Source: Chitinophagales bacterium (GTDB lineage: Bacteria; Bacteroidota; Bacteroidia; Chitinophagales; Saprospiraceae). From it: a stretch of 64,000 nucleotides of DNA. The first letter of the stretch is position 1. Each line of letters starts with the position of its first letter. Location of the stretch: the NCBI GenBank assembly GCA_022360175.1, contig JAKSDI010000049.1, positions 1 to 64,000 on the forward strand, written 5' to 3'. Shown here piece after piece: positions 1-64,000 of this stretch. The notes under the pieces are model-generated. The model worked only from the letters and a program-made list of their open reading frames with translations, was not told the origin of the DNA and did no database searches. The translations under genes were made by a program, and so were the position numbers.

Positions 1-160
1 TGAAGTAGAATCTGATCTTTTGCAGTGGGCAGTTTGTCAGTGGGCAGTCTGCAGTTCATTAGTAGGCAGTATCAGCGGGGAGTGGAAGCTGTGGGTGAAG
101 TAGAATCTGATCTTTTGCAGTGGGCAGTTTGTCAGTGGGCAGTTTGTCAGTGGGCAGTCT
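1..160. repeat. Degenerate direct repeat array rich in the word CAGTGGGCAGT
   Basis: A block starting TGAAGTAGAATCTGATC occurs at 1-50 and again at 96-160. The second copy carries one extra 15-bp unit (TGGGCAGTTTGTCAG). The spacer contains the related words AGTAGGCAGT and GGGGAGT. The array lies directly upstream of the peptidase gene at 201 and is cut by the window edge, so its full length is unknown. The complement of these words (ACTGCCTACTG) recurs as a perfect heptamer array at 21705-21739, which suggests a dispersed short-repeat family. Confidence 0.8.
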
Positions 161-200
161 TTTAGGGGAATAATCCTATACCACAAAATATGTCATCAAT

Positions 201-1670
201 ATGAAAGTTGCCGCTTATTTAGTCTCCAAAGTAATGAGTGTTTTTGTGCTCTTATTCATGAGTCAAGTGATACTGGCACAATCGGGCATTAAAATGGCTG
301 CACAGCAACTAGCGAATGATCCTGTTATCAGGAATGGGCGCATGGCTATTTGTGTGATTGATATCTCGACCGGACAAATACTGGCAGCTGCTGATGAGCA
401 TACAATGGTTGCACCAGCTTCAGCTCAAAAATTGCTTACTACAGCCACTGCATTAATCAAGTTAGGGCCTGGTTATCGATATCGTACAAGCCTGGAATAT
501 AGTGGTCATATAGATCCTGATGGCAACCTCAATGGAAGTCTTTATCTACATGGCTATGGCGATCCCACTTTAGGTTCACCTTTACTTGAAGGTATACCTA
601 AAGCGGGCAATGTACTGTCTACCTTAGCAGTGGCTGTACAAAGAGCTGGTATACGTAATATCAAAGGCCAGATTATCGGAGATGCATCTGCTTTTGAATC
701 TAATGCCTGTGTTCGTACATGGCAATGGGAAGACATGGGCAATTACTATGCAGCAGGTATCTGGGGGCTCAATTGGCATGAAAACCTGCATTACCTCAAT
801 TTTCAGCAACAGCCTACTCCTGGCCAACGGCCTTTATTAGAAAGCCTGGAACCAGATATTCCAGGCTTGCGATTTGCCAATGAATTAAGAAGCGGCGCCC
901 GCAACTCAGGTGATAATGCCTATATTTTTGGAGCCCCTTATCAGTTCGATCGATATATTCGTGGAACGATTCCTGCGGGAAATAGCATCTTCACGATTAA
1001 AGGGTCTATTCCCAATCCTCCTCTGCTAGCAGCCCAGTTGCTAGAACAACGGCTTGCAAGTATTGGTATTGCTGCAGCAGGTTCTGGTAGTCTTATTGGC
1101 GTAGCACCAACTCCTGAAAGAACCATTATACATCAATTCTCCTCCCCTCCTCTTAGCAAGATAGTAGAACGTGCGAATATGAAAAGCGTAAATTTATATT
1201 GCGAAAGTATGCTAAAGACGATGGCTTATCATGAAAAAAGCCTGGGTAGTACAAAGGGGGGAATAGATGTAATTTATGCATTTTGGAAAAATAAAGGCCT
1301 CCCTGTAAAGGAAGTGCATTTAGAAGATGGAAGTGGCCTATCTGAAGCCAATCGTATGACTGCCAATTTTATGGCTCGTATGCTTGCGCAAATGGCAAAA
1401 GAGGATAGAACTGCATTTGATGCCTTTTATGCGTCAATTCCTGTAGCAGGGCGTTCAGGGAGTATGAAAAACAGATTAAGAGGTACCGCTGCTGAAGGAC
1501 GAGTGAGAGCGAAAAGTGGCACCCTTGAAAATGTACGAGCATTGGCAGGTTATGTAGAACGTGCCGATGGCAAACGATTAGCATATGCCCTGATAGCAAA
1601 TGATTATAATTGCTCAGGCGGACAGATGCGACAAAAATTGGAACGATTTTTAGTTCATTTATGTAAGTAA
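201..1670 (+). CDS. dacB: D-alanyl-D-alanine carboxypeptidase/endopeptidase, PBP4 (DacB, S13) family
   Basis: Low-molecular-mass penicillin-binding protein that trims or cleaves peptidoglycan peptides in the periplasm. The 489-residue length fits PBP4-type enzymes. All three active-site motifs are visible: SxxK as S74-A-Q-K77, SxN as SVN near residue 330, and KSGT near residue 437. The large insert between the first two motifs is typical of family S13. Residues 1-26 form a signal peptide with a likely cut after ILA-Q. The ATG at 201 is chosen because it gives a complete signal peptide. No neighbour suggests a special role; the gene stands alone after a repeat array. Family assignment is secure; whether it acts mainly as carboxypeptidase or endopeptidase cannot be read from sequence. 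Confidence 0.95.
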   Translation: MKVAAYLVSKVMSVFVLLFMSQVILAQSGIKMAAQQLANDPVIRNGRMAICVIDISTGQILAAADEHTMVAPASAQKLLTTATALIKLGPGYRYRTSLEYSGHIDPDGNLNGSLYLHGYGDPTLGSPLLEGIPKAGNVLSTLAVAVQRAGIRNIKGQIIGDASAFESNACVRTWQWEDMGNYYAAGIWGLNWHENLHYLNFQQQPTPGQRPLLESLEPDIPGLRFANELRSGARNSGDNAYIFGAPYQFDRYIRGTIPAGNSIFTIKGSIPNPPLLAAQLLEQRLASIGIAAAGSGSLIGVAPTPERTIIHQFSSPPLSKIVERANMKSVNLYCESMLKTMAYHEKSLGSTKGGIDVIYAFWKNKGLPVKEVHLEDGSGLSEANRMTANFMARMLAQMAKEDRTAFDAFYASIPVAGRSGSMKNRLRGTAAEGRVRAKSGTLENVRALAGYVERADGKRLAYALIANDYNCSGGQMRQKLERFLVHLCK

Positions 1671-1782
1671 CAGAAGTCGATCAAAAATGACTTTTTTATT
1701 GCTAGATTATATAGATAGCTTATTGCTTTAAAAGGTGCAAAAATTAAAGTATAGTCGAAAAACTCAAATGATAAAGCTATTT

Positions 1783-1815
1783 TTTGATTAGTAACAAAAT
1801 AGATTTCTAACTTTA
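1783..1815 (+). promoter_or_regulatory. Probable Bacteroidota housekeeping promoter
   Basis: TTTG at 1783-1786 is followed after 21 bases by TAACTTTA at 1808-1815, one mismatch from the TAnnTTTG -7 consensus. The spacing falls in the known 17-23 range for this phylum. The expected start lies about 20 bases before the ATG at 1843. Read by eye only. Confidence 0.5.
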
Positions 1816-1842
1816 CAAAGTAAAAAATTAATCCTTCTCTTT

Positions 1843-2562
1843 ATGGGGCTAAGAATATTTTCATCTCTTTTGCTGGGTACCTTTTTGCTGATGCAAATGG
1901 CTTGCCAGCCTGATACCGGCGACACACACAATGATAATGGGCAGCATACCCACGAAAATCCTACTCATGAAGAGTCTAACCAACAACCGCCATCTACTTT
2001 GTTGGGTATTACCGAGGATTATGAGAACACCAATCGGGTAATTTGGCAGAAACCTGAGGTAGTCATCAATTTACTAGGAGACATAACTAATCAAACCATA
2101 GCAGATATTGGTGCAGGTACTGGTTTTTTTGCTCTACGCCTGGCTCCAAAAGCAGAAAAAGTTATCGCTATTGATATAGATGAACGTTTCATTAATCATA
2201 TTGATAGCGTAAAGTTATTAGAACTACCTGAAGCCTCACAAGATCGTCTGGAAACACGCCTTGCCACTCCTAATGATCCTAAATTGGCATCTAATGAAGC
2301 GGATGTTATTATGATTGTAAACACTTTCATTTACATCCACGACAAGGAGGCATATTTACAAACTCTATACGATGCCATATCTGAAGGTGGCCGTTTGCTG
2401 ATTATTGACTTCAAGAAAAAAAGGACACCACTAGGACCTCCTTCTGCTATTCGCTTACCGCTTTTCGAAGTGGAAAATATGTTGATTGAAGCAGGGTACA
2501 AGAACGTGACCACTAATGACACCGTACTTGATTATCAATATGTAGTAACGGCAACGAAGTAG
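1843..2562 (+). CDS. Exported class I SAM-dependent methyltransferase-like lipoprotein
   Basis: The 239-residue protein starts with a lipoprotein signal peptide (hydrophobic residues 6-18, cysteine at C21 after QMA). A His/Asn/Glu-rich linker follows (residues 27-48), then a Rossmann-type methyltransferase domain. Motif I is clear (DIGAGTG, residues 88-94), followed by an acidic loop (AIDID) at the end of strand 2. The fold is that of SAM-dependent methyltransferases, but the signal peptide would put the domain in the periplasm or outer membrane, where SAM is not expected. The substrate is unknown. Either the domain binds another ligand or SAM reaches the envelope. It has its own likely promoter, and a convergent gene ends 11 bases downstream. 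Confidence 0.8.
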   Translation: MGLRIFSSLLLGTFLLMQMACQPDTGDTHNDNGQHTHENPTHEESNQQPPSTLLGITEDYENTNRVIWQKPEVVINLLGDITNQTIADIGAGTGFFALRLAPKAEKVIAIDIDERFINHIDSVKLLELPEASQDRLETRLATPNDPKLASNEADVIMIVNTFIYIHDKEAYLQTLYDAISEGGRLLIIDFKKKRTPLGPPSAIRLPLFEVENMLIEAGYKNVTTNDTVLDYQYVVTATK

Positions 2563-2573
2563 GATACAAAAAC

Positions 2574-4052
2574 CTACCGGTACTTTTCTAATAACTGAAA
2601 AAATTCATCTTCTCCCTTCTCCCTGGAAGGCATCAATCTTTTTTTCTTTAAATATAGTACGTCCTGAGTGACTACATCTTCTATATAAGGTGGGTCTGTA
2701 GCATATGCAGCAAAGCCTCCATAATGGACATTATCAGTGAAATAACCAGGGGAACCGCATGGGCTGGAAGCATTTTCATCCCAGTCTTTGCCAAAAATAA
2801 TCATGGTAGAAAGACTACCGCCTTTCATTGGCCTTTCAAGGAGGTACCTGGATTTAGAAGGAATAAACGCCTGATCAATATAATCCTTGCCATTAAAGAA
2901 AAAAACCAGTGCATCATGTGAAGCATCGCCTACTATTGTCACCTTCCTCATTGTGCCACGAGAGCGTACTGTAGGAAAACAATAAATTAATGGTGCACTT
3001 CCTTTTTCTACTATTCCTGAGGAAAGATCAGCAGATGCAGCACCTCGTTCATACCAGATCAGGTTTAGATAGCGGGTATGCGAAGCATCCACTTCCGGTC
3101 CCCATTCCATCCCTTCACTACCATAGGATTCAGAAGGTTTTCTATCATTATCTCTTGCTAAAAGATTTTTGTCAAAACCTCCAAAATAGTAGACACCAGC
3201 CCCTAGTATTACAAGAATAACGATAGCTGAGATGATCGTACTGACTCCTACTTCTTTACTTTTTTTCTTCCCTCCTGAGTGGAGTGAAAGTTGCTGAATG
3301 ACTTTACTTAACTTTTCTCTATAAGCAGGATCACCTTGTATGCGAACAGCATATCGAGCAATCGCTAATGCCAATGTTGGATTTTCTTTAGACAGATAGT
3401 GTACTATGTGCCCGAGAGCACGGATAATTTGCTGACGTTGGTCACTGAAAACAGTATCAGGCAATGCATTCAATACCTTTATGGGTATTTGTTCTCTAAA
3501 CAATTGTAAGCCTTGTAGTTGATGCTCAAGCGCTTTATCTGTTTTTAGCTCTTCTAGTAGTTGCCATAATCCATCTTCTCTGCTTTTCAGTATAGCTTTA
3601 CCATCAGCATATACTTTTTCCTGAAAATCAATCCCTGCCTTGTTAAGCTGCCGTCCAAAATGCAATAAATCATCTACTGTTTCTCCATCCAATGCCAATG
3701 CAATGGTTTCTGTAGCTTTAGGAGATAGAATCTGTAGTAAATGCTCTTTTATCGATGGATCATCTACTGCCAGGCTCTCTGTTTCTATTTCTATTTTATT
3801 ATCCCCTTGCAAAAAAGTAGCCAAAGCCGGGTAGGTGGCCATATAATAATAAGAACGTACTGCTTCTTCCGATTGCAAAAGAGTGACTGCCCGATCAATC
3901 ATTACTTCCGTCACTACCTGGCCTTGATAAGTAACCGTCTCTGAGTTGATCTGCACTTTGAGCCTATTAGCAGCTCCCTGGATAGTATCCTGTGTAATCC
4001 GGCTCGATTCGTAATAATTTAGTTGTAATAGTTCAATGGGGTTGAGAGTCAT
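2574..4052 (-). CDS. Uncharacterised single-pass membrane protein downstream of purA
   Basis: I do not recognise this family. The 492-residue protein has a helical, probably cytosolic, N-terminal part (1-260), a basic stretch (GKKKSK, 261-266), one membrane segment at about 270-291, and a C-terminal part of about 200 residues predicted outside the inner membrane by the positive-inside rule. The C-terminal part contains several aromatic-rich strands and single cysteines (near SSPCGSPG). There is no signal peptide. It is the last gene of the minus-strand series rsh, fur, STAS, purA and lies about 100 bases after purA, separated by a hairpin at 4081-4148, so it may be cotranscribed or only adjacent. 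No function is proposed. Confidence 0.75.
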   Translation of the reverse strand: MTLNPIELLQLNYYESSRITQDTIQGAANRLKVQINSETVTYQGQVVTEVMIDRAVTLLQSEEAVRSYYYMATYPALATFLQGDNKIEIETESLAVDDPSIKEHLLQILSPKATETIALALDGETVDDLLHFGRQLNKAGIDFQEKVYADGKAILKSREDGLWQLLEELKTDKALEHQLQGLQLFREQIPIKVLNALPDTVFSDQRQQIIRALGHIVHYLSKENPTLALAIARYAVRIQGDPAYREKLSKVIQQLSLHSGGKKKSKEVGVSTIISAIVILVILGAGVYYFGGFDKNLLARDNDRKPSESYGSEGMEWGPEVDASHTRYLNLIWYERGAASADLSSGIVEKGSAPLIYCFPTVRSRGTMRKVTIVGDASHDALVFFFNGKDYIDQAFIPSKSRYLLERPMKGGSLSTMIIFGKDWDENASSPCGSPGYFTDNVHYGGFAAYATDPPYIEDVVTQDVLYLKKKRLMPSREKGEDEFFQLLEKYR

Positions 4053-4080
4053 GGCATGCTTATTTTTGGAAAGCGGGAGA

Positions 4081-4148
4081 TGAAAGTCGGAATTCGAAAA
4101 AGAAGAATTGGGAGTGAAAAATATCCTATCTCTAATTTCCGACTTTCA
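4081..4148. terminator. Intergenic inverted repeat with word GAAAGTCGGAA
   Basis: TGAAAGTCGGAA at 4081-4092 pairs perfectly with TTCCGACTTTCA at 4137-4148 around a 44-base loop. The same word occurs in the hairpin at 31461-31497. It may end or attenuate transcription after purA; there is no strong T tract, so its role is uncertain. Confidence 0.5.
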
Positions 4149-4156
4149 TTTAAATA

Positions 4157-5458
<1,302 letters not shown>

Positions 5459-5463
5459 TTAAA

Positions 5464-5503
5464 TTATAAAAACCTAACGGATGACCTGCATCTGTTAGGT
5501 TTT
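5464..5503 (-). terminator. Rho-independent terminator or attenuator between the STAS gene and purA
   Basis: Read on the minus strand, AAAACCTAAC (5503-5494) pairs with GTTAGGTTTT (5478-5469). An inner GATG/CATC stem extends it to about 15 pairs around a 5-base loop, and a TTTTTATAATTT tail follows. It sits between the STAS gene stop and the purA start, where full termination would cut purA off from upstream promoters. No clear promoter was seen between it and purA. Confidence 0.7.
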
Positions 5504-5533
5504 TAAAGATAATGATTTATTTCTGTTGTTCGT

Positions 5534-5884
5534 TCATGCTTTTTCCGAGAGTACCTCAATGGCAGCCATTACATTTGGAGCCATTAAAAAGATATCATCC
5601 AGTTTAGTCATTTTGAGTAACTGCAACACTTTTGTAGAGCAGTTTGTCAGCACTATTTGCCCACCAGCTTCTTTTGTCTTCTTTTCCAGGCTAATCAAAC
5701 AATTGAGCCCTACACTATTCATAAACTGGATATCAGACAAATCGACCACAAAGTTAGATAATCCTTCTGCAATTTTTGAGTTTACAGCCTGAACTATTTC
5801 TTTATTAGCATATTCTCCCAGTAAATCCCTTATAATGAGGATTGGAATTTGCTCTTGAAAATGAAAGGAATAAATAGCATTCAT
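5534..5884 (-). CDS. STAS-domain protein, anti-sigma-factor-antagonist type
   Basis: The 116-residue protein is a single STAS domain like SpoIIAA/RsbV. Its strand-helix core reads VVDLSDIQFMNSVGL, with Ser57 at the position phosphorylated in the family (the DSxG motif is NSVG here). Proteins of this type switch partners with anti-sigma kinases in other phyla. No kinase or PP2C phosphatase gene lies nearby, and Bacteroidota use STAS domains in other partner-switching roles, so its target is unknown. The start at 5884 gives a complete first strand. It lies 48 bases after fur and before purA on the same strand. Confidence 0.85.
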   Translation of the reverse strand: MNAIYSFHFQEQIPILIIRDLLGEYANKEIVQAVNSKIAEGLSNFVVDLSDIQFMNSVGLNCLISLEKKTKEAGGQIVLTNCSTKVLQLLKMTKLDDIFLMAPNVMAAIEVLSEKA

Positions 5885-5932
5885 GAAGTGATAAGGTTTT
5901 GGGATGTTTATGCAGAATGAACAAAGCAGGGG

Positions 5933-6439
5933 CTATTGATCGTTAGATGCCGTTGTTATCGGTTCTTTTTTTTCAGCGGTACGAGGGCAGGCACCATCGC
6001 AAAGCCCATACAGGTTTAATGAGTGATGGGTAATCTTAAATTTCAATAACTCTCCCATCATGTTTTTGATTTGCTGAATGCGAGGATCACAAAACTCCAG
6101 CACTTTCCCACAGTCTACGCAGATGAGGTGATCATGCTGCTTAAAGCCATAAGATTTTTCGTATTGTGCCAGGTTTTTACCAAACTGATGCTTTTTCACC
6201 AGGTCACAATTCACCAGCAACTCTAAAGTATTATAGACCGTTGCCCGGCTCACCCGATAATTCTGGTTTTTCATATGGATATATAGCGCTTCTGCATCAA
6301 AATGATCCGTACGCTTATATATTTCTTCCAGAATAGCAAAACGTTCTGGTGTTTTGCGAAGATTATTTTTCTCAAGATGAGAGGCAAAAATACTTTTGAC
6401 TTCCTTGATTATTTCCTCTTGTGTTCTTCCCGCATTCAT
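5933..6439 (-). CDS. Fur-family metal-responsive transcriptional repressor
   Basis: The 168-residue protein has the N-terminal winged helix ([14 protein letters not shown] at 27-40; recognition helix [13 protein letters not shown] at 63-75) and the C-terminal metal-binding dimerisation domain. Zinc ligands are visible as C107-V-D-C110 and a second pair C147-D-G-A-C151, spaced three rather than the usual two residues apart. The HDH near 102-104 fits the regulatory metal site. Whether it senses iron (Fur), peroxide (PerR) or zinc (Zur) cannot be decided from sequence. No convincing Fur box was found in its own upstream region. It is the second gene of the rsh-led cluster. Confidence 0.92.
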
Positions 6440-6518
6440 AATTAATATAGTCTCAATACTTAAATTATCTCAGCTAGTAAAGGTAACGATCTCTCAGCAG
6501 CTTACCAAGAGCGTTCAA

Positions 6519-8756
6519 TTACTCTACTCTGGTAACAGTTGAGATGTGGTCAAGGTTCTGTAGTGCCCTAATTGCCATCTGTAATTGATCTGTATTTCGA
6601 ACTAAAAGACTAATTTTTCCTTGAAAAAAGCCTCCTTCGCCTTCAATTGAAAAAGAACGAATATTCAACCCCAAATCACTGGAAATATTGCGTGAAAGCC
6701 GCTCAATCACTCCTGGCCCATCATCAATACCCGTAATCATAAGATCAGCAACAAAGGTTGAATTTGTAGTAGCTACCCAATCAGCCTTCATAACCCGATA
6801 GCCATAATTAGCAATCAAGTTCATGGCATTTGGGCAATTAGCCCGATGTATTTTGAGCCCTGCATTAGAAGTCAGAAAAGCAAACACCTGATCACCTTGT
6901 ACCGGATTACAACAATTAGCGAAAGAATAATCAAACTGCTCTCCTGGCTCTCCATTTATCAATAAGCGAGGTTTGCCTGTATATTTCTGTTTCCTGATTT
7001 TTGCCGGTTTTTCCTCTACCACTACCGGCACGACAGGCAATGGCTCCGTAGCTTCTACCAAATGACGAGAACCATCTGTAAAAGTTTCTACCTCGAAAGC
7101 TTTCACGATATCTCCAATGGAAATATCTTCTGTAGCAATAGCATAGTATAAATCAGCATGGGAAGTAAGCTTGTAGTATTTGACCAGCAACTCCACACTT
7201 TCTTCGAAATCTACTTTCAAGCTATTCAATTTCCGCTGCAAACCTTCCTTTCCTATTTCTCCTACTTTTCTTCGTTCTTCTTTCATGGAAGAGCGAATCT
7301 TAGCACGTGCCTTACCCGTAACAACCATCTTAAGCCAATCCTCAGAAGGCCTTTGATTTTTGTTAGTAATGATATGTACCTGGTCTCCGTTTCGCAATTG
7401 ATAACCCATTGGCACCATCTTATTATTTACCTTGATGGCTTTGCAATGATAACCTATATCAGTATGAATATTAAAGGCAAAGTCGAGTGCTGTAGCACCT
7501 TTTGGTAATATGCGCATATCGCCATTAGGCGTATATACAAAGACCTCTTCCTGGAAAAGATTATTGGATTTAAAATCTCCCAAAAATTCTACTGCATCAC
7601 TTTCAGGGTCTTCGAGAATTTCGCGTACACTATCAAGCCAGCGTTCGTATATATCTGGGTGACGAGAAACGCCCTTATATTTCCAGTGAGCAGCAAAACC
7701 TCGCTCTGCAATTTCATCCATCCGCTGGCTTCTTATCTGGACTTCTACATACCTCCCCTTAGGGCCAATCACTGTTGTATGTAAAGATTCGTAACCATTA
7801 GATTTAGGAGTTGTGATCCAGTCTTTCAACCTCTCAGGAATAGGGGTATGTACGTCGGTCACAATAGAATACATCTGCCAGCATACCAGTTTTTCCTGGT
7901 CAACAGGCACATCTACAATAATGCGGACAGCAAAAAGATCATATATTTCTTCAAAGGGGACTTTCTTATTTTTCAATTTATTCCAGATGGAAAAAATAGA
8001 TTTTGGCCGCCCTACAATCGTGTACAGCACCCCAACTCCATCTAGTTTTTCACTCAAAGGTTCAATGAATTCCTTTATGTATTGCTCTCTAGAGCGTTTG
8101 GTTTCAGCCAGTTTCCGCGCAATATCTTTATAAGTATCCGGGTCTGTAATCTTCATACACAAGTCCAAATACTCAGTCTTTATCTTGTGCAGTCCCAGGC
8201 GATGCGCCAGCGGAGCGTAAACATAACTGGTTTCTGCGGCAATTTTCAACTGCTTGTGACGAGGCATTGCACCCAGTGTACGCATATTATGCAGGCGGTC
8301 TGCCATTTTGATAAGCACTACCCTTACATCATCGACCAGTGTACTTAGTACCTTTCGAAAATTTTCCGCCTGGGGGCTTTCTGCATTATAGGCTGCATCT
8401 AATTTTGTTAGTCCATCTACAATCTTAGCTATTCGCAATCCAAATTCTACTCGAATTTCTTCCAATGTAACATCTGTATCTTCCACCACATCATGTAGCA
8501 GTGCACAAATAATAGCCGTTGGCCCCAAGCCAATTTCGTCTGCACAGATTTTTGCTACTGCAATAGGGTGTAAAATATAAGGTTCGCCAGATTTCCGGCG
8601 TTGCTTGGAGTGAGCCTCTACCGCCAACTCATAGGATTTACGAATATTTATCTTATCCTCTGTCGACATGTCTGTCTTCATAGACTTCAGCAAGTCCCTG
8701 TAAGCACTCTGTATGAGTCTCTTTTCCGATTCGTTAATTGCCAATACCTCTGCCAT
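6519..8756 (-). CDS. rsh: Bifunctional (p)ppGpp synthetase/hydrolase, RelA/SpoT (Rsh) family
   Basis: Makes and degrades the alarmone (p)ppGpp in the cytosol. The 745-residue protein has the full long-Rsh layout. The HD hydrolase domain includes H63, H88-D89 and the VVEDT loop. The synthetase domain has GRPKSIFSIWNKL and the GTP/ATP-site motif TPKSNGYESLHTT, then VEVQIR. A TGS domain follows at about 405-465, then a helical and cysteine-containing region (NCCNPVQGD near 635) and a C-terminal ACT domain from about 670. Both active sites look intact, so it is probably the bifunctional enzyme typical of Bacteroidota. It heads the series rsh, fur, STAS, purA. A candidate -7 element on the minus strand is CAAATCTA at 8912-8919, without a clear -33. 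Confidence 0.97.
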   Translation of the reverse strand: MAEVLAINESEKRLIQSAYRDLLKSMKTDMSTEDKINIRKSYELAVEAHSKQRRKSGEPYILHPIAVAKICADEIGLGPTAIICALLHDVVEDTDVTLEEIRVEFGLRIAKIVDGLTKLDAAYNAESPQAENFRKVLSTLVDDVRVVLIKMADRLHNMRTLGAMPRHKQLKIAAETSYVYAPLAHRLGLHKIKTEYLDLCMKITDPDTYKDIARKLAETKRSREQYIKEFIEPLSEKLDGVGVLYTIVGRPKSIFSIWNKLKNKKVPFEEIYDLFAVRIIVDVPVDQEKLVCWQMYSIVTDVHTPIPERLKDWITTPKSNGYESLHTTVIGPKGRYVEVQIRSQRMDEIAERGFAAHWKYKGVSRHPDIYERWLDSVREILEDPESDAVEFLGDFKSNNLFQEEVFVYTPNGDMRILPKGATALDFAFNIHTDIGYHCKAIKVNNKMVPMGYQLRNGDQVHIITNKNQRPSEDWLKMVVTGKARAKIRSSMKEERRKVGEIGKEGLQRKLNSLKVDFEESVELLVKYYKLTSHADLYYAIATEDISIGDIVKAFEVETFTDGSRHLVEATEPLPVVPVVVEEKPAKIRKQKYTGKPRLLINGEPGEQFDYSFANCCNPVQGDQVFAFLTSNAGLKIHRANCPNAMNLIANYGYRVMKADWVATTNSTFVADLMITGIDDGPGVIERLSRNISSDLGLNIRSFSIEGEGGFFQGKISLLVRNTDQLQMAIRALQNLDHISTVTRVE

Positions 8757-9247
8757 AGTGATCCTAAATAATTAACACGAGTTTCAATACTTTTCAATTG
8801 ATCAAACATGAGCCTCCCATGATTTTCCAGATGGAAAAACGAATAGGCTACTTTTGATCATTTCTTACTAGCCAATAAATTTATAGGCGATTTTAGGAAT
8901 TGTGTTCTATACAAATCTAATAAAAAAGAAAATCAATTACACTACTGTAAGCAAACCAAAAAAAGAAGTGATCTCCATATTTAATGGTTAAAAGCTAAAA
9001 TTTTGCAAAAAACTGTTGAGTTTTTCCAATATCTAGTCCACTTCTTTAAAGTATATATATCCTAATATTTCATACTAACGATTCTTCTGCCTCTTGATCC
9101 TTTCCTGCAGCTAGCATGTTTATTTCTGACTACATCTCCTATTTATTAGGCTATTGCTTGTTAGGCCAATAGCCTGTTATGGAGTACCATAAATTCTAGT
9201 ACTTACTTTGTCATAATAATGTCACAAAGCTTATTTAGTTATAAAAA
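8757..9247. other. Long AT-rich intergenic region between rsh and the TetR gene
   Basis: This is the divergent control region of two genes. No open frame of note is present. It holds a candidate minus-strand -7 element for rsh (8912-8919) and a 9-bp stem (AGGCTATTG/CAATAGCCT, 9148-9175). The operators and promoter at its right end are listed separately. Nothing else was recognised. Confidence 0.6.
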
Positions 9248-9313
9248 TTCGAACGTTCGTTTGATTTTTTTCGAACGTTCGTTTGACTCTTTTGTAAATC
9301 CCATATATATTTG
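9248..9313 (+). promoter_or_regulatory. TetR-gene promoter with two tandem operator copies
   Basis: TTCGAACGTTCGTTTGA occurs exactly at 9248-9264 and 9270-9286, two helical turns apart (22 bp). Each contains the palindrome CGAACGTTCG. A TATATTTG -7 element lies at 9306-9313, and TTTG at 9282-9285, inside the second operator, is 20 bases before it. The operator therefore overlaps the -33 element, as expected for autorepression. A third, nearly identical copy precedes the pump genes at 10036. Confidence 0.85.
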
Positions 9314-9330
9314 TATCAAAATAAAAAATT

Positions 9331-9921
9331 ATGTCTGCTGACACCAAAGAAAAAATAGCAGCTACGGCTCAAAAACTATTTGGGGAAAAAGGATTCCACG
9401 GCACTTCTGTTCGGGAGATAAGCCGGGAAGCGGGAGTTAGCCTGAGCATGATTAACTACCACTACGGCTCTAAAGAGGGCCTCTTCAATAATCTGGTACA
9501 GACGCTTTTCATTCGTATGCATAAAGGGATTGAAAACATACAATCAGCTCCTATTTCTGCGAAAGAAAAAATCAATGCTTTTATTGATTTATTCACTGAT
9601 CAAATCCGTGAGAATGAGGATCTCATGCGTTTTTTGGCCACCGAGCTTATTATGGAAAACAATACGGAGCTGACTGGTTGGATATCAGAAAAGATGGAAA
9701 TAATCAATCAAGCTATAGAGGATATTATCACTGAAGGAATTGAAAATGAAAATTTTCAACTCAAAGTAGATTTGACTTTTTTAGTCAGTGTTCCTTTTTC
9801 CTTATTTACCTTTTGGCTTAAAAATGGAGCAATGAAAGAAATGCAAAATCACTTCAGTTTCCGGTTGCCGCTGGAAGCATATAAAGAAAATGTCAAACAA
9901 ACCATATTTGCACTAATATGA
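9331..9921 (+). CDS. TetR/AcrR-family transcriptional repressor
   Basis: The 196-residue one-component regulator has an N-terminal TetR helix-turn-helix at about 5-50. Its recognition part reads TSVREISREAGVSLSMINYHYGSKEGLF, given here by its ends only: TSVREIS and YHYGSKEGLF. The C-terminal helical domain would bind the inducer and dimerise. It is followed by the RND efflux genes on the same strand. Its promoter and the region before the pump share a palindromic operator, so the likely role is repression of itself and of the pump, relieved by a pump substrate. The inducer is unknown. Confidence 0.92.
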   Translation: MSADTKEKIAATAQKLFGEKGFHGTSVREISREAGVSLSMINYHYGSKEGLFNNLVQTLFIRMHKGIENIQSAPISAKEKINAFIDLFTDQIRENEDLMRFLATELIMENNTELTGWISEKMEIINQAIEDIITEGIENENFQLKVDLTFLVSVPFSLFTFWLKNGAMKEMQNHFSFRLPLEAYKENVKQTIFALI

Positions 9922-10034
9922 GCACATAATTATTTGAAGAGATAGACAAAATTATTGGATTCCTTTGAGGATTTATTCCTAGTCTATTCTCTTTTAATTT
10001 CCTGGATACAGCAATGTATTTTTTTATTTCAAGA

Positions 10035-10053
10035 ATCGAACGAACGTTCGAAA
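10035..10053 (-). promoter_or_regulatory. Third TetR operator, before the efflux operon
   Basis: On the minus strand this reads TTTCGAACGTTCGTTCGAT, which matches the two copies at 9248 and 9270 except for a C in place of the final variable T. The palindrome CGAACGTTCG is at 10041-10050. It is 50-68 bases before the start of the membrane fusion protein gene. No clear TAnnTTTG element was found beside it. Confidence 0.8.
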
Positions 10054-10102
10054 CAATACCGTATTGACTAAATCAAAATTAAATCACTCTAAAATAGAAA
10101 AC

Positions 10103-11176
10103 ATGAAATTCAGAATAATGCCTTTTTCTCTCCTTCTTTTAAGCGCACTAGTTGTTCAGAGTTGCGTAGAAAAAGAGGCAGAAGCACCCAAGGAGGCAAG
10201 CAGGTATGTAAAGGTTGAACAAATTACCAATGGGCATTCCAATAATCAAATGGTTTTCAATGGAAAAGTAGAGGAAAGAAGCTTAACATCTCTTTCTTTT
10301 CGGGTAGGAGGTATACTTCAGAAATTACTTGTAAATGAGGGAGATTATGTGCGTAAAGGTGAGCTTATTGCCAGTGTTGACAAGCGAGATTATCAGTTGC
10401 AGGTAGATACTAGGCATGCGCAATATATGCAGGCTAAAGGGGAGTATGAGCGATACAAAGAACTCATGACAAAAAGTAAAATACCTGAAAATACTTATGA
10501 AAAAATCGAGTCAGCTTATCTCATTGCTCAATCAACTTATGAGAATGCACTTAATCAGCTAAAAGATACAGAATTAAGAGCTCCTGTATCTGGTTATGTC
10601 TATGAAAAATTTACTGAAAATCATCAGGCAATCGGCCCTGGGCAGCCTATCATTTCAATTCTCGATCGATCCAGCCTGGAAGTAGTGATCAATGTACCAG
10701 AAGATCAGGTTTTGGCTCTAAATAAAGGGGCTAAAAACTATCTATCTATCAGAAAAATTGATGTAATAGATGTGCCCGTAACTCTTTCTTATATAAGTGG
10801 AAAAGCTGGAAACGACGGCTTATATAAAGTACACTATACACTGTCCAACAAAGATAATTCAAACATTTTACCAGGCATGACCGCTTCTCTGAAAGTGGTT
10901 ACAGATAAAGCTCATGGAGTGGTGCACATTCCCAATAGCGCTGTTTTCTTGAATGATAATAAAAGCTGTGTCTGGATTTATGACGAAACAACACAGGCTG
11001 CCCAAAAAAGAGTGATCGCCATTGCAGACCTGCGCTCGGAGGGAGCTTTAGAAGTGCTTGATGGCCTACAAAAAGGCGAATACATTATTACTGCCGGTGT
11101 ACACTCCATTTCTGAAGGACAGAAAGTAAAACCCATCAAACCTATTTCATCAACGAACATCGGAGGCTTATTATAA
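10103..11176 (+). CDS. RND efflux membrane fusion protein (periplasmic adaptor), lipoprotein
   Basis: Periplasmic adaptor linking the RND pump to the outer-membrane channel. The start is placed at ATG 10103 (357 residues), because the longer frame begins with a TTG and would put 13 polar residues before the signal peptide. The signal reads MKFRIMPFSLLLLSALVVQSC, here cited only by its lipobox VVQSC, so the protein is lipid-anchored. The order is AcrA-like: lipoyl half-motif (LRVGGILQKLLVNEGDYVRKG region), helical hairpin, second lipoyl half (LRAPVSGYV), beta barrel and membrane-proximal domain. Its stop codon overlaps the next start by one base (TAATG), showing translational coupling. Confidence 0.93.
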   Translation: MKFRIMPFSLLLLSALVVQSCVEKEAEAPKEASRYVKVEQITNGHSNNQMVFNGKVEERSLTSLSFRVGGILQKLLVNEGDYVRKGELIASVDKRDYQLQVDTRHAQYMQAKGEYERYKELMTKSKIPENTYEKIESAYLIAQSTYENALNQLKDTELRAPVSGYVYEKFTENHQAIGPGQPIISILDRSSLEVVINVPEDQVLALNKGAKNYLSIRKIDVIDVPVTLSYISGKAGNDGLYKVHYTLSNKDNSNILPGMTASLKVVTDKAHGVVHIPNSAVFLNDNKSCVWIYDETTQAAQKRVIAIADLRSEGALEVLDGLQKGEYIITAGVHSISEGQKVKPIKPISSTNIGGLL

Positions 11177-14100
11177 TGCTAGAAAGAATATTAAATCAGA
11201 AAGCGCTGCTAAATACCTTATTAGTAGCCGTGGTTATTGGAGGGATTTTTGCTTACCAGAGCATTGGTAAGCTGGAAGATGCCGAAATCCCCATTAAGTC
11301 GGCAGTTGTGATGACCTTATATCCCGGAGCAACTGCACACGAAGTAGAATTGGAAGTAACTGAAGTACTGGAGAAAGCCATTCAGAAACTTGAGAACATT
11401 GATAATATTGAATCACGTTCTTTACCTGGATTTTCTCAAATCACCATCAATGTTGAACCGAGTGTCCTTACTAAGGAGATGCCCCAGTTGTGGGATCACT
11501 TAAGACGGAAAGTAGATGCTGCCAAGTCCAGTTTGCCCCAGGGGGCTTACGAGCCCATTGTAAACGATGACTTTGGGGATGTATATGGAATTTTTGTTGC
11601 CGTCACTGGTGAAGGATATACTTATAGTGAGCTGTACGACTATGTAGAATACCTTAGAAGGGAATTTTTGGAAGTAGATGGCATAAAAAGAGGAGAGCTT
11701 TTTGGTACCCAAACAGAAACCATTGAAATATCTATTTCCAAGGAAAAACTTGCAGGCCTCGATATCAATCCAATGTTGATTATACAGGCGATGAACGATC
11801 AAGGTGAGGTAGTGAACGCGGGAAGCATTGTTTCGGGTAGAGAAAGAATTCGCCTGAATGTAGGGCAAAAGTATTCAAGTATAGAAGAGATCAAAGATGT
11901 CCTTATTCAAACCCCAGGAGGGGGCAATTTCAGATTAGGAGATGTGGCAGAGGTATACCGTTCTTTTTACGAGCCCAAGAATCAGAGTTTGATGTACAAT
12001 GGAGAACGGGCAATCAGCCTGGCAATGTCGATGGAGAGCGGTGTTAATGTGATAAAAATTGGAGAAGCCTTTGATAAAAAACTAGAAGAATTAAAGCAAG
12101 ATCTCCCCCTTGGGATCGAAGTAAACAGTGTTTTCTCTCAGCCAGATCGGGTTGCCTACTCTATCAATGGTTTTATTACCAACCTGATTCAATCTGTGTT
12201 AATCGTAATAGTGGTCATTTTAATTGCAATGGGCATGCGTTCTGGTTTATTGATTGCAAGTGGCCTCTTATTTACTATTCTGGGCACTTTCATTGTAATG
12301 CTCATTATGGATATTGAGCTGCAACGTATATCTCTAGCAGCTATTATAGTAGCCATGGGGATGCTGGTTGATAATGCCATTGTAGTAGCAGAAGGGATCA
12401 TGATGGATTTGCAACGAGGATTAGATCGAAAAAAAGCATTTACCAATTCTGCCAAGCAAACCGCTCTACCTCTATTAGGAGCTACCCTGATTGCCATTTT
12501 AGCTTTCCTCCCGCTTGCAATGTCTCCTGATGCTGCGGGAGAATATTTGAGTTCTTTGTTTACAGTATTAGCCATTTCTTTATTCCTTAGTTGGGTATTT
12601 GCTATGATACAAACACCTTTCATGGCCACCTACTTCTTCCGAAAGGATACTAAGAGAATGAAAAACGGAGCCTCAAAAGACCCTTATGATACTGCTTTTT
12701 ATAGAGGTTTCCAACGCATCGTAAAGTACTCTTTATCACATAAATGGGTTTTCGTAGGCTTGAGTTTTCTGATTTTGGTAGTTGCTTTTTCTGGTTTCAA
12801 GCATGTCAATTTCATGTTTATGCCTACGCTGGATTACAATCAGTTCATCGTTGAATATAAGCTACCACAAGGAGCAGAGATCAGCGCTTTAGAAAAGGAT
12901 ATCAAAGAAATCAGCAACGAAATTGTACAATGGGAGGAAGTAGACCAGGTAACAGCTGCTATTGGTAGTACACCTGCCCGTTATTCTCTTTTAAGGCCAG
13001 TAGCTAATCCGAGTTCATCCTATGGCGAATTGATTATTGATACAGAAGATTATGAAACTTCAGTAGTTGCCGGTAAAAAAATAGTTGATTACATCAGGGA
13101 ACACTATCCACAGGCATCAAGCAGAAAAAGGGTATATGGCCCTATTTTCAGTGAATATGAAATTGAAGTTCAGTTTTCGGGCCCCGACCCTGCAGTATTA
13201 CGAAGGTTAGTAGAAGAGGCAAAAGCCATTATGCGCAATGAACCAACGGCTACAGCAGTAACTGATAACTGGAAAAATGAAATTAAGGTATTAAATCCTC
13301 AATATTCTGTTGAACTGGCTCGCCAGGCGGGAATCACTCGCAATAATTTAGCAACTAGTATTGCTGCCGGTACCAATGGGTTGACAGTGGGTGTCATGCA
13401 GGAAGGTAATAGTAGTTTACCAATACAATTTAGCCTGGACGAATCGATTAGTAATAATGTAGAGCAATTGGGCAATCTACCTGTCTGGGGTGCTTATAAT
13501 GCTTCCAGTATTCCATTGGCACAGCTTGTAGATAGTATTGCCCTTAAATGGGAAACCATTGAAGTTTTTCGCTACAATACCGAGCGTGCAATCCGGGCGC
13601 AGTGTGATCCTATGGAAGGCTATTTAACTACTGATGTAGAAGAAAAGCTGAAACCCATGATCAATGCAATCGAAATTCCCGATGGTTATAGTATGGAGTG
13701 GAAAGGCAGTGGCGAATCCAGTGCAGAGTCACAGCAAAACCTCTTTCGCTTCTTGCCTCTAGCACTAGGGTTGATGCTATTAATAGTGATTGCATTATTT
13801 AATAATATCAAGCATGCGATCATCATTTTCTCCATCTTTCCTTTTGCTTTTGTAGGGATCGTACTGGGCTTCCTGACTACAGGTGCAACGCTCACCTTTA
13901 TAGGTATTATTGGTGCTTTAGGTTTGATTGGAATGATGATAAAAAATACGATCGTCTTGCTAGATGAAATCAATCTGAACCTCAGCAAAGGTAGAACCTC
14001 ACTAAGGTCTATCATTATGGCAGCATTATCCAGGCTTCGTCCGGTAGTAATGGCTTCTGCAACTACCATTTTGGGTATGCTCCCTCTACTGTTCGATGTG

Positions 14101-14238
14101 ATGTTTCAGTCCTTAGCCATTGTTATCATCTTCGGCCTATTGGTAGGTACTATTATTACATTACTTGTAGTACCGGTTATGTACGCTGCTATCTTCCGAG
14201 TAGATATTAATGCATTGAAGAAAGCACGAAATAAATAA
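11176..14238 (+). CDS. RND-family multidrug efflux pump inner-membrane subunit (AcrB/HAE type)
   Basis: Proton-driven transporter of 1020 residues with the usual duplicated layout: TM1, large periplasmic porter loop, TM2-6, second loop and TM7-12. In TM4 the proton-relay motif reads GMLVDNAIV, with D399 present but the second Asp of AcrB (VDDAIV) replaced by N400. The TM10 lysine is present (K923 in GMMIKNTIV). The single-Asp form is common in some RND branches, so the pump is probably functional. It sits between the adaptor and the TolC-like gene and is under likely TetR control. The substrate cannot be named; it is not a CusA-type metal pump by the motifs visible. Confidence 0.95.
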   Translation: MLERILNQKALLNTLLVAVVIGGIFAYQSIGKLEDAEIPIKSAVVMTLYPGATAHEVELEVTEVLEKAIQKLENIDNIESRSLPGFSQITINVEPSVLTKEMPQLWDHLRRKVDAAKSSLPQGAYEPIVNDDFGDVYGIFVAVTGEGYTYSELYDYVEYLRREFLEVDGIKRGELFGTQTETIEISISKEKLAGLDINPMLIIQAMNDQGEVVNAGSIVSGRERIRLNVGQKYSSIEEIKDVLIQTPGGGNFRLGDVAEVYRSFYEPKNQSLMYNGERAISLAMSMESGVNVIKIGEAFDKKLEELKQDLPLGIEVNSVFSQPDRVAYSINGFITNLIQSVLIVIVVILIAMGMRSGLLIASGLLFTILGTFIVMLIMDIELQRISLAAIIVAMGMLVDNAIVVAEGIMMDLQRGLDRKKAFTNSAKQTALPLLGATLIAILAFLPLAMSPDAAGEYLSSLFTVLAISLFLSWVFAMIQTPFMATYFFRKDTKRMKNGASKDPYDTAFYRGFQRIVKYSLSHKWVFVGLSFLILVVAFSGFKHVNFMFMPTLDYNQFIVEYKLPQGAEISALEKDIKEISNEIVQWEEVDQVTAAIGSTPARYSLLRPVANPSSSYGELIIDTEDYETSVVAGKKIVDYIREHYPQASSRKRVYGPIFSEYEIEVQFSGPDPAVLRRLVEEAKAIMRNEPTATAVTDNWKNEIKVLNPQYSVELARQAGITRNNLATSIAAGTNGLTVGVMQEGNSSLPIQFSLDESISNNVEQLGNLPVWGAYNASSIPLAQLVDSIALKWETIEVFRYNTERAIRAQCDPMEGYLTTDVEEKLKPMINAIEIPDGYSMEWKGSGESSAESQQNLFRFLPLALGLMLLIVIALFNNIKHAIIIFSIFPFAFVGIVLGFLTTGATLTFIGIIGALGLIGMMIKNTIVLLDEINLNLSKGRTSLRSIIMAALSRLRPVVMASATTILGMLPLLFDVMFQSLAIVIIFGLLVGTIITLLVVPVMYAAIFRVDINALKKARNK

Positions 14239-14245
14239 ATCATCC

Positions 14246-14306
14246 ATTTTTTCAGTCCATAGTCCATGGTGATTTTAAAAATCACCATGGAATGATGGAC
14301 TGAAAA
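14246..14306. terminator. Long near-perfect hairpin between the pump and TolC-like genes
   Basis: An about 61-base inverted repeat is centred on GTGATTTTAAAAATCAC. The outer arms TTTTTCAGTCCAT and ATGGACTGAAAAA and the inner arms CCATGGTGATTTT and AAAATCACCATGG pair, with small internal mismatches. It lies inside the operon, just before the TolC-like start, so it may lower downstream expression, stabilise the upstream mRNA or reset transcription. Confidence 0.7.
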
Positions 14307-14321
14307 ATGCAAAAAAATAAA

Positions 14322-15695
14322 ATGAAGAAGTCAATTATATTATTACTGCTATTCAGCTCCCTGAGTGTAAGCATACAAGCCCAGCAAACGATGACACTGG
14401 AAGCATGCCGACAGATGGCAGTCGAAAATAATCAGGAGTTAAAAAAAGCCCAATTTCAAAAGCAAGAAGCACTAACGTATACAGAAGTAGCCAAAACTGC
14501 TTATCTACCTAGCTTTAGTGCCAATGTAAGTTCCATCCTTCGCCCCAGTTCTCTGGATGCTAATGTACCCGGAGGTTTTTTGCCCACTGCCGAAAGTGCC
14601 GAAGCTGCACAGAATGGTGAATTCAACGGGCTCAGTGATGTCTGGTCTCCTGGGCTATCTCTAGATTTGGATAATCTCTTTTTATTCATGGCAGATGTCT
14701 CTATTGCCCAGCCGATCTATACAGGAGGCAAAATAAAATATTCAGAGAAGCAAGCAGAAGCTGGCGTAGAGATGGCTAGCAATGCCTATGCCTTAACTTA
14801 TTCTGACATCATAGAGCAAATAGATCAGGCTTATTGGAATATGGTAAAGATTACCTCCAATGTGGATTTAGCGAATCAATACATTCTCATGCTTACAGAG
14901 TTGGAAGATCAGCTGACAGAAATGCAAAACCTTGGCTTAATAGCAGCCAGTGAAGTTTTGAAAGTAAGCGTACAAAAGAATGAAGCCGAACTGAATTTAC
15001 TAAGGGCTGAAAATGGTTTGAAGCTTTCAAAAATGTACCTAAATCGATTGATTGGGCAAGACCTTGATATTGATATTCAGGCAGTAGATTCGTTGGAAAC
15101 AAGCGTTCAGGTTCGAGACTTTTCAAATGGAGTACAAGCGGCTTTGAGCCAAAGAAAAGAGCTACAGTTACTGGAGACCCGATTAAAAATATCTGAATAT
15201 GAAAAAATGATTGAACAGGCAGATTATCTACCACAAGCAGGTATCAGCCTGGGCTACTCAGCTACCCATATCAGAAATCTTACTGACACCCCCAATTTCA
15301 GTCCGATGGTTTCTGCTCAGGTGAGTGTCCCTATTTTCCAGTGGGGGCAAGCCAAATACAAGGCTCAAGCTGCTGACTTAAGAACGAAACAGCTAGCCAT
15401 TGAGCTAGACAATACTCAAGAGTTGATCAATCTTGAGGTACAAAATGTACGGATACAGATGGAAGAAGCCTACGAAGCCATTGTACTAGCTCGAAAAAAC
15501 ATTTTACAAGCAGAAGAAAATCTAGAGGAAACCCAGGCAAGTTTCGAAGTAGGGCTAAATACGACTAGCGAACTCCTTCAGGCCAAAGCGGACTGGCAAA
15601 GTGCAAATACTCGATTGATCAATGCATTGGCACAATACAAAATATTGGATACTAGCTGGGAAAGAGTAACTGGCAAACTGAGCAATTCTCTATAA
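14322..15695 (+). CDS. TolC-family outer-membrane efflux channel
   Basis: Outer-membrane component of the tripartite pump. The ATG at 14322 is preferred over 14307, because it yields a compact signal peptide (MKKSIILLLLFSS..., cleavage near SIQA-QQ) and the earlier ATG abuts the hairpin. The mature protein has the two OEP repeats: long helices with heptad-like spacing (e.g. DQAYWNMVKITSN and QMEEAYEAIVLARKN) and beta-strand turns (DVSIAQPIYTGGK, QVSVPIFQWGQAKY). The 457-residue length is usual. It is followed after 10 bases by the GAF-like gene. Confidence 0.94.
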   Translation: MKKSIILLLLFSSLSVSIQAQQTMTLEACRQMAVENNQELKKAQFQKQEALTYTEVAKTAYLPSFSANVSSILRPSSLDANVPGGFLPTAESAEAAQNGEFNGLSDVWSPGLSLDLDNLFLFMADVSIAQPIYTGGKIKYSEKQAEAGVEMASNAYALTYSDIIEQIDQAYWNMVKITSNVDLANQYILMLTELEDQLTEMQNLGLIAASEVLKVSVQKNEAELNLLRAENGLKLSKMYLNRLIGQDLDIDIQAVDSLETSVQVRDFSNGVQAALSQRKELQLLETRLKISEYEKMIEQADYLPQAGISLGYSATHIRNLTDTPNFSPMVSAQVSVPIFQWGQAKYKAQAADLRTKQLAIELDNTQELINLEVQNVRIQMEEAYEAIVLARKNILQAEENLEETQASFEVGLNTTSELLQAKADWQSANTRLINALAQYKILDTSWERVTGKLSNSL

Positions 15696-15705
15696 AAGAA
15701 AGAGT

Positions 15706-18063
15706 ATGAACAATAATAATTTTTCAGTTTACTATTCGGCTAAAGAATATATACAGGAGGTGGTTGATAACCAGCCATTTCCATACAAAACCAGCCTGGA
15801 TTTCACGCCTTTGTTGAATAAACTAAAGGAGGATGAGCCTAACATGCTATATAACAAAAGTGCACTGGAAGAACTTAGTGTAAAATTAAATGCTGGGAAA
15901 TCTGCCTTTGAAAAGGATCAAGAACTGCTTCTTTACAAAGATTGCTTTGATCGTTTCTTTGCCTCCCTTTTTCCACTTTTATTCCAACCAGATTTGATTG
16001 GATGGGTCAGTGCTCCTTTCCACAGTACTTTTATCTATGCAACCCCTACCTTTCGTAACCTCCTGAGTAATACGGCATTTGAACTAGAAGGCAATACACT
16101 CCCTTTGGAAGATATTCAGAAGAAACAGGTCATGTATGCTGCTCACCTGATTCTTAACCGACATTATAAAACCCAGATTGAACTGGAATTGGGCGATACA
16201 TTGACCGTTAGAAATAAGAAAAGCTTGCTGGAAGAACATTATCAATTGAAATCCAACCAACAGTTTATTGAGGTTATTCCTACCAAGCCCCTCAAAGAGA
16301 TTAGCCAAAGGCAAGTACATGAGTTACTTAATAATCAGCAGGATATAGATGTAGACAAATGGCTGGAGTTGTTTCCTCCCGAAAATTTTGAATTTAAAGG
16401 CTTAAGTATAAACATTCTAAAAAATATAACAGACGAAACCATTATTGCTTCTTTTAAAGACCTGGTAGCCAATCATCAGAAACTTTCTGCATCCAACCCA
16501 ATATTGCTTTTCGAGCCATCGTTCCGGTCTTTTTTAAAAATTCCAGATTTGAGTATTGGTATCATAAAATGCCCTCAAGCTGATTTTTTAAAAATTCCAG
16601 CCCAATTTTCTCTAATGAAAAGAGAAACTCCCAGTGAAGACAGTTTTCCCAATGGTTCGCTTTACCAGCAGGTGATAAAAACAGGCCAAACACTCATCGT
16701 CAACGAACTTAGCCAGCTTTCTGCTCCTACTCCAATAGAGCAATTATTACAACAAAAGGGATATGCAAGTTTGATGCTTATTCCTCTTCAAGGCATGAAT
16801 AAACAGATTGTCAGTATCCTTGAGTTAGCTACTCCTAATGCTTTTAGTTTCAACACGTTTCACTTAATGAAACTTAAAAGGTTACAGGCTCTGTTCAACA
16901 TTTCGATGAGCCGTACTCAGGAATGGGCCAATAATGAAATTAATCTACTCATTCAAGAGCAGTTTACCTCTGTACATTCTAGTGTTCAGTGGAGATTTAG
17001 AGAAGCAGCTGCCAAAATAATGGAGCAGCGAATGAATGGCACAAAAGTATATGAACGAGAAGATATCGTTTTCAAAAATGTTTTTCCCATCTATGGCCAA
17101 ACAGATATTGTAGGGTCTTCTACCTTACGCAATCAGCATATCCAGGATGATATTCTGGAAAGCCTGCAATTACTCATTGATATACTTGATTTCTGCTTTC
17201 AGGAAACCCATTTCTTTCTCTTAAGGATCTACATCCGGAAAGCAGAACAGTACGTAAAAAAATTGCAACAACACTTTACTTCCAGTGATGAAGTAGAAAT
17301 TCTGGTTTTCCTAAGTGAGGAAGCACATCCTCTGCTAAACCAGTTGATGCAGCGGTATAAGAAACAATTGGGAGAATCAATAGGTACTTATTTTGAGTTT
17401 ATCGACTGTGAAACGGGTATGGTTTACAAAAAAAGAAAGGCCTATGAACAAAGTGTTGAGATATTAAACCAAACGATAGCACACTATTTAGAAGAAGAGG
17501 ATGCAAAAATGCAGAGCCTTTTGCCTCATTATTTTGAACATTTCAAAACAGATGGCATAGAGTATAATATATACTTAGGAGAATCGATTGCACCCAACAA
17601 ACAATTTTCATTACACAGCCTAAAGAACTTCCGCTTGTGGCAATTGGTACATATGTGTGAAATAACTCAATTAGTTGCTCGTACTCAAAAAAATCTGCCC
17701 GTCGAGTTAAATACGGCACAGTTAATTTTTGTGTATGGTTCCACTTTGAATATCAGTTTCCGAATGGATGAAAAGAAATTTGATGTTGATGGAGCATACA
17801 ATGTGCGCTATGAAATCATTAAGAAGCGGATTGATAAAGCAACCATAAAAGGAACCAATGAACGCCTAACACAAAGTGGAAAAATAGCTATTGTCTATCT
17901 TCAGGATAAAGACAGAATGGAATATTTAGAATACTTACGTTTCCTTCAACAGGAAAACTATATAACTGGTCAGATAGAAGAATTAATCCTCGAAAATTTG
18001 CCAGGAGCAGAAGGGCTCAATGCCTTACAGGTGGAAGTCGTCAAGGATAGGAAGGAAGATTGA
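15706..18063 (+). CDS. Large cytosolic GAF-like protein at the end of the efflux operon
   Basis: The 785-residue protein has no signal peptide or membrane segment. Around residues 315-400 the sequence resembles a GAF sensor domain (SLYQQVIKTGQTLIV, then GYASLMLIPLQG). The remainder is helical and contains no kinase, cyclase or DNA-binding motif that I can see. It starts 10 bases after the TolC-like stop, so it is almost certainly cotranscribed with the pump. A role as ligand sensor or regulator for the pump is an inference. Proteins of similar layout are annotated as GAF-domain proteins in other Bacteroidota, without a known function. Confidence 0.75.
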   Translation: MNNNNFSVYYSAKEYIQEVVDNQPFPYKTSLDFTPLLNKLKEDEPNMLYNKSALEELSVKLNAGKSAFEKDQELLLYKDCFDRFFASLFPLLFQPDLIGWVSAPFHSTFIYATPTFRNLLSNTAFELEGNTLPLEDIQKKQVMYAAHLILNRHYKTQIELELGDTLTVRNKKSLLEEHYQLKSNQQFIEVIPTKPLKEISQRQVHELLNNQQDIDVDKWLELFPPENFEFKGLSINILKNITDETIIASFKDLVANHQKLSASNPILLFEPSFRSFLKIPDLSIGIIKCPQADFLKIPAQFSLMKRETPSEDSFPNGSLYQQVIKTGQTLIVNELSQLSAPTPIEQLLQQKGYASLMLIPLQGMNKQIVSILELATPNAFSFNTFHLMKLKRLQALFNISMSRTQEWANNEINLLIQEQFTSVHSSVQWRFREAAAKIMEQRMNGTKVYEREDIVFKNVFPIYGQTDIVGSSTLRNQHIQDDILESLQLLIDILDFCFQETHFFLLRIYIRKAEQYVKKLQQHFTSSDEVEILVFLSEEAHPLLNQLMQRYKKQLGESIGTYFEFIDCETGMVYKKRKAYEQSVEILNQTIAHYLEEEDAKMQSLLPHYFEHFKTDGIEYNIYLGESIAPNKQFSLHSLKNFRLWQLVHMCEITQLVARTQKNLPVELNTAQLIFVYGSTLNISFRMDEKKFDVDGAYNVRYEIIKKRIDKATIKGTNERLTQSGKIAIVYLQDKDRMEYLEYLRFLQQENYITGQIEELILENLPGAEGLNALQVEVVKDRKED

Positions 18064-18231
18064 GCGCCTAATATCTTATGTAGAATAGAAGGGTAATTAA
18101 AATAACAATTGTCAAAATAGCAGAGCCAGGCACTAAATCCAGCACTAAATCGTTTAGCCCTCGGGTAATAGAGTAAATTTTCTCTTTACCTCTTATTCAC
18201 GTTAAACAAGTTGATAGGAAATTTACACAAG

Positions 18232-18756
18232 ATGAAAAAGTTAATTTTGTTTGCGCTACTCGCGGGAATAATGAGTAGTTGTGCAGAGGATACTGGAAAA
18301 ACGCAGGCAGCTCTGCAAAATATCTATTCTGCCATTAGTGATGGGAATCTGAATGAAGCTAATGCAAAACTAGCTAGTACCAATCAGTTAAATGAGTCCC
18401 CTTTGGTAAGTGATGGTTATACTAAAGAACTATACGGCCAGGTCCATGTAATGGAAACTTACCCTATAGGAACAGAGGATGAATTGATCATTTACAAGCT
18501 GGAAAAACACGAACGCAACCGCATGATGCAGCGCAAGCTGGATTCAGATGAGTTCAAAAAGAAAAAAGCAGCTGGCCAGATAAAATCTATTGATGAAGAA
18601 AATGGCATTATCGTTTATTCCGAGCGTAAATATGCTTTTAAAGTCATGGAAGAAGGTAATGCAAAATATGTAATACGCCCTACTTCTAAAGATATGAATA
18701 CTCACTTTTCCAAAAACAAGGATAAAGTGCAAGCATTGGTACGTAAACACTTTTAA
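18232..18756 (+). CDS. Small hypothetical lipoprotein
   Basis: The start is at ATG 18232 (174 residues), because the longer frame begins with TTG. It has a lipoprotein signal with cysteine at C16 (GIMSSC). The mature part begins with a helical segment (TQAALQNIYSAISDGNLNEANAKL) described here only as Ala/Asn-rich, followed by a basic region (KKKKAAGQ) and a C-terminal strand-rich part. No known domain was recognised. It lies 168 bases after the GAF-like gene and may be transcribed separately. Confidence 0.7.
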   Translation: MKKLILFALLAGIMSSCAEDTGKTQAALQNIYSAISDGNLNEANAKLASTNQLNESPLVSDGYTKELYGQVHVMETYPIGTEDELIIYKLEKHERNRMMQRKLDSDEFKKKKAAGQIKSIDEENGIIVYSERKYAFKVMEEGNAKYVIRPTSKDMNTHFSKNKDKVQALVRKHF

Positions 18757-18775
18757 AGTTTAGAAGGATTAAATA

Positions 18776-18817
18776 GGTTTAGGGTAGTTTATAATAAACA
18801 CTAAACTGTCCTAAACC
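18776..18817. terminator. Intergenic hairpin with word GGTTTAGGGTAGTTT
   Basis: GGTTTAGGGTAGTTT (18776-18790) faces AAACTGTCCTAAACC (18803-18817); 13 of 15 positions pair. The same word forms the hairpin at 20110-20163 on the other side of the phosphatase gene. A terminator role is possible, but there is no T tract. Confidence 0.55.
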
Positions 18818-18977
18818 ACCTCCCCCCTTAGACCTTTCTCCCATACCTTTTATACCTCAAACCTAAGACTCAACACCATATACCTCTCTCTCCTCTGTTA
18901 ATCCATCTTTAAGTTTCTCGCTAATGTTGTGCATTGCTTTCCCTTTGTCTATTTTAGCCGAAAAATCAATAATTACC

Positions 18978-20081
18978 ATGAGAATACGAATTTTATTGCC
19001 AGCGCTCATACTTCTAATGACCGTTTCTGGTTGCATGGATAAATACCAACGTTTAGCTTATAATGGAAAAGCTAAAAACATCATTTTATTGATAGGTGAT
19101 GGAATGGGTTTAGCCCAGGCTTCTTCTATCTTTTATTTTCAAGAAGAGACTCCCAGTTTTGTACGTTTCCAACATATAGGCCTTCATCAAAATACTCCGA
19201 CTGATGCACAGATCACAGATTCGGCTGCAGGAGCCACTGCATTCTCTGCTGGTGTTAAGTCATATAATGGCGCTATCGGTGTGGATAGTGATACAATACC
19301 TCAACCAACTATATTGGAAATGGCAGCAGAAGCAGGTTGGAGTACTGGAGTAATTGCTACCTCTTCAATTACTCACGCTACCCCAGCTTCATTTTATGCA
19401 CATGTTAAGTCTCGCAGACTTGCAGATGATATTGCGTTGGGGATGTTAGAAGCTCCGGTTGATTTCTTTGCCGGTGGCGGGCTGGATTATTTTGCAAAAA
19501 GAGAAGATGGTAGAAATTTGATTAAAGAATTGGAAGATAAAGGTTTTGTCATTAGTACAGATGCTATGAATAAGCCTGCCAATATGAGCCTAAACAATAA
19601 TTATGGATTTCTTCTAGCAGATGATGGCATGCCTGAAATGACAAAAGGCAGAGGAGATTTCCTTCCTGATGCTACCCAAATAGCTATAGACTTTCTAAGT
19701 CAGGATAAGGATGGTTTTTTCCTTATGGTAGAAGGCTCTCAAATAGATTGGGGTGGACATGCTAATGATAGTGAATATGTGATTGAAGAAGTAAAAGATT
19801 TTGATAAAGTGATCAATGCAGCCCTTGATTTTGCAGAAAAAGATGGCAACACACTAGTCATTGTTACTGCCGATCATGAAACTGGTGGTTTTTCCCTATC
19901 GGCAGCTGAGGTGCGCAAACAACGTGATTACAAATATATTAAGCCTACGTTCTCCACTGGTGGACACTCTGCAGCACTGATCCCAGTATATGCTTATGGC
20001 CCAGGGGCCGCCAACTTCCAGGGAATTTACCAAAACAATGACATTTTCAAGAAAATGTTGGAAGCAGCAAGAATGAAATAA
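18978..20081 (+). CDS. Alkaline phosphatase, PhoA family, lipoprotein
   Basis: Periplasmic or surface metal-dependent phosphomonoesterase. The start is placed at ATG 18978 (367 residues), which gives a clean lipoprotein signal (LLMTVSGC, C19); the longer frame adds an unlikely leader. Metal and catalytic motifs are intact: IGDGMG (D41), the nucleophile serine in ITDSAAGATA (S82) and ADHETGG near residue 298. The H of GGHSAAL near the C terminus completes the zinc site. The gene is flanked on both sides by hairpins of the same word family. No Pho box was identified. Confidence 0.94.
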   Translation: MRIRILLPALILLMTVSGCMDKYQRLAYNGKAKNIILLIGDGMGLAQASSIFYFQEETPSFVRFQHIGLHQNTPTDAQITDSAAGATAFSAGVKSYNGAIGVDSDTIPQPTILEMAAEAGWSTGVIATSSITHATPASFYAHVKSRRLADDIALGMLEAPVDFFAGGGLDYFAKREDGRNLIKELEDKGFVISTDAMNKPANMSLNNNYGFLLADDGMPEMTKGRGDFLPDATQIAIDFLSQDKDGFFLMVEGSQIDWGGHANDSEYVIEEVKDFDKVINAALDFAEKDGNTLVIVTADHETGGFSLSAAEVRKQRDYKYIKPTFSTGGHSAALIPVYAYGPGAANFQGIYQNNDIFKKMLEAARMK

Positions 20082-20109
20082 AACGAAAAAGTTTAGAAGG
20101 GGCTATTGG

Positions 20110-20163
20110 GGTTTAGGGTAGTTTAGAAAGTATCAATTAAACTATTCTAAACTACCCCAAACC
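20110..20163. terminator. Second GGTTTAGGGTAGTTTA hairpin, after the phosphatase gene
   Basis: GGTTTAGGGTAGTTTAGAA (20110-20128) pairs with TTCTAAACTACCCCAAACC (20145-20163) at 18 of 19 positions around a 16-base loop. Flanking GTTTAGAAGG and CTTTTCTAAA extend the theme. Beyond it (20208-20300) are repeats of ATCACC/CACATCACCC words. It lies between convergent genes. Confidence 0.65.
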
Positions 20164-20308
20164 ATCTAAGCTTTTCTAAATCTACCTTTATCCGACTAAG
20201 TTGGGATATCACCAATCACTTTTCACCACATCACCCTTCGCCCAACGTAGCTGATAAGCGAAGTTGGGACATCACAATATCACCACATCATCCCTCACTC
20301 CTTCCCTC

Positions 20309-21523
20309 TTAATCCATTGGCTTATCCGGCACTGGTGCACTAGCATGGAAATCATTGTGAATATGATGAGCATAAATATCTAGCAATTCTAAAATTCGCT
20401 CTTTGCTATCAGATTGAATGATCATTCCTATATGATAATCTTTGCGTAAGCGCCAACATATTTCTGGATCATTAAATCTACTATCATCAGGATATTGGAA
20501 ACGAGAAAGAGACACTACTATCCCAGCATATCGCTTTTCAATTTTTGGCAGTATGTACTTGCTTCCCTGAGCCATTGCTGTTTCAATCTTAGCCCATTCT
20601 CTCCACAGGCTAACACCGGAGGAAGCTTCTACCATTTCCGTGAGGTGTGCCCCGCCTACACGCGAAGAGGTTTCTAAAAAATAATACTTGCCATCTTCAT
20701 GAGCCTTAATAAACTCCGTATGAGATGCACTAAACTGCATGCCGAAAGCCTTCATCACCTTCGCATTCAACTTTTGCAGCCCTTTATCATCTTCACCACC
20801 AAAATCAACTGTATGAGAACGGAAAATCCCACCACCATGTGCTACTTCGAAAGGCGTATTGAGGTACTGAGAAATACGGCAAAATTGTACTTTCCCGTCC
20901 GCTGTCAGGGCATCTGCATGATATACATCTCCAGGTTTGAATTGCTCTACCAAGTAGCGATGGCGCTCATCTCCTAATTGATTAATGGCGTCCCACAATT
21001 CTGCTTTATTATGCACTTTACGCATACCTGTTGCCGATGCTTCTGAGCGAGGCTTTACAATCCAAGGTGCAGGAATAGTATCCGCAAATTCATTAATCGA
21101 TTCATCATTAAAAAGAGCTGTAAACGCAGGAATAGGAATCCCTGCCTCTTCTGCTTTCATGCGCATAGCCAGCTTATCCCTAAAATATCGAGCAGTAGTT
21201 TGTCCCATGCCCGGCACCCTAAATTCTTCACGGAGATAAGCTGCTTTTTCTACATCAAAATCGTCTAATGCTACAATCCGATCTATCTTCTTATGCCTCA
21301 TCAACCAGGACATACCTTTTGCCATATTGGAAAAATTTTCCGGGCTATTTTCATCAGAGTCCAGATAAAAAGCTTCATCAATAGATTCCCATGGCCAGGG
21401 ATCATCCTTTAATGATTGCTTCGTAAGTAGATATACTGTATTCCCAGCAGCTTTACAAGCTTTGAGGTAATCACTGCCTTTAAAATAACAGCTAACACAT
21501 AAAAAACTGAGTGGACGCTTCAT
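20309..21523 (-). CDS. ATP-grasp domain protein of unknown substrate
   Basis: The 404-residue cytosolic protein has an N-terminal Rossmann-like domain and a central ATP-grasp domain. Visible features are the substrate-side lead RYFRDKLAMRMKAEEAGIPIP, cited by its ends RYFRDKL and GIPIP, the ATP-binding IVKPRSEASATGMRKV, and the metal-binding end (HTEFIKAHEDGKYYFLETSSR with the E and N-equivalent position). It resembles carbamoyl-phosphate-synthase-like ligases and peptide or amino-acid ligases. The product is unknown. It starts about 230 bases downstream of the aminopeptidase on the same strand, separated by a heptamer repeat array, so a common transcript is possible but not shown. Confidence 0.82.
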   Translation of the reverse strand: MKRPLSFLCVSCYFKGSDYLKACKAAGNTVYLLTKQSLKDDPWPWESIDEAFYLDSDENSPENFSNMAKGMSWLMRHKKIDRIVALDDFDVEKAAYLREEFRVPGMGQTTARYFRDKLAMRMKAEEAGIPIPAFTALFNDESINEFADTIPAPWIVKPRSEASATGMRKVHNKAELWDAINQLGDERHRYLVEQFKPGDVYHADALTADGKVQFCRISQYLNTPFEVAHGGGIFRSHTVDFGGEDDKGLQKLNAKVMKAFGMQFSASHTEFIKAHEDGKYYFLETSSRVGGAHLTEMVEASSGVSLWREWAKIETAMAQGSKYILPKIEKRYAGIVVSLSRFQYPDDSRFNDPEICWRLRKDYHIGMIIQSDSKERILELLDIYAHHIHNDFHASAPVPDKPMD

Positions 21524-21703
21524 AGTTATGAGATATTGTGGTTGAGATCAGCATTTGTGCCAATACAATACATGATTTGGAAATACGAAGAGCTACTTAT
21601 TCAGATGCATACAATGCATTGTCAAATTTTTGATTATAGCACCTAAACTGCCTATCCTGAAAGAGGATGCTTTTCTCCGCCTTCAGAACGAGCTCTATCT
21701 TCA

Positions 21704-21739
<36 letters not shown>

Positions 21740-21756
21740 AAACTAACTCCTCTCCC

Positions 21757-23226
21757 TTAATCCTGCTCCAGAAAATCCAGCAATAAGCGAATACCAAAAC
21801 CCGTAGCACTCTTCTGCATGGAAAATTCGGTATCATTAAAAGCTACACCTGCAATATCCATATGTGCCCAGCGAGGGTGATCGTTTGTAAAAACTTCCAG
21901 AAATTTGGCAGCACCAATAGCTCCAGCAATAGGGCGACCGCTATAATTCCTTACATCTGCTACATCTGATTTGATATCTTCTTTGTAAACATCCCACATA
22001 GGTAGACGCCATAAACGCTCTCCTGTGCGTTGCCCACATTGACTCAGTTGCTCTGCTAATTGATCGTTATTGCTAAATAATGCTCCTGCATGGTAGCCAA
22101 AAGTACGAACAGCACTTCCTGTTAAGGTTGCTAAATCAATAAGGATTTCAGGCTCAAATTTTTCTACCATATAAAACAATCCATCCGCCAAAATCAAACG
22201 GCCTTCTGCATCTGTATCAATCACTTCTATTGTTTTCCCACTATAAGAACCTATAACATCACTCGGCTTTACAGCATGAGCATCTACTGAGTTATCTGTT
22301 GTAGGCACAATCCCAATTAGATGGATTGGCAGTTGCAAACGAGCAGCCATTTCCATTGTTCCTAATACAGCCGCAGCACCTCCCATATCACTTTTCATAA
22401 GGTGCATATTTGCAGAAGGCTTAATTGACAAGCCTCCAGTATCAAAGGTGACGCCTTTTCCTACCAAGCCTACTTTTTTATTAAGCCGCTTGCCTTTGTA
22501 CTCCATCACAATAAAATATGGAGGAGTAGGGCTACCCTGGTTGACTGCCAACAAAGCTTCGAATCCTAATGCTTCAATTTCTGCTTTATCCATTGCATGA
22601 ACAGAAAAGCCATGGTTTTTACCGGATTCTACAGCCCACTCTGCCAGATGCTGGGGTGTTTTTTTATTACTTGGAGCATTAACTAAATCAAAAATGCTCA
22701 TTTGAGTCTCAGCCATTGCAAGTCCGCGCTTGGCAGCAATAATGGCTTTATCTTCAGCAAGCTTTGTTAATACTGATACTTCTGCGTGAACAGTAGCCAT
22801 TGGGTGCTCCTCTTCGGTAGCATCATTTTTATATTTCCCAATGTTATACTGCCCCAAAAGAAGCCCATTTACAGCGGCTTCAATATACGTTTCTTCATCA
22901 ATGCCTTCTATCAGGTTATCATGTAGTAAACTAAGGGTAACCTGAGAATCCAGTTTATTGGTATGCTTATGAGAAAATAAGCGCATACAACGTGTTAAGT
23001 CTACAGGAGTAAATTTACTCCCCATACCAAGCATTACGATTCGAGTGCCATTATTATAGAGCGTATGAACTTCTCCGGCATCACCAGAGAAGTCTTGTTT
23101 CAGGGCATCCAGCGAGATATCAACCATCTCTGCCACTCTCTGAAGTGCGGTTTCCTGCTTACTGGCAATGGGTATAATCAGGCTTTTAGGTTCGGTTTCA
23201 AGGGTGTTACTTATTGAAATCTTCAT
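21757..23226 (-). CDS. pepA: Leucyl aminopeptidase, M17 family
   Basis: Cytosolic zinc/manganese aminopeptidase of 489 residues. The metal and catalytic motifs are present: VGKGVTFDTGGLSIKP with the Lys and Asp ligands, KSDMGGAAAVLG, and the signature DTDAEGRLILAD near residue 337, which matches the NTDAEGRL pattern with Asp for Asn. The N-terminal macro-like domain is typical. It starts 20 bases after the esterase gene on the same strand and is likely cotranscribed with it. Role: turnover of peptides to free amino acids. The start gives a full N-terminal domain. Confidence 0.95.
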   Translation of the reverse strand: MKISISNTLETEPKSLIIPIASKQETALQRVAEMVDISLDALKQDFSGDAGEVHTLYNNGTRIVMLGMGSKFTPVDLTRCMRLFSHKHTNKLDSQVTLSLLHDNLIEGIDEETYIEAAVNGLLLGQYNIGKYKNDATEEEHPMATVHAEVSVLTKLAEDKAIIAAKRGLAMAETQMSIFDLVNAPSNKKTPQHLAEWAVESGKNHGFSVHAMDKAEIEALGFEALLAVNQGSPTPPYFIVMEYKGKRLNKKVGLVGKGVTFDTGGLSIKPSANMHLMKSDMGGAAAVLGTMEMAARLQLPIHLIGIVPTTDNSVDAHAVKPSDVIGSYSGKTIEVIDTDAEGRLILADGLFYMVEKFEPEILIDLATLTGSAVRTFGYHAGALFSNNDQLAEQLSQCGQRTGERLWRLPMWDVYKEDIKSDVADVRNYSGRPIAGAIGAAKFLEVFTNDHPRWAHMDIAGVAFNDTEFSMQKSATGFGIRLLLDFLEQD

Positions 23227-23246
23227 AAATCGATTTTCTTAAAGAT

Positions 23247-24374
23247 TTAATTGCCTTTAAAAAATAGCCATTCTATAGCTCTGGGAAATTCTTTTCCCCA
23301 TCTGGCTTCATTGTGCCCTCCTTTAGGGTCAATAGATAGTTCAAAATCTACCATAGTGCTGGCTTTTTCTTCAAAAGCTTTTTTAAATCGGCGGAGGCTA
23401 GGCACCATAGTTTCACTCTCACCTTCACCGCCATATAAATATACTCTCATATTTTGGGGATGATAAAAATTCATGAAATGAAAATGCATATTTGGAGTCA
23501 CCCAAAGTGATGGAGAGAATATCAACAATTTACTAAATACTTCAGGATACATCAATCCTGCATAGATACTAATTAGTGCTCCCATCGAGCTCCCGCCAAT
23601 ACCTGTATGTTCGCGTTCTGGTTTTGTACGGAAATGCTTATCGATGTATGGTTTCAGAGTATCCGACAGAAAACGGACATATTTTTTTCCTTCCCCTATT
23701 CCCAAACGGGTATGATAAGAAGGTGTAAACTCCTCTATTCGATCTTCCTTTGCATGATCTATAGCAATAACGATTACCCCTTCCTGCTTCTTATTAGCCA
23801 TCATTGCTAATTTTTTATCCAGCGCCCAATTTCCATAAGGAGCATAATCATCAAACAAATTCTGGCCATCCTGTAGATAAAGTACAGGATAGTGTTTATC
23901 TGTTTTGTGATAATCATGAGGCAAGAGTGCTGTTATCCGTCGGGTCTTGATTAATTGAGGAATTTCAAAATGCTCTGAAATAATATGAGGATTGGGTAAA
24001 AATTGTTCATCATAATACTTACCATTAATCATCCAGTGAGGCACATAATCTGTTACTTCATCTTGCTCATTTAGATTAATAACTCTATTGGACGCAGACT
24101 CTCCAAAAACATTCAACTCTACTCCATCCCAATTATCTTGATGGTATTTATACTCAAAATTTGTGGAAAAAAAAGACCTGTCAGGAAGTTCTAAACGGTA
24201 TTCAGTTGCACTTATTTTCTCTAATTGATAACGAGTATCTGCTGCCTTCCAATCATTGAAATTGCCAGCAATGTATATAGCCTTTTGTGTAGGCCCGCCA
24301 ATTTTCAGTTTCAGTACCAACTTATTGCTCACGTGTCCTAAAAGTTCCGGCCTAGATGAGGTATCCTCATTCAT
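23247..24374 (-). CDS. Esterase-family alpha/beta hydrolase with N-terminal immunoglobulin-like domain
   Basis: The 375-residue protein has an N-terminal strand-rich domain like the glycogen-binding/early-set module (IAGNFNDWKAADT, 35-47; FEYKYH, 73-78). A Fes/esterase-D-like hydrolase follows (LPVLYLQDGQN region near 163-172). The nucleophile elbow is GSSMG with S263, and H354 in KGGHNEARW is the likely catalytic histidine. The family includes enterochelin esterases and carbohydrate esterases; no signal peptide is seen, so it is probably cytosolic. It is first of a two-gene unit with the aminopeptidase. The substrate is unknown. Confidence 0.85.
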   Translation of the reverse strand: MNEDTSSRPELLGHVSNKLVLKLKIGGPTQKAIYIAGNFNDWKAADTRYQLEKISATEYRLELPDRSFFSTNFEYKYHQDNWDGVELNVFGESASNRVINLNEQDEVTDYVPHWMINGKYYDEQFLPNPHIISEHFEIPQLIKTRRITALLPHDYHKTDKHYPVLYLQDGQNLFDDYAPYGNWALDKKLAMMANKKQEGVIVIAIDHAKEDRIEEFTPSYHTRLGIGEGKKYVRFLSDTLKPYIDKHFRTKPEREHTGIGGSSMGALISIYAGLMYPEVFSKLLIFSPSLWVTPNMHFHFMNFYHPQNMRVYLYGGEGESETMVPSLRRFKKAFEEKASTMVDFELSIDPKGGHNEARWGKEFPRAIEWLFFKGN

Positions 24375-24516
24375 ATTATTGCTCCTTCTGATCTATCTAG
24401 TGTTCAAGCGTACTTGAAGCATGTATTCAATGTAAAATAAAAAATTTCACAAAGCTAAAAAATTCTTATCAGGAAGGCTTATTTTAGCCGCTAATTGCAG
24501 AACTGATTCAATTGTT

Positions 24517-25425
24517 ATGGAACCACTTTGGGGAATAGATTTAGGAGGCACCAAAATAGAGGGTGTTGTTATATCACAATTAAACCCTATTAAAGTAATT
24601 GCTCGCTTACGATTGCCTACCGAAAGAGAAAAAGGGTATGAACATGTTATTGCTCAGATAACAAAAGTGGTAGATAACCTAAAACAAGAAACAGGGCTCC
24701 AGCCGAAATGTATAGGAATTGGAACTCCGGGTACACTAGATCCACAGACACAGACTATGAAAAATAGTAATACCACCATTCTCAATGGGAGGTCATTACA
24801 TAGCGATCTGGAAAAAGCACTGGGCATTCCAGTTGCAATGGCCAATGATGCCAACTGCTTTGCGGTAGCAGAAGCCCGGATGGGAGCAGTAGTCCAGGCA
24901 GTCCCGGATGCGAAAGTTGTCTTTGGGGTAATTATGGGAACAGGAGTAGGCGGTGGACTTGTTATCAACGGACAAGTACGCAATGGACAACATGGTATTG
25001 CCGGAGAATGGGGACATAGTTTTCTTGATGAGTCAGGAGGCCCTTGTTATTGTGGCCTTACGGGTTGCATCGAACAAATTATTTCTGGCCCTGCTTTAGA
25101 AAGGTATTATGAAGGGCAAAGTGGTAGTCACCTTTCACTTCGAGATATTTATCAACACCATTTGGATGGTACAGACCCTATAGCTAGTCAAACGATTCAA
25201 CGGCTGATCCATTTCTTTGGTAAAGCAATTGCATCGGTAGTTAATATGCTAGATCCAGACGCTATTGTATTGGGAGGTGGAGTTGGAAATATCGATCTAC
25301 TCTATACCGAAGGCGTAAAAAAAGCAGCCCATTTCAGCTTTAACCCAAGCCTGAATACGGCCTTTTTAAAGCCCGAATTAGGGGATAGTGCCGGGGTATT
25401 TGGTGCCGCTTTATTGTGGGCTTAA
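24517..25425 (+). CDS. ROK-family sugar kinase
   Basis: Cytosolic ATP-dependent hexose or hexosamine kinase of 302 residues. ATP motif DLGGTK is at 8-13. The catalytic base lies in AMANDANCF (D111). Substrate and zinc ligands are in EWGH (164-167) and the zinc knot C177-Y-C179-x4-C184. The layout fits glucokinase, fructokinase or N-acetylglucosamine kinase; the preferred sugar cannot be told. No DNA-binding domain is present, so it is an enzyme and not a ROK repressor. It is divergent from the esterase gene and upstream of the regulator and susCD, which suggests but does not prove a role in sugar use. Confidence 0.92.
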   Translation: MEPLWGIDLGGTKIEGVVISQLNPIKVIARLRLPTEREKGYEHVIAQITKVVDNLKQETGLQPKCIGIGTPGTLDPQTQTMKNSNTTILNGRSLHSDLEKALGIPVAMANDANCFAVAEARMGAVVQAVPDAKVVFGVIMGTGVGGGLVINGQVRNGQHGIAGEWGHSFLDESGGPCYCGLTGCIEQIISGPALERYYEGQSGSHLSLRDIYQHHLDGTDPIASQTIQRLIHFFGKAIASVVNMLDPDAIVLGGGVGNIDLLYTEGVKKAAHFSFNPSLNTAFLKPELGDSAGVFGAALLWA

Positions 25426-25635
25426 AGAGATAAAAAGAAGCATTTTTTGTAGCAGTACAGAAAGTATAAAGTTTGTCAGATTAATCGCAAATGACATATA
25501 CTACTCATGAGGGTAGGTTCATTTGTTCTTTTTTTCACGTTTATTTGTGAAACGACTTTTAAATAATGAAAAGTTGTGTTTGCTTCAAAATGAATGCAAC
25601 TTTCCCCTGTTTTAAACGTCATTATTTTAGGACTG

Positions 25636-25655
25636 CTTAAAAACCAGTTCTTAAT
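25636..25655. promoter_or_regulatory. Candidate operator: imperfect 20-bp palindrome before the NarL-like gene
   Basis: CTTAAAAACCAGTTCTTAAT lies 24 bases before the start of the regulator gene. It matches, at 16 of 20 positions, the perfect 8-4-8 palindrome before susC (26660-26679). The preceding CTG is also shared. Confidence 0.5.
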
Positions 25656-25679
25656 CATACACCCGACTAAACAAAATTT

Positions 25680-26312
25680 ATGATTTCCGTGGCAATCGTT
25701 GATAGCAAACGGGATATCAGAGATGGTATACGTGCGCTATTAGAAGCTACGGAGGACATCACTTGTACTGATGTTTTCGCAACCGCTATGGATGCGCAAC
25801 AAGGTATACTGAAAAATCCTCCGACAGTTGTTCTACTAAATTTTAACTTGCCTGACCAAACAGGTATAGAATTGATTGGCGTGCTCATTAAACAACAACC
25901 CAATCTTAATATCATTGTACATACTGATGTCACTGATAAAGAAGTGATTTTCCAATCTCTTCAAGCAGGGGCTATTGGTTACATTCTTAATCACTGTTTT
26001 CCTTCAGAACTCATAAGGGCTATAAAAGAAGCTGCCCGTGGAGGAGCGCCACTTAGTCCAGAAATTAGTCGACGAGTAGTAGCTACTTTCAGCAAACAAA
26101 ACGATGCCATTGAGGCATTATCTGAACGAGAGCATGATGTGTTGGTGCTATTATGTGAAGGACTTAGTTATAAAGAGATTGGGGAGCGCTTATTTGTTAG
26201 TGCCAATACGGTACGTTTCCATTTAAAAAATATATATAGAAAATTGGGTGTCAAATCCAGATACGAAGCTGTTGCAAAATCTGTTCGTGCTGGCCTGTTG
26301 ATGCTCAGTTAA
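25680..26312 (+). CDS. NarL/LuxR-family regulator with a degenerate receiver domain
   Basis: The 210-residue protein has a receiver-like N-terminal domain and a LuxR-type helix-turn-helix (LSEREHDVLVLLCEG near 143, then the recognition part SANTVRFHLKNIYRKLGV). The receiver fold is recognisable (PP.VVLLNFNLPDQTG, GAIGYILNHCFPSEL), but key residues are changed. The phosphorylated Asp is N54, the conserved Lys is N104 and the second residue of the acidic pair is S9. T82 is kept. It is therefore unlikely to be controlled by Asp phosphorylation. No histidine kinase is adjacent. It precedes susC-susD with a terminator between, and a palindrome is shared by both upstream regions, so it may regulate itself and susCD. 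Confidence 0.9.
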   Translation: MISVAIVDSKRDIRDGIRALLEATEDITCTDVFATAMDAQQGILKNPPTVVLLNFNLPDQTGIELIGVLIKQQPNLNIIVHTDVTDKEVIFQSLQAGAIGYILNHCFPSELIRAIKEAARGGAPLSPEISRRVVATFSKQNDAIEALSEREHDVLVLLCEGLSYKEIGERLFVSANTVRFHLKNIYRKLGVKSRYEAVAKSVRAGLLMLS

Positions 26313-26363
26313 AAAATACACATTTGAGATGTGAGCGTTTTTTTCATACTAATCCAAGTTTCG

Positions 26364-26398
26364 GTTGCCAGATAGTTTTTATCTGGCAACTTTTTTTT
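26364..26398 (+). terminator. Rho-independent terminator after the NarL-like gene
   Basis: GTTGCCAGATA (26364-26374) and TATCTGGCAAC (26380-26390) form a perfect 11-bp stem with loop GTTTT, followed by eight T residues. It ends the regulator transcript and separates it from susCD. Confidence 0.93.
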
Positions 26399-26797
26399 AT
26401 CCCAACTCAAGCCTGAAAACTACCCGAATGGGTGGGAAAAAACATTATTGTCTATATTATATTTGATAAGAGAGTACACTAGTTGAGTTAGAGTGTATTG
26501 AGAACTTATTAACTAGCCTTATTTTCACTAGATCGTTTTTGTGCCCAAATGAAGATCCAGTGGATAACATCATCTCACTACAAATTCTCCGATACACTCA
26601 ATAAATAAGTACTACCACTTCATCATCATCCTTATTTATTACAGCCTACCGTCAAGCTGCTTAAGAAGCAATTCTTAAGTCAGTATTTCTTGTATTCAAA
26701 CTGGCCATTTGTGCCAATATGACCACGTGTATCTACACGGGCTGGTATTGCTATGCCCGGCTGTTATAAACTATTTCTTTAATTAAAACTCAACATT
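26399..26797 (+). promoter_or_regulatory. Upstream control region of susC
   Basis: About 400 bases without an open frame. A TATATTTG -7 element is at 26458-26465, without a matching -33; it would give a long leader. The 20-bp palindrome is at 26660-26679. A short stem (CGTGT/ACACG) lies near 26725-26740. The actual start of susC transcription was not identified. Confidence 0.45.
26660..26679. promoter_or_regulatory. Candidate operator: perfect 8-4-8 palindrome before susC
   Basis: CTTAAGAAGCAATTCTTAAG has perfect 8-bp arms with spacer GCAA. It is 118 bases before the susC start. Its length and symmetry suit a dimeric LuxR-type DNA-binding domain. A related copy is at 25636-25655. Confidence 0.55.
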
Positions 26798-29700
26798 ATG
26801 AAGAAGCTTTTGCTGATTATGCCATTGATCTTATTTACAACAATGGCGTTAATAGCTCAGCGCAGCATTTCAGGTTCGGTAACCGATGAAAAAGGAGAAC
26901 CTTTAATTGGTGCCAGCATCGTTGTAAAAGGTACCGCATCAGGAACAATCACAGACATAGATGGTAATTATCAAATAAACGTCCCCCCTGAAGGCAAATT
27001 TTTAATATTTAGTTATACAGGCTATGAATCTAATGAAATACCTATTAGCGCATCAAACATCATTAACGCTCGCCTTAAGGAATCTTCTACTCTACTCGAT
27101 GAGGTAGTAGTAACTGCTGTAGGGCTTTCAGCCAATAAATCCGATTTAGGATACTCTATCCAGGCTGTTAGAGGGGATGAAGTAAACCGTTCTGGAGAAA
27201 CCAATATGGTTGCCGCCTTAGCAGGTAAAGCAGCTGGAGTGCAGGTAGCCAGTTCGGGCGGAACGGCCGGAGCAGCTGCTCAGATAAGAATACGGGGAAA
27301 TAAAACCGTTATCGGTAGCAATTCGCCTCTTTTTGTAGTGGATGGTGTACCTATAGACAATAGCACCCTCACCACGGCCGATGCCCCAGAAGACCCTGTA
27401 AGTGATCTAGGCTCCGGAGGTGTTAATAACTCCAACCGGGCAATAGATATCAATCCAAACGATATTGCCTCAATGACTATCCTCAAAGGCCCTGCAGCTA
27501 CCGCTCTTTATGGAATACGGGCTGCGAATGGCGCGATTGTTATTAAAACAAAACGTGGGCAAGCAGGCAAACCTCGCATTCAAATTTCTTCCTCTGTATC
27601 ATTGGACCAGGTCAATAAATTGCCTGAAGTTCAGCAGGAATACGCCCAGGGTAATCCAGTAGGTGGTGTGCCTACCTTTCAGGGTCCTATGACAGGTTCT
27701 TTTACTGGTTTCAGCTGGGGCCCTGCCATTTCAAGCTTGCGTTATGCTGATGAAACATCCATGTGGGACAGCAATGGTCTAATAGTTTCAGCCGATGACC
27801 CTAGAGCAACTGGCCGTATGGTGAATGCCTATAATAATGCGGAAGACTTTTTTGAAACAGCTACTACCTTTAATAATTATGTCAGTGTAAGCGGCGGTAC
27901 CGATAAGATCAATTATTATATGTCTGCTGGCAATCTAATGCAAACAGGTATTGTACCTAACACTGATTTTAGCAGGACTTCTTTCAAAGCGACAGTAGGA
28001 GCAAAATTGACCGACCGCTTAAATGCGACTGTTGGTGCCACTTACATCCGCTCAGGTGGGAAAAGAGCCCAAAATGGGTCTAATACATCCGGTGTAATGC
28101 TAGGATTAATGCGCACCACTCCTACTTTTGATAATCGAAATGGTGTCGATCCAGATAGTGATGCCTCAGCTTATCAGTTTGAAGATGGACGACCACGCTC
28201 TTATCGAGGCCTTTTAGGAGACAGAGCTATTTATGATAATCCGTACTGGACCGTTTATAAAAACTACCTGACAGACGAGGTCAATCGCGTTATAGGCTTT
28301 GCACAATTATCTTATGATCTTTTTGATGGATTTACTACTACCGCTCGCCTAGGAGTAGATAATTATAGTGACTTCCGGAAATTTAGAAACGATATAGGAT
28401 CTGGCACTTTACCTGCCGGGCAGATAGTCAACCACAATATCAACAGTACAGATTTAAATGTTGATATACTGGGTACCTATAAAAAGGAATTGTCATCTGG
28501 TATTGGAATCAATGCAACTGTAGGTTGGAACTTCTACGACAAGCAAGTAGAAAACCGTAGAGAAGATGGGCAAGGCCTTGCTTCTCGTGGCTTTTTCAAT
28601 ATGGCAAGTGCCAGTGCTGTAAGTGTAGTAGAGCGCCCTACACATAAGCAATTATATGGTGTATATGGAGATATTAGAATAGATTTCAACAATACTTTCT
28701 TCCTTAACCTGACAGGGCGTAATGACTGGTCTTCTACCCTACCGGAAAGTAATAATTCATTCTTCTATCCTGCGGTAGCAGTAGGTTGGGCATTTACAGA
28801 AACTTTCGGTATCAATCAGGGCTTCTTCTCTTACGGAAAACTTAGAGCTTCTTATGGAAAAGTAGGTAATGATGCTCCTTTTGCCCTCACTACTACTGGT
28901 TTTGCTCAAGCGAGAGTGCGCGATGGATGGACAACACCTAATGGCGTCATTTTCCCTGCACTAGGCGTCAACTCATTCATTCCTGATGCCACTTTAGGAA
29001 ATAATGAGCTTAAACCTGAGTTTACAACTACCACAGAGCTAGGAGTAGACTTACGCTTGCTCAATAATCGAGTAACAGCAGATATCACCGTTTATCAGGC
29101 CTTGTCACAAGATGTTATCAATCTAGTAGATATTTCTCGTGCTAGTGGATTTTTGCAGCGTGCTATCAATACTGGTGAAATCGAAAACCGAGGTATCGAA
29201 GCAGTCCTTAGTGGTCTTGTTTTTGACAATGGCAACTTCAGCTATGAAGTGGGGCTTAATTACAATAAATACGAATCTGTTGTGAATGCAATAGCTCCTG
29301 GCCTAGATGTCATCACTATTGATCCATTCGGTACACAGCGTATACAAGTAGGAGAATCTTACGGCATTTTCTTTGGTACTCGCTTCCTTAGAGATGATCA
29401 GGGCAGAATGGTTATTGACCCTTCTACTGGCATTCCTTTACAAGATCCAGTTAATGGCAAAGTAGGAGATCCAACTCCTGATTTCACTCTAGGTTTCAGA
29501 AACACTTTCAATTATAAAGGTGTAAGCCTTTCTTTCCTATTTGACTGGAAGAAAGGTGGTGATGTCTATAATGGTACATCAGGTGTACTCAACAACTTTG
29601 GAGTTGGTATAGAAACCCTTGATCGAAATGAGTTAGTCGTTTTTGACGGAGTATTAGCCGATGAAAATGGTAACCCAACTGATGTAATCAATACGATGCA

Positions 29701-30028
29701 AGTAGTAAAGGGCGGAACTGATGGAGGTACTAACTTTTACCAAAACTATGGTTTTGTAAACCTTGATGAGCTTACCGTACAAGATGGCAGCTACTTCCGT
29801 TTGCGGGATGTAAATCTAAGCTATACAATACCTTCCAGCAATTTGGGAGGAGTGATCCAATCTGTCGGCATTACACTTTCTGCCCGCAATGTTTTCCTCA
29901 TTACTGATTACACAGGTATTGACCCGGAAACCAACCTTACGGGAGATGCGAGCAACGTATTTAGCTATGACTACTTCAACAATCCTAATACCAGGAGCTA
30001 TGGAGTAAAATTGAGCCTTACGTTGTAA
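26798..30028 (+). CDS. SusC/RagA-family TonB-dependent outer-membrane transporter
   Basis: Large beta-barrel importer of 1076 residues that takes up oligosaccharides or peptides with a SusD lipoprotein, driven by TonB. The signal peptide ends near LIAQ-RS. An N-terminal carboxypeptidase-regulatory-like domain follows (SGSVTDEKGEPLIGASI), then the TonB-box/plug region (LLDEVVVTAVG, PLFVVDGVPIDN, ILKGPAATALYG). The rest is the barrel, ending in the usual aromatic C-terminal strand (SYGVKLSLTL). It is 33 bases from susD. No carbohydrate-active enzyme, sigma or anti-sigma gene is adjacent, so the substrate is unknown. Confidence 0.96.
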   Translation: MKKLLLIMPLILFTTMALIAQRSISGSVTDEKGEPLIGASIVVKGTASGTITDIDGNYQINVPPEGKFLIFSYTGYESNEIPISASNIINARLKESSTLLDEVVVTAVGLSANKSDLGYSIQAVRGDEVNRSGETNMVAALAGKAAGVQVASSGGTAGAAAQIRIRGNKTVIGSNSPLFVVDGVPIDNSTLTTADAPEDPVSDLGSGGVNNSNRAIDINPNDIASMTILKGPAATALYGIRAANGAIVIKTKRGQAGKPRIQISSSVSLDQVNKLPEVQQEYAQGNPVGGVPTFQGPMTGSFTGFSWGPAISSLRYADETSMWDSNGLIVSADDPRATGRMVNAYNNAEDFFETATTFNNYVSVSGGTDKINYYMSAGNLMQTGIVPNTDFSRTSFKATVGAKLTDRLNATVGATYIRSGGKRAQNGSNTSGVMLGLMRTTPTFDNRNGVDPDSDASAYQFEDGRPRSYRGLLGDRAIYDNPYWTVYKNYLTDEVNRVIGFAQLSYDLFDGFTTTARLGVDNYSDFRKFRNDIGSGTLPAGQIVNHNINSTDLNVDILGTYKKELSSGIGINATVGWNFYDKQVENRREDGQGLASRGFFNMASASAVSVVERPTHKQLYGVYGDIRIDFNNTFFLNLTGRNDWSSTLPESNNSFFYPAVAVGWAFTETFGINQGFFSYGKLRASYGKVGNDAPFALTTTGFAQARVRDGWTTPNGVIFPALGVNSFIPDATLGNNELKPEFTTTTELGVDLRLLNNRVTADITVYQALSQDVINLVDISRASGFLQRAINTGEIENRGIEAVLSGLVFDNGNFSYEVGLNYNKYESVVNAIAPGLDVITIDPFGTQRIQVGESYGIFFGTRFLRDDQGRMVIDPSTGIPLQDPVNGKVGDPTPDFTLGFRNTFNYKGVSLSFLFDWKKGGDVYNGTSGVLNNFGVGIETLDRNELVVFDGVLADENGNPTDVINTMQVVKGGTDGGTNFYQNYGFVNLDELTVQDGSYFRLRDVNLSYTIPSSNLGGVIQSVGITLSARNVFLITDYTGIDPETNLTGDASNVFSYDYFNNPNTRSYGVKLSLTL

Positions 30029-30061
30029 TCCATCCAATTTTTTAATGAAAAAAGAAAACAA

Positions 30062-31441
30062 ATGAAGTTTATCAAAATATTTATATGCTGTTTATTAGCC
30101 TTCATGGCTGCCTCCTGTGAATTTGGAGATACCAATATCAACCCTGCTCTGCCAGAAGATGTCTCCACTCAAGCAATTGTACCAGGAGCTCAAGTAGGTA
30201 TGGCTTTTGCCATAGGTGGTGAAGTAGTTCGTATCAATGGATTGTTTATGCAACAATTTAGAGGTATTAATGCACAGCAATTTGACAATTACAAATACTT
30301 GGTAGATGCGGCTGATATGGATGGCGTTTGGCGACGCATGTATGCCCATGCACTCAACCCTTTAGTAAGTGTACAAAGAAAAGCAGAAGCTGAAAACTCC
30401 AATCATGCTTCCGGCATGGCTAAAGTTTTAATTGCTCATTCAATTGGTACCCTTGCTGATATGTTTGGGGATGTACCTTATACGGATGCATTTAAAGGCC
30501 TTGAAGATAATTTCTTCCCCGTATATGATACGCAAGAAGGCGTCTATGCTAGTGTACAGCTTCTATTAGACGAAGCCATTGCAGAGTTGAGTGGAGATGC
30601 AGGAAGTGGCCCATCACTTGGAGGCGACTTAATTTACAGTGGCTCTAGTGATGCATGGGTACAGGCAGCTAGTGCTTTAAAAGCCAAATATTATTTACAT
30701 ACCTCCAAACTAGATGATCAAGCATATACCAAAGCCCTTGATGCGCTTAATAAAGGTTTAAGTGCTAATGAAGATGATCTGGAATTAATCTTTGGAGAAG
30801 GCCCCAATGAAGCCAATCCTCAATATCAATTCACTCAAGATAGAGGAGGAAATATTGAAATAGATGAATTCTTTTTCAACCTTCTAATAGATAATAACGA
30901 TCCACGTACCCCCGCTTTTCTTACCGCAGATTCAGATGAGCCTACGGGCTTTAGCAAAAACTTTGACTCTGGCACCTACTATTCAACGATCAGTAGCCCT
31001 GTAGTTTTCATGAGTTATGCCGAGAGTAAGTTTATTGAAGCAGAAGCACAATTGATGGGCAATGATGATGTCAGTGCTGCTGAAACGGCTCTCCAGGAAG
31101 CCATTACAGCTTCACTAGCAAAAATCACAGGCACTGTTGATGATGATTTCGTTATGACTCATGGCACATTAAGCAGTCTTCCTGACAAGGAGAGCCAATT
31201 AGAGCAGATTATTACACAAAAATATATTGCCCTTTATTCTCATGGCCTGGAGTGCTGGACTGATTTCAGACGCACTGGTTATCCAGCTATCACGCCTGTA
31301 GAAGGAGGTACCAATACATTTAATATCAATGGGGAAGTCCCTCGACGGCTTCCTTACCCACAGACAGAAATTGACTTGAATAGTAGTAATGTACCTATTA
31401 CATCACCAAATTTCCAGGATAGATTCTGGTGGGATAAGTAA
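30062..31441 (+). CDS. SusD/RagB-like nutrient-binding surface lipoprotein
   Basis: Partner of the SusC transporter: a helical surface lipoprotein that captures the ligand above the barrel. The 459-residue protein has a lipobox (FMAASC, C19). Its central helices carry typical motifs (AKVLIAHSIGTLADMFGDVPY, cited by its ends AKVLIAH and FGDVPY; ALKAKYYLHT), and the C-terminal part ends with PRRLPYPQTEIDLN and FQDRFWWDK, as in the SusD-like_2 group. It is translated from the same transcript as susC. Confidence 0.94.
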   Translation: MKFIKIFICCLLAFMAASCEFGDTNINPALPEDVSTQAIVPGAQVGMAFAIGGEVVRINGLFMQQFRGINAQQFDNYKYLVDAADMDGVWRRMYAHALNPLVSVQRKAEAENSNHASGMAKVLIAHSIGTLADMFGDVPYTDAFKGLEDNFFPVYDTQEGVYASVQLLLDEAIAELSGDAGSGPSLGGDLIYSGSSDAWVQAASALKAKYYLHTSKLDDQAYTKALDALNKGLSANEDDLELIFGEGPNEANPQYQFTQDRGGNIEIDEFFFNLLIDNNDPRTPAFLTADSDEPTGFSKNFDSGTYYSTISSPVVFMSYAESKFIEAEAQLMGNDDVSAAETALQEAITASLAKITGTVDDDFVMTHGTLSSLPDKESQLEQIITQKYIALYSHGLECWTDFRRTGYPAITPVEGGTNTFNINGEVPRRLPYPQTEIDLNSSNVPITSPNFQDRFWWDK

Positions 31442-31460
31442 AACTGTAAAATAGGAAGTA

Positions 31461-31497
31461 GGAAATCGAAGTCGGAAAATTCCGACTTCCGATTTCC
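31461..31497. terminator. Bidirectional terminator with word GAAGTCGGAA
   Basis: GAAATCGAAGTCGGAA and TTCCGACTTCCGATTTC pair, with one bulged base, around a 2-base loop, between convergent susD and the protease-barrel gene. The arms use the same word as the inverted repeat at 4081-4148. Confidence 0.75.
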
Positions 31498-31513
31498 CAT
31501 TCCAGATTTCAAA

Positions 31514-34500
31514 TTACCATCCTGGTATAATATTTAAACCAAAGGTTCCTTTCACTTCTGCTCCCTTTTGTAAAGGAAAAGCATAATAAGGCTCTAGTAT
31601 AAGGGCTCCAAACAAGTTTACTCTCATTGCAATACCTGTACTCACAATTGGTTGTGCTTTGGGGTGTAATACCAATGGATTGCCCAATGGATCTGTACGC
31701 ACTTCTCCATTGGAATAAGTCTGATATACAGGATCTTTAAATTGACCATAATCATACCAGGCAACACCTGCATCTACAAAAAGAGCCAGTTCTGTATATA
31801 AAGCGCTCGATTTAATCAGTGATAGTTTTTCAGGGCCCGTAAATGGTAATCTCACTTCGAGATTGGCCACTCCCATTTTGCTACCAAATAATTCATTGAT
31901 ACTTCTGCCATTTTCACTAAGTAGTGTACTTGCATCAGAGGTATTATAACCGCGAACAAACCAGGAGCTTCCCACAAACATGGGATACAAATCATCGCTC
32001 CCTTGTCCATATCGGCCAGAGTGCATAACACGAGCAGCAATACTAACAGGTTTTAGGAAGAAATACTTACGGTAATCGGCCGTGATTTGGTAAAAATTGA
32101 ATGCTCCAAAATATCTATCTACCCCCAGGCGAAAACGTTGCCCATCCAATGGCCCTACTAATCCAGAAACAGAGTTGTCACCAACAAAAGCAGCACCCAC
32201 AGTCCAGAGATTGAAACCATTGCCACTCTCTATCTTTTCACGGTCCTGCCCTATTTGGCGACCTATAAATGTTCCATCTGTCTCATATATGTTAACATAC
32301 TGGTCTAAACGGGAAGAATACCTTGCATATGAAGCACTACCTTCCAGGCGTAGACTCGAAGAAAATGGGTAGTGAGCAAAAGCAGTCAGCTTATCTTCAA
32401 AAATGCGCCTCACAAAGAATGTATCTGCCACTACAGGAATCGTAACATCCTCTCCTACCTGATAATTTTCAATCCCTGTTCCCCCAAAAGCAAAACTGCG
32501 AAATGGTAAATGAGATAGGGATGCTCCCCAGTTAAACTGTTTTTCACGATTTATATAGGCTATAGCGCCACCAATATCTGTAATTTCACCATTCAGTGCT
32601 ACACTCGTATAAAGCTGGTTGTCACCTAGCATATCCCCAAACAACAGATCAACACCGCCTGCTAATCCTGATTGAGTTCCAAATGTATTATTAGTACCAA
32701 GCCCAACTCCTGCACTTCCACCTACATAGTCTAACTTAAACTGAGGTTTATATGCTTTTAAGGTGGTACTATCTTTTGAAAGATGGGCAGTAGCTGGTAA
32801 TTTATTAAGCTGAGCATCAACCAAAGCACTTGCTTGCTTATTCACCCGAGGCAGAGCAGCAGCCGAAAAATCTACCTCATCAGGATTCACTTCTTTATTT
32901 AGAAAGTCTTCAGGCCGGGCGCGATAAATAGTGTATTTATTATCAGAAAAATGGGTATATACTATGCGATCCCTTCTATTGGCGATACTGATAGCGGGAG
33001 CATATTGGGTAATGCCACTAATCCCTGTAATCACATCTGAAAGTTGATACACTTTGCCTGTGCTTATTTCATATTTATACAGATTGCGTATACCATCCCG
33101 ATTCGATAAAAAGATGATGTTTTGTGCTGTATCCAATACAGGGTTCATATTATTAGCCCCTGGAAATACATCGATATGATCAGTGACTCCACTTGCCAGG
33201 CCTAACTTTGCAAGGTTGAAAACCCATTTGCCATGCGTTCGTCCTCGTTTGCGACTCAACTCATCCGTAGCAAACACTAAATAATTACCATCACCCGACC
33301 AATGAGGGTGCATTTCAGAATATTCATCATCTGTAAGTTGTTTGACCTTTCCGCTATTAATGTTTACTGAATATAAATCGACCTGTCCATTTACCAAACC
33401 CATTACAACAATTTGCTTACCATCAGGAGACCAGCTAGGGTTACTAAAGCCTTGTACTCCTTTTATGGCAAACTCTTTTACTGTTTTTCCCGTAAGGGCT
33501 TCCTTAATAATTAGAATATTGCGCCCTTTACTAAATGCAACGAAAGCAAATTCTCTACTATTGGGCGACCAGGTACCTGCTGATTCGATGTAATTAAAAT
33601 CATCAATATGGCTTCTTTTGCGACTGCTGGCTACTTTTCGAATGACCTCTCCGGTACGAGCATCTGCCAAAAATAAATCGATGGAAAATATTCCTTTTTC
33701 AGAAAGGTAAATCACATGACGTCCATTAGGGCTTAAAACAGGAGCGATGTTAATATCGCCAGAATTATCACCACTCAATAGCTCCTTACCAATTAACTGT
33801 TCCTTCCTTCCTCCTATCATATCACCATAGTGCCTTTTCAAAGCCTGTTGCCATAACTCTGATAAATTCTCCAGGCTCATGCCTAATTCTTTCAGACATG
33901 CCGCTTCCAGGCCGTATTTAGCAGTAGCCACAAAGAAAGGTTCTATGATTTCATCTCCTTTCAAGCCAGTAAGGAATACCCAAAATGCCTGGCCATAACG
34001 GTAGGGAAAATATTTAGGATTATTAAGGTCTTTTAGAGACGGTACCTCATCTCTCAACACCGCATCACGCATCCACATTGCAGTATGGGCATCTACACTT
34101 CCTATAGACAAATACTCCGCCATGCCTTCTACCATCCATAAAGGTAAATTAGCAAGGCTTTGCAGATTCGTAGAATCACCGTTGATAATCATATTGTATT
34201 GAAAGGCATGCACCAGTTCATGTCCAAGTACATGATTGGTTTGTTGGTGAGACATAGCAAAAGGAAGCACTACTCTATTTTTGAATGCTTCTGTAACACC
34301 TCCCGTTCCAACTCCTACTGAACCGGAAATAGCATTGGTTTGCTGAAAATCAGCATGGTCATTATATAGGATGATTGGATTGTGGTTGGCAATAGTATCT
34401 CCCAGTATTTTCTGGTGGAAATGATACCATTGTTCACTCTCTTCAGCATATTCATGCAATCGTTCTGGATTGTCCAGGTAATGATATATTTCAAAATTAG

Positions 34501-34630
34501 GAGTCTCGTATACTTCGAAATCGAAGTCTTCATAATTGACCTTGTTTTTGCCAAAATATTGAGCCTGAAGATTACTACTTATTAATAATACCAAGCCCAG
34601 TGCAACTAAAGCATTTTTGATTTTTCTCAT
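31514..34630 (-). CDS. Three-part outer-membrane protein: zinc-protease-like domain, TolB-type propeller, Omp85-like barrel
   Basis: The 1038-residue protein has a signal peptide (cut near LQA-QYF). Residues about 30-260 are like peptidase MA metalloproteases, with HELVH at 137-141 and the downstream glutamate pair in EGMAEY (E168/E172), so a gluzincin-type zinc site is plausible. Residues about 280-580 hold PD40/TolB-like propeller repeats (SPNGRHVIYLSEKG, SPDGKQIVVMG, SGDGNYLVFATDE). From about 650 to the end is a 16-strand-like surface-antigen (D15/BamA-type) barrel with the FVRGY motif and an aromatic last residue. Whether the protease acts on surface proteins or in barrel maturation is unknown. 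The three domains in one chain are clear; the function is inference. Confidence 0.85.
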   Translation of the reverse strand: MRKIKNALVALGLVLLISSNLQAQYFGKNKVNYEDFDFEVYETPNFEIYHYLDNPERLHEYAEESEQWYHFHQKILGDTIANHNPIILYNDHADFQQTNAISGSVGVGTGGVTEAFKNRVVLPFAMSHQQTNHVLGHELVHAFQYNMIINGDSTNLQSLANLPLWMVEGMAEYLSIGSVDAHTAMWMRDAVLRDEVPSLKDLNNPKYFPYRYGQAFWVFLTGLKGDEIIEPFFVATAKYGLEAACLKELGMSLENLSELWQQALKRHYGDMIGGRKEQLIGKELLSGDNSGDINIAPVLSPNGRHVIYLSEKGIFSIDLFLADARTGEVIRKVASSRKRSHIDDFNYIESAGTWSPNSREFAFVAFSKGRNILIIKEALTGKTVKEFAIKGVQGFSNPSWSPDGKQIVVMGLVNGQVDLYSVNINSGKVKQLTDDEYSEMHPHWSGDGNYLVFATDELSRKRGRTHGKWVFNLAKLGLASGVTDHIDVFPGANNMNPVLDTAQNIIFLSNRDGIRNLYKYEISTGKVYQLSDVITGISGITQYAPAISIANRRDRIVYTHFSDNKYTIYRARPEDFLNKEVNPDEVDFSAAALPRVNKQASALVDAQLNKLPATAHLSKDSTTLKAYKPQFKLDYVGGSAGVGLGTNNTFGTQSGLAGGVDLLFGDMLGDNQLYTSVALNGEITDIGGAIAYINREKQFNWGASLSHLPFRSFAFGGTGIENYQVGEDVTIPVVADTFFVRRIFEDKLTAFAHYPFSSSLRLEGSASYARYSSRLDQYVNIYETDGTFIGRQIGQDREKIESGNGFNLWTVGAAFVGDNSVSGLVGPLDGQRFRLGVDRYFGAFNFYQITADYRKYFFLKPVSIAARVMHSGRYGQGSDDLYPMFVGSSWFVRGYNTSDASTLLSENGRSINELFGSKMGVANLEVRLPFTGPEKLSLIKSSALYTELALFVDAGVAWYDYGQFKDPVYQTYSNGEVRTDPLGNPLVLHPKAQPIVSTGIAMRVNLFGALILEPYYAFPLQKGAEVKGTFGLNIIPGW

Positions 34631-34833
34631 AGGACTTTTTTGTACATGTGGGGAAATTATTCATCTATCATATTAACACTATTTAAAGTCCGGAGGTGTA
34701 ATAGATATTATAGAAATGATGGTTAAATATCTCTTAAAGAATAGTTTATGTCGTATGGAGGTATTATGGAATTGTTAAGAGCGTAGTTTTTTTAATATCT
34801 TTTTATCTTGCCTCTACATAAAACCTCACTAAT

Positions 34834-36594
34834 ATGATCAGAGCAGCTTGTTTACTCTCGTTCCTGGTACTGTTCATTCATCACTTGACTGCCCAATCCA
34901 CCTTACCTATGCTTTCATTTGAAAAAGACAATAACACAACAGCTACATATGAAGAAACCATTACATTCTTTGAGACACTGGCTGAAATCAGCCCTATGCT
35001 CAAGGTAGAAAAACATGGAAATACAGATAGTGGCCATCCCTTACATCTAGCGATATTGGCAAAAGGAGGAACTTTTGATCCTGTCACCGCTCGGCAACAA
35101 GGCAAATTGGTATTGTTTGTTAATAATGCTATTCATCCCGGCGAACCCTGTGGAGTAGATGCTAGCATGCTTTTATATCGAGATATTATTCAAGATCAAT
35201 CACTACATTCTTTATTGGACAAGCTGGTAATTGTTACTATTCCCTTTTACAATATTGGTGGTGGCCTTAATCGAGGTAGTTACAGCCGGGCTAATCAGAT
35301 AGGCCCTGAAGCACATGGTTTTCGTGGTAATGCCAAAAATCTTGACCTGAATCGAGACTTCATCAAGTGCGATTCTCGCAATGCACGTACGTTTAATCAG
35401 CTTTTCACTCAATGGCAGCCCGATGTTTTTATCGACAATCATACTTCCAATGGTGCAGATTACACCTATACCATGACAATGATCGCCACCCAATCGGACA
35501 AACTAGATCCTTATTTAGCAAAATACCTGGATGGGAAATTAATGCCTTCCTTATATGAAAATATGGATAAAGCTGGTTGGGAAATGACTCCTTATGTATA
35601 CGTACGTAATACCCCAGACGAAGGTATTGCCGGCTTTCTAGACCTGCCTCGCTATGCTTCTGGTTATGCAGCTCTGCACAATACCATTAGTTTCATACCC
35701 GAAACCCATATGCTCAAACCCTATAAAGATAGAGTGATGAGTACTTATGCCTTTATGAAAATCATGCTGGAAAGAATGAACGAAGATTATAATAATATTC
35801 GGAAGGCACGCGCTAATGCTCAACGCAATACTCAAAGTAAAAAACAATTTGATCTCAATTGGGAAATGGACACTTCTAATCCTTCTACAGTTACCTTTAA
35901 AGGTTATGAAGCTAAGTACAAAAAAAGTGAAGTTTCTGGCCTTGACCGCCTGTACTATGATAGAAATGAACCTTATGAAAAAGAGATTCCCTATTTTAAT
36001 AAGTATAAAGTAAGCAGTAGCATAGAGAAACCGATTGCTTATATATTTCCTCAGGCTTATCAGGAAATTTTGGAACGACTGCAATGGAATGGTGTTGAGG
36101 TAAAAGTATTGCAGGAAGATATTAGCATCCCCTTAGAGATGTATTACATCCGCGAATATGAGACCGTAAAATCTCCTTATGAGGCTCACTATCTCCATCA
36201 TAGTGTACAAGCAGATAAGGAAGAGATGGAATGGACTTACCATAAAGGAGATTTAGTTGTATTTGTCAATCAGGCCTCCAATAGATATATTGTAGAAACA
36301 CTAGAGCCTCATGCTCCGGATTCTTACTTTGCCTGGAATTTTTTTGATGGGATTTTAATGCAAAAAGAATATTTTAGCAGCTATGTTTTTGAAGATCTTG
36401 CGGCAGAAATGTTAAAACAGGACCCAGCATTGAAAAAAGCCCTGGAGGCTAAGAGAGCAGAAGATGAAGAATTTGCTAAAGATGCTCGTGCTCAACTGAA
36501 CTTTATATATCGACGTTCGCCTTATTTTGAACCGACCTATCAACTATATCCGGTAGGCCGCATTGTAAAGCCAGTTGATTTGCCTATTAAATAA
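34834..36594 (+). CDS. M14-family zinc carboxypeptidase, exported
   Basis: The 586-residue protein has a signal peptide ending near LTA-QST. Its M14 domain carries the zinc ligands H101-x2-E104 (AIHPGEPCGVD) and H203 (IDNHTSNGAD), with the likely catalytic glutamate E290 (SFIPETHML). Substrate-binding arginines are in NLDLNRDF. The family removes C-terminal residues from peptides. The extra C-terminal domain of about 250 residues (from about 330) is of unknown role. It may act together with the sodium symporter downstream, which starts about 100 bases after it past a hairpin. Confidence 0.9.
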   Translation: MIRAACLLSFLVLFIHHLTAQSTLPMLSFEKDNNTTATYEETITFFETLAEISPMLKVEKHGNTDSGHPLHLAILAKGGTFDPVTARQQGKLVLFVNNAIHPGEPCGVDASMLLYRDIIQDQSLHSLLDKLVIVTIPFYNIGGGLNRGSYSRANQIGPEAHGFRGNAKNLDLNRDFIKCDSRNARTFNQLFTQWQPDVFIDNHTSNGADYTYTMTMIATQSDKLDPYLAKYLDGKLMPSLYENMDKAGWEMTPYVYVRNTPDEGIAGFLDLPRYASGYAALHNTISFIPETHMLKPYKDRVMSTYAFMKIMLERMNEDYNNIRKARANAQRNTQSKKQFDLNWEMDTSNPSTVTFKGYEAKYKKSEVSGLDRLYYDRNEPYEKEIPYFNKYKVSSSIEKPIAYIFPQAYQEILERLQWNGVEVKVLQEDISIPLEMYYIREYETVKSPYEAHYLHHSVQADKEEMEWTYHKGDLVVFVNQASNRYIVETLEPHAPDSYFAWNFFDGILMQKEYFSSYVFEDLAAEMLKQDPALKKALEAKRAEDEEFAKDARAQLNFIYRRSPYFEPTYQLYPVGRIVKPVDLPIK

Positions 36595-36606
36595 CTTTAA
36601 AACCAA

Positions 36607-36688
36607 AAAATGTAAAACTCAAAAGGCAATGTAATTCAGAGGGATTCCTTTGAATTTTACATTCCATCGTTTTGCATTTTACATTTAT
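36607..36688. terminator. Intergenic nested inverted repeat of ATGTAAA words
   Basis: Outer arms AAATGTAAAAC and GTTTTGCATTTTACATTT pair imperfectly. The inner arms AATGTAATTCA and TGAATTTTACATT pair with a 2-base gap. The repeat lies between the carboxypeptidase and symporter genes. It belongs with the other word-built hairpins of the first 37 kb. Confidence 0.55.
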
Positions 36689-36696
36689 CCAGTGCC

Positions 36697-38115
36697 ATGT
36701 TATTAGCCTTTATTGGTGGTTATTTATTGCTGACACTCCTCATAGGATGGTGGGCCTCTACCAAAGTCCATTCTACAAAAGACTTTGTTATTGCAGGTAG
36801 GAATTTGCCTTTATTTATTGCTGCGTGTGCTCTTTTTGCTACCTGGTTTGGTTCAGAAACCATTATGGGAGCTTCTTCTGAATTTGTAGAACACGGACTG
36901 ATTGGTGTGATAGAAGATCCTTTCGGAGCAGCTTTATGCCTTGTACTAGTAGGTGCCTTTTTTGCACGCCCATTATATCGATTAAACATTCTCACTTTTA
37001 ATGATTTTTTCAAGTTGCGCTTTGGCCGCAAAGCAGAACTACTCTCTGCTGTTTTTATGGTCCCTTCTTATTTTGGATGGATTGCAGCTCAGCTTGTTGC
37101 AATGGCAGTGGTTCTTAACGTCATAGCTGGCCTAACAATTCTCCAGGGAATCGCTCTTTGTACAATAGTAGTTGTGATTTATACCTATATAGGAGGAATG
37201 TGGGCGGTGTCTATCACAGACTTCATCCAGACGATTATGATTGTAGCAGGCTTGCTTTTTCTAGCCATTCAACTGAGTAATCAGGTAGGAGGTGTAGAAG
37301 CAGTAATAGCGTCTACCCCTGAAGGATTTTTCAAATTTCTTCCTGAACCCGACTTTCAAAGTATCATCTATTATATAGCAGCATGGATTACCATTGGGCT
37401 CGGTTCCATTCCACAGCAAGATATTTTCCAGAGGGTGATGGCTGCCCGATCGGCAACTACAGCTGTTCGTGCGTCCTATCTTTCTGGCGCGATGTATCTC
37501 ACTATTGGCTTTTTGCCTCTTTTTATAGGACTTTGTGGCCGTATGTTATACCCCGAACTGGAGAATGGCGACACTCAAATGGTCATTCCTTTCATGGTGC
37601 TCGAGCACAGTAGTATGTGGCTGCAAATTATGTTCTTCGGAGCATTGCTTTCCGCTATATTAAGTACCACTTCTGGTGCTATTTTAGCACCTGCCACTGT
37701 GATTGGTGAAAACCTGGTTCGTCCTTATTTCAAACACATGTCTGATCAGCGGCTATTGCATGTCATGCGATTGTCTGTAGTGGGTGTAGCTTTATGTTCT
37801 GCTATCATGGCCGCCTGGCGACAGGATATTTATGAATTGGTAGCTCAATCATCTGCTCTTAGCCTCGTCTCTTTATTCATTCCTTTAACGGCAGGTTTGT
37901 ATTGGAAAAAAGCTTCGAATGTAGGTGCATTAGCAGCTATCATTGGAGGTATGGCTGTATGGATTGTTTGTGAAATCATAGGCACAAGTATCCCCAGCCT
38001 GATTTATGGCGGGCTGGCAAGTATGCTTGCAATGATAGTGGGTAGCCTGGTAAAGCCAGATGAGACATATGAGATGTTTAAGCATGCTACTAAAACAAAA
38101 TCCAATGAAGTCTAA
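36697..38115 (+). CDS. Sodium:solute symporter (SSS family)
   Basis: Inner-membrane sodium-coupled transporter of 472 residues with about 13 hydrophobic segments. The family pattern is visible at the start (STKDFVIAGRNLP) and in the sodium-site helices (ATWFGSETIMGASSE; SYFGWIAAQ). It resembles proline/choline-type SSS members more than sugar symporters, but the solute cannot be named. The likely partner is the M14 peptidase upstream, which could supply amino acids. Confidence 0.9.
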   Translation: MLLAFIGGYLLLTLLIGWWASTKVHSTKDFVIAGRNLPLFIAACALFATWFGSETIMGASSEFVEHGLIGVIEDPFGAALCLVLVGAFFARPLYRLNILTFNDFFKLRFGRKAELLSAVFMVPSYFGWIAAQLVAMAVVLNVIAGLTILQGIALCTIVVVIYTYIGGMWAVSITDFIQTIMIVAGLLFLAIQLSNQVGGVEAVIASTPEGFFKFLPEPDFQSIIYYIAAWITIGLGSIPQQDIFQRVMAARSATTAVRASYLSGAMYLTIGFLPLFIGLCGRMLYPELENGDTQMVIPFMVLEHSSMWLQIMFFGALLSAILSTTSGAILAPATVIGENLVRPYFKHMSDQRLLHVMRLSVVGVALCSAIMAAWRQDIYELVAQSSALSLVSLFIPLTAGLYWKKASNVGALAAIIGGMAVWIVCEIIGTSIPSLIYGGLASMLAMIVGSLVKPDETYEMFKHATKTKSNEV

Positions 38116-38252
38116 TCATTTATAAAACAGATTTCAAAAACACCACAAAACACTAACAACCAACGCATTAATGCATCAATCCGACATTTACAATGTCCGT
38201 TAATAGTAGATTTGATTAAAAATTCCAACCTGCTTTTTATTTGTACAATCTT

Positions 38253-38260
38253 TAACTTTG
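38253..38260 (+). promoter_or_regulatory. -7 promoter element of the first paralogous lipoprotein gene
   Basis: TAACTTTG matches the TAnnTTTG consensus exactly and is followed by ATGCTCAC. The same element and trailing word recur before both paralogues (42272-42279, 42955-42962), at nearly the same distance from the preferred start. No clear -33 TTG is seen. Confidence 0.65.
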
Positions 38261-38295
38261 ATGCTCACGAAAAATCATAGAAAATGAGGCTTAGA

Positions 38296-38808
38296 ATGAA
38301 AGAATTGTTATTTTTTGTACTGCTTATTTTGAGTTTCTTTTCCTGCAACGAGCATAAAGAAATCAACGTAGATTCAACAGACAATTCTTTCATAGAATTT
38401 AGAAATAGTGTCAATAACATAGTAACTACACTAATCACGGATAATCAATTAACAGGAGCATCTGATGACTACGCTCATATAGAATTTCTTGTAAGTGACA
38501 ACGTAGTTGGAAATACCATAACTTTCGATCTACATATAGAATCTCATTATGATTTTACAGCTATCTTCTCTGTTAACCAGGAAGATGCCGATGAATGGAG
38601 AATTCATAGTTTAATAGAAACAGGAACTAATAATTTTAATGTTGTAATGAAGAATTCCGCCCAAATTGCTTGCTGTATTGCACAAGAAGAAGTTGTATGC
38701 CTTCTTCCTTCCGGCGATCCCATTGGCTGTGATGCTTGTTTCGATCCTGAGAACCCCAAGAAATGCATTATCATCACGACCTATAATGAAATGGTAACTA
38801 ATGGATAG
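38296..38808 (+). CDS. Small lipoprotein, paralogue A of a three-member family
   Basis: I do not recognise the family. The start at 38296 is preferred over the ATG at 38284, since the paralogue at 42317 lacks the upstream ATG and the distance to the promoter then agrees in all three copies. The 170-residue protein has a lipobox (FFSC, C17 of this start) and an acidic, strand-rich mature part. It shares the pattern ...DDYAHIEF...F.VNQEDADEW... with the other two members. The C-terminal part differs by its extra cysteines (IACCIAQEEVVCLL, CDACF). It ends 9 bases from the stop of the convergent helical-repeat gene. Confidence 0.8.
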   Translation: MKELLFFVLLILSFFSCNEHKEINVDSTDNSFIEFRNSVNNIVTTLITDNQLTGASDDYAHIEFLVSDNVVGNTITFDLHIESHYDFTAIFSVNQEDADEWRIHSLIETGTNNFNVVMKNSAQIACCIAQEEVVCLLPSGDPIGCDACFDPENPKKCIIITTYNEMVTNG

Positions 38809-38817
38809 TCATTGCTT

Positions 38818-40245
38818 TTAAGGCATTGCTATTTCCTTATATTTTTCTAATATCCATTCTCGATAAAAAATCTCTTTGCTTTGGCAATAATTGAGAGCAA
38901 ACTGTTCGATTGCACTTGTTGAAGCATTCTCACTCAATTTTTTCAGTTCTTTTATAGCCTTCACAAATAAGCTGTAATTAGCTATATATTGAGCTGAAAA
39001 TGCCTTTTCTTTTCTTATATACTGTAGAGTCGATTTCATATAAGCATCTAGCGCCAGAAACTCTTTAAGCTCATAATAAATCCTTAACTGAAGTGATCTT
39101 CCTACTATTTTATCACTTACACTTTTAAAATCGACTCTTGCTAACAATTTAAAAGCCGCTTCAAATTTTTTTTGATGAAATAAGATATTAGCACTAGACA
39201 AACTAATTACATTTTCCCTTATTTCTTCTTTTAAGTAGCAGCTAAACGCCTGAATAAATTGTTTTGCCCAGTTATATTCTTTGGCAGCACAACTGATCGT
39301 AATCGCATTAACAAACGTTCGTCTGCTAATATATTCGTAGTGAATTAAAAGGCCTTCTTCTATTTCAAAGCGAATGACATCAAAAAGATCAGCCGCATTT
39401 ATAGCTCGATTGTAATAACACCATACAGTATAATCCTTAAATACAGCATAAAGAACTCTCTTGGCATGTACCGAAAAGGAGTGAATGTATTCAAAAACCA
39501 GCTTTTTAAGCTCACCAAATCTTGAATAATCTTCTTTTGTGACTGCATCATATAACTGGAGTAGTAAACGCAGGGTAATTGATGCTTTTGGTCCAAGTTC
39601 TCTTATTGCCTCTATAAGCTGATCATGATTAAAAGGAGTGGTGGTATTATTTTCTATTTTCCGCCTGTGCGCTAATTCCAATACTAAAATCATCCGATGA
39701 TGAAAGTAATAGTTATCCAGATATTTCATCAAATTCATTAGTGAAGGTTGGAACTTCTTTGATGTTTGGATACTATAAGGGTGGTCATATTTTGTGATGG
39801 ACAACCAATACTGATACTCATAGTAAACTCCATTTTTTACTTCTTGTTGGCCTAGTTTACTCTGAATCTTTTCTGTTTCTTTTATAAAAAGGCTGTCAAG
39901 CTTTCTTCTTTTACAGGCTAAGAGTAGTAGCTTATCCTTCATATTTTGCTGAAGCTCAAGTTCCTTACTTACAATGAAGTCTTTTAAATCAGTATACAAC
40001 AAAGACATTAAATCTGTTATTCGTTTAAGTCTTTGAGATTCACCATATTCTGGATATACTTTTTTGGAGAGATAAAGCTTTGTCAGATTTTTGGAGTTAA
40101 AATCAGGGTGGTATCTTTTCAAAAGCGTCAATAAATGTAATCCTCTTTTCTTTTCTTTTGGGCCACTCTGAAGATATATGGTAAACTCCCTCAACTCTGA
40201 CTTAGTCAGTGATTTTAAGAATTTAAGCAATTTCGAATCCTTCAT
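38818..40245 (-). CDS. Helical-repeat protein, paralogue 1 (unknown family)
   Basis: The start is set at ATG 40245 (475 residues), because the paralogue at 43554-44990 starts at the same place (MNDSKLLKFLK against MKDSKLLKFLK) and the longer frame only adds an odd leader. No signal peptide or membrane segment is present. The N-terminal 90 residues (KLLKFLKSLTKSELREF..., YHPDFNSKNL, YPEYGESQRLKRITDLMS) resemble a domain I recall from many uncharacterised Bacteroidota proteins. The rest is built of helical, TPR-like pairs (e.g. SRRTFVNAITISCAAKEYNWA). Probably cytosolic and protein-binding. It converges on a small lipoprotein gene. Confidence 0.8.
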   Translation of the reverse strand: MKDSKLLKFLKSLTKSELREFTIYLQSGPKEKKRGLHLLTLLKRYHPDFNSKNLTKLYLSKKVYPEYGESQRLKRITDLMSLLYTDLKDFIVSKELELQQNMKDKLLLLACKRRKLDSLFIKETEKIQSKLGQQEVKNGVYYEYQYWLSITKYDHPYSIQTSKKFQPSLMNLMKYLDNYYFHHRMILVLELAHRRKIENNTTTPFNHDQLIEAIRELGPKASITLRLLLQLYDAVTKEDYSRFGELKKLVFEYIHSFSVHAKRVLYAVFKDYTVWCYYNRAINAADLFDVIRFEIEEGLLIHYEYISRRTFVNAITISCAAKEYNWAKQFIQAFSCYLKEEIRENVISLSSANILFHQKKFEAAFKLLARVDFKSVSDKIVGRSLQLRIYYELKEFLALDAYMKSTLQYIRKEKAFSAQYIANYSLFVKAIKELKKLSENASTSAIEQFALNYCQSKEIFYREWILEKYKEIAMP

Positions 40246-40373
40246 GTTTTCGTTTAGGTTAGTTTTTGACCAAAACCTTTTCCAGAAATAAATCACTGAT
40301 AATCAATGTAATAACCCCCTACCCTTCTCAACAATGCACTTAAAACAGTATGTTTTCCTATAAGTTTCTTCAA

Positions 40374-40425
40374 AAAAAGTTGGATTGCTATAAGCTTAGC
40401 GAAGAGCTATTATTGGGTATAATTA
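40374..40425. repeat. Conserved 52-bp upstream block, copy 1
   Basis: This block begins AAAAAGTTGGATTGCTATAA and matches 45114-45165 without gaps (39 of 52 positions by hand). It lies 128 bases upstream of the helical-repeat gene on the minus strand; copy 2 lies 123 bases upstream of the paralogue. It may carry the promoter or a regulator site of these genes. Confidence 0.7.
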
Positions 40426-40527
40426 ACTGCAAACAAAACTTAATTCTAAACCAACCACAAATAAATTCAAAACTCCAATTTATTGTAAATAAAATTTAAT
40501 TTATAATTAACTTGAAACATTTTCATT

Positions 40528-41118
40528 ATGAAAAACCTATTCTCCATTTTACTATTAACAACAGTTATTGCTTTTTCTGCTAATTATGCACATGCTCAAT
40601 GTCTACCTGAAGCTGAAGAGCCTTGTTTGCCAGATTGTCCGCAAAGTCTATTTAGCGCTTATCAAACTATTCAAGTTACAATTCAGCCAGGATGTGTACT
40701 TGAAGTAACATATGCCTCACGAATTGCTTGTGGAATTTGGTATGACTATTATATAAGCAATGTACGAATTTTACAATACGGTTGTTGTCCATTTCTTGCT
40801 AGTGATGTAGCAACTATTTTAGATTTAGCCACCATTGCACTAATGGACGCAAACCCTGCTGGTTTCCCACCCAGCACACCATCTTCTGGACAAAACTGTT
40901 CAGTAAATTGGAGAGCTAATAAAGGAGCTTGTTGGCAACAAGTTGGAGATTGCCTGGTGCCTTGTACTCCAATGACAGACTGTTGTTTAGCAGCCTTTGA
41001 AGTTTGTGTTGATGCAAATGGCAATAAAACCATCACTAAACTAGGTAACATCTCTAATCCTCCAGCACCATGTCCAACAACAGGTGATGGTGATTGTGTT
41101 GATGTTTGTAATAACTAA
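40528..41118 (+). CDS. Secreted Cys-rich protein of unknown function
   Basis: The 196-residue protein has a clear signal peptide (cut near AHA-QC). The mature chain holds 17 cysteines, several paired (GCCPF, DCCLA, GDCLVPC, GDCVDVC), so it is probably disulphide-stabilised outside the cytoplasm. It carries no T9SS sorting domain. A small T9SS cargo gene follows after about 250 bases. The lipoprotein at 48005 has a similar NLDDCCPP type of motif but no clear overall homology. Function not proposed. Confidence 0.75.
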   Translation: MKNLFSILLLTTVIAFSANYAHAQCLPEAEEPCLPDCPQSLFSAYQTIQVTIQPGCVLEVTYASRIACGIWYDYYISNVRILQYGCCPFLASDVATILDLATIALMDANPAGFPPSTPSSGQNCSVNWRANKGACWQQVGDCLVPCTPMTDCCLAAFEVCVDANGNKTITKLGNISNPPAPCPTTGDGDCVDVCNN

Positions 41119-41163
41119 AAATTAGATGTAAAATCATTCACACCAAATAGGCAATCTTATTGG

Positions 41164-41276
41164 TTCTTAGACAAAACAGGCCTCGTGGTTCAAAGCAAAT
41201 AGTTTGAATGAAAATCCTACCTCTTTTGGGTACATTTTTTCCATCCAAACCATTTCCCACGAGCACTGTCTAAGAA
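41164..41276. mobile_element. Candidate short inverted-repeat (MITE-like) relic
   Basis: A 10-bp perfect terminal inverted repeat (TTCTTAGACA at 41164-41173, TGTCTAAGAA at 41267-41276) continues imperfectly inward (CTCGTGG/CCCACGAG). The enclosed 93 bases have no open frame. It could equally be a 3'-end hairpin of the Cys-rich gene. No target duplication was seen. Confidence 0.4.
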
Positions 41277-41367
41277 AGATTTTATTTTCAATAACAAAAT
41301 CGAGGAAGGCCGGGGTATTTTCAATAGGATACTACAATGCCCATCCTTTAATTAAAAATTAGATACT

Positions 41368-41874
41368 ATGAATTCAATTAAATTAATTCTATTAATAGTA
41401 GGCGGGTTCATCTGTAATCTTGCATTTGCCCAGTCAAGTAATTCTAAAGCCATCGCAGTAACAAAGGCAACTTCTATCAACGACTATGTGAAGTTGAAAA
41501 ATGGTTATTGGATGAAAATAAATGACCTTGAATGGACAGCAGTCGAAGATGAAAATACGCAAATGCCCAAAAGGCTTGTTGAACAAAACACAATAGGTAA
41601 ACCTAACATTACTTATTCTAACGCCAGAGAAGTATTTAGCGTATACCCAAACCCATCCAACGGGATAAGCAACATCCAAATAAACAGTGCAAATGGGCAC
41701 CATTTGGAATATGCTATTTACACACTTAGTGGGCAACAGATGCAAGAAGGGAACATGATACTAAACGATAACGATCAAGGACAAATTGACTATCAAACCT
41801 TACCGGAAGGCGTTTACATTTTAAAAGTAAATGTTGGAGGACAGGAACAAGCACTGAAGCTGTTGAAGATGTAA
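41368..41874 (+). CDS. Small secreted protein with T9SS type A sorting domain
   Basis: The 168-residue protein has a signal peptide (cut near AFA-QSS). Its C-terminal part from about residue 90 is a type A T9SS sorting domain (FSVYPNPSNG, YTLSGQQMQEG, PEGVYILKV...LKLLKM). The short N-terminal region of about 65 residues (LKNGYWMKINDLEW) has no known domain. It is exported through the outer membrane by type IX secretion and likely attached to the surface. It may belong with the Cys-rich protein upstream. Confidence 0.88.
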   Translation: MNSIKLILLIVGGFICNLAFAQSSNSKAIAVTKATSINDYVKLKNGYWMKINDLEWTAVEDENTQMPKRLVEQNTIGKPNITYSNAREVFSVYPNPSNGISNIQINSANGHHLEYAIYTLSGQQMQEGNMILNDNDQGQIDYQTLPEGVYILKVNVGGQEQALKLLKM

Positions 41875-42271
41875 AAATCATTTTTTATCTAAACAAGTGG
41901 TGTGGTAATGGGTTAAATCAGTTGATGGAATGTTGTGGTGCAGCTTTCCAATAATGCCCCGCAAACCGGAGAAGATCACCAACCAATTTGATCCATTACC
42001 TATCATTCTAATCTCTCTCACTATTTGATACTTGACAGGGAGCCTTTCTTGAATCAAAATGCCCTGATGAGACTTAAAGTAACTACGGCAGAGCATGTTT
42101 AGGTTTTATAAAAATCTGTATACCTTACAACAGCCTGTTAATTAAAAGCAGTGCCGCAAGATAATCAAACAACTAATTGTCAATACCTTACATCGAAAAG
42201 ACATCACAATTAAGCCTTAAAATAATTGGTTTCGATAAAAACTTAAACTAATTACTTTATCTGTAGAACCT
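41875..42271. other. Intergenic region with no supported gene
   Basis: No feature was found until the promoter at 42272. A 72-codon frame on the minus strand (41878-42096) has no recognisable domain, and a chance frame of this length is possible. The stretch after 42138 (AAAAGCAGTGCC...) is repeated at about 42838, before the next paralogue, so the duplicated unit extends into this region. Confidence 0.5.
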
Positions 42272-42279
42272 TAACTTTG
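42272..42279 (+). promoter_or_regulatory. -7 promoter element of the second paralogous lipoprotein gene
   Basis: TAACTTTG followed by ATATTCAC. It ends 37 bases before the ATG at 42317. Confidence 0.65.
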
Positions 42280-42316
42280 ATATTCACAAGTTAATTCACA
42301 GATTAAAAGGTTTAGG

Positions 42317-42796
42317 ATGAAGAGAACATTATTTTTTGTACTAATTATTCTTGGTTTATTTTCTTGTGAAAAGAAAGAAATCCAAAAGGTCCCCACTGAG
42401 GTTTCATCTATCGAATTTAGGGACGGAGAAGAAGAATCGCTCGTTTCTGCAGAAATTACGGAGTATCAATTATTAGGAGAACCAAATGATTATGCTCATA
42501 TAGAATTCTTTGTAGAAGACACTGATGAAGAAGAAATAAATTTTGAATTATACATCGAATCCAATTATGATTTCCTGGGTAGCTTTTTCGTTAATGAAGA
42601 GGATGAAGACGATTGGGACATTTCAAGTTTTGAGTCAATAGGTGACAATAATTTTATTATCCAATTACAAAATCTTCCATCTACATCTACTATTGTACAA
42701 GAAGAAATAATATGTATGCGCCCTCCTGATAAATGTGGAGATTGTGATAAACCTCATCCAGTCGATTGTGTCGATTTGTTTATTAATGATCTATAA
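42317..42796 (+). CDS. Small lipoprotein, paralogue B
   Basis: The 159-residue protein is close to paralogue C (MKRTLFFVLIILGLFSC against MKKTLFFVLIILGLFSC) and more distant from paralogue A. Cysteine C17 is the lipidation site. The mature part is very acidic (GEEESL, NEEDEDDWD) and ends with a Cys-containing tail (DKCGDCDKPHPVDCVD). The shared core YAHIEFFVEDTDEEE...FELYIE suggests a beta-sandwich. The function is unknown. It lies in a tandem pair with paralogue C. Confidence 0.8.
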   Translation: MKRTLFFVLIILGLFSCEKKEIQKVPTEVSSIEFRDGEEESLVSAEITEYQLLGEPNDYAHIEFFVEDTDEEEINFELYIESNYDFLGSFFVNEEDEDDWDISSFESIGDNNFIIQLQNLPSTSTIVQEEIICMRPPDKCGDCDKPHPVDCVDLFINDL

Positions 42797-42954
42797 TAAT
42801 CGGCCAGTTAAAACCCCTTAAACTTATTCCATCTATAAAAGCAGTGCCCAAAAAACCACAATCAACTGTTTATCAATTTTTTAAACCAAAAATCTTCAAG
42901 ATTAATAATTGGTTTTATTAAAAAATTAGAATTTCTTCAATCTTACATAATCTA

Positions 42955-42962
42955 TAGCTTTG
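42955..42962 (+). promoter_or_regulatory. -7 promoter element of the third paralogous lipoprotein gene
   Basis: TAGCTTTG followed by GTGTTCAT. It ends 35 bases before the preferred ATG at 42998, the same distance as for paralogue A. Confidence 0.65.
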
Positions 42963-42997
42963 GTGTTCATTAAATTTTAAAAGCTATGAAATTAGGA

Positions 42998-43474
42998 ATG
43001 AAGAAAACCTTATTTTTTGTATTAATTATTCTTGGTTTATTTTCTTGTGAGAATAAAGAGGTTCAAGAAAGCCCTCTAGAAGTCACATCCATCGAATTTA
43101 GAGAAGAAGAAGAATTAATTGTTTCTGCAGAAATCACGGAACATCAATTATCGGGAGAAGAGGATAATTATGCTCATATAGAGTTCTCTGTTGAAGAAAC
43201 CGATGGAGAGCTAATCTCTTTTGAGTTATATGTCGATTCTCAGACTGGCTTTTTAGCTTCATTTCTTGTAAGCGAAGAAGATGAGGATGATTGGTCAATC
43301 AAAAGTGTCGATGTATTAGATACAAACCATTTCGGAATCATGCTACAAAATCCTCCTATCCCAGAGGGAATCATACAAGAAGAAATTATATGTATGGTTC
43401 CTATCCCTTGTCCTGAAGATGCTGATCCTAAAGATTGTGTCGCTCTAGTTATATCTGGCCAAAGTGTAGAATAA
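42998..43474 (+). CDS. Small lipoprotein, paralogue C
   Basis: The start at 42998 (158 residues) is chosen by comparison with paralogue B; an in-frame ATG at 42986 would add four residues. The lipobox cysteine is C17 (GLFSC). The acidic mature region (REEEELIVSAE, SEEDEDDWS) and core YAHIEFSVEETDGE match paralogue B closely. The C-terminal tail with CMVPIPCPEDADPKDC differs. It was probably made by tandem duplication of paralogue B. Confidence 0.8.
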   Translation: MKKTLFFVLIILGLFSCENKEVQESPLEVTSIEFREEEELIVSAEITEHQLSGEEDNYAHIEFSVEETDGELISFELYVDSQTGFLASFLVSEEDEDDWSIKSVDVLDTNHFGIMLQNPPIPEGIIQEEIICMVPIPCPEDADPKDCVALVISGQSVE

Positions 43475-43533
43475 CAAAGTTAGTTTTAAAGCCTTTAGTT
43501 CAGTCAATTTATGATATAAAGTTGTTTGAAGTT

Positions 43534-43541
43534 TAGCTTTG
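43534..43541 (+). promoter_or_regulatory. Orphan copy of the lipoprotein-family promoter element
   Basis: TAGCTTTG followed by GTGATCATC resembles the elements before the three lipoprotein genes (TAGCTTTGGTGTTCAT before paralogue C). No lipoprotein frame follows; the convergent helical-repeat gene ends 13 bases on. It looks like the remnant of a lost fourth copy. Confidence 0.5.
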
Positions 43542-43553
43542 GTGATCATCTCG

Positions 43554-44990
43554 TTACTGTTTTTGAGAAATGACTATTTGCTGATATTTCTCTAATATCC
43601 AATCTCTATAAAAGATTTCTCTGGTTGCACAATATTTAGCATAAAATTGGTTCATCAGTTTTTTTGGTGTATAAGCATCCAATTTCATCAAATCATTAAT
43701 TGCTTTCACAAATAGACTATAGTTATCTATATATTGCTGGGAAAAAGTTGTTCCTCGTTTTATGTATTGTAAAGTAGCTTTTATATAAGCATCTAGTGCT
43801 ATAAATTCTTTGAGTTCATAATAGATACGTAGCTGAAGTGATCTTCCTATAATTTTGTCTCCTACGCTCTTGAAATCAACCTTGGCTAAAATATCAAAAG
43901 CAGCTTTAAACTCCTTTTGGTGAAATAATATATTAGCCATAGATAAACTAACTACGTTCTCCCTTATTTCTTCTTTTAAGTAAAGGTTAAACTTTTCAAC
44001 AAATTGCTTAGCCCAAGTGTATTCCTTTGCTGCACAACTAATAGTTACCGCATTAGCAAAAGCTCGTCTGCTTACAGATTCGTGATTAATCAACAATTTT
44101 TCCTCTATTTCAAAACGAATTACATCAAAGACTTTGCCTGCACTTATAGCCTGATTGTAATAGCACCAGGCTGTATAGTCCTTAAATACTAAATAAATGC
44201 TCCTCTTTGCGTATGAAGAAAAAGAATGAATATACTTAAAGATCAATCTTTTGAGTTGATCAAATTTCAGATAATCTTCGCTAGTTATTGCTTCGTATAA
44301 TTGGATTAGTAATTGAAGTGTTATGGACGCTTTTGACCCAAGTTTTTTTATTGCATCTATAATCCAGTCATTATTAAACTGTGCAAAACTATTGTCTTCA
44401 GTCTTTCTTCTATGCGCCAATTCCAGTACCAAAATCATTCGATGGTGATAATAATAATTATCTAAGGATTCCATTAAATGAATCAAAGACGAGTGAAACT
44501 CCTTTGAAGAGCGCATGCTGTACGGATGATCATATTTTGTTATGGCAAGCCAATATTGATATTCATAATAAGCTCCATTCTTTATTTCTTGTTGCCCAAG
44601 CCTGGATTGTATTTTTTCAATTTCCTTTATTACAAAAGCATCTAGTTTTCTCCTTTTATAAGCTTGAAGTAAAATCCTATTCTTTGTTTCTTTTTGTAAA
44701 TCCAGTTCCTTTAGAACCATGAAATCATTTAAATCATTAAGCAATGAAGACATCAAGTCAGTGATTCGTTTAAAATTACGCTCTTGCTTGTACTCAGGAT
44801 ATATTTTTTTATGGAAGTATGCTTTGCTTACATTTTTAGAATCAAACTCAGGATGATACTTTTTTAAAAGCTTCAATAAGTGTAAGGCTCTCTTCTTTTC
44901 CTTTGGCCCGTTTTGGAGATATACTGTAAACTCTCTCAGCTCTGACGTACTCAATACCTTTAAAAACTTAAGCAATTTAGAATCATTCAT
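43554..44990 (-). CDS. Helical-repeat protein, paralogue 2 (unknown family)
   Basis: The 478-residue protein is an obvious paralogue of 38818-40245 along its whole length (e.g. GPKEKKRALHLLKLLKKYHP; YYEYQYWLAITKYDHPYSM; LKEEIRENVVSLSMANILFHQKEF, cited here by parts). It has no signal peptide, membrane segment or enzyme motif. The N-terminal domain contains conserved SELREF and LLxxLxKYxPEFD-like motifs, and the remainder is TPR-like. It ends next to the tandem lipoproteins B and C, in the same convergent order as paralogue 1 and lipoprotein A, and the upstream DNA is conserved too. The gene pairing suggests a joint role, but no mechanism is visible. Confidence 0.82.
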   Translation of the reverse strand: MNDSKLLKFLKVLSTSELREFTVYLQNGPKEKKRALHLLKLLKKYHPEFDSKNVSKAYFHKKIYPEYKQERNFKRITDLMSSLLNDLNDFMVLKELDLQKETKNRILLQAYKRRKLDAFVIKEIEKIQSRLGQQEIKNGAYYEYQYWLAITKYDHPYSMRSSKEFHSSLIHLMESLDNYYYHHRMILVLELAHRRKTEDNSFAQFNNDWIIDAIKKLGSKASITLQLLIQLYEAITSEDYLKFDQLKRLIFKYIHSFSSYAKRSIYLVFKDYTAWCYYNQAISAGKVFDVIRFEIEEKLLINHESVSRRAFANAVTISCAAKEYTWAKQFVEKFNLYLKEEIRENVVSLSMANILFHQKEFKAAFDILAKVDFKSVGDKIIGRSLQLRIYYELKEFIALDAYIKATLQYIKRGTTFSQQYIDNYSLFVKAINDLMKLDAYTPKKLMNQFYAKYCATREIFYRDWILEKYQQIVISQKQ

Positions 44991-45113
44991 GGTGCTGTCT
45001 GGGCTAGTTTTTGTTAAAATCTGTCACTGCTAAACAATTGGAAATCAAGGCTCAAAAACTCCATTCCTCTAAGAAAGATATAAAATCGTGCTTTTTATTA
45101 TATGGTTTTTCGG

Positions 45114-45165
45114 AAAAAGTTGAATTGCTGTAGGCTTAATAAAGCTTTATCCTTGGTCATAATTA
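45114..45165. repeat. Conserved 52-bp upstream block, copy 2
   Basis: It begins AAAAAGTTGAATTGCTGTAG and aligns gap-free with 40374-40425. It lies between the divergent helical-repeat gene (start 44990) and the subtilisin gene (start 45197), and could serve either. Confidence 0.7.
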
Positions 45166-45196
45166 CAATACAGTGAAAATAAAAACATCAAAACAA

Positions 45197-47905
45197 ATGA
45201 AATTCTTATTGCACTATATTTTTTATGTTTTAGTATTCCTTTCCTATAACTATAGTTATCTAAACGCCCAGGATACTGCTCCACAGGGATATTACTTATA
45301 TGTGGAAGCATTGCCTACTTCCCCTTTACCTCAAGAAGAATCTCCTTCAAATACATTAAGCACAAGCGAAGAGTTGAATAATTATTTTGATCAATACAAT
45401 GTGACCCAGTTCATTCAGTCTTTCCCTAATGCCCAAAATCCTGAGTTAGCTCATTACTATGAAATTCACGCAGAAGGGGATATCACGCAACTTAAAGAGG
45501 ATATAAATGAGAAGGCTTACTTTGGAAAATTGTTTCTAGCTGATTACCCAGTCATAGCATCTTGTCCTAATCCTGTTGGTATAAATGATTATTGGATTAC
45601 CCAAAACTGGGCCAATAATTATGCGCTGAATTTAATTGAAGCCCAATGTGCCTGGACAATTACTACCGGAAATAATGTAGAGGTTGCAGTAGTGGATACT
45701 GAAATAGATACTTCCCATGAGGATTTAACTAACCAAATCCTTAGAACAGTAGGCCCACCAGTAACATATGCTGCTTATCATGGTACAATAACCGCCGGTA
45801 TGGTAGCAGCGCAAACAAATAATAATAAAGGGATTGCCAGTATTGGCTATAATACCAAGATTTCATTCTACCGTACATCTGGCTTTAATCTATGGCAAAG
45901 AATTTGGCAAGCTTATCAGGATGGAGCCAGAATTATTAATGTTAGCTGGTCAGGGATAGGAGCATATCCTAACCTTCTTGCTGTTAAGGAAATGATTACT
46001 AACGGCACCCTCATAACACTAGGAGCAGGAAATACCCCTAATGCTATGTTTCATAGTGCCTATGCTCACATTGACGGGGCTATTAATGTAAGTGGTGTAG
46101 ATGCTCAAGATAATCATGGTCCAACAGGACATGCTCACAATTCCCATATTGATTTATGCGCTCCATCTATAAATGTAACCTCAACATATCAAGGTAATAC
46201 ATATGGTGGAGGTTGGGGAACTTCATTCGCGGCTCCACAGGTTGCAGGTACAGCAGCCCTCATGCGGTCTGTAAACCCATGTTTAGCAGCAAATGAAATT
46301 GAAAACATGCTCAAAGTAACCTGTGACCCCATTGCTGATGAATCTACTTATCCAGGCTTAGTAGGGGCTGGAAGGCTTAATGCTTATAGAGCTGTTGAAA
46401 AAGCACAAGCTGCCAATTCGACTACACTTGATTTATACATAAAGGATAGATATGATGATTTTGGTATCTCCGGAGGATATCACTGGCAAGCAACAAGAGA
46501 CAACAGCCCTGATATTTGGGTTCGTAATCAAGCAGATGGTTTGACAAATCACACTCATCAAGATCCTGAATATCAAAGTGCTACCCCTGTATATGTTTAT
46601 GTAAGAGTTAGAAACAAAAGCTGTGATACGACAAAACTGAATGAAGTCTTGCGCCTATATTGGTCGAAGGCTTCTACATGGTCTTCATGGCCTCAAAACT
46701 GGGATGGCTCCTCCCCTTTAATAGGGAATGTAATTGATAGTATACCCATCCCCAGAATACTCCCAGGTAGAGATACTATACTGGAATTCACCTGGAATAT
46801 ACTAAATCCTAATATCCACAATAATTGGGCAACTTGCTTACTGGCAAGAATTGAAGAATCTCCTATTGATCCAATTACAACATATCCAAACAGAATTGAT
46901 GATGATGTTTATTTTAATAATAATATCGCATTAAAAAACATTACTGTAATAGATAGTCTTCAGGGAATCAACTCATTTGATGAAACCTTAAGTGCTCTGG
47001 GAAGATATTTATTCATTGGCAATCCAGAAAGTTCGACATCAAACTATGATATCCGGTTTTCAGAGTACCCTGAAACGCCCTCGGAAGGCTCACTAAGCCA
47101 AGAAGCAGAAATAAAAATATATACTGATCAAGAAGGATGGCAACTTTTACTACCTTATGTTGAAGTAACGGAAGGAATTGAGGTTTTTAATGAATTAGAA
47201 AAAGCCTTCTTAATCACTGAACCTGATGTCCGACTTCAGAATGTTGATTTTGGAGCGTTCAACAGGATACCTATATACGTAGGGTTCAACTTTCTAACCG
47301 AAGCAGTTGAGAATGATTATTTTACTTATCAAGTTCAACAATTTTTTACTGAATCCGAGCAACCCCTTGGTGGAGAATACTTCTATATATATAGAAACCC
47401 AAGGCCTCCTTTTTATGCCTATGCTGGTGAAGATCAAACTATTAATATAGGAAGTTCTGCTCTTCTTGAAGCTGAAATTATCGACGAACCAGCTATCTAT
47501 AACTGGTATAATAGTAATGGAGCACTTATACATCAAGGCACTTACTGCGTAGTAGAACCATCACAAACGGAAACATATCAGCTAGAAGTCATTTCTATAG
47601 CTGATGGCTACAAAGACTATGATGATATTGAGGTGAGAGTAATCAAAAGCTGGATTAACAGCATTGCTCCAAATCCTGCAAGTGGAGATGGTGAAGTACA
47701 TATCAACTACCAAGTAGAAGAAGGCAAGGATAATGCCTCCATAATGATATTAAATCAAACAGCTACTTCTCAAAATACTTATCCTATTGATCCTTATAGT
47801 GAAGAGCTAATCGTGAATTCATCTTCTTTTACCAGTGGTGCTTATACTGTTAATTTAATTGTAGAAGGAATAGTGATCGACTCTAAAACACTAATTATAC
47901 AATAA
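45197..47905 (+). CDS. Subtilisin-like (S8) serine protease with T9SS sorting domain
   Basis: Secreted protease of 902 residues. The ATG at 45197 is used instead of the GTG at 45173, because it gives a compact signal peptide (cut near LNA-QDT). The catalytic triad is complete: D167 (AVVDTEID), H195 (YHGTITAG) and S343 (GTSFAAPQVAG), with the oxyanion Asn in GAGNTPN. Residues about 410-600 form an unclassified strand-rich region, possibly an interaction module. The end (SIAPNPASGDGEVHI..., SGAYTVNLIVEG) is a T9SS type A sorting domain. It is transported across the outer membrane by T9SS. The substrate is unknown. Confidence 0.92.
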   Translation: MKFLLHYIFYVLVFLSYNYSYLNAQDTAPQGYYLYVEALPTSPLPQEESPSNTLSTSEELNNYFDQYNVTQFIQSFPNAQNPELAHYYEIHAEGDITQLKEDINEKAYFGKLFLADYPVIASCPNPVGINDYWITQNWANNYALNLIEAQCAWTITTGNNVEVAVVDTEIDTSHEDLTNQILRTVGPPVTYAAYHGTITAGMVAAQTNNNKGIASIGYNTKISFYRTSGFNLWQRIWQAYQDGARIINVSWSGIGAYPNLLAVKEMITNGTLITLGAGNTPNAMFHSAYAHIDGAINVSGVDAQDNHGPTGHAHNSHIDLCAPSINVTSTYQGNTYGGGWGTSFAAPQVAGTAALMRSVNPCLAANEIENMLKVTCDPIADESTYPGLVGAGRLNAYRAVEKAQAANSTTLDLYIKDRYDDFGISGGYHWQATRDNSPDIWVRNQADGLTNHTHQDPEYQSATPVYVYVRVRNKSCDTTKLNEVLRLYWSKASTWSSWPQNWDGSSPLIGNVIDSIPIPRILPGRDTILEFTWNILNPNIHNNWATCLLARIEESPIDPITTYPNRIDDDVYFNNNIALKNITVIDSLQGINSFDETLSALGRYLFIGNPESSTSNYDIRFSEYPETPSEGSLSQEAEIKIYTDQEGWQLLLPYVEVTEGIEVFNELEKAFLITEPDVRLQNVDFGAFNRIPIYVGFNFLTEAVENDYFTYQVQQFFTESEQPLGGEYFYIYRNPRPPFYAYAGEDQTINIGSSALLEAEIIDEPAIYNWYNSNGALIHQGTYCVVEPSQTETYQLEVISIADGYKDYDDIEVRVIKSWINSIAPNPASGDGEVHINYQVEEGKDNASIMILNQTATSQNTYPIDPYSEELIVNSSSFTSGAYTVNLIVEGIVIDSKTLIIQ

Positions 47906-48004
47906 GCTACCACACAAATCCTTGGGGAAGTATTGAGTTATTCCTGATAAATTTTAATAGGCATTTGCCTAAGTTTTAAGCTAACCTTCATAACACTAAT
48001 AATT

Positions 48005-48607
48005 ATGACTAGACTATTCTTTTATGCAATGTTTTTTTGTTTTTTAATTCTTTCTTTCTCCTGTCAAAAAGAGGAATTTATCTCTCCCATAAATGATATA
48101 GAAACAAATAAGTCATTACCTTCTAATGATGTACAGACTGTGTCGGCACGTTCTTTTTGCCAATTATCTGCTGTTTCTGCTCCAGATTATATTACATTAG
48201 CTACAACATTATTTGGAAATAGCGGAAATGGAATTGGCGGAACTATTAATAATTATTTACAGTGCAGTCCGACGCTTAACCTGGATGATTGCTGCCCGCC
48301 AGTAAATAATGTTTTCCTCCCCTTAGGGAGTTCTTATACTGAAATATGGGGGAGTCCTGTACCTCCTAATGTTCCAAACTTTTATGACTATTTAGCTAAT
48401 GGAGTGGTGACTGTTGCTGAACAAGAGCAATTTCTTGCAAGAATGGAACAGATTATAGCAACTACTCCTCCCCCTTTATGTTCGTTAGGAGGATATAATC
48501 CTGTCTCTTATTCTATTGGATGGAGCCCTAGTTTTTCTGGTGCTAATGAGATATACATTCACCTAATAGTTAATTACCTTCCCTACTGTTTTTCTTTTTC
48601 TAGTTAA
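48005..48607 (+). CDS. Small secreted lipoprotein of unknown function
   Basis: The 200-residue protein has a signal peptide and lipobox (ILSFSC, C20). The mature part is rich in Ser, Pro, Asn and aromatic residues, with a few cysteines (SFCQLS, LQCSP, DDCCPP, LCSLG, YCFSF) that could pair. No domain was recognised. It follows the subtilisin after 100 bases and precedes a strong terminator. It may be a cell-surface or partner protein of the subtilisin, but there is no direct evidence. Confidence 0.7.
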   Translation: MTRLFFYAMFFCFLILSFSCQKEEFISPINDIETNKSLPSNDVQTVSARSFCQLSAVSAPDYITLATTLFGNSGNGIGGTINNYLQCSPTLNLDDCCPPVNNVFLPLGSSYTEIWGSPVPPNVPNFYDYLANGVVTVAEQEQFLARMEQIIATTPPPLCSLGGYNPVSYSIGWSPSFSGANEIYIHLIVNYLPYCFSFSS

Positions 48608-48645
48608 CTTGAAGAATAAAAGTTATACTTTATAATGTAACTAAC

Positions 48646-48688
48646 AATCCCGAATACCGACAAGAGTCGGTATTCGGGATTATTTTTT
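48646..48688 (+). terminator. Strong rho-independent terminator after the 48005 lipoprotein
   Basis: AATCCCGAATACCGAC (48646-48661) and GTCGGTATTCGGGATT (48666-48681) form a perfect 16-bp stem with a 4-base loop AAGA, followed by A and six or more Ts. Confidence 0.92.
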
Positions 48689-48875
48689 TGAAAAAAAATA
48701 TCCTCCTCATGCAACGAACCTAGCAAGCACCCGATATAGAGTGTGAAAGAGCTTATTGAGGTTTTAGTAATCCAGTAAAAACTCAATAAGCTTCTAACGT
48801 AAAACAGATCTGTAAGCGTTCGTATTTCCTCAGAGAGTACTTTAAATGAGTGAAGGACATAAAATATGAATATCA

Positions 48876-50678
48876 ATGCAAAGGATACTATTCTTTTTAT
48901 TAATATCTATTCTAGCAATCACTTCCTGTCGAAAAAATACGGAGGAGGTGACAAAAACAGAAAACCCTTATGTTCCTCCAATTATAGAGAATTGGGAACA
49001 AGCAATTGCACCAGTTACTGGAGATTTGACAGGGATGATAGTAGATGAAAATGGACAGGCAGTAGCAAATGCTTCTATTACTTTGGGCAATCACATTACT
49101 AGTACTACACAATTTGGTACGTTCCAATTTAAAAATGTAGAACTAAATGCCAGAGGAAGCCTGGTAAGGGTAGAAAAAGCGGGTTATTTCCCTGGTAGTC
49201 GACGCGTATTTGCTGTAGACGGAACAGAAAATAGAGTAAAAGTAGAATTGATACAAAAAACATTTGACTACTCTATTGATGCAGAGCAAGGTGGGGAGAT
49301 TGTTATGAATGGTGGTGCTAAGCTTAGCTTTAGCCCCAACTCCATCAAGACAGAAGAAGGATTGCCCTATACAGGTACAGTACGAATAGCAGCCAAGTGG
49401 TTAAACCCGGAAAATCTGAACACTTTTGACCAGATGCCTGGTAATCTTCAGGGTGTTAATCAACTAGCTGAAGAAGTAGCCCTAACTACGGCCGGTATGA
49501 TGGCAGTAGAATTAGAAAGCCCAGATGGCCAGGCACTCAATATCAGAGAAGGGCATACGGCTGAAATAGCGATGCCTGTTCCTTCTTCTCTTTCGGCAAA
49601 TGCCCCACCTAGTGTACCCACCTGGTCATATAGTGAAGAGCATGGGGTATGGGTAGAGGAAGGTAGTGCTAGCCTGCAAGGAGACTTTTACGTTGGTAAA
49701 GTCAGCCATTTTTCTTTTTGGAATTGGGATTATTATGGCCCTTTAGTTTCTTTCACTCTTACCCTATTAAATGAAGAGGGTACTGGTATTGAAGGATATG
49801 AAGTACTAATTAAAGATCCAGCAACGGGAACGTGTGGCTATGGCTATACAAGCACTGATGGAATACTTTCTGGTGTAATTCCAGAAGGGATAGAATTGTC
49901 ATTGGAAGTATACGGACTTTGTAATGAAGTAATACATCAAGAATTAATAGGGCCTTTTAATGAGGATGCTGATATTACGATTACAGTAACTGAAATTTAT
50001 CCGATAGCAATAACAGGAGAACTAGTGGATTGTGACAATAACCCTGTTGGTAATGGATTGGTAATAGTTGAATTTGATGGTTATTACCCACTATATCATT
50101 ATACAGATGGTACTCCATTTCAGGTCAACTTCTTCGAATGTCAGAGCATATCAGAGGCAACAATACAAGTTGTAGATTTAGGTAATGCATTGCAAAATGA
50201 TCCTATCACGATTAATGCTCCATTCGATGAAAATACAGACCTGGGACCAATCACAGTATGCGATAATGCGATAGAACATTATATTCAAGTGACAGTGGAT
50301 GGGACTGAAGAGCTTTATTTCCCTGTTGGTGGATATTATACACTCTTAGATACTGTAGGGGGAGTGTTTCAGTACGGAACTATTATCCGATTTGAGGGAG
50401 GAAACGATATTAAGAACGTATTCTTTTTGTTTCCTGGTGATGATGTTGGAGATTATGGTGCAAGTTCAGGCAATCCTGCTACCTTTAATGAGTTGGTTGA
50501 GGAAAATCATAATTGGTATTTCAATTCGAATAGTGGGGTTTTAGAAACCTTTGAAGTAAGTGCTTACGGTGAAATAGGTGAACCTATCATCGGTAGTTTT
50601 AGCGGCAATTTAGTAAATCAGTCTACAGGATTGGAGGTTCCTGTATCGGGATCATTTAATGTCATAAGGACTCAATAA
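48876..50678 (+). CDS. Large lipoprotein with carboxypeptidase-regulatory-like domain
   Basis: The 600-residue protein has a lipobox (ILAITSC, C18). Its first domain (VTGDLTGMIVDENGQAVANASI, cited by its ends; FGTFQFKNVEL) is a carboxypeptidase-regulatory-like beta sandwich at about 48-115. A ZU5-like or related beta domain follows (MNGGAKLSFSPNSIKTEEG), then further beta repeats (TLLNEEGTGIEGYEV, AITGELVDCDNNPVGNG). Proteins of this layout are common surface components in Bacteroidota. It starts 268 bases after the lipoprotein and is followed by the ECF sigma gene, with a palindrome between. No ligand can be named. Confidence 0.78.
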   Translation: MQRILFFLLISILAITSCRKNTEEVTKTENPYVPPIIENWEQAIAPVTGDLTGMIVDENGQAVANASITLGNHITSTTQFGTFQFKNVELNARGSLVRVEKAGYFPGSRRVFAVDGTENRVKVELIQKTFDYSIDAEQGGEIVMNGGAKLSFSPNSIKTEEGLPYTGTVRIAAKWLNPENLNTFDQMPGNLQGVNQLAEEVALTTAGMMAVELESPDGQALNIREGHTAEIAMPVPSSLSANAPPSVPTWSYSEEHGVWVEEGSASLQGDFYVGKVSHFSFWNWDYYGPLVSFTLTLLNEEGTGIEGYEVLIKDPATGTCGYGYTSTDGILSGVIPEGIELSLEVYGLCNEVIHQELIGPFNEDADITITVTEIYPIAITGELVDCDNNPVGNGLVIVEFDGYYPLYHYTDGTPFQVNFFECQSISEATIQVVDLGNALQNDPITINAPFDENTDLGPITVCDNAIEHYIQVTVDGTEELYFPVGGYYTLLDTVGGVFQYGTIIRFEGGNDIKNVFFLFPGDDVGDYGASSGNPATFNELVEENHNWYFNSNSGVLETFEVSAYGEIGEPIIGSFSGNLVNQSTGLEVPVSGSFNVIRTQ

Positions 50679-50690
50679 GTCTATATAAAA

Positions 50691-50720
50691 TAAGAGGTTG
50701 TTTCATGAAACAACCTCTTA
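50691..50720. terminator. Perfect 30-bp palindrome, terminator-like
   Basis: TAAGAGGTTGTTTCATGAAA continues to a fully symmetric 30-bp palindrome, arms TAAGAGGTTGTTTC and GAAACAACCTCTTA. It is followed by CAAGTTTTAATAATAA, only weakly T-rich. It lies between the lipoprotein and sigma genes, and could terminate transcription or bind a regulator. Confidence 0.65.
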
Positions 50721-50784
50721 CAAGTTTTAATAATAAATGTAAGGGCTTTATAAAATAGAGCTATTACACAATAATCATGATTCG

Positions 50785-51336
50785 TTGATAACGGAAACGC
50801 AACTCATAAGAGATTGTAAAAGAGGAAAAAAGTCTAGCCAGTACCTATTGGTACAACGCTATTCAGGTATGCTGCTTTCTGTGTGTCAGCGATATACACG
50901 AGATGAAGCAATGGCAAAGGATGTATTACAAGAAAGCCTGATTCGTATTTTCCAGCATATAGATCGTTTTGATCCCAGCAAAGGATCATTCGAAGGCTGG
51001 ATGAGGCGTATCGCTATTCGAAGGTCTATTCAATGGGTACAAAGGAGCTGTTTTCAACATGAGTTAACTCCTATATCAATGCCAGATAAAGCAATTGAAG
51101 TACCTGCGGTATACATAGATTTAGAAGTCGCAGATATTCTGCAATTGGTCAATTCTTTGCCTACAGGTTTCCGCACTGTTTTTAACCTTTTTGTTATAGA
51201 AGGTTATAGTCATAAAGAGATTGCAGATTTACTGGGGATTTCAGAAAATACCAGTAGGTCGCAATTAGTTAGGGCGAGAAAAGCCCTTCAAGAAAAAATA
51301 CTAACACAGAATTCTGATAGATATTATGTTCGATGA
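50785..51336 (+). CDS. ECF-type RNA polymerase sigma factor with TTG start
   Basis: The 183-residue sigma-70 family protein has region 2 (AKDVLQESLIRIFQHIDRFD; SKGSFEGWMRRIAIRRSI) and region 4 (LPTGFRTVFNLFVIEGYSHKEIADLLGISENT, cited by its ends), typical of group 4 (ECF) sigmas. The only start for the full region 2 is a TTG at 50785; the frame is open back to 50743 without an ATG or GTG, and the next Met (residue 29) would delete part of region 2. A mini-frame ATG-ATT-CGT-TGA at 50777 overlaps the TTG. Its partner is probably the following membrane protein. Target promoters are unknown. Confidence 0.88.
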   Translation: MITETQLIRDCKRGKKSSQYLLVQRYSGMLLSVCQRYTRDEAMAKDVLQESLIRIFQHIDRFDPSKGSFEGWMRRIAIRRSIQWVQRSCFQHELTPISMPDKAIEVPAVYIDLEVADILQLVNSLPTGFRTVFNLFVIEGYSHKEIADLLGISENTSRSQLVRARKALQEKILTQNSDRYYVR

Positions 51337-51423
51337 TTTAGGAGGGAAAATGTATTCTATAATTACATTTTTCCTGCCTGAGTCATATATAGCTTAGCTT
51401 TTATCAAAGAAAAAAATGTCATA

Positions 51424-52905
51424 ATGAAGTGGCGTCTGTTTGAGCAGAAGGTTGGTAAACAAATATTCAGTCATCGTACAGAAGTAGATATAGATGTCTT
51501 ATGGACATCTATTGAAGGAGATGTAGATCGAATCAATCGCGACAAGCGTAAAAAGCGATTGGGTTTTTGGTTATTCTTATGGGGAGGGATGATTGCAGCA
51601 AGTACTTGTGTATGGGCGGTTTATAAACTAGGGACTTTATCAGCCTACCAAACTTCCAGTTTGTCTGCTATTGAAGATCATTTGCCGAAAGGCGCCTTAT
51701 CAATTGAAAATAGGCATGCAGAGGATATAGAAGAGATAATGGTACCTTCTTTATCAGATGTATCCCCAACTAAACTACCTAATGAAACAAACGATTATTT
51801 AGAGCACACAGTTGAACATAAGTCAACTTCTCCAGAGCGAGAAACCCTTTCTTCTATGGAGTTAAGTAATCGCCCTGATCAATCTCTTGAAGACACACCT
51901 AATTCATTCACAAGTATAGATCAAGGAGGCAATGAGCGACTAGCAAACGCAAATATATTGGCAGCAGACATTAATGAATTTTCCACCGATAATAATGCTG
52001 CTCATTCAGAAGAAGCAACTAGTGAGCTTTCTTATGAAATTCAATCCGTCAAACATTGGAATACAACATTGATTCCTACTAGACAAACGCTACTCACATC
52101 ACAGAAAAGGAAATTAGAACAGCCATTAATAGGTTTGGAAGGAAAGCTTCCATTGCCTTATAAAAAATCTAATAAAAGCCCTTGGTTTTTATCCATTGAT
52201 GGCACTATTGCTTTTGCCTCCAGAGAACTAGCTGTACAAGATAAAGAGGACTCCCTCGCTATTCTGTTAAGAGAGATAAGAAATGATACAGAAACATCAC
52301 TGGAAACAGTTGCATTTGGGTTCCAGGCTGGTAGAAGATTATTAGGCGAGAAATTAGAGCTATCTACAGGTATCCATTACACCCAAGTAAATGAACGCTT
52401 TGAATATGAAAATACCTTAAGTAGAGTAGATTCTATTTATGGAATTCAGTTTTTTGTAAAGACTATCGACAATAAATTAGATACCATATACGGCCTGGTA
52501 CCAGATGAAGAAACGATCAGTACACGAAAAACTTATTTTAATAAATTTCAACTTATTGATCTCCCTATCCTGGTAGCTTACCGCTTTCCTTTAGAACGTA
52601 TTGACTTAGGAGTGCAAGCAGGTATTTTTGCGAATATACGCATGCGTACAGAAGGCCATATATTTAATACAGATCATACAGAAATGGACCTATCACAAGC
52701 AAAGATTTTCAAGTCGAGCATTGGCATAAGCTACTTCCTGGCTTTGCCCGTTGAATATGCTGTTAGTGATCAATTAAGTATTGCAATTGCTCCTTCGATA
52801 CGTTTCTTCCCTCAAAGTTTTAATGAAGAGAGTTACCATTTACAACAAGAGTATATAGTTTATGGCTTAAAAGGAAGCATAAAATACTATTTCGGATCGA
52901 GGTAA
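51424..52905 (+). CDS. Membrane-anchored protein with C-terminal beta-barrel-like domain next to the ECF sigma
   Basis: The 493-residue protein has a short N-terminal cytosolic part (1-45), one membrane segment at about 46-66 (FWLFLWGGMIAASTCVWAV) and a long Ser/Glu/Asn-rich linker (70-240). A C-terminal outer-membrane-like beta domain follows, ending in the barrel pattern YGLKGSIKYYFGSR. No helix-turn-helix is present. Genes after ECF sigmas often encode anti-sigma factors, and the N-terminal part could bind the sigma (VDIDVLWTSIEGDVDRIN, cited by its ends VDIDVLW and VDRIN), but no ZAS motif is visible. How one chain combines a membrane segment with a barrel-like domain is unclear. Confidence 0.7.
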   Translation: MKWRLFEQKVGKQIFSHRTEVDIDVLWTSIEGDVDRINRDKRKKRLGFWLFLWGGMIAASTCVWAVYKLGTLSAYQTSSLSAIEDHLPKGALSIENRHAEDIEEIMVPSLSDVSPTKLPNETNDYLEHTVEHKSTSPERETLSSMELSNRPDQSLEDTPNSFTSIDQGGNERLANANILAADINEFSTDNNAAHSEEATSELSYEIQSVKHWNTTLIPTRQTLLTSQKRKLEQPLIGLEGKLPLPYKKSNKSPWFLSIDGTIAFASRELAVQDKEDSLAILLREIRNDTETSLETVAFGFQAGRRLLGEKLELSTGIHYTQVNERFEYENTLSRVDSIYGIQFFVKTIDNKLDTIYGLVPDEETISTRKTYFNKFQLIDLPILVAYRFPLERIDLGVQAGIFANIRMRTEGHIFNTDHTEMDLSQAKIFKSSIGISYFLALPVEYAVSDQLSIAIAPSIRFFPQSFNEESYHLQQEYIVYGLKGSIKYYFGSR

Positions 52906-52951
52906 GAAATAGTTAAGTATAAATTTCCGCAATTGTTTTCAATATAAGTGT

Positions 52952-52976
52952 CCATCGTGGGAGTATTCCACGATGG
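52952..52976 (+). terminator. Short hairpin after the barrel-like gene
   Basis: CCATCGTGG and CCACGATGG form a perfect 9-bp stem around GAGTATT. A second hairpin (GATGGGA/TCCCATC, 52987-53012) follows. No strong T tract. Confidence 0.65.
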
Positions 52977-53036
52977 CATCTGTTTTGATGGGAGGTTCAG
53001 ATAAATCCCATCCCTTAGGAGCGCATAATTAGGTTG

Positions 53037-53151
53037 CTTTTTTGGTCGAGCAGACTTTTGCTCAGATCAAGGCGCTGCGGAGTGTAATAGCCATAGCTAT
53101 TAACACGAGTACGCAACATAGATATGGGTAAAAAGATGCCACCATAAAAAG
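53037..53151. mobile_element. Hairpin element A, MITE/REP-like candidate
   Basis: About 115 bases bounded by CTTTTTTGGT (53037-53046) and ACCATAAAAAG (53141-53151), with inner stems CTTTTxGCTCA/TATGGGTAAAAAG and a central stem GTGTAATAGC...GCTATTAACAC. The whole folds as one long imperfect hairpin. Its internal word order (CTTTT-CTCA, GGCG, GAGT, ATAGCTAT, GTA-ATAG-ATG) is echoed in element B. No open frame. Confidence 0.55.
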
Positions 53152-53172
53152 ATAAATTAAATGTGCTCTCTT

Positions 53173-53372
53173 AAGTGCCAAGACAAAATTGTGTTACCAT
53201 TATCTTGAGAAGAATTTTTATTCTAGACAAGGAAACTTTTCTCACGAGGCCTGACCGAGTAAAAAACGTAGGCGAAGTGGTGCTTCGACGTCCCGATAGC
53301 TATCGGGATTTAACGCCGTATAGGATGAAAATTGCCTCAAGATAATATGTGATTTAATTTGTCTTGGCACTT
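53173..53372. mobile_element. Hairpin element B with long terminal inverted repeats (200 bp)
   Basis: The ends are AAGTGCCAAGACAAA (53173-53187) and its exact inverse (53358-53372). After a divergent stretch, a second perfect block ATTATCTTGAG faces CTCAAGATAAT, so the terminal repeats run about 55 bp imperfectly. The centre carries GTCCCGATAGCTATCGGGAT. No open frame and no clear target duplication. It is a candidate non-autonomous element, adjacent to element A. Confidence 0.65.
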
Positions 53373-53390
53373 ACTTAATCCCAAGAATGA

Positions 53391-53440
53391 TAAAACCCGA
53401 ATTTTTGCATTACGCTAAAAATTCGGGTTTATTTTATTTA
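53391..53440 (-). terminator. Bidirectional terminator downstream of infB
   Basis: AAACCCGAATTTTT (53393-53406) and AAAAATTCGGGTTT (53417-53430) form a perfect 14-bp stem. On the minus strand the tail is TTTTATC; on the plus strand it is ATTTTATTT. It ends the infB transcript. Confidence 0.85.
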
Positions 53441-53478
53441 TCTGAAGATTAAGAGCATGAACTCTAGGGTTTTGCAAC

Positions 53479-56400
53479 TTAATCCAGCGTCTGCTTAATT
53501 TCTACTATTTCGTATGCTTCAACTACATCTCCTACCTTAATATCATTGAAGTTTTTGATATTAAGACCACACTCCATGCCCGATTTCACTTCACGAACAT
53601 CATCCTTGAAGCGCTTGAGCGATGCCAATTCAGCCACTTGTCCTTCTTTAGCAGGATAAACCACTATACCATTACGGATAAGCCTGATTTTACTGTTACG
53701 TTGTATTTTACCATCTGTAACATAACAACCGGCAACCGTACCCACTTTACTAATTTTGAAGGTTTCGCGTACTTCAACTTGTGCTGTAATTTTCTCTTCC
53801 TTCGTAGGTTCAAGCATACCCTCAATCGCTGCACGAATTTCTTCGATCGCTTCGTAAATGATAGAATACATCTTGATTTGTACTCCTTCACGTTCCGCTA
53901 GTTTACGTGCACCACCAGATGGACGTACCTGGAATCCGATGATGATTGCATCAGAGGCAGAAGCTAATAGTACATCCGATTCAACGATTTGTCCTACTGC
54001 TTTGTGTAAAACATTTACCTGTATGCTCTCGATTGATTGCTTGATCAGTGAATCAGAAAGGGCTTCTACAGAACCATCTACATCACCTTTAACGATAAGG
54101 TTAAGCTCTTTAAAGTTACCCAGTGCAAGACGGCGTCCAATCTCATCAAGGCTAATACGCTTGGTAGCACGATTGGCTTGTTCTCTTGCGATTTGCATCC
54201 GCTTAGTAGCTATCTGACGTGCTTCCTGATCAGAGTCAACAACTTTGAAGCGTTCACCTGCCTGTGGAGCGCCACTCAACCCTAGTACAAGAACAGGAGT
54301 AGAAGGTCCCGCTTTATCAATACGTGTACCGCGTTCATTAAACATTGCTTTGACTCTACCAGAGTGCTCACCAGCTACTGTTGCATCACCGATCGAAAGT
54401 GTACCCGTTTGTACCAGCATTTTAGTAACATAACCACGGCCTTTATCTAGTGACGCTTCAATTACTGCTCCAATAGCTTCTCTATCTGGATTAGCTTGTA
54501 GTTCTAGAACTTCCGCTTCCAGTAGCACTTTTTCTAATAGTTCGTCTATACCCTGCCCTGTTTTGGCAGATATATCTTGTGATTGATATTGCCCTCCCCA
54601 TGCTTCAACAAGCAGGTTCATAGAGGCTAGTTCTTGCTTGATACGCTCAGGTTGTGCACCTGGTTTATCTACCTTGTTAATGGCAAATACGATTGGTACA
54701 CCAGCTGCCTGAGCGTGGCTGATTGCTTCTTTTGTTTGAGGCATGATACTATCATCTGCCGCAATAATGATAATGGCAATATCTGTTACTTTCGCACCTC
54801 TGGCACGCATAGCGGTAAAGGCTTCGTGACCAGGCGTATCAAGGAAAGTAATCTTTTTGTTGTCGTCACCAACATGTACCTCATAGGCACCGATGTGCTG
54901 TGTAATCCCCCCTGCTTCACCACTCGCTACATTTGCTTCACGTATGTAGTCAAGTAAAGAGGTCTTACCATGGTCAACGTGACCCATCACCGTAACAATT
55001 GGAGCACGAGGTTTCAAATCTTCTGGATCATCAATGATCTCTTCCTCTTCTTCTGACTGCTCTTCTACACTGATGAACTCAATCTCGTGGCCAAATTCGT
55101 CTGCTACCAGTTCGATGATTTCTGCATCTAAACGCTGGTTAATGGAAACTATCACTCCCAGGTTCATACAAGTAGTAATCACATCAGTTACTGGCACATC
55201 CATCAGGTTGGCTAGCTCCTGTACAGAGATAAACTCTGTAACCTGTAACTTCCCTGTCTCCATCTCCTGCTCGCGAATTTCCTGCTTTTCACGCAATCGT
55301 TCACGATTATCACGGCGCATTTTCTGGCGCTTCTTTTTACCCGCACCAGAAATGCGGGCCATTGTAGCCTTGATCTTTTCTTCGATCTCCTTTTGTGAAA
55401 CCTCTTTAGGTTCGTCTGGCTTTCTTTGGTTTCTGCCACGTCCTTGTCCTCTTCCTCCAGGTCTTGATGAATCTCTGCGGCGATCATTACCACCTCCGCC
55501 ACCTGGAGAAACCGTTTTACGTTTTCTACGGCGCTTTTTGCGTTCATCGCTTCCTGCACTACTACTGCTACCTCCGCTCTTATTATTATTGTTGTTGTTG
55601 TTATTATTGCCGCCCCTAGATGCATCAGGCTTACGCTTTGCCTGCTGTGGCGTACCACCCTTTTTCTCGTCCTTTTTCTCCTGCTCTTTCTTTTTCTTGC
55701 TCTTCTTAGGGCGCTCGAATTTATTCAGGTCAATTTTACCCTGTATTTTCAGTCCTCTAAGTTCAGGAGCATTAGCTTTGATCAATTTGCTACCCTGTGG
55801 AGCAGTTTCCTTTGATTCGCCCTCCTTGCTCTCGCTCTTAGCGGCTTCTTCCGGTGCTTTTGCCTCTGGAGCAGCTTCTTCCTTTTTCTTTTCTGGCGCT
55901 TTTTCCACTTTATTTACCTGAGGCTTAGGCTTGGCCTCACTTTCAGGTTTGGACTCCCTTTTAGGAGCTGTTACCTTTTCTTCCTTTTTCTCTTCAGGTT
56001 TAAGCTTTGATTCAGCTTTCTTTTCCTCAGTCTCTACCAATTGTTCCACAGGAGGTTCTGGTTTTGAAGGTGTTGGTTTTTCTTCTTTTGCGAGAGCCTC
56101 TTCCTTTTTTTCCTGCTTAGGCTCAGGTTTAGAAACAGCTGGTTCAGGCATTTCAGGAGTTGATGGCTTCTCCGCCTTATCCTCTGTCTTAGCAGCAGGC
56201 ACTTCTTCTTTCTTCTCAGGTACTTTTTCCTCTACTGGCTTTTCAACAGGCTTTTTATCCTCTACCTCAGGCTGCACTGGCTTGGGTTCCGGTTTAGGCT
56301 CCTCTTTCTTTTCAACCTTAGGTTTTGGAGGCTCTACCTTTTCTTTTTCTTCTTTCTTAGGTTTGTCTTTCCCAAGATTAATTTTACCCAGTACTTTCAG

Positions 56401-56805
56401 GCCACGTGCTTTTCTAGGCTCAGGCTTGGCTTCCTCCTTTTCTGGCATGTCAACAACTTCCTTTTCGGCAGGAGTTGTTTCCGCAACAGGTACAACAGGC
56501 TTCTCTTCCTTAGGAGGAGGTGGTGGTGTAGCTGTTTCCGCCTTAGGTTCTGCTGGTGCAGCAGGCTCTTCTTTTGGTTGATCTTTCGAAGACGGAGTAA
56601 CCCGGTTCCCAATTACCAAAGAATCCGCTTTCTCTTTGATAGCAATAGACTTCTGGAACTCCTTCAGCAGCTCATCATACATCTCATCCGAGATCTTTGC
56701 TGTAGGCTTGTTCTCTATATCAAACCCCTTGTTGTTCAAATGATCAACAATGGTGGTTGTCCCCACATTTAACTCTTTTGCTATCTTAACTAAACGTTTG
56801 GCCAT
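53479..56805 (-). CDS. infB: Translation initiation factor IF-2
   Basis: Delivers initiator tRNA to the ribosome in a GTP-dependent step. The 1108-residue chain has an N-terminal IF2N domain ([20 protein letters not shown], 1-20), then a very long K/E/P-rich low-complexity linker (about 65-335), a poly-Asn stretch of about nine residues near 405 and a basic Arg/Gly region. A second IF2N-like domain precedes the G domain. GTPase motifs are intact: GHVDHGKT near 607, DTPGHEAF, and NKVDK near 710. The C-terminal fMet-tRNA-binding domain is complete. It is the last gene of the rimP-nusA-infB operon, 448 bases after nusA. Confidence 0.97.
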
Positions 56806-57253
56806 TCTTAAATTTTAGTACAAATTGTGCAGCAATTAATTCCCAGCAAAAGCTTCTTGTTGTATAGCTTCCTTGATCAAATTTCACCGTTTATGTGGAA
56901 AAATAAGGAGTGGCTTTCAAAAAACTTTCGCCTATCAATATATCATTCAAAATATTAAGTTTCGGGCTATCCCTACATGGTTGTAATTTAAAAATAAATC
57001 TACCATTTGTATCTTTCATCCACGCTTGTATAAACTATACTTGAGTGGTTTTTTATACTCATTCCGCTTTCAGCTTAGAAGGGTTTTTCATTGTCGATAA
57101 ACCGAAAAACGGTAAATTTATTTTTAGATCATTTCATAAGGTGCCGCGTAACAGCCCGAAAAACTTTTGCAAAGATAATAGGATTACGCTCTATTATATA
57201 ACTCTACAGCACAAAAAGCTTAAAAAAGCTAAGTTATAGAGCATATTCGACTA
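56806..57253. other. 448-bp nusA-infB spacer
   Basis: This operon gap is unusually long. It holds a minus-strand candidate -7 element (TATCTTTG, complement at 57170-57177) without a -33, a stem near the nusA end (CTCTATAACT with AGTTATATAATAGAG, around 57187-57240) with AGCTTTTTTAAGCTTTTT, and a small hairpin at about 57020-57056. No gene is supported. It may be an infB leader. Confidence 0.5.
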
Positions 57254-58498
57254 CTATTCTTCAAATTCAGCAGCTAGAATATTGAGTACTTCCTCCACAG
57301 TCTCTTCTTCTAAGTCGGTACGTCTCAGCAATTCATCCTTACTCAATTCTAATACGCTTCTTGCTGTATCACACCCAATAGACTTGAGTGAATTGATTAC
57401 CCACTCATCTATCTCATCTGCAAATTCATCAAGATCTACATCATCAATCTCAATTTCTTGAATATTGTTCCTGTAAACATCAATTTCACATTCTGTAAGC
57501 CTGCTAGCTAGCTTAATATTCGTACCTCCACGCCCAATAGCAAGAGACACCTGGTCTGGTTCAAGGAACACATTTGCCCGACGACGCTCCAGATCAAGAT
57601 CTATAGAACTAACAGCAGCAGGAGTCAATGCCCGCTGAATAAACAATTGCTCATTATTAGTATAATTAACAATGTCTATATTTTCATTGCGCAATTCCCG
57701 AACGATACCATGAATACGAGATCCTTTCATCCCCACACATGCTCCTACTGGATCAATACGATCATCATAAGATTCTACCGCTACCTTAGCACGCTCTCCA
57801 GGAATACGAACAATTTTCTTGATGGTAATCAATCCATCTTCAATTTCCGGCACCTCTTGTTCCATTAGTTTTTCGAGGAAGAGTTCAGCTGTACGAGACA
57901 TAATAACCACTGGATTATTATTACGCATCTCTACTCTCTTAATGACACCACGAACCATATCGCCCTTACGGAAAAAATCTCCTTTAATCATTTCATTACG
58001 AGGCAACACCAGTTCATTTCCTGTTGCATCGTCTAAAATGAGTAGTTCTCTTTTTAGTATCTGATGAACTTCTCCTAAAATGATATCTCCTACACGTTCA
58101 CTATAACGACGGAAAATTTCGTCTTTTTCCAGTTCCATAATCCTGGAAATAAGCGTTTGGCGTGCGGCCATAATAGCACGACGGCCAAAATCCTCCAGAT
58201 GAAGTTGTTCATAACACTCTTCACCAATTTCATAATCCTCATCAATGGATAGCGCTTCAGAGATAGAAACCTGGCTGCGATCATCGGTCACCTCCCCATC
58301 AGGAACAATCTCACGTACCCGCCACAATTCAAGGTCACCTTTAGTAGTATTGACAATCACATCAAAGTTCTCATCTGAGCCATACTTCTTTCGGATCAGC
58401 GTACGAAATACATCTTCCAAAACCCTAACCATTGTAGGTCGGTCGATGTTTTTTCCGGCTTTGAAATCCGAGAAAGTGTCTACCAAATTCATTATCAA
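57254..58498 (-). CDS. nusA: Transcription termination/antitermination factor NusA
   Basis: RNA polymerase-associated factor of 414 residues. It has the N-terminal polymerase-binding domain, an S1 domain at about 135-200 and two KH domains (VGMKGSRIHGIVRELRNENIDIV, cited by its ends; DQVSLAIGRGGTNIKLASRLT, cited by its ends) with the GxxG loops. The C-terminal acidic tail (EETVEEVLNILAAEFEE) is a helix-hairpin-like end. It is in the conserved order rimP-nusA-infB, 44 bases after rimP. Confidence 0.96.
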   Translation of the reverse strand: MIMNLVDTFSDFKAGKNIDRPTMVRVLEDVFRTLIRKKYGSDENFDVIVNTTKGDLELWRVREIVPDGEVTDDRSQVSISEALSIDEDYEIGEECYEQLHLEDFGRRAIMAARQTLISRIMELEKDEIFRRYSERVGDIILGEVHQILKRELLILDDATGNELVLPRNEMIKGDFFRKGDMVRGVIKRVEMRNNNPVVIMSRTAELFLEKLMEQEVPEIEDGLITIKKIVRIPGERAKVAVESYDDRIDPVGACVGMKGSRIHGIVRELRNENIDIVNYTNNEQLFIQRALTPAAVSSIDLDLERRRANVFLEPDQVSLAIGRGGTNIKLASRLTECEIDVYRNNIQEIEIDDVDLDEFADEIDEWVINSLKSIGCDTARSVLELSKDELLRRTDLEEETVEEVLNILAAEFEE

Positions 58499-58542
58499 AA
58501 ATTTTAATTCTCAGGCCACTGTATTACCTGAAAAGATGATAT

Positions 58543-59052
58543 CTAAAAACTTATCTTTATTTTAGCTTTTGCAATTTGATCAAACGGAATTTCACTCTCC
58601 ACTACCTCTGTTTTCTTCCGCTTCCCTTCTTTAATACGAACTTTTGCAGAAAGGGTAATGCTTTCTTCATCAACCTTGATCAAGGTACCTTCCTTCTTAC
58701 CATCTTCTAGAGTAGAAACTTCCAGTTTTCTACCTACATGTTTTGGATACTGTCGTTTCATCGTTAGTGGGCGGGTCGCTCCAGGAGAAGAAACCTCTAA
58801 GGTGTACTTCTCACCAAGCCAGCCTTCCTCATCCAGGTATGCTTCCAGATAACGGCTGATTCTTCGGCAGGTATCAAAACTTATACCCGTGTCACTATCG
58901 ATGTATACTTCCAGTTTTGTATTATTCAATTTGAGATCTACCAGAAAACAATCATTGAATTCTTCTTCTTGAAATTTTTCCTCCAGCAGATCAGTAATTT
59001 TTGCTTCTACCACTTTCTGTATTTGGGTTAGTAAACGCAAAAGAGGGAACAT
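58543..59052 (-). CDS. rimP: Ribosome maturation factor RimP
   Basis: Needed for 30S subunit assembly. The start is set at ATG 59052 (169 residues), since a longer frame to 59172 would begin upstream of a well-formed promoter and exceed the usual family length. Typical motifs are present: VYIDSDTGISFDTCRRIS, cited by its ends, YTLEVSSPGATRPL and GRKLEVSTL. A GTG at about codon 14 is an alternative start. It is first of the rimP-nusA-infB operon and its start codon is part of a hairpin. Confidence 0.93.
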   Translation of the reverse strand: MFPLLRLLTQIQKVVEAKITDLLEEKFQEEEFNDCFLVDLKLNNTKLEVYIDSDTGISFDTCRRISRYLEAYLDEEGWLGEKYTLEVSSPGATRPLTMKRQYPKHVGRKLEVSTLEDGKKEGTLIKVDEESITLSAKVRIKEGKRKKTEVVESEIPFDQIAKAKIKISF

Positions 59053-59067
59053 GGTGTTCCCTCTTTT
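59039..59067 (-). promoter_or_regulatory. Perfect hairpin enclosing the rimP start codon
   Basis: On the minus strand, AAAAGAGGGAAC (59067-59056) pairs perfectly with GTTCCCTCTTTT (59050-59039) around the loop ACCAT. The ATG of rimP is at 59052-59050, so it straddles the loop and the first base pair. The expected transcript start near 59085 puts the structure 18 bases into the mRNA. Confidence 0.8.
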
Positions 59068-59091
59068 GGTGAGATTTCGTTTGATCTGCCA

Positions 59092-59122
59092 CAAAGATAC
59101 GACAATACTAACAGAAGTGCAA
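59092..59122 (-). promoter_or_regulatory. Promoter of rimP-nusA-infB
   Basis: On the minus strand, TTG (complement 59120-59122) is followed after 20 bases by TATCTTTG (complement 59092-59099), an exact TAnnTTTG. The transcript should start near 59085. Confidence 0.75.
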
Positions 59123-59201
59123 GTCCTTATAAAAAGGAACACTTTCTGTTCTTTCAGAAAAAATTGAACCAAAGTAGTTTCATTTCTAAACCAGCCCTTT
59201 G

Positions 59202-59209
59202 TATCTTTG
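59202..59209 (+). promoter_or_regulatory. -7 promoter element of mqnC
   Basis: TATCTTTG is an exact -7 match, ending 33 bases before the ATG at 59243. A -33 element is weak. The divergent arrangement with the rimP promoter makes this a shared control region. Confidence 0.6.
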
Positions 59210-59242
59210 TTGAAGTTGAAGACTTAAGAGAATAATTATACT

Positions 59243-60388
59243 ATGATAAAAGTGGATGAATTGCTCGAACGAGCATTGAACCTGGAATTTCTAAGCGCGG
59301 AAGAAGGTGTTTTCTTATTCGAAAATGCGTCTACTGCAGAATTAATGCATGTTGGGCATCAGTTGAGAATGAAACATGTACCCAATGATGTTGTCACCTG
59401 GATCATTGATCGTAATTCCAATACGACAAATGTATGCATTGCCAATTGCAAATTTTGTAATTTCTATCGGCGCCCAGGTCATGAAGAGTCTTACACTACA
59501 ACGATCGAAGAATACCAGCAAAAGATTGATGAGCTATTCCGCTTTGGAGGCCGTCAATTATTGCTTCAGGGAGGGCATCACCCTGATCTTGGTTTATCAT
59601 TTTATGTTGATTTATTTAAAGAGCTGAAATCACTTTATCCAGACTTAAAGCTACACGCTTTAGGCCCACCTGAAATTGCGCACATTGCCAAACTGGACCA
59701 GGCTTCTCATATAGAAGTATTAAAAGCCCTTAAAGATGCTGGCTTGGATTCTCTTCCAGGTGCAGGTGCAGAAATTTTGAGTGATCGTGTAAGGCGGTTG
59801 ATATCTAAGGGAAAATGTGGAGGACAGGAATGGCTAGACGTTATGCATGCTGCTCATCAGGTTGGGTTAACGACCTCTGCCACGATGATGTTTGGCCATA
59901 TCGAGACCAATCACGAGCGCATGGACCACCTGGTACGTATGCGTGAAGTCCAAGCTATGAAACCCAAAGAAGCTAAAGGGTTTATAGCTTTTATCCCCTG
60001 GCCTTTCCAGGATGAAGATACCATCTTAAAACGCTTGAAGCGCGCTCGCAATACATGCACAGGTGATGAGTATGTACGTATGATTGCCATGAGCAGAATC
60101 ATGCTGCCTAATATTACCAATATTCAGGCTTCATGGTTGACAGTAGGCAAACAGGTTGCACAATTATGTCTCTATGCTGGTGCTAATGATTTTGGCTCTA
60201 TCATGATAGAAGAAAATGTAGTTTCTGCTGCAGGAGCTCGTTTCCGCTTTACGGCCGATGGCATTCAGGAAGCAATACGAGAAGCTGGTTTCCAGCCACA
60301 ACTCCGTACTCAGGAATATGAATATCGGGAATTACCTAAAGATATGATCAACCAAGAACTGGATAAAAAGGCCATGATAGTAGATTAA
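59243..60388 (+). CDS. mqnC: Cyclic dehypoxanthine futalosine synthase (MqnC), radical SAM
   Basis: Radical SAM enzyme of the futalosine pathway to menaquinone; it cyclises dehypoxanthine futalosine. The 381-residue protein carries the radical SAM cysteines C65-x3-C69-x2-C72 (VCIANCKFCNFYR). The DxxLLQGG-like turn (RQLLLQGGHHPDLGL) and the SLPGAGAEILSDRVR segment match MqnC rather than MqnE. The organism thus makes menaquinone without the chorismate-isomerase route. Other mqn genes are not in the window. A purine nucleoside phosphorylase gene follows after 50 bases, probably cotranscribed. Confidence 0.92.
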   Translation: MIKVDELLERALNLEFLSAEEGVFLFENASTAELMHVGHQLRMKHVPNDVVTWIIDRNSNTTNVCIANCKFCNFYRRPGHEESYTTTIEEYQQKIDELFRFGGRQLLLQGGHHPDLGLSFYVDLFKELKSLYPDLKLHALGPPEIAHIAKLDQASHIEVLKALKDAGLDSLPGAGAEILSDRVRRLISKGKCGGQEWLDVMHAAHQVGLTTSATMMFGHIETNHERMDHLVRMREVQAMKPKEAKGFIAFIPWPFQDEDTILKRLKRARNTCTGDEYVRMIAMSRIMLPNITNIQASWLTVGKQVAQLCLYAGANDFGSIMIEENVVSAAGARFRFTADGIQEAIREAGFQPQLRTQEYEYRELPKDMINQELDKKAMIVD

Positions 60389-60438
60389 GTATAGAATAAC
60401 CTTTTGAGTACAATCGTAAAATGTAGAATATATAAGGT

Positions 60439-61272
60439 ATGCAAACAGCACTTTTTGATCAGATAGAGGAAGCACTACAATATATACGAAGTAAAACAGA
60501 TTTTAAACCACAGTTTGGTATCATCCTTGGCACCGGGCTAAGTGGACTGGCAGATGAGATTGAAGTGATAGCCAGTATTCCATATAGTGACATTCCACAT
60601 TTTCCAGTTTCCACAGTACAAAGCCATAAAGGCCAGTTGGTATTTGGCAAATTGGATGGTATAGCGGTAGTGGCTATGGCAGGGCGCTTTCATTATTATG
60701 AAGGATATAGTATGCAGGAAATTACTTTTCCTATACGCGTGCTAAAGCATCTCAACATCCAGCGCCTTTTCATCAGTAATGCTGCTGGTAGTACCAACGA
60801 ACACATCGAAGCAGGTGATTTAGTGTTTATAAAAGATCATATCAATTTACAGGCAGGCAACCCACTACGCGGCCCTAATGATGAAAGGCTTGGTCCTCGT
60901 TTTCCCGATATGTTGCATGCCTATGATGGTAAATGGAATGCTCGCGGACTCACAATTGCTCGCCAATTAGGGATACGTGTCCATGAAGGAGTATACCTTA
61001 GCCTACAAGGCCCAAACCTTGAAACACCTGCTGAGTATCATTTTGCCAATCTTATTGGAGCAGATATGGTAGGGATGTCTACCGTGCCAGAAGTCCTGGT
61101 AGCGCGCCATATGGAATTGCCCGTTTTGGTAATGTCTGTTGCTACCAATAAATGTTATCCTATTGAAGAAATTAAGGAAACTTCTGTAGATGATGTCATT
61201 GCTGTAGCAAAAGGTGCAGAACCTAAAATGACCGCTATAGTCAAGCAACTACTGAAAGAAATGAGTAATTAA
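60439..61272 (+). CDS. Purine-nucleoside phosphorylase, trimeric type
   Basis: Cleaves inosine or guanosine with phosphate to release hypoxanthine or guanine; cytosolic, 277 residues. Family motifs: GIILGTGLSGLADEI (phosphate site), IPHFPVSTVQSHKG, MAGRFHYYEGYS, SNAAGSTNEHIEAGDLV, and the base-binding TNKCYP region with Asn in VATNK. Nearest to the mammalian-like inosine/guanosine phosphorylases. It lies downstream of mqnC; hypoxanthine is released earlier in the futalosine pathway by another enzyme, so a direct link is not shown. A terminator follows. Confidence 0.93.
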   Translation: MQTALFDQIEEALQYIRSKTDFKPQFGIILGTGLSGLADEIEVIASIPYSDIPHFPVSTVQSHKGQLVFGKLDGIAVVAMAGRFHYYEGYSMQEITFPIRVLKHLNIQRLFISNAAGSTNEHIEAGDLVFIKDHINLQAGNPLRGPNDERLGPRFPDMLHAYDGKWNARGLTIARQLGIRVHEGVYLSLQGPNLETPAEYHFANLIGADMVGMSTVPEVLVARHMELPVLVMSVATNKCYPIEEIKETSVDDVIAVAKGAEPKMTAIVKQLLKEMSN

Positions 61273-61307
61273 TACACACATTATAGTCAGCATATATAAT
61301 TATCGGA

Positions 61308-61341
61308 GCCAGCAAATGAATGGATACATTTGCTGGCTTTT
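61308..61341 (+). terminator. Rho-independent terminator after the phosphorylase gene
   Basis: GCCAGCAAATG (61308-61318) pairs perfectly with CATTTGCTGGC (61327-61337) around an 8-base loop, followed by TTTTCAATATAATTTTT. Confidence 0.88.
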
Positions 61342-61415
61342 CAATATAATTTTTCACCAGGAAAGCTAGAGCAGCAGTGAAAAGGAACAATATCGTATTC
61401 TATAAATACTATTAT

Positions 61416-61423
61416 TATATTTG
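61416..61423 (+). promoter_or_regulatory. -7 element just before the histidine kinase start
   Basis: TATATTTG is an exact match and ends 5 bases before the ATG at 61428. The transcript would be leaderless or nearly so, unless the element is fortuitous. No -33 TTG was found. Confidence 0.4.
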
Positions 61424-61427
61424 ACTA

Positions 61428-63554
61428 ATGAAGCGATTCTGGCTTATATTATTACTTCTCCTTCCTCTATGGATGCCTGCTCAAACCGCAAGTATTGATA
61501 GCCTTACTATATTACTTACCCAAGCTGATAATGATTCAAGTCGTTTTTCATTATTAGAACGATTGGCGGCCAAATTACGTCGAGCAAATCCTGCTAAAGC
61601 TGAAACATATGCTAGCGAAGCTTTAATTATCGCTCAAGAAAATGGCTGGAAGCGAAGAGAAGGTATTGCTTATATTCGCCTTGCAGTAGTCGCTTCTAAT
61701 TTAGGTAATTATCAAAAAGCTAAAGAAAAGGCAGAAAAGGCTCTACAAATACATCAAGAAGTAAACGATAGCACTTACATTTCTTTTGATTTATTAATAT
61801 TAGGTAATTCCTGTCGGCATCTGGGAGATTATTCTAAATCATTGGAACATCAGATTCGAGCACTTAACATTCGTAAAGCAACCAATACCAATAAAGCAGA
61901 TATTGCCCGAAATTATACCAGTATAGGCAATGTTTACAGCCTATCCGGGGATTTTGAAAAATCAATAGAATATTATGAAAAAGGGCTTGATATATGGAAA
62001 AAATATGGAAGCCCAGAAGATGAAGCCAATAGCTACGCCAACATAGGCGCTCTTTATCTTACTAATCTAAAACCTGAAAAAGCACAGGTTTACCTCAAGC
62101 GGTCGATGGAAATATTTGACAGTTTGCAAATACCTTATGGAATAGGTGCTACTGCAACTAATCTCGGCAATGCATATATGCTGTTTGGCGAGTATGAAAA
62201 AGCCAGGGAAGCCTCTTTGAAGGGACTTGAAATATATCGCCAGCAAGGAGATCAGGCAAGAGTCGCGATGATTCTCACCCAGTTAGGAGAGATACAGCAA
62301 GAAGCGGGGCATTACTCAAAAGCTATCAACTATTATCAACAAGTACTTCCACTTGTAGATTCTATTGGCTTACTCGACACCAAAAAGCTAATCTTTGAAA
62401 GACTTTCTGAAGCCTATGCATCTCAAGGGAAGCACCAGCAAGCATTAGAAGCCCGGCTAGTATTTGAAACACTGAAAGATAGTTTACTCAATGCTCAAAC
62501 CCTACAGCAACTCAATGAACTCGATGCCCAATATCAAAGCCAGCAAAAAGATCAGGAAATTGCTTATTACAAAATTGACCTGGAGCGCCGTACTCGTGAA
62601 CGCAATGTTTTACTGTTTGGCTCTGCACTGCTTTTTATACTTGGTGCTTTGGCCATCCTGGCATTGATTTCAAGGCAAAGAGCTTATCGTAAACTTCAGA
62701 AAGAACAACAACGTACGGCCACACTTCTAGAAAAACTGCAGGCTACGCAAGCTCAATTACTTCAATCAGAAAAAATGGCATCTCTTGGACAATTGACCGC
62801 AGGGATCGCGCATGAGATCAATAACCCTATTAATTTTATCACTTCTAATATTGAAGCGCTCAAATTAGATTTTCAGGACATCAATCAATTACTCGAACTA
62901 CTTAGCTTGTTAGATACTGATCATCAACAAAAAGCTATAGACCAATTAGTAAAGCATACCAAGGAAATTGACATTAATTTTCTAAGAGAAGAGATCAGCC
63001 AGCTATTGGCCAGCATAGAAAGAGGAGCTCACAGAACGGATGAAATAGTAAAAAGCTTACGAAATTTCTCTCGCAATACGACGGAACATTTTCTAAAAGC
63101 CAACATCCATGAAGCTCTGGACGCCACTATTCTGCTTGTTAAAAACAACTTACCAGAAAAGGTATTTATCCATAAAGAATATGGCCAAATTCCTGAAATA
63201 TCCTGCCAGGTAAGCCGCCTCAACCAGGTTTTTCTTAATATTCTCACTAATGCGATCTACGCTACAAAGCCTTCTGGAACGATTTCCATTAGTACTCAAC
63301 TATTAGGTTCGCAGGTAGAAATAATCATTGCCGATTCAGGAAAAGGTATGGATGCTGCTACTCAAAGCCGTATTTTTGAGCCCTTCTTCACTACCAAAGC
63401 AGTAGGACAGGGTACTGGTTTAGGTTTATCTATTAGCTATAGTATTATTAAACAGCATAATGGAAACATTACTGTAAAGAGCCGGCTCAATGAAGGCACT
63501 GCTTTTCATATTCTTTTGCCAATAGAACAAAACACCTCTACTGAGCACCTTTAA
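61428..63554 (+). CDS. Orphan sensor histidine kinase with TPR sensor region
   Basis: The 708-residue protein has a signal peptide (cut near PAQ-TAS) and an extracytoplasmic region of about 6-8 TPR-like repeats (e.g. ADIARNYTSIGNVYSLSGDFEKSIEYYEKGL, cited by its ends ADIARNY and IEYYEKGL). A membrane segment lies at about 394-414 and a coiled-coil linker follows. The HisKA phosphoacceptor is H462 (GQLTAGIAHEINNP). The HATPase domain has the N box (NQVFLNILTNAIYA), G1 (DSGKGMD) and G2 (GTGLGLSI). It is of the NtrB-like, H-E-x-x-N-P type. No response regulator is adjacent, so its partner is elsewhere. Confidence 0.94.
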   Translation: MKRFWLILLLLLPLWMPAQTASIDSLTILLTQADNDSSRFSLLERLAAKLRRANPAKAETYASEALIIAQENGWKRREGIAYIRLAVVASNLGNYQKAKEKAEKALQIHQEVNDSTYISFDLLILGNSCRHLGDYSKSLEHQIRALNIRKATNTNKADIARNYTSIGNVYSLSGDFEKSIEYYEKGLDIWKKYGSPEDEANSYANIGALYLTNLKPEKAQVYLKRSMEIFDSLQIPYGIGATATNLGNAYMLFGEYEKAREASLKGLEIYRQQGDQARVAMILTQLGEIQQEAGHYSKAINYYQQVLPLVDSIGLLDTKKLIFERLSEAYASQGKHQQALEARLVFETLKDSLLNAQTLQQLNELDAQYQSQQKDQEIAYYKIDLERRTRERNVLLFGSALLFILGALAILALISRQRAYRKLQKEQQRTATLLEKLQATQAQLLQSEKMASLGQLTAGIAHEINNPINFITSNIEALKLDFQDINQLLELLSLLDTDHQQKAIDQLVKHTKEIDINFLREEISQLLASIERGAHRTDEIVKSLRNFSRNTTEHFLKANIHEALDATILLVKNNLPEKVFIHKEYGQIPEISCQVSRLNQVFLNILTNAIYATKPSGTISISTQLLGSQVEIIIADSGKGMDAATQSRIFEPFFTTKAVGQGTGLGLSISYSIIKQHNGNITVKSRLNEGTAFHILLPIEQNTSTEHL

Positions 63555-63666
63555 ATTATTAACATATACTATACTAACCATTAAGGTCAGCTCCTCTTTA
63601 TTACTTCTTCACTTCATTCATTGCCCACTTCACTTCATCAGTCTTTCCCCCGGCTGCTATGCCCTC

Positions 63667-63674
63667 TATCTTTG
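63667..63674 (+). promoter_or_regulatory. Candidate -7 element before the partial outer-membrane gene
   Basis: TATCTTTG is an exact match, 96 bases before the ATG at 63771. No clear -33 element. Confidence 0.4.
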
Positions 63675-63770
63675 CACCGCAATCATGCAAACAAAACCAA
63701 CACCCAAAAAATCAGAACCCCAAAATTCTGAATGAAAACACTTACCAAAAAATCCAAAACCATTTGAATC

Positions 63771-64000
63771 ATGAGAAACCAATTATTTTTCTTTGCTTTT
63801 ATTTTAAGTATTACATCCATTGGCAATATAGCATCAGCACAATCAATGGAACAAGGACAATCTATCGCTCAAATAGGTATAGGCATCGGTGGATGGACAA
63901 CTACTTATACTTCCTCCCAAACTCCATTATTCATTGCAACATATGAAACAGGCATTGTAAATGATCTTGGGCCTGGTAACCTATCAATAGGCGGAACAGT
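63771..64000 (+). CDS. Partial exported protein, probably an outer-membrane beta-barrel protein, cut by the window end
   Basis: The first 76 codons are present. MRNQLFFFAFILSITSIGNI opens a signal peptide with a likely cut near ASA-QSM. The mature part continues IGIGIGGWTTTYTSSQTP..., with alternating hydrophobic residues and Gly like the first strands of an outer-membrane barrel. The frame remains open to the window edge, so length and family cannot be told. The start is chosen because it gives a complete signal peptide. Confidence 0.75.
   Translation, partial: MRNQLFFFAFILSITSIGNIASAQSMEQGQSIAQIGIGIGGWTTTYTSSQTPLFIATYETGIVNDLGPGNLSIGGT

Follow-up and report, generated by a model that had tools for sequence, protein, structure and literature searches.

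Environmental members of the Bacteroidota carry large repertoires of susCD genes, and regulation of such genes is known mostly from gut Bacteroides. The susCD regulators known in this phylum are SusR, hybrid two-component systems, and pairs of ECF sigma and anti-sigma factors. Hybrid two-component systems (HTCS) have been described in the role of susCD regulators (PMC11253607). Small RNAs have also been connected to susC: FopS and GibS of Bacteroides thetaiotaomicron, present in several copies per genome, are predicted to base-pair with susC mRNA in the region of its start codon. The FopS RNAs measure ~65-70 nt and have canonical sigma-ABfr promoters, and FopS-14 is derived from a 3' UTR (PMC11697453). 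Aspartate-less atypical response regulators have been defined and reviewed separately (PMC12632262).

We analysed a 64,000-nt stretch of DNA (the window) from a member of the Saprospiraceae whose genome comprises 9.1 Mb in 315 contigs. As with SusR, hybrid two-component or ECF control, a regulator is encoded beside susCD and would probably control it; unlike in those systems, the regulator is a cytoplasmic NarL-type protein with no sensor domain, anti-sigma factor or linked kinase. Its domain order is that of the response regulators NarL, VraR and DevR (DosR), which, unlike the protein described here, keep the phosphoacceptor and have partner kinases. With the aspartate-less proteins ChxR, HP1043 and WhiI (PMC12632262) it shares a receiver fold without phosphorylation residues, a retained DNA-binding domain and the lack of a linked kinase. 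It differs from known aspartate-less regulators in the repeated decay of the receiver within one susCD-linked clade and in its association with a small RNA element, a combination not described in the papers that we found. The putative RNA resembles FopS, compared by description only, in having a seed complementary to a susC translation start and in its several copies per genome, and in the window it would be a 3' UTR product, as is FopS-14; it differs in its place, at or close to an aspartate-less regulator, and in the palindrome-marked promoter that it has in relatives. Our literature search found no paper joining Saprospiraceae, small RNA and SusC.

The regulator and its receiver

The genes of the locus are as follows.

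25680-26312, + strand: NarL-type regulator with an aspartate-less receiver (S9, N54, N104); ATG open reading frame, Pfam domains, residues read, tree.
26798-30028, + strand: susC, TonB-dependent transporter, predicted regulon member; Pfam, downstream position conserved.
30062-31441, + strand: susD partner lipoprotein (SusD-like_2); Pfam.
31514-34630, - strand: convergent gene for an exported protein of ~1040 aa; neighbours the RNA element in several genomes.

The regulator is 210 aa long and has the layout of NarL/FixJ (LuxR-type) response regulators, with an N-terminal receiver (Response_reg PF00072, residues 4-115, 62 bits against a cut-off of 30.2) and a C-terminal GerE/LuxR helix-turn-helix (HTH; PF00196, residues 146-198, 67.7 bits). 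A profile search with the full-length protein returned VraR (5hev), NarL (1a04) and DevR (3c3w) as the closest solved relatives. Both domains are present in the predicted structure (mean pLDDT 88.5), with the receiver fold mostly above 90. The profile recognises a receiver domain, in which N54 replaces the phosphorylated aspartate. Direct reading of the residues confirmed S9, N54 and N104, all three reported in the initial annotation, and showed that D8 and T82 are kept. The protein is an aspartate-less pseudo-receiver regulator under the definition in PMC12632262. Its nearest paralogs in the same genome retain D54 and K104, and two of those that we examined (L006 and L013) adjoin histidine-kinase-like genes.

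We placed the regulator and its relatives, 68 proteins in all, in a maximum-likelihood tree. There the window protein sits in a 21-member clade (support 100/97) that includes a 16-member Saprospiraceae subclade (support 97/89). The acidic residue at position 9 is gone in all 16 members of the subclade and D54 in 13 of them, with N, E, G, A or L instead; in orthologs with 44-53% identity to the window protein, position 54 is D, E, G, A or L. The remaining five of the 21 clade members retain the phosphorylation residues (one with E9), and loss of D54 was seen in none of the 47 proteins outside the clade. Conservation within the regulator is strongest in the HTH, whose mean identity to orthologs is 64%, versus 38% for the receiver. 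Because the phosphorylation residues decayed throughout the clade while the DNA-binding domain stayed conserved, the sequences support the earlier proposal that the regulator is phosphorylation-independent. As to the state of position 54 in orthologues, also raised at that time, Asp54 is lost in most of the subclade, as counted above, and retained in some orthologues. The Asp54-bearing orthologues do not refute phosphorylation independence, since they are mostly basal proteins with intact receivers or have lost other phosphorylation residues.

A susC gene lies downstream of the regulator on the same strand in loci L056-L060, L074 and L077, and in the short loci L026-L029 and L045; susD usually accompanies it where the ortholog locus is of sufficient length. 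This retention of the regulator-susCD order in many relatives bears out the tie between the two that was first drawn from the window alone.

Predicted operators and promoters

Upstream of the regulator and of susC we predict the following elements.

25500-25517, + strand: operator ACTACTCATGAGGGTAGG before the regulator; motif and promoter spacing common to orthologs, 0 of 3000 shuffles as good.
25540-25547, + strand: -7 box TTTATTTG of the regulator promoter, 29 bp from the GGG of the site.
25660-25672, + strand: leader motif CACCCGACTAAAC just before the start codon, common to most orthologs; ortholog comparison.
26419-26436, + strand: operator ACTACCCGAATGGGTGGG before susC; motif, promoter spacing and shuffles.
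26458-26465, + strand: -7 box TATATTTG of the susC promoter, 28 bp from the GGG of the site.

The operators follow a 7-4-7 palindrome, ACTACCC-N4-GGGTAGT, other than the one named in the initial annotation, in which the GGG is 28-30 bp from a TAnnTTTG-like Bacteroidetes promoter box. Site and box occur twice in the window and also in L054-L060, L062-L065, L067, L068, L071, L074 and L077; the site was not found in L061 or L066. An equally good site with box arose in 0 of 3000 shuffles of either window region, for a motif found by eye on the same loci rather than blind. We then searched 199 genomes of the family for the composite of site and box, allowing at most two mismatches, and obtained 21 matches in 15 genomes, a number not above that of a reversed-pattern control in the same 199 genomes. 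For twelve of the 21, a NarL-type regulator gene lies no more than 1.5 kb away, and a further match precedes a locus consisting of the RNA element and susC. We rejected a wide regulon in the window's own genome: most other sites there (at most two mismatches) have no promoter box at the appropriate distance.

Read most simply, the ACTACCC palindrome is the site that NarL-type proteins of this branch are predicted to bind; it is in an activator position and would have been kept after phosphorylation was lost. An intact-receiver NarL-type protein, or a heterodimer, might instead bind it, with the aspartate-less protein merely modulating. Two such sites flank a related regulator with an intact receiver in one genome (G016), and atypical regulators that form heterodimers are known, WhiI/BldM among them (PMC12632262). 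We nevertheless regard a different binder as unlikely, given that the site tracks the aspartate-less clade and precedes that clade's own genes, and that the HTH is what these proteins have best conserved. The earlier suggestion that the protein autoregulates and controls susCD is supported through the ACTACCC palindromes near both promoters, and not through the palindrome then named.

A CACCCGACTAA-like motif lies a few to ~20 nt before the regulator start codon in L054-L057, L060, L063, L066, L068, L074 and L077. It may be a signal in the leader RNA; downstream of the regulator, its reverse complement did not turn up consistently.

The predicted RNA element and the distal susC start

Between the regulator and susC lies a predicted antisense RNA element that the initial annotation missed.

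26324-26399, + strand: predicted small RNA module within the 3' UTR of the regulator; alignment, compensated hairpin pairs, covariance model (75.7 bits).
26337-26354, + strand: seed core of the module; alignment.
26364-26390, + strand: hairpin of the module; alignment.
26391-26398, + strand: T-run of the module; alignment.

The element begins 11 nt past the regulator stop codon, and its consensus is GGAACTATTGAGAGTTTTTTTCATACTAATCC, then GTTGCC...GGCAAC, then the T-run. Compensatory changes occur in five of the ten hairpin pairs, and the most conserved portion is the stretch before the hairpin. A covariance model found the element, often with no regulator nearby, in 29 of the 199 genomes of the family; across 395 genomes of the class, covariance model R1 matched only in the window's own genome. 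A permissive-threshold Rfam search of 25300-26900 gave chance-level matches only, none credible, and we rejected a known RNA family on this result. We also rejected, as the main reading, the element as a minus-strand relic of a susC start, since both the hairpin with its T-run and the ACTACCC/TAnnTTTG promoters are oriented with the plus strand and compensatory changes occur in the hairpin.

In L054, L060 and L062-L065 an ACTACCC promoter lies directly upstream of the element; RNAs of ~125-195 nt are therefore predicted in these relatives, and those of L060 and L063 fold with the seed region between a hairpin at the 5' end and a terminator hairpin at the 3' end. In the window, no such promoter was found between the regulator stop codon and the seed, and at L058 the element is absent where regulator, site and susC are present. 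This lack of a separate promoter, the position just past the stop codon and the strong hairpin with its T-run are all as expected if the element were only the terminator of the regulator gene, its seed-like part a remnant with no role in trans. We think that improbable: it is the stretch before the hairpin that is most conserved and that is antisense to a susC start, relatives supply the element with its own promoter, and stand-alone copies occur.

The convergent exported-protein gene adjoins the element with or without the regulator and susCD (the window; L054 6204-9284; L293; L294). The convergent gene that follows susCD in the window comes directly after the regulator and element in Flavilitoribacter nigricans (L054; 60% identity), and in G137 and G037 it stands beside element copies with no regulator nearby. 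Because the convergent gene adjoins the element without susCD in the former and without the regulator in the latter two, the element appears, from gene order, to have been present here before the susCD pair and perhaps before the regulator.

Several other arrangements were seen. G124 encodes a further aspartate-less NarL-type regulator (G9, F54; L291 1245-1880) with an RNA element shortly downstream (~1927). This protein is placed on a long branch outside the clade, where it probably belongs, and the pair is possibly a second, independent association. G106 (L254/L292, contig C52) has an ACTACCC promoter, the RNA element and susC with no regulator gene nearby; a regulator ortholog with an intact receiver is on another contig. 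A second class of stand-alone element copies has the seed GCAGAGTTTTTTCATACTAGTCC and its own terminator hairpin (L142/L236, on contig C122 of the window's own genome at 12413-12482, minus strand; L180, L198, L201 and L202). At L126, L151, L163, L167, L178 and L197, terminator hairpins are followed by TTTTTTTCATACTAATCC; read on the opposite strand, these loci resemble a susC-type start followed by a hairpin, and could be a decoy for the small RNA.

A distal susC, on contig C265, has a start codon to which the seed in the window is antisense. The exact 16-nt start-codon core, GATTAGTATGAAAAAA, is confined in that genome to the element and the start of this susC, and the same pair of element and susC start is found in most ortholog genomes. 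The window's own pair scores -27.5 kcal/mol (trimmed duplex), weaker than some relatives' pairs, and ranks first among 195 start regions scored in that genome, a set that covers part of its susC starts; the pair of F. nigricans is nearly continuous (-52.6 kcal/mol, trimmed duplex). We rejected the adjacent susC as the element's target (-18.2 kcal/mol versus -34.3 kcal/mol for the distal susC), its value being equal to the shuffle mean.

The target susC genes form non-orthologous groups with about 32% amino-acid identity between groups, no higher than that of arbitrary susC paralogs. Since target genes of different lineages are so dissimilar, we discarded simple descent of this start sequence along a single orthologous susC. 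From -7 to +19 (~26 nt), the DNA of the target genes is 91-95% identical, versus 25-70% in flanking blocks, and the codons for residues 5 and 6 are identical in nearly all of them, so that identity reaches synonymous positions. Bases beside the core change in step between element and target: AATC-CA pairs with TG-GATT in L054 and L062-L064, and AATC-TG with CA-GATT in L056 and L057. The pair from the window's own genome has no match at the bases beside the core. Gene conversion of susC start regions is a possible source of the shared sequence. A common translation-initiation sequence, spread by recombination and complementary to the element without regulatory meaning, would also account for the other genes that begin with GATTAGTATGAAAAAA (L154, L160 and L183) and for the terminator-like copies of the complement. 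We give this little credence, because the identity extends to codons 5 and 6, synonymous positions included, and because, in two lineages, element and target show matching changes beside the core.

Leader palindromes and the proposed circuit

The palindrome first named before susC, and its second copy, are at the following positions, with no strand assigned.

26660-26679: perfect 8-4-8 palindrome CTTAAGAAGCAATTCTTAAG in the predicted susC leader; sequence read, not found in ortholog loci.
25636-25655: imperfect second copy CTTAAAAACCAGTTCTTAAT, matching at 16 of 20 positions, in the predicted regulator leader.

The perfect palindrome and its recurrence at 16 of 20 positions before the regulator gene are both as the initial annotation gave them. 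When the sequence upstream of the regulator was shuffled 1000 times (first-order), matches of at least 16/20 arose at a frequency of 0.001, conditional on a palindrome picked by eye, and the window contains six perfect 8-4-8 palindromes. A genome scan for CTTAANAANNNNTTNTTAAG with at most two mismatches gave 97 sites versus 190 for the reversed control; the palindrome is rarer, not enriched. It was found in none of the seven ortholog loci scanned, and ACTACCC-N4-GGGTAGT precedes most ortholog promoters instead. Because both copies lie downstream of the predicted promoters, they would sit in 5' leaders; in RNA, the susC-leader copy would form a stem of 8 bp capped by a GCAA loop. The CTTAAGAA palindrome is thus probably not the operator, and autoregulation and susCD control by binding to CTTAAGAA-N4-TTCTTAAG is very improbable, despite the two copies and their rarity in shuffles, given its absence from the ortholog loci scanned, the lack of enrichment, the position of its copies and the conservation of another palindrome.

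We propose that the regulator is a NarL-type activator whose activity would be set by its own level of synthesis or by some other input, perhaps a ligand or a partner, and not by a kinase. A dimer would bind ACTACCC-N4-GGGTAGT just upstream of TAnnTTTG promoters, activating its own gene in positive feedback together with the adjacent susCD. The regulator transcript would end in the small RNA module of seed and terminator hairpin, as a 3' UTR product in the window; in relatives, a dedicated transcript from the element's own ACTACCC promoter would carry the module. The seed would pair around the start codon of the distal susC mRNA. Translation of that mRNA should then be blocked, so that one susCD would be switched on and another off. 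The loss of phosphorylation residues, the linkage to susCD, the sites at fixed spacing, the compensated hairpin and the complementarity to a susC start are read directly in the DNA; we infer that the regulator binds and activates, that a stable RNA exists and represses, and that there is no kinase input. Against the circuit stand the missing separate promoter in the window, with the terminator-only role that this would allow; the own pair's weaker energy than that of some relatives; the composite sites, no more numerous than reversed-pattern matches; the many element copies unlinked to a regulator; and the loci lacking the element (L058) or the site (L061 and L066). Weighing these points, we consider the whole explanation, a kinase-free activator of itself and susCD coupled to an antisense RNA against a distal susC, reasonably likely.

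It is moderately likely that the locus represents an undescribed module of the Saprospiraceae, in which a self-activating aspartate-less NarL-type regulator controls susCD and a FopS-like antisense small RNA, the RNA belonging to a new family that is partly independent of the regulator. The locus suggests that control of susC by small RNAs directed at the start codon exists outside the Bacteroidaceae. Repeated receiver decay in this clade comes together with a predicted operator, so that the way in which aspartate-less regulators are switched becomes testable on a concrete example. The logic predicted for this locus is other than that of the susCD regulators known so far: a kinase-free feedback regulator and an antisense RNA would swap one transporter for another. 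If so, expression of one outer-membrane transporter would be coupled to the silencing of another.

Follow-up and report, generated by a model that had tools for sequence, protein, structure and literature searches.

In divergent one-component regulator/target pairs, the two genes lie head to head with a conserved promoter of the target between them; LysR- and AraC-type regulators are examples of this layout. The RRNPP receptors (Rap, NprR, PlcR and AimR), described from Firmicutes, their phages and plasmids, are cytosolic TPR proteins of 250–500 aa with many paralogues, encoded beside the gene of an exported product, which according to the RRNPP criteria is a Sec-exported propeptide of 10–100 aa (PMC10075063). 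TPR folds are also tied to type IX secretion (T9SS): PorW and PorE (PG1058) are described as envelope components of the T9SS machine itself (PMC8754138, PMC7192894).

The family presented here, consisting of TPR proteins paired with exported proteins, is large and apparently undescribed. Two of its members were located in a window of 64,000 nucleotides (the whole stretch of DNA that was analysed) from a Chitinophagales bacterium of the Saprospiraceae. The TPR proteins resemble the RRNPP receptors in size (about 465–490 aa), cytosolic location, the neighbouring gene for an exported product and the presence of many paralogues. They differ in that the partners are mostly 100–1100 aa (full range about 100–1900 aa; in the window 159–174, 196 and about 900 aa) instead of propeptides of 10–100 aa, in belonging to another phylum, in having no demonstrated HTH, peptide or import, and in their sequences, which are 6–10% identical to those of RRNPP proteins. 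With the divergent regulator/target pairs they share a head-to-head spacing of about 140–270 bp and a conserved target promoter in between, but no DNA-binding domain is recognised in them and one clade is arranged tail to tail. Unlike PorW and PorE, the TPR proteins have no signal peptide, are multi-copy and are linked to cargo genes. The papers searched, which dealt with type IX secretion in connection with TPR proteins, divergent genes or the Saprospiraceae and with RRNPP in Bacteroidetes, contained nothing about this family.

Organisation of the two cassettes

Lipoprotein A (38284–38808, forward strand) is an acidic protein of 174 aa with lipobox LSFFSC and a Cys-rich tail, for which an alternative start at ATG 38296 is possible. 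It faces TPR1 (38818–40245, reverse strand), a cytosolic helical-repeat protein of 475 aa without signal peptide and with a pI of 9.4. Lipoproteins B (42317–42796, forward strand, 159 aa) and C (42986–43474, forward strand, 162 aa) precede TPR2 (43554–44990, reverse strand), a cytosolic helical-repeat protein of 478 aa on which lipoprotein C converges. The tail-to-tail layout reported by an earlier, sequence-only reading was recovered, with 9 bases between the end of lipoprotein A and the TPR1 stop and 79 bases between the end of lipoprotein C and the TPR2 stop.

On its upstream side, TPR1 is divergent, head to head, from the gene of an exported Cys-rich protein (40528–41118, forward strand, 196 aa), after which a small exported protein with a T9SS C-terminal sorting domain (PF18962) is encoded (41368–41874, forward strand). 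The head-to-head neighbour of TPR2 is an exported subtilase (S8) of about 900 aa (45197–47905, forward strand). Its ORF opens at GTG 45173 and the signal peptide begins at ATG 45197; the C-terminal tail bears a weak resemblance to the T9SS sorting domain, which was not scored by Pfam. The exported genes at 40528 and 45197 were absent from the cassette as originally drawn.

A conserved block is located on the forward strand by TPR1 at 40362–40423 (AAAAAG TTGGATTG, TTG at 40385–40387, N20, TATTATTG at 40408–40415) and by TPR2 at 45102–45163 (AAAAAG TTGAATTG, TTG at 45125–45127, N20, TATCCTTG at 45148–45155). The blocks fit TTG-N20-TATTATTG for gene 40528 and TTG-N20-TATCCTTG for gene 45197. The conservation of this '52-bp block', noted before as part of the upstream DNA of the two partners, was upheld; by analogy with the cargo promoter motif described below, its best reading is as a promoter from which the divergent exported genes 40528 and 45197 are transcribed. 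The TAnnTTTG 'leader', likewise counted as a feature of the cassette, proved to be the standard −7 box of Bacteroidota promoters, whose consensus is given in PMC6847099.

Full-length alignments of the three lipoproteins show 63% identity between B and C and 41–46% between either of them and A. The lipoproteins have a pI of 4.0–4.3, several Cys in the C-terminal tail and evolve under purifying selection (dN/dS about 0.2–0.35). No Pfam or NCBIfam matches over cut-off were obtained for them, and they carry no T9SS C-terminal sorting domain (PF18962 or PF13585). The lipoprotein family is present in 2 of 398 family genomes, with one relative outside the window genome, and all four known copies sit at TPR genes, in the same gene order in the two species. 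With this occurrence, the lipoprotein was ruled out as a general partner of the TPR proteins. Nor is it an invariant partner; of the approximately 30–37 TPR copies in its own genome just two adjoin a lipoprotein. TPR homologues rarely lie beside the lipoprotein family, which, taken literally, is the finding that the sequence-only reading had named as refuting it.

The TPR protein

TPR1 and TPR2 align without gaps across 473 aa at 68% identity and are under purifying selection (pN 0.17 versus pS 0.75). They start with MKDSKLLKFLK and MNDSKLLKFLK, respectively, and carry no hydrophobic N-terminal segment or signal peptide. The AlphaFold2 model of TPR2 is all helical (mean pLDDT 91.5) and the family profile matches consensus TPR proteins at residues 327–369 (E 1e-10), in agreement with the original description of the large protein as cytosolic and TPR-like. 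The structures nearest to TPR2 residues 143–478 are Rap (Z 14.4) and NprR (Z 13.8), with an rmsd of about 7, but proteasome lid subunits also match (Z 12–13), so that RRNPP receptors are poorly separated from other TPR folds. The helical N-terminal domain of about 95 aa is weakly nearest to sigma region 4 (Z 6.1, rmsd 2.8 over 64 residues), with further matches to the response-regulator C-terminal domain (Z 5.1) and pyrin (Z 4.2), all of which fall below the noise level stated for the aligner (Z under 8). No recognised DNA-binding domain and no clear HTH emerged from this structure comparison of the N-terminal domain (Z at most 6.1), although a known DNA-binding fold may still be present without appearing among these matches. 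The TPR proteins had no match in Pfam and NCBIfam (over cut-off) or in PADLOC. The family was found across Saprospiraceae, in which it has multiplied, and patchily in other Bacteroidota, with 0 to about 37 copies per genome.

Pairing with exported proteins

Gene neighbourhoods were read from individual genome stretches. Nearly every TPR gene adjoins a gene for an exported protein, usually one secreted by the T9SS. In the window genome, 31 TPR copies have a gene upstream, and 29 of them are transcribed divergently from it (background 56/194). The same holds for 59 of 65 copies in ten other genomes (background 96/300) and for all 84 copies of the main group at GTDB loci (background 140/387). The divergent neighbour in the main group is almost always a T9SS cargo gene; among 97 divergent partner tails scanned, PF18962 was present in 75 and CHU_C (PF13585) in 11. 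Where a cargo domain can be recognised, it is of an adhesin-, repeat- or protease-like kind. Partner similarity follows TPR similarity in three sets (Mantel rho 0.69 in the own genome, p 0.001; 0.43 and 0.35 in the others), also when the non-CTD part of the partner is taken alone (rho 0.66, 0.32 and 0.37), and the similarity of the downstream gene shows no such tracking in the same sets (rho 0.08, −0.02 and 0.04). The head-to-head pair of TPR and T9SS-cargo genes is shown to duplicate as a unit.

In the clade that includes the TPR proteins of the window, 18 of 22 members stand tail to tail with the gene of an exported protein at a distance within 130 bp, versus 31 of 138 in the remaining family. 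All but one of these 18 partners are small (17, against a background for small ones of 35/760), comprising assorted lipoproteins and T9SS-CTD proteins. Among held-out members of the clade, 12 of 14 converge on an exported protein, eight of them within 130 bp. The proposal that an exported protein and a cytosolic TPR-like protein form a duplicated unit is supported. The cassette exists as proposed, as a local variant of a broader system in which the constant trait is pairing with some exported protein, for most of the family a head-to-head T9SS cargo, and not with the lipoprotein family. Small GG-leader peptides were also considered as the usual convergent partner and were rejected, being found at two copies only (TIGR04149 E 0.04, below cut-off).

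The cargo promoter motif

Upstream of the cargo gene, the motif ACAAA-N5-W5-TGTNYTTG-N20-CAYTTTTGTA was identified in most GTDB cassettes (log-likelihood 843, versus about 125 for shuffled sequences, at width 40). A matrix trained on other species gave a score of at least 8 in 17 of 28 partner genes of the own genome versus 1 of 252 other genes, and this lone gene is itself divergent from a TPR gene. Of 12 exact matches to the core pattern within 9.1 Mb, 10 are situated at a TPR gene. The motif is confined to one subgroup and nearly exclusive there to TPR/cargo pairs; it was not found in the window clade, where no common promoter was detected, nor in most cassettes of genomes G003, G005 and G199. 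On the TPR side, a promoter motif exceeds shuffles by a small margin at most. At two or three places, cargo-type promoter matches occur without an adjoining TPR gene, and there no clear ORF is seen.

Possible roles of the TPR protein

The most likely reading, to which we give about an even chance, is that the TPR protein works in the cytosol as a regulator dedicated to its exported partner. Regulators and their targets are usually arranged in the way seen here, head to head across a common control region and with a promoter exclusive to the partner; the divergence counts, the co-variation, the cargo motif, the clade pairing, the TPR fold and the basic pI of TPR1 were all counted in favour of this inference. 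The N-terminal helical domain would work at the promoter of the partner, on either RNA polymerase or DNA. The C-terminal TPR superhelix would bind a ligand; a peptide is plausible, and it might derive from the partner. Every paralogue would thereby control how strongly its own surface protein is expressed. For the convergent gene of the window clade, this logic would apply in trans. Against this reading stand the confinement of the motif to one subgroup, the lack of a recognised DNA-binding domain and the poor separation of RRNPP receptors from other TPR folds. In addition, what recognises the shared motif could be a sigma factor or activator common to all pairs and not each TPR protein. Moreover, the tail-to-tail pairs have no shared control region, so that what stays constant is the neighbourhood of the two genes, for which a chaperone or another partner acting at the protein level would account as well.

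A dedicated cytosolic chaperone or pilot, keeping its cognate protein unfolded or delivering it to Sec before export (and T9SS), is the main rival, although we consider it unlikely. In its favour, cognate pairing holds whatever the orientation, the co-variation of TPR protein and partner includes the non-CTD part alone, TPR folds bind proteins, and in the window a basic TPR protein stands beside acidic lipoproteins. However, a chaperone is normally encoded in the operon of its client, and the genes paired here nearly always occupy different strands; a partner-exclusive promoter is also not predicted. Furthermore, each of the 13 relatives tested gave at least 50 T9SS-tail matches, counted up to 150, against 0–37 TPR genes, so most cargo does without a TPR gene.

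Distinctly unlikely in our view is one regulator shared by all pairs, be it a sigma factor or an activator, that reads the cargo promoter, with the TPR proteins placed downstream, for example as sensors or modulators binding it in the way Bacillus Rap proteins bind response regulators. One motif serving many diverged paralogues, the best fold matches to Rap and NprR and an N-terminal domain without clear HTH would suit such a scheme, but the own TPR gene beside every cargo gene of the subgroup is left unexplained and the motif is missing from the window clade. Very doubtful is a Gram-negative counterpart of RRNPP, in which the TPR proteins would sense peptides from their own exported partner, such as the processed tail of a T9SS cargo or of a small lipoprotein, and feed back on the partner promoter; if true, some 30 parallel self-sensing surface-protein circuits would exist per genome.

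An immunity or addiction unit, in which the exported protein would act on other cells or the envelope and the TPR protein would protect the producer, is hardly credible: many paralogous pairs duplicating as units and adjacency in either orientation would fit, but the recognisable cargo domains are of the kinds named above, protection from a surface protein would not be expected of one in the cytosol, and neither partner matches a toxin, toxin–antitoxin or defence family (no PADLOC match, no Pfam or NCBIfam match over cut-off), as had been stated from the sequence. That the small lipoproteins have only by chance become neighbours of members of a widespread TPR family, as their restriction to two genomes might suggest, was already disfavoured and is highly improbable given that every known copy is at a TPR gene in one gene order and that the tail-to-tail exported partner is a clade-wide trait that held on unseen genomes.

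Through the pair system, individual secreted surface proteins are each tied to a TPR protein in the cytosol. The window clade, with its shift of the partner from head to head to tail to tail, offers a natural test of regulator versus chaperone. If the TPR proteins are regulators, they would account for the way in which these bacteria select, from their many T9SS proteins, the ones put on display, and the cargo promoters would amount to a computable code for surface display.

Organization of the cassettes in the window

Lipoprotein A (38284-38808, +) converges on the helical-repeat protein gene TPR1 (38818-40245, −), with stops 9 bases apart, and lipoproteins B (42317-42796, +) and C (42986-43474, +) precede TPR2 (43554-44990, −), a gap of 79 bases separating C from TPR2, confirming the convergent cassettes described in the sequence-only reading. 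TPR1 and TPR2 are 68% identical over 473 positions without gaps. The three lipoproteins can be aligned end to end, have a pI of 4.0-4.3 and contain Cys in the tail. Substitution ratios showed purifying selection on A, B, C, TPR1 and TPR2. Two further lipoproteins (200 and 600 aa) were located at 48005-50678, on the same strand, after the subtilase gene.

TAnnTTTG, earlier taken for a leader of the cassette, is the standard −7 box of Bacteroidota (PMC6847099). The 52-bp block is conserved as claimed. Within it, TTG, 20 bases and then TATTATTG or TATCCTTG are oriented towards the genes of an exported Cys-rich protein (40528, +) and an exported subtilase (45197, +). With the TTG-20-base spacing of the cargo promoters at TPR cassettes, the block is a putative promoter of these genes. 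An intergenic stretch of ~80 bp (41182-41262) occurs a second time in the genome, at G000:C45:77170, with 75% identity.

Distribution and fold of the TPR family

The own genome contains three copies of the lipoprotein, all within the window, and among 398 Saprospiraceae genomes one real relative was found, in G185, also convergent on a TPR gene (48 bp apart). About 30 TPR paralogues are present in the own genome, with 17-23% identity to TPR2, and 0 to 37 copies in relative genomes; in the rest of the phylum the family is scattered (11/296 genomes, scored for presence only). No fitting family was found in Pfam, NCBIfam or PADLOC, no signal peptide in the protein and no description in the published literature searched.

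TPR2 was modelled confidently by AlphaFold2 (pLDDT 91.5, 23 helices), and consensus TPRs were matched by profile. The nearest folds are Rap (Z 14.4) and NprR (Z 13.8), where TPR folds generally reach 12-13. A weak likeness of the N-terminal domain to sigma region 4 (Z 6.1) is only suggestive.

Head-to-head pairs and the cargo promoter

Neighbours were read for all TPR copies. The upstream gene was divergent for 29/31 copies in the own genome (background 56/194), for 59/65 in ten other genomes (96/300) and for 84/84 at 79 GTDB loci (140/387), the latter all from one query and biased toward one TPR subgroup. The typical divergent partner is an exported protein of 370-1400 aa, at a median distance of 184 bp (quartiles 137-271). 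Out of 97 partner tails, 75 matched Por_Secre_tail and 11 CHU_C, and DUF7619 was found in some recurrent partners. The head-to-head layout also prevails among distant members from other families of Bacteroidota. In genome G377, two distant copies (L298, L302) are divergent, at 148-164 bp, from exported proteins of 73-79 aa, near propeptide size.

Across three data sets, similarity among TPR proteins correlated with that among divergent partners (Mantel rho 0.69, 0.43 and 0.35; p 0.001 each) and not with that among the genes on the other side (rho 0.08, −0.02 and 0.04), from which it follows that the unit duplicates together with its cargo.

A motif search in the TPR-cargo intergenic DNA yielded, in cargo direction, tACAAAt-N5-WWWWW-TGT-N-YTTG-N20-CAYTTTTGTA, a −33/−7 promoter with an ACAAA/TTTGT dyad immediately upstream of the −33. 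With a matrix trained on other species (threshold score 8 or above), 17/28 own partner genes were detected versus 1/252 other genes. The sole exception, rpe (ribulose-phosphate epimerase; L060:4558-5439), is itself divergent from a TPR gene, as is the rpe gene with a cargo-type promoter in genome G001 (G001.L139), ~1.0-1.1 kb off in both genomes. Exact core matches in the 9.1-Mb genome were located at TPR cassettes in 10 of 12 cases. Exact promoters of this type at L314 (G000:C96:26499) and L311 (G000:C49:84278) have no evident gene behind them and are perhaps decayed cassettes or an RNA. The window clade lacked the motif, as did most cassettes of genomes G003, G005 and G199; the motif therefore marks a subgroup.

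Tail-to-tail arrangement in the window clade

A tree built from 161 TPR proteins places TPR1 and TPR2 in a 22-member clade (support 0.88). The window TPRs have lost residues more than 90% conserved in the main group, e.g. R77, N271 and N283. An exported protein is convergent within 130 bp in 18/22 members versus 31/138 elsewhere in the tree (Fisher 1e-7), 17 of these 18 being 400 aa or less; small convergent exported neighbours have a background of 35/760. A close divergent exported partner was found in 4/22 members versus 99/136 elsewhere. TPR1 and TPR2 account for two of these four, G185 and one other for the rest; both arrangements thus occur at the window TPRs. Because the signal-peptide rule used to call export is simple and its background high (495/1050 genes), contrasts weigh more than raw rates. 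Gene starts were taken from a simple codon-score caller. Among 14 further members, from genomes with previously unused loci, 12 had a convergent exported partner, within 130 bp in eight; the 12 partners are lipoproteins or CTD proteins, about 166-326 aa long. The lipoprotein-TPR cassette of the window is therefore the local form of a clade-wide tail-to-tail trait. Convergent on two TPR copies are GG-leader-like peptides of 65 aa (L044:7846-8043, −) and 63 aa (L061:5526-5717, −), one with a weak TIGR04149 match below cut-off.

Putative function

The main rival to a regulatory role is that of a dedicated chaperone of the exported partner, with which the adjacency of both genes in either orientation agrees. 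A general secretion factor is dismissed, since TPR genes are far fewer than T9SS-tail proteins. RRNPP receptors are somewhat similar in working, with a neighbouring gene for an exported product, but the partners of the TPR family are not of propeptide size, and the family is not classed as RRNPP. Based on the divergent shared control region, the partner-exclusive promoter, the cognate pairing and a fold nearest to Rap and NprR, we favour the TPR protein as a putative cytosolic regulator of its exported partner.

Follow-up and report, generated by a model that had tools for sequence, protein, structure and literature searches.

The question raised by this locus is what purpose is served by a perfect hairpin directly upstream of the rimP-nusA-infB operon, and whether an ATG at the edge of its loop has any part in it. 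The window, a stretch of 64,000 nucleotides from a Chitinophagales bacterium, carries a hairpin on its minus strand (59067-59039), with a perfect stem of 12 bp and the loop ACCAT. The 5' arm, AAAAGAGGGAAC, occupies 59067-59056, the loop 59055-59051, and the 3' arm, GTTCCCTCTTTT, 59050-59039. The last four T of the 3' arm open an interrupted U-tract, TTTT GCG TTT, at 59042-59033, and the ATG at 59052-59050 straddles the loop and the 3' arm. The initial annotation, which described the arms, the loop and the ATG as they are found here, took this ATG for the start codon of rimP and the stem for a block to translation initiation. The occurrence of the hairpin is far beyond chance: the 29-mer folds with an energy of -17.1 kcal/mol (z -5.9, with none of 200 shuffles as good), the z value is -3.8 when it is refolded with the leader and downstream sequence, and GAGGGAAC-N5-GTTCCCTC has a single mismatch-free site in the 9.1-Mb genome of the window species, where the next-best sites have 3 mismatches.

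Terminator-like hairpins occupy the same position in the relatives. The 220 nt before rimP were searched for a stem of at least 7 pairs, at least 4 of them GC, with a loop of 3-9 nt and at least 5 T of 8. Such a hairpin with its U-tract precedes rimP at 49 of the 50 loci of the family and order, the window included, against 10 of 1000 dinucleotide shuffles. It does so at 33 of 35 loci from other class members (5 of 700 shuffles), at 23 of 24 loci of the named Bacteroidota set (6 of 480) and at 33 of 55 loci of the phylum outside the class (28 of 1100). The shuffle rate across the family and order, class and named sets is 0.7-1.3%, and other 220-nt windows of the same loci pass in 16 of 750, 9 of 170, 27 of 1190 and 17 of 610 cases for the four sets in the same order. 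The family and order set comprises 50 leaders: rimP was matched in 57 of 60 genomes, that of the window included, and 50 of these 57 were examined as this set. The named set retains 24 of the 28 Bacteroidota-like loci among 80 named ones, after removal of three duplicating G003, G005 and G023 and of one labelled Verrucomicrobia. Outside the class, 55 of the 110 rimP-bearing genomes were looked at, 26 being the best-scoring loci and 29 picked by hand over the families. At a few loci, such as L146, the best-scoring hairpin under the rule differs from the conserved stem, which is still visible there.

The same layout recurs at all but one of the 50 loci: in most a promoter-like box comes first, and a short leader then runs into a stem-loop of the GAGGG type, which is followed by a U-tract and by rimP itself. 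The exception, G022, has a contig end between the hairpin and rimP, and the hairpin lies on another contig with an overlapping end. The two contigs concerned (C269 and C429, loci L058 and L028) share their end sequence, and the distance between hairpin and rimP is seemingly longer there, perhaps owing to an inserted repeat. The strict hairpin criteria failed in the class genomes G070 and G152 and at locus L158, and the copy in G075 has almost no U-tract. In G070 and G152 an unusual imperfect stem, GGGAAGGC..GCCTTTTTTC, is found at the same place (L231, L244). Outside the class (L083-L112, L254-L282) the hairpins of the rimP leaders usually have another terminator-like stem, such as GTGGGnn/CCCAC, TAGCCCG/CGGGCTA or TCGCCC/GGGCGA; each of these recurs in several genomes, and the stem letters at this one locus are lineage-specific.

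HMM matches identify the products of the window operon, all on the minus strand, as RimP (58543-59013; NF002531, PF02576 and PF17384), NusA (the ORF as listed, 57254-58498; TIGR01953, 372 bits against a cut-off of 253) and IF2 (infB, 53479-56805; TIGR00487, 785 bits against a cut-off of 424). IF2 is 1108 residues long, and about 520 K/E/P-rich residues precede its IF2_N domain. RimP matches the Bacteroidetes model NCBIfam NF002531 with 128.9 bits (cut-off 123), and position 3 of the model aligns with residue 16 of the ATG-started protein. The homologues start 13 codons downstream of the loop ATG, at the residue encoded in the window by the GTG at 59013-59011, which is the most likely start of rimP. 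The codon at this residue in the 13 nearest relatives (L002-L014) is GTG in nine, ATG in one, TTG in one and another codon in two.

Translational control, under which rimP would start at the loop ATG and a protein or temperature would open the stem hiding it, draws on the ATG standing in the rimP frame without a stop, on an A at -3, and on the lowered initiation at structured starts reported for Flavobacterium johnsoniae (PMC6847099); against it stand the homologue starts, the NF002531 alignment and the closed frames of the relatives. Conservation extends to the stem, the U-tract that follows it and its position after the promoter, and not to the ATG, the reading frame or the loop letters, which vary freely. 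We regard control of initiation by an enclosed start codon as very improbable. The loop ATG is most likely incidental, because in 22 of the 41 strict-core loci, the window counted among the 41, the frame of rimP does not stay open from the hairpin to the gene, only 4 of the 41 (the window among them) have an in-frame ATG inside the hairpin, and the relatives start at the GTG residue. The initial annotation had itself named a different start codon as grounds for giving up its reading, and such a codon emerges here from homology rather than from mapping. It is possible that RimP carries a 13-residue N-terminal extension in the window species alone.

The pairing of the stem is kept in the relatives while its letters change. 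In an alignment of 49 leaders, the window included (the hairpins of L012, L014 and L029 placed by hand, and L028 left out), 92% of cells pair, and both sides have changed in 7 of the 12 pairs. Double-change cells number 28, against 8.7 in shuffles, none of 500 shuffles being as high and slid partners giving at most 14. Columns 21 and 38, for example, are AU in 31 leaders, GC in 15 and GU in 3. The compensatory changes that the initial annotation had proposed to look for in related rimP leaders are thus present, and the loss of pairing in close relatives that would have spoken against it is not seen. The central AGGG/CCCT of the stem is almost invariant, and these positions therefore carry no information on pairing.

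The constancy of these letters suggests another reading, in which the leader is an attenuator whose regulator, be it NusA, RimP or another RNA-binding protein, recognises the stem letters GAGGGRAC/GUYCCCUC. Something may read the stem, since one would not expect an ordinary terminator to conserve its sequence throughout a family, and AGGG/CCCT is almost constant in the 49 leaders; the same argument was made by Naville and Gautheret for their motif (PMC2965389). A search of 60 genomes for the exact motif AGAGGGAAC-N3-9-GTTCCCTCTTTT, in which a palindromic match to the two strands counts as one site, gives a single site in each of 17. In 16 of these genomes the site stands immediately before rimP, and in the 17th, G022, it is on the contig that overlaps the rimP contig; the reversed pattern occurs in none of the 60. 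Strict need for the letters is argued against by stems that have been replaced with the position kept: most of the stem has given way to GAGGCACGC/GCGTGCCTC in G114 and G141, and in G179 and in G070 and G152 other stems occupy the place, with a T-rich stretch after them. The strict core is likewise found in none of the 55 phylum members outside the class. Recognition of the stem letters is on balance unlikely. A covariance model built from the 49 leaders and searched in 148 genomes of the phylum was swamped by ordinary terminators, chiefly in some class members, and is therefore not used as proof of specificity, which rests on the exact motif, its position and the controls.

The hairpin lies close behind a promoter. 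A -7 box, TATCTTTG, of the Bacteroidota form TAnnTTTG (consensus as given in PMC9723704) is located at 59099-59092 on the minus strand, 28 nt ahead of the GAGGG core. Because of this box, the earlier placement of the 5' end about 18 bases upstream of the hairpin appears reasonable: with the start taken as 5 nt after the box, transcription is predicted to begin at about 59087, and the transcribed leader before the stem would be about 20 nt (59087-59068). A TTG at 59122-59120 on the same strand, 20 nt upstream of the -7 box, is a possible -33 element. Of the 49 loci with a hairpin, 46 have a TAnnTTTG no more than 60 nt before it, and in 71 leaders the core lies 10-30 nt after the -7 box, equivalent to about 3-23 nt into the RNA from the estimated start. 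The window has 61 TAnnTTTG sites, both strands taken together, and the one before rimP alone has such a hairpin and U-tract within the next 90 nt. TATCTTTG is also present at 59202-59209 on the plus strand, about 34 bases before the start of mqnC, and is likely to be the promoter box of that divergent gene. A sigma-70 and terminator scan of 58500-60000, of a kind not made for Bacteroidota promoters, called nothing.

The 3' side of the stem gives the structure a polarity. Among 74 strict-core leaders the 8 nt on the 3' side of the core hold a mean of 6.4 T, with a minimum of 5, whereas A-richness on the 5' side is less marked (3.5 of 8). In the window the U-tract, TTTTGCGTTT, is weaker than in most relatives, the majority of which have at least 5 T in a row. 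The two core arms are separated by 3 to 12 nt, odd and even numbers both occurring. The one-sided T-richness and the variable gap point to an RNA hairpin with polarity and not to a DNA operator. The dyad could also be a DNA site at which a repressor binds immediately past the promoter, and a perfect palindrome lying 10-30 bp downstream of the -7 box would suit such an operator; given the one-sided U-tract, the odd and even gaps and the replacement of stems by unlike stems, we find this scarcely credible. A hairpin that only protects the 5' end of the mRNA, or is processed by an RNase, is favoured by the short distance, about 20 nt at most, between the stem and the predicted 5' end, but would leave the conserved U-tract on its 3' side unexplained, and we hold it to be highly improbable.

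A stable GC-containing stem followed by a U-tract, the mark of an intrinsic terminator, is present in the window, although a generic terminator scan does not call this copy, nor that of the nearest relative, since in these copies the first U's are taken up in pairs with the A-tract. In the class member G160 the same scan does call the copy, on the gene's strand as well as on the other one; at the G028 locus it calls the hairpin on the opposite strand only. The neighbour of rimP, mqnC, is divergent, and the hairpin is therefore not the terminator of an upstream gene here. From its sequence features, then, the hairpin is with high probability a terminator of the rimP leader. Partners for an alternative fold appear to be missing: at none of 67 loci does leader:arm pairing approach the energy of the stem, and at -1.9 kcal/mol it is hardly stronger than with a shuffled leader (-1.7 kcal/mol). 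Since an antiterminator RNA would have neither space nor a pairing partner here, a general elongation factor that acts on the complex at the hairpin would most likely decide what share of polymerases terminates.

These features together suggest that the 5' leader of rimP-nusA-infB probably contains a promoter-proximal attenuator of the intrinsic-terminator type, with the terminating share most likely set by NusA. RNA polymerase would start at about 59087 and some 20 nt later make the GAGGGAAC stem-loop and the U-tract; a share of polymerases would release a short RNA of about 50-60 nt, and the remainder would read into rimP, to be translated from the GTG at 59013. Abundant NusA, the product of the second gene, would stimulate termination and so limit its own operon. 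We lean towards NusA as the main regulator, its feedback being the best guess because no other sensor fits so short a leader. Termination at the hairpin and a level set by NusA are both our reading of the leader anatomy, and the dependence on NusA is proposed by analogy with Bacillus and E. coli, in which attenuation of the nusA operon is studied. B. subtilis NusA is reported to be autoregulated by NusA-stimulated termination in its own 5' leader (PMC12288461, citing Mondal et al. 2016), and in E. coli two terminators, t1 and t2, are described upstream of rimP (PMC6511841). An intrinsic terminator in the leader of the nusA operon is the feature shared with B. subtilis; NusA dependence has been shown there (PMC12288461), whereas for the present leader we infer it. 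Of the claims in the initial annotation, the placing of a structure close to the start of the operon mRNA is borne out, and this structure, conserved, covarying and promoter-proximal, is under selection. Feedback within the operon is retained as the likeliest purpose of the structure, though not by way of blocked translation initiation, the anatomy being that of an intrinsic terminator. A more far-reaching version appears doubtful: a minimal feedback device common to the class, in which the fixed core, about 3-23 nt into the RNA, would stop the polymerase just past the promoter and have its letters read by NusA or another product of the operon, the window loop adding an in-frame AUG and possibly an N-terminally extended RimP.

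The closest known system is the rimP-leader, which its authors called the most widespread attenuator; its stem is conserved as GGGc(...)gCCC, it lacks an antiterminator, and NusA was proposed as its reader (Naville and Gautheret 2010, PMC2965389). Like it, the element described here is a terminator-like hairpin directly upstream of rimP-nusA-infB (49/50, 33/35 and 23/24 loci), with a G-rich 5' arm, a C-rich 3' arm and conserved stem letters, a downstream T-stretch (interrupted in the window copy), and no antiterminator in any of 67 leaders. The two differ in the stem, where GGG and CCC are kept here and the next letter is A or G (GGGRAC/GTYCCC), and in its position: from the estimated start of the transcript to the beginning of the hairpin the median is 16 nt, against a leader of 180 nt in B. 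subtilis (PMC2965389). Words beginning with 'Bacteroid' are absent from the main text of that paper. The Rfam family RF01770 (rimP, 102 positions) shares the operon position; its gathering cut-off of 47 bits is reached in none of the 60 relatives, none of its listed matches lies at the rimP position, and an Rfam scan of both strands of 53000-61000 of the window gave no match at E<=1. By these comparisons the Bacteroidia element and the rimP-leader appear to be functionally alike, whether homologous or convergent, with a distinct stem core. A 2021 transcriptome of Flavobacterium psychrophilum contains a structured 5' element of rimP that is conserved in Flavobacteriaceae and has no Rfam hit (PMC9723704). 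This is probably the same element as the Bacteroidia hairpin; it is named in the relevant part of that report without structure, mechanism or wider spread. Literature searches of article texts for a leader element of rimP in Bacteroidota returned none besides this one. The attenuator type is thus known from the rimP-leader, and what seems to be new is the distinct stem core together with its position abutting the promoter.

For the window species, the start of rimP as annotated at the loop ATG is likely to be wrong and is corrected to the GTG codon. Should a terminator prove to govern this operon throughout Bacteroidia, feedback by NusA at its own leader would be a near-universal design, and the very short Bacteroidia leader, free of antiterminator or Shine-Dalgarno complications, would offer an easy system for testing it.
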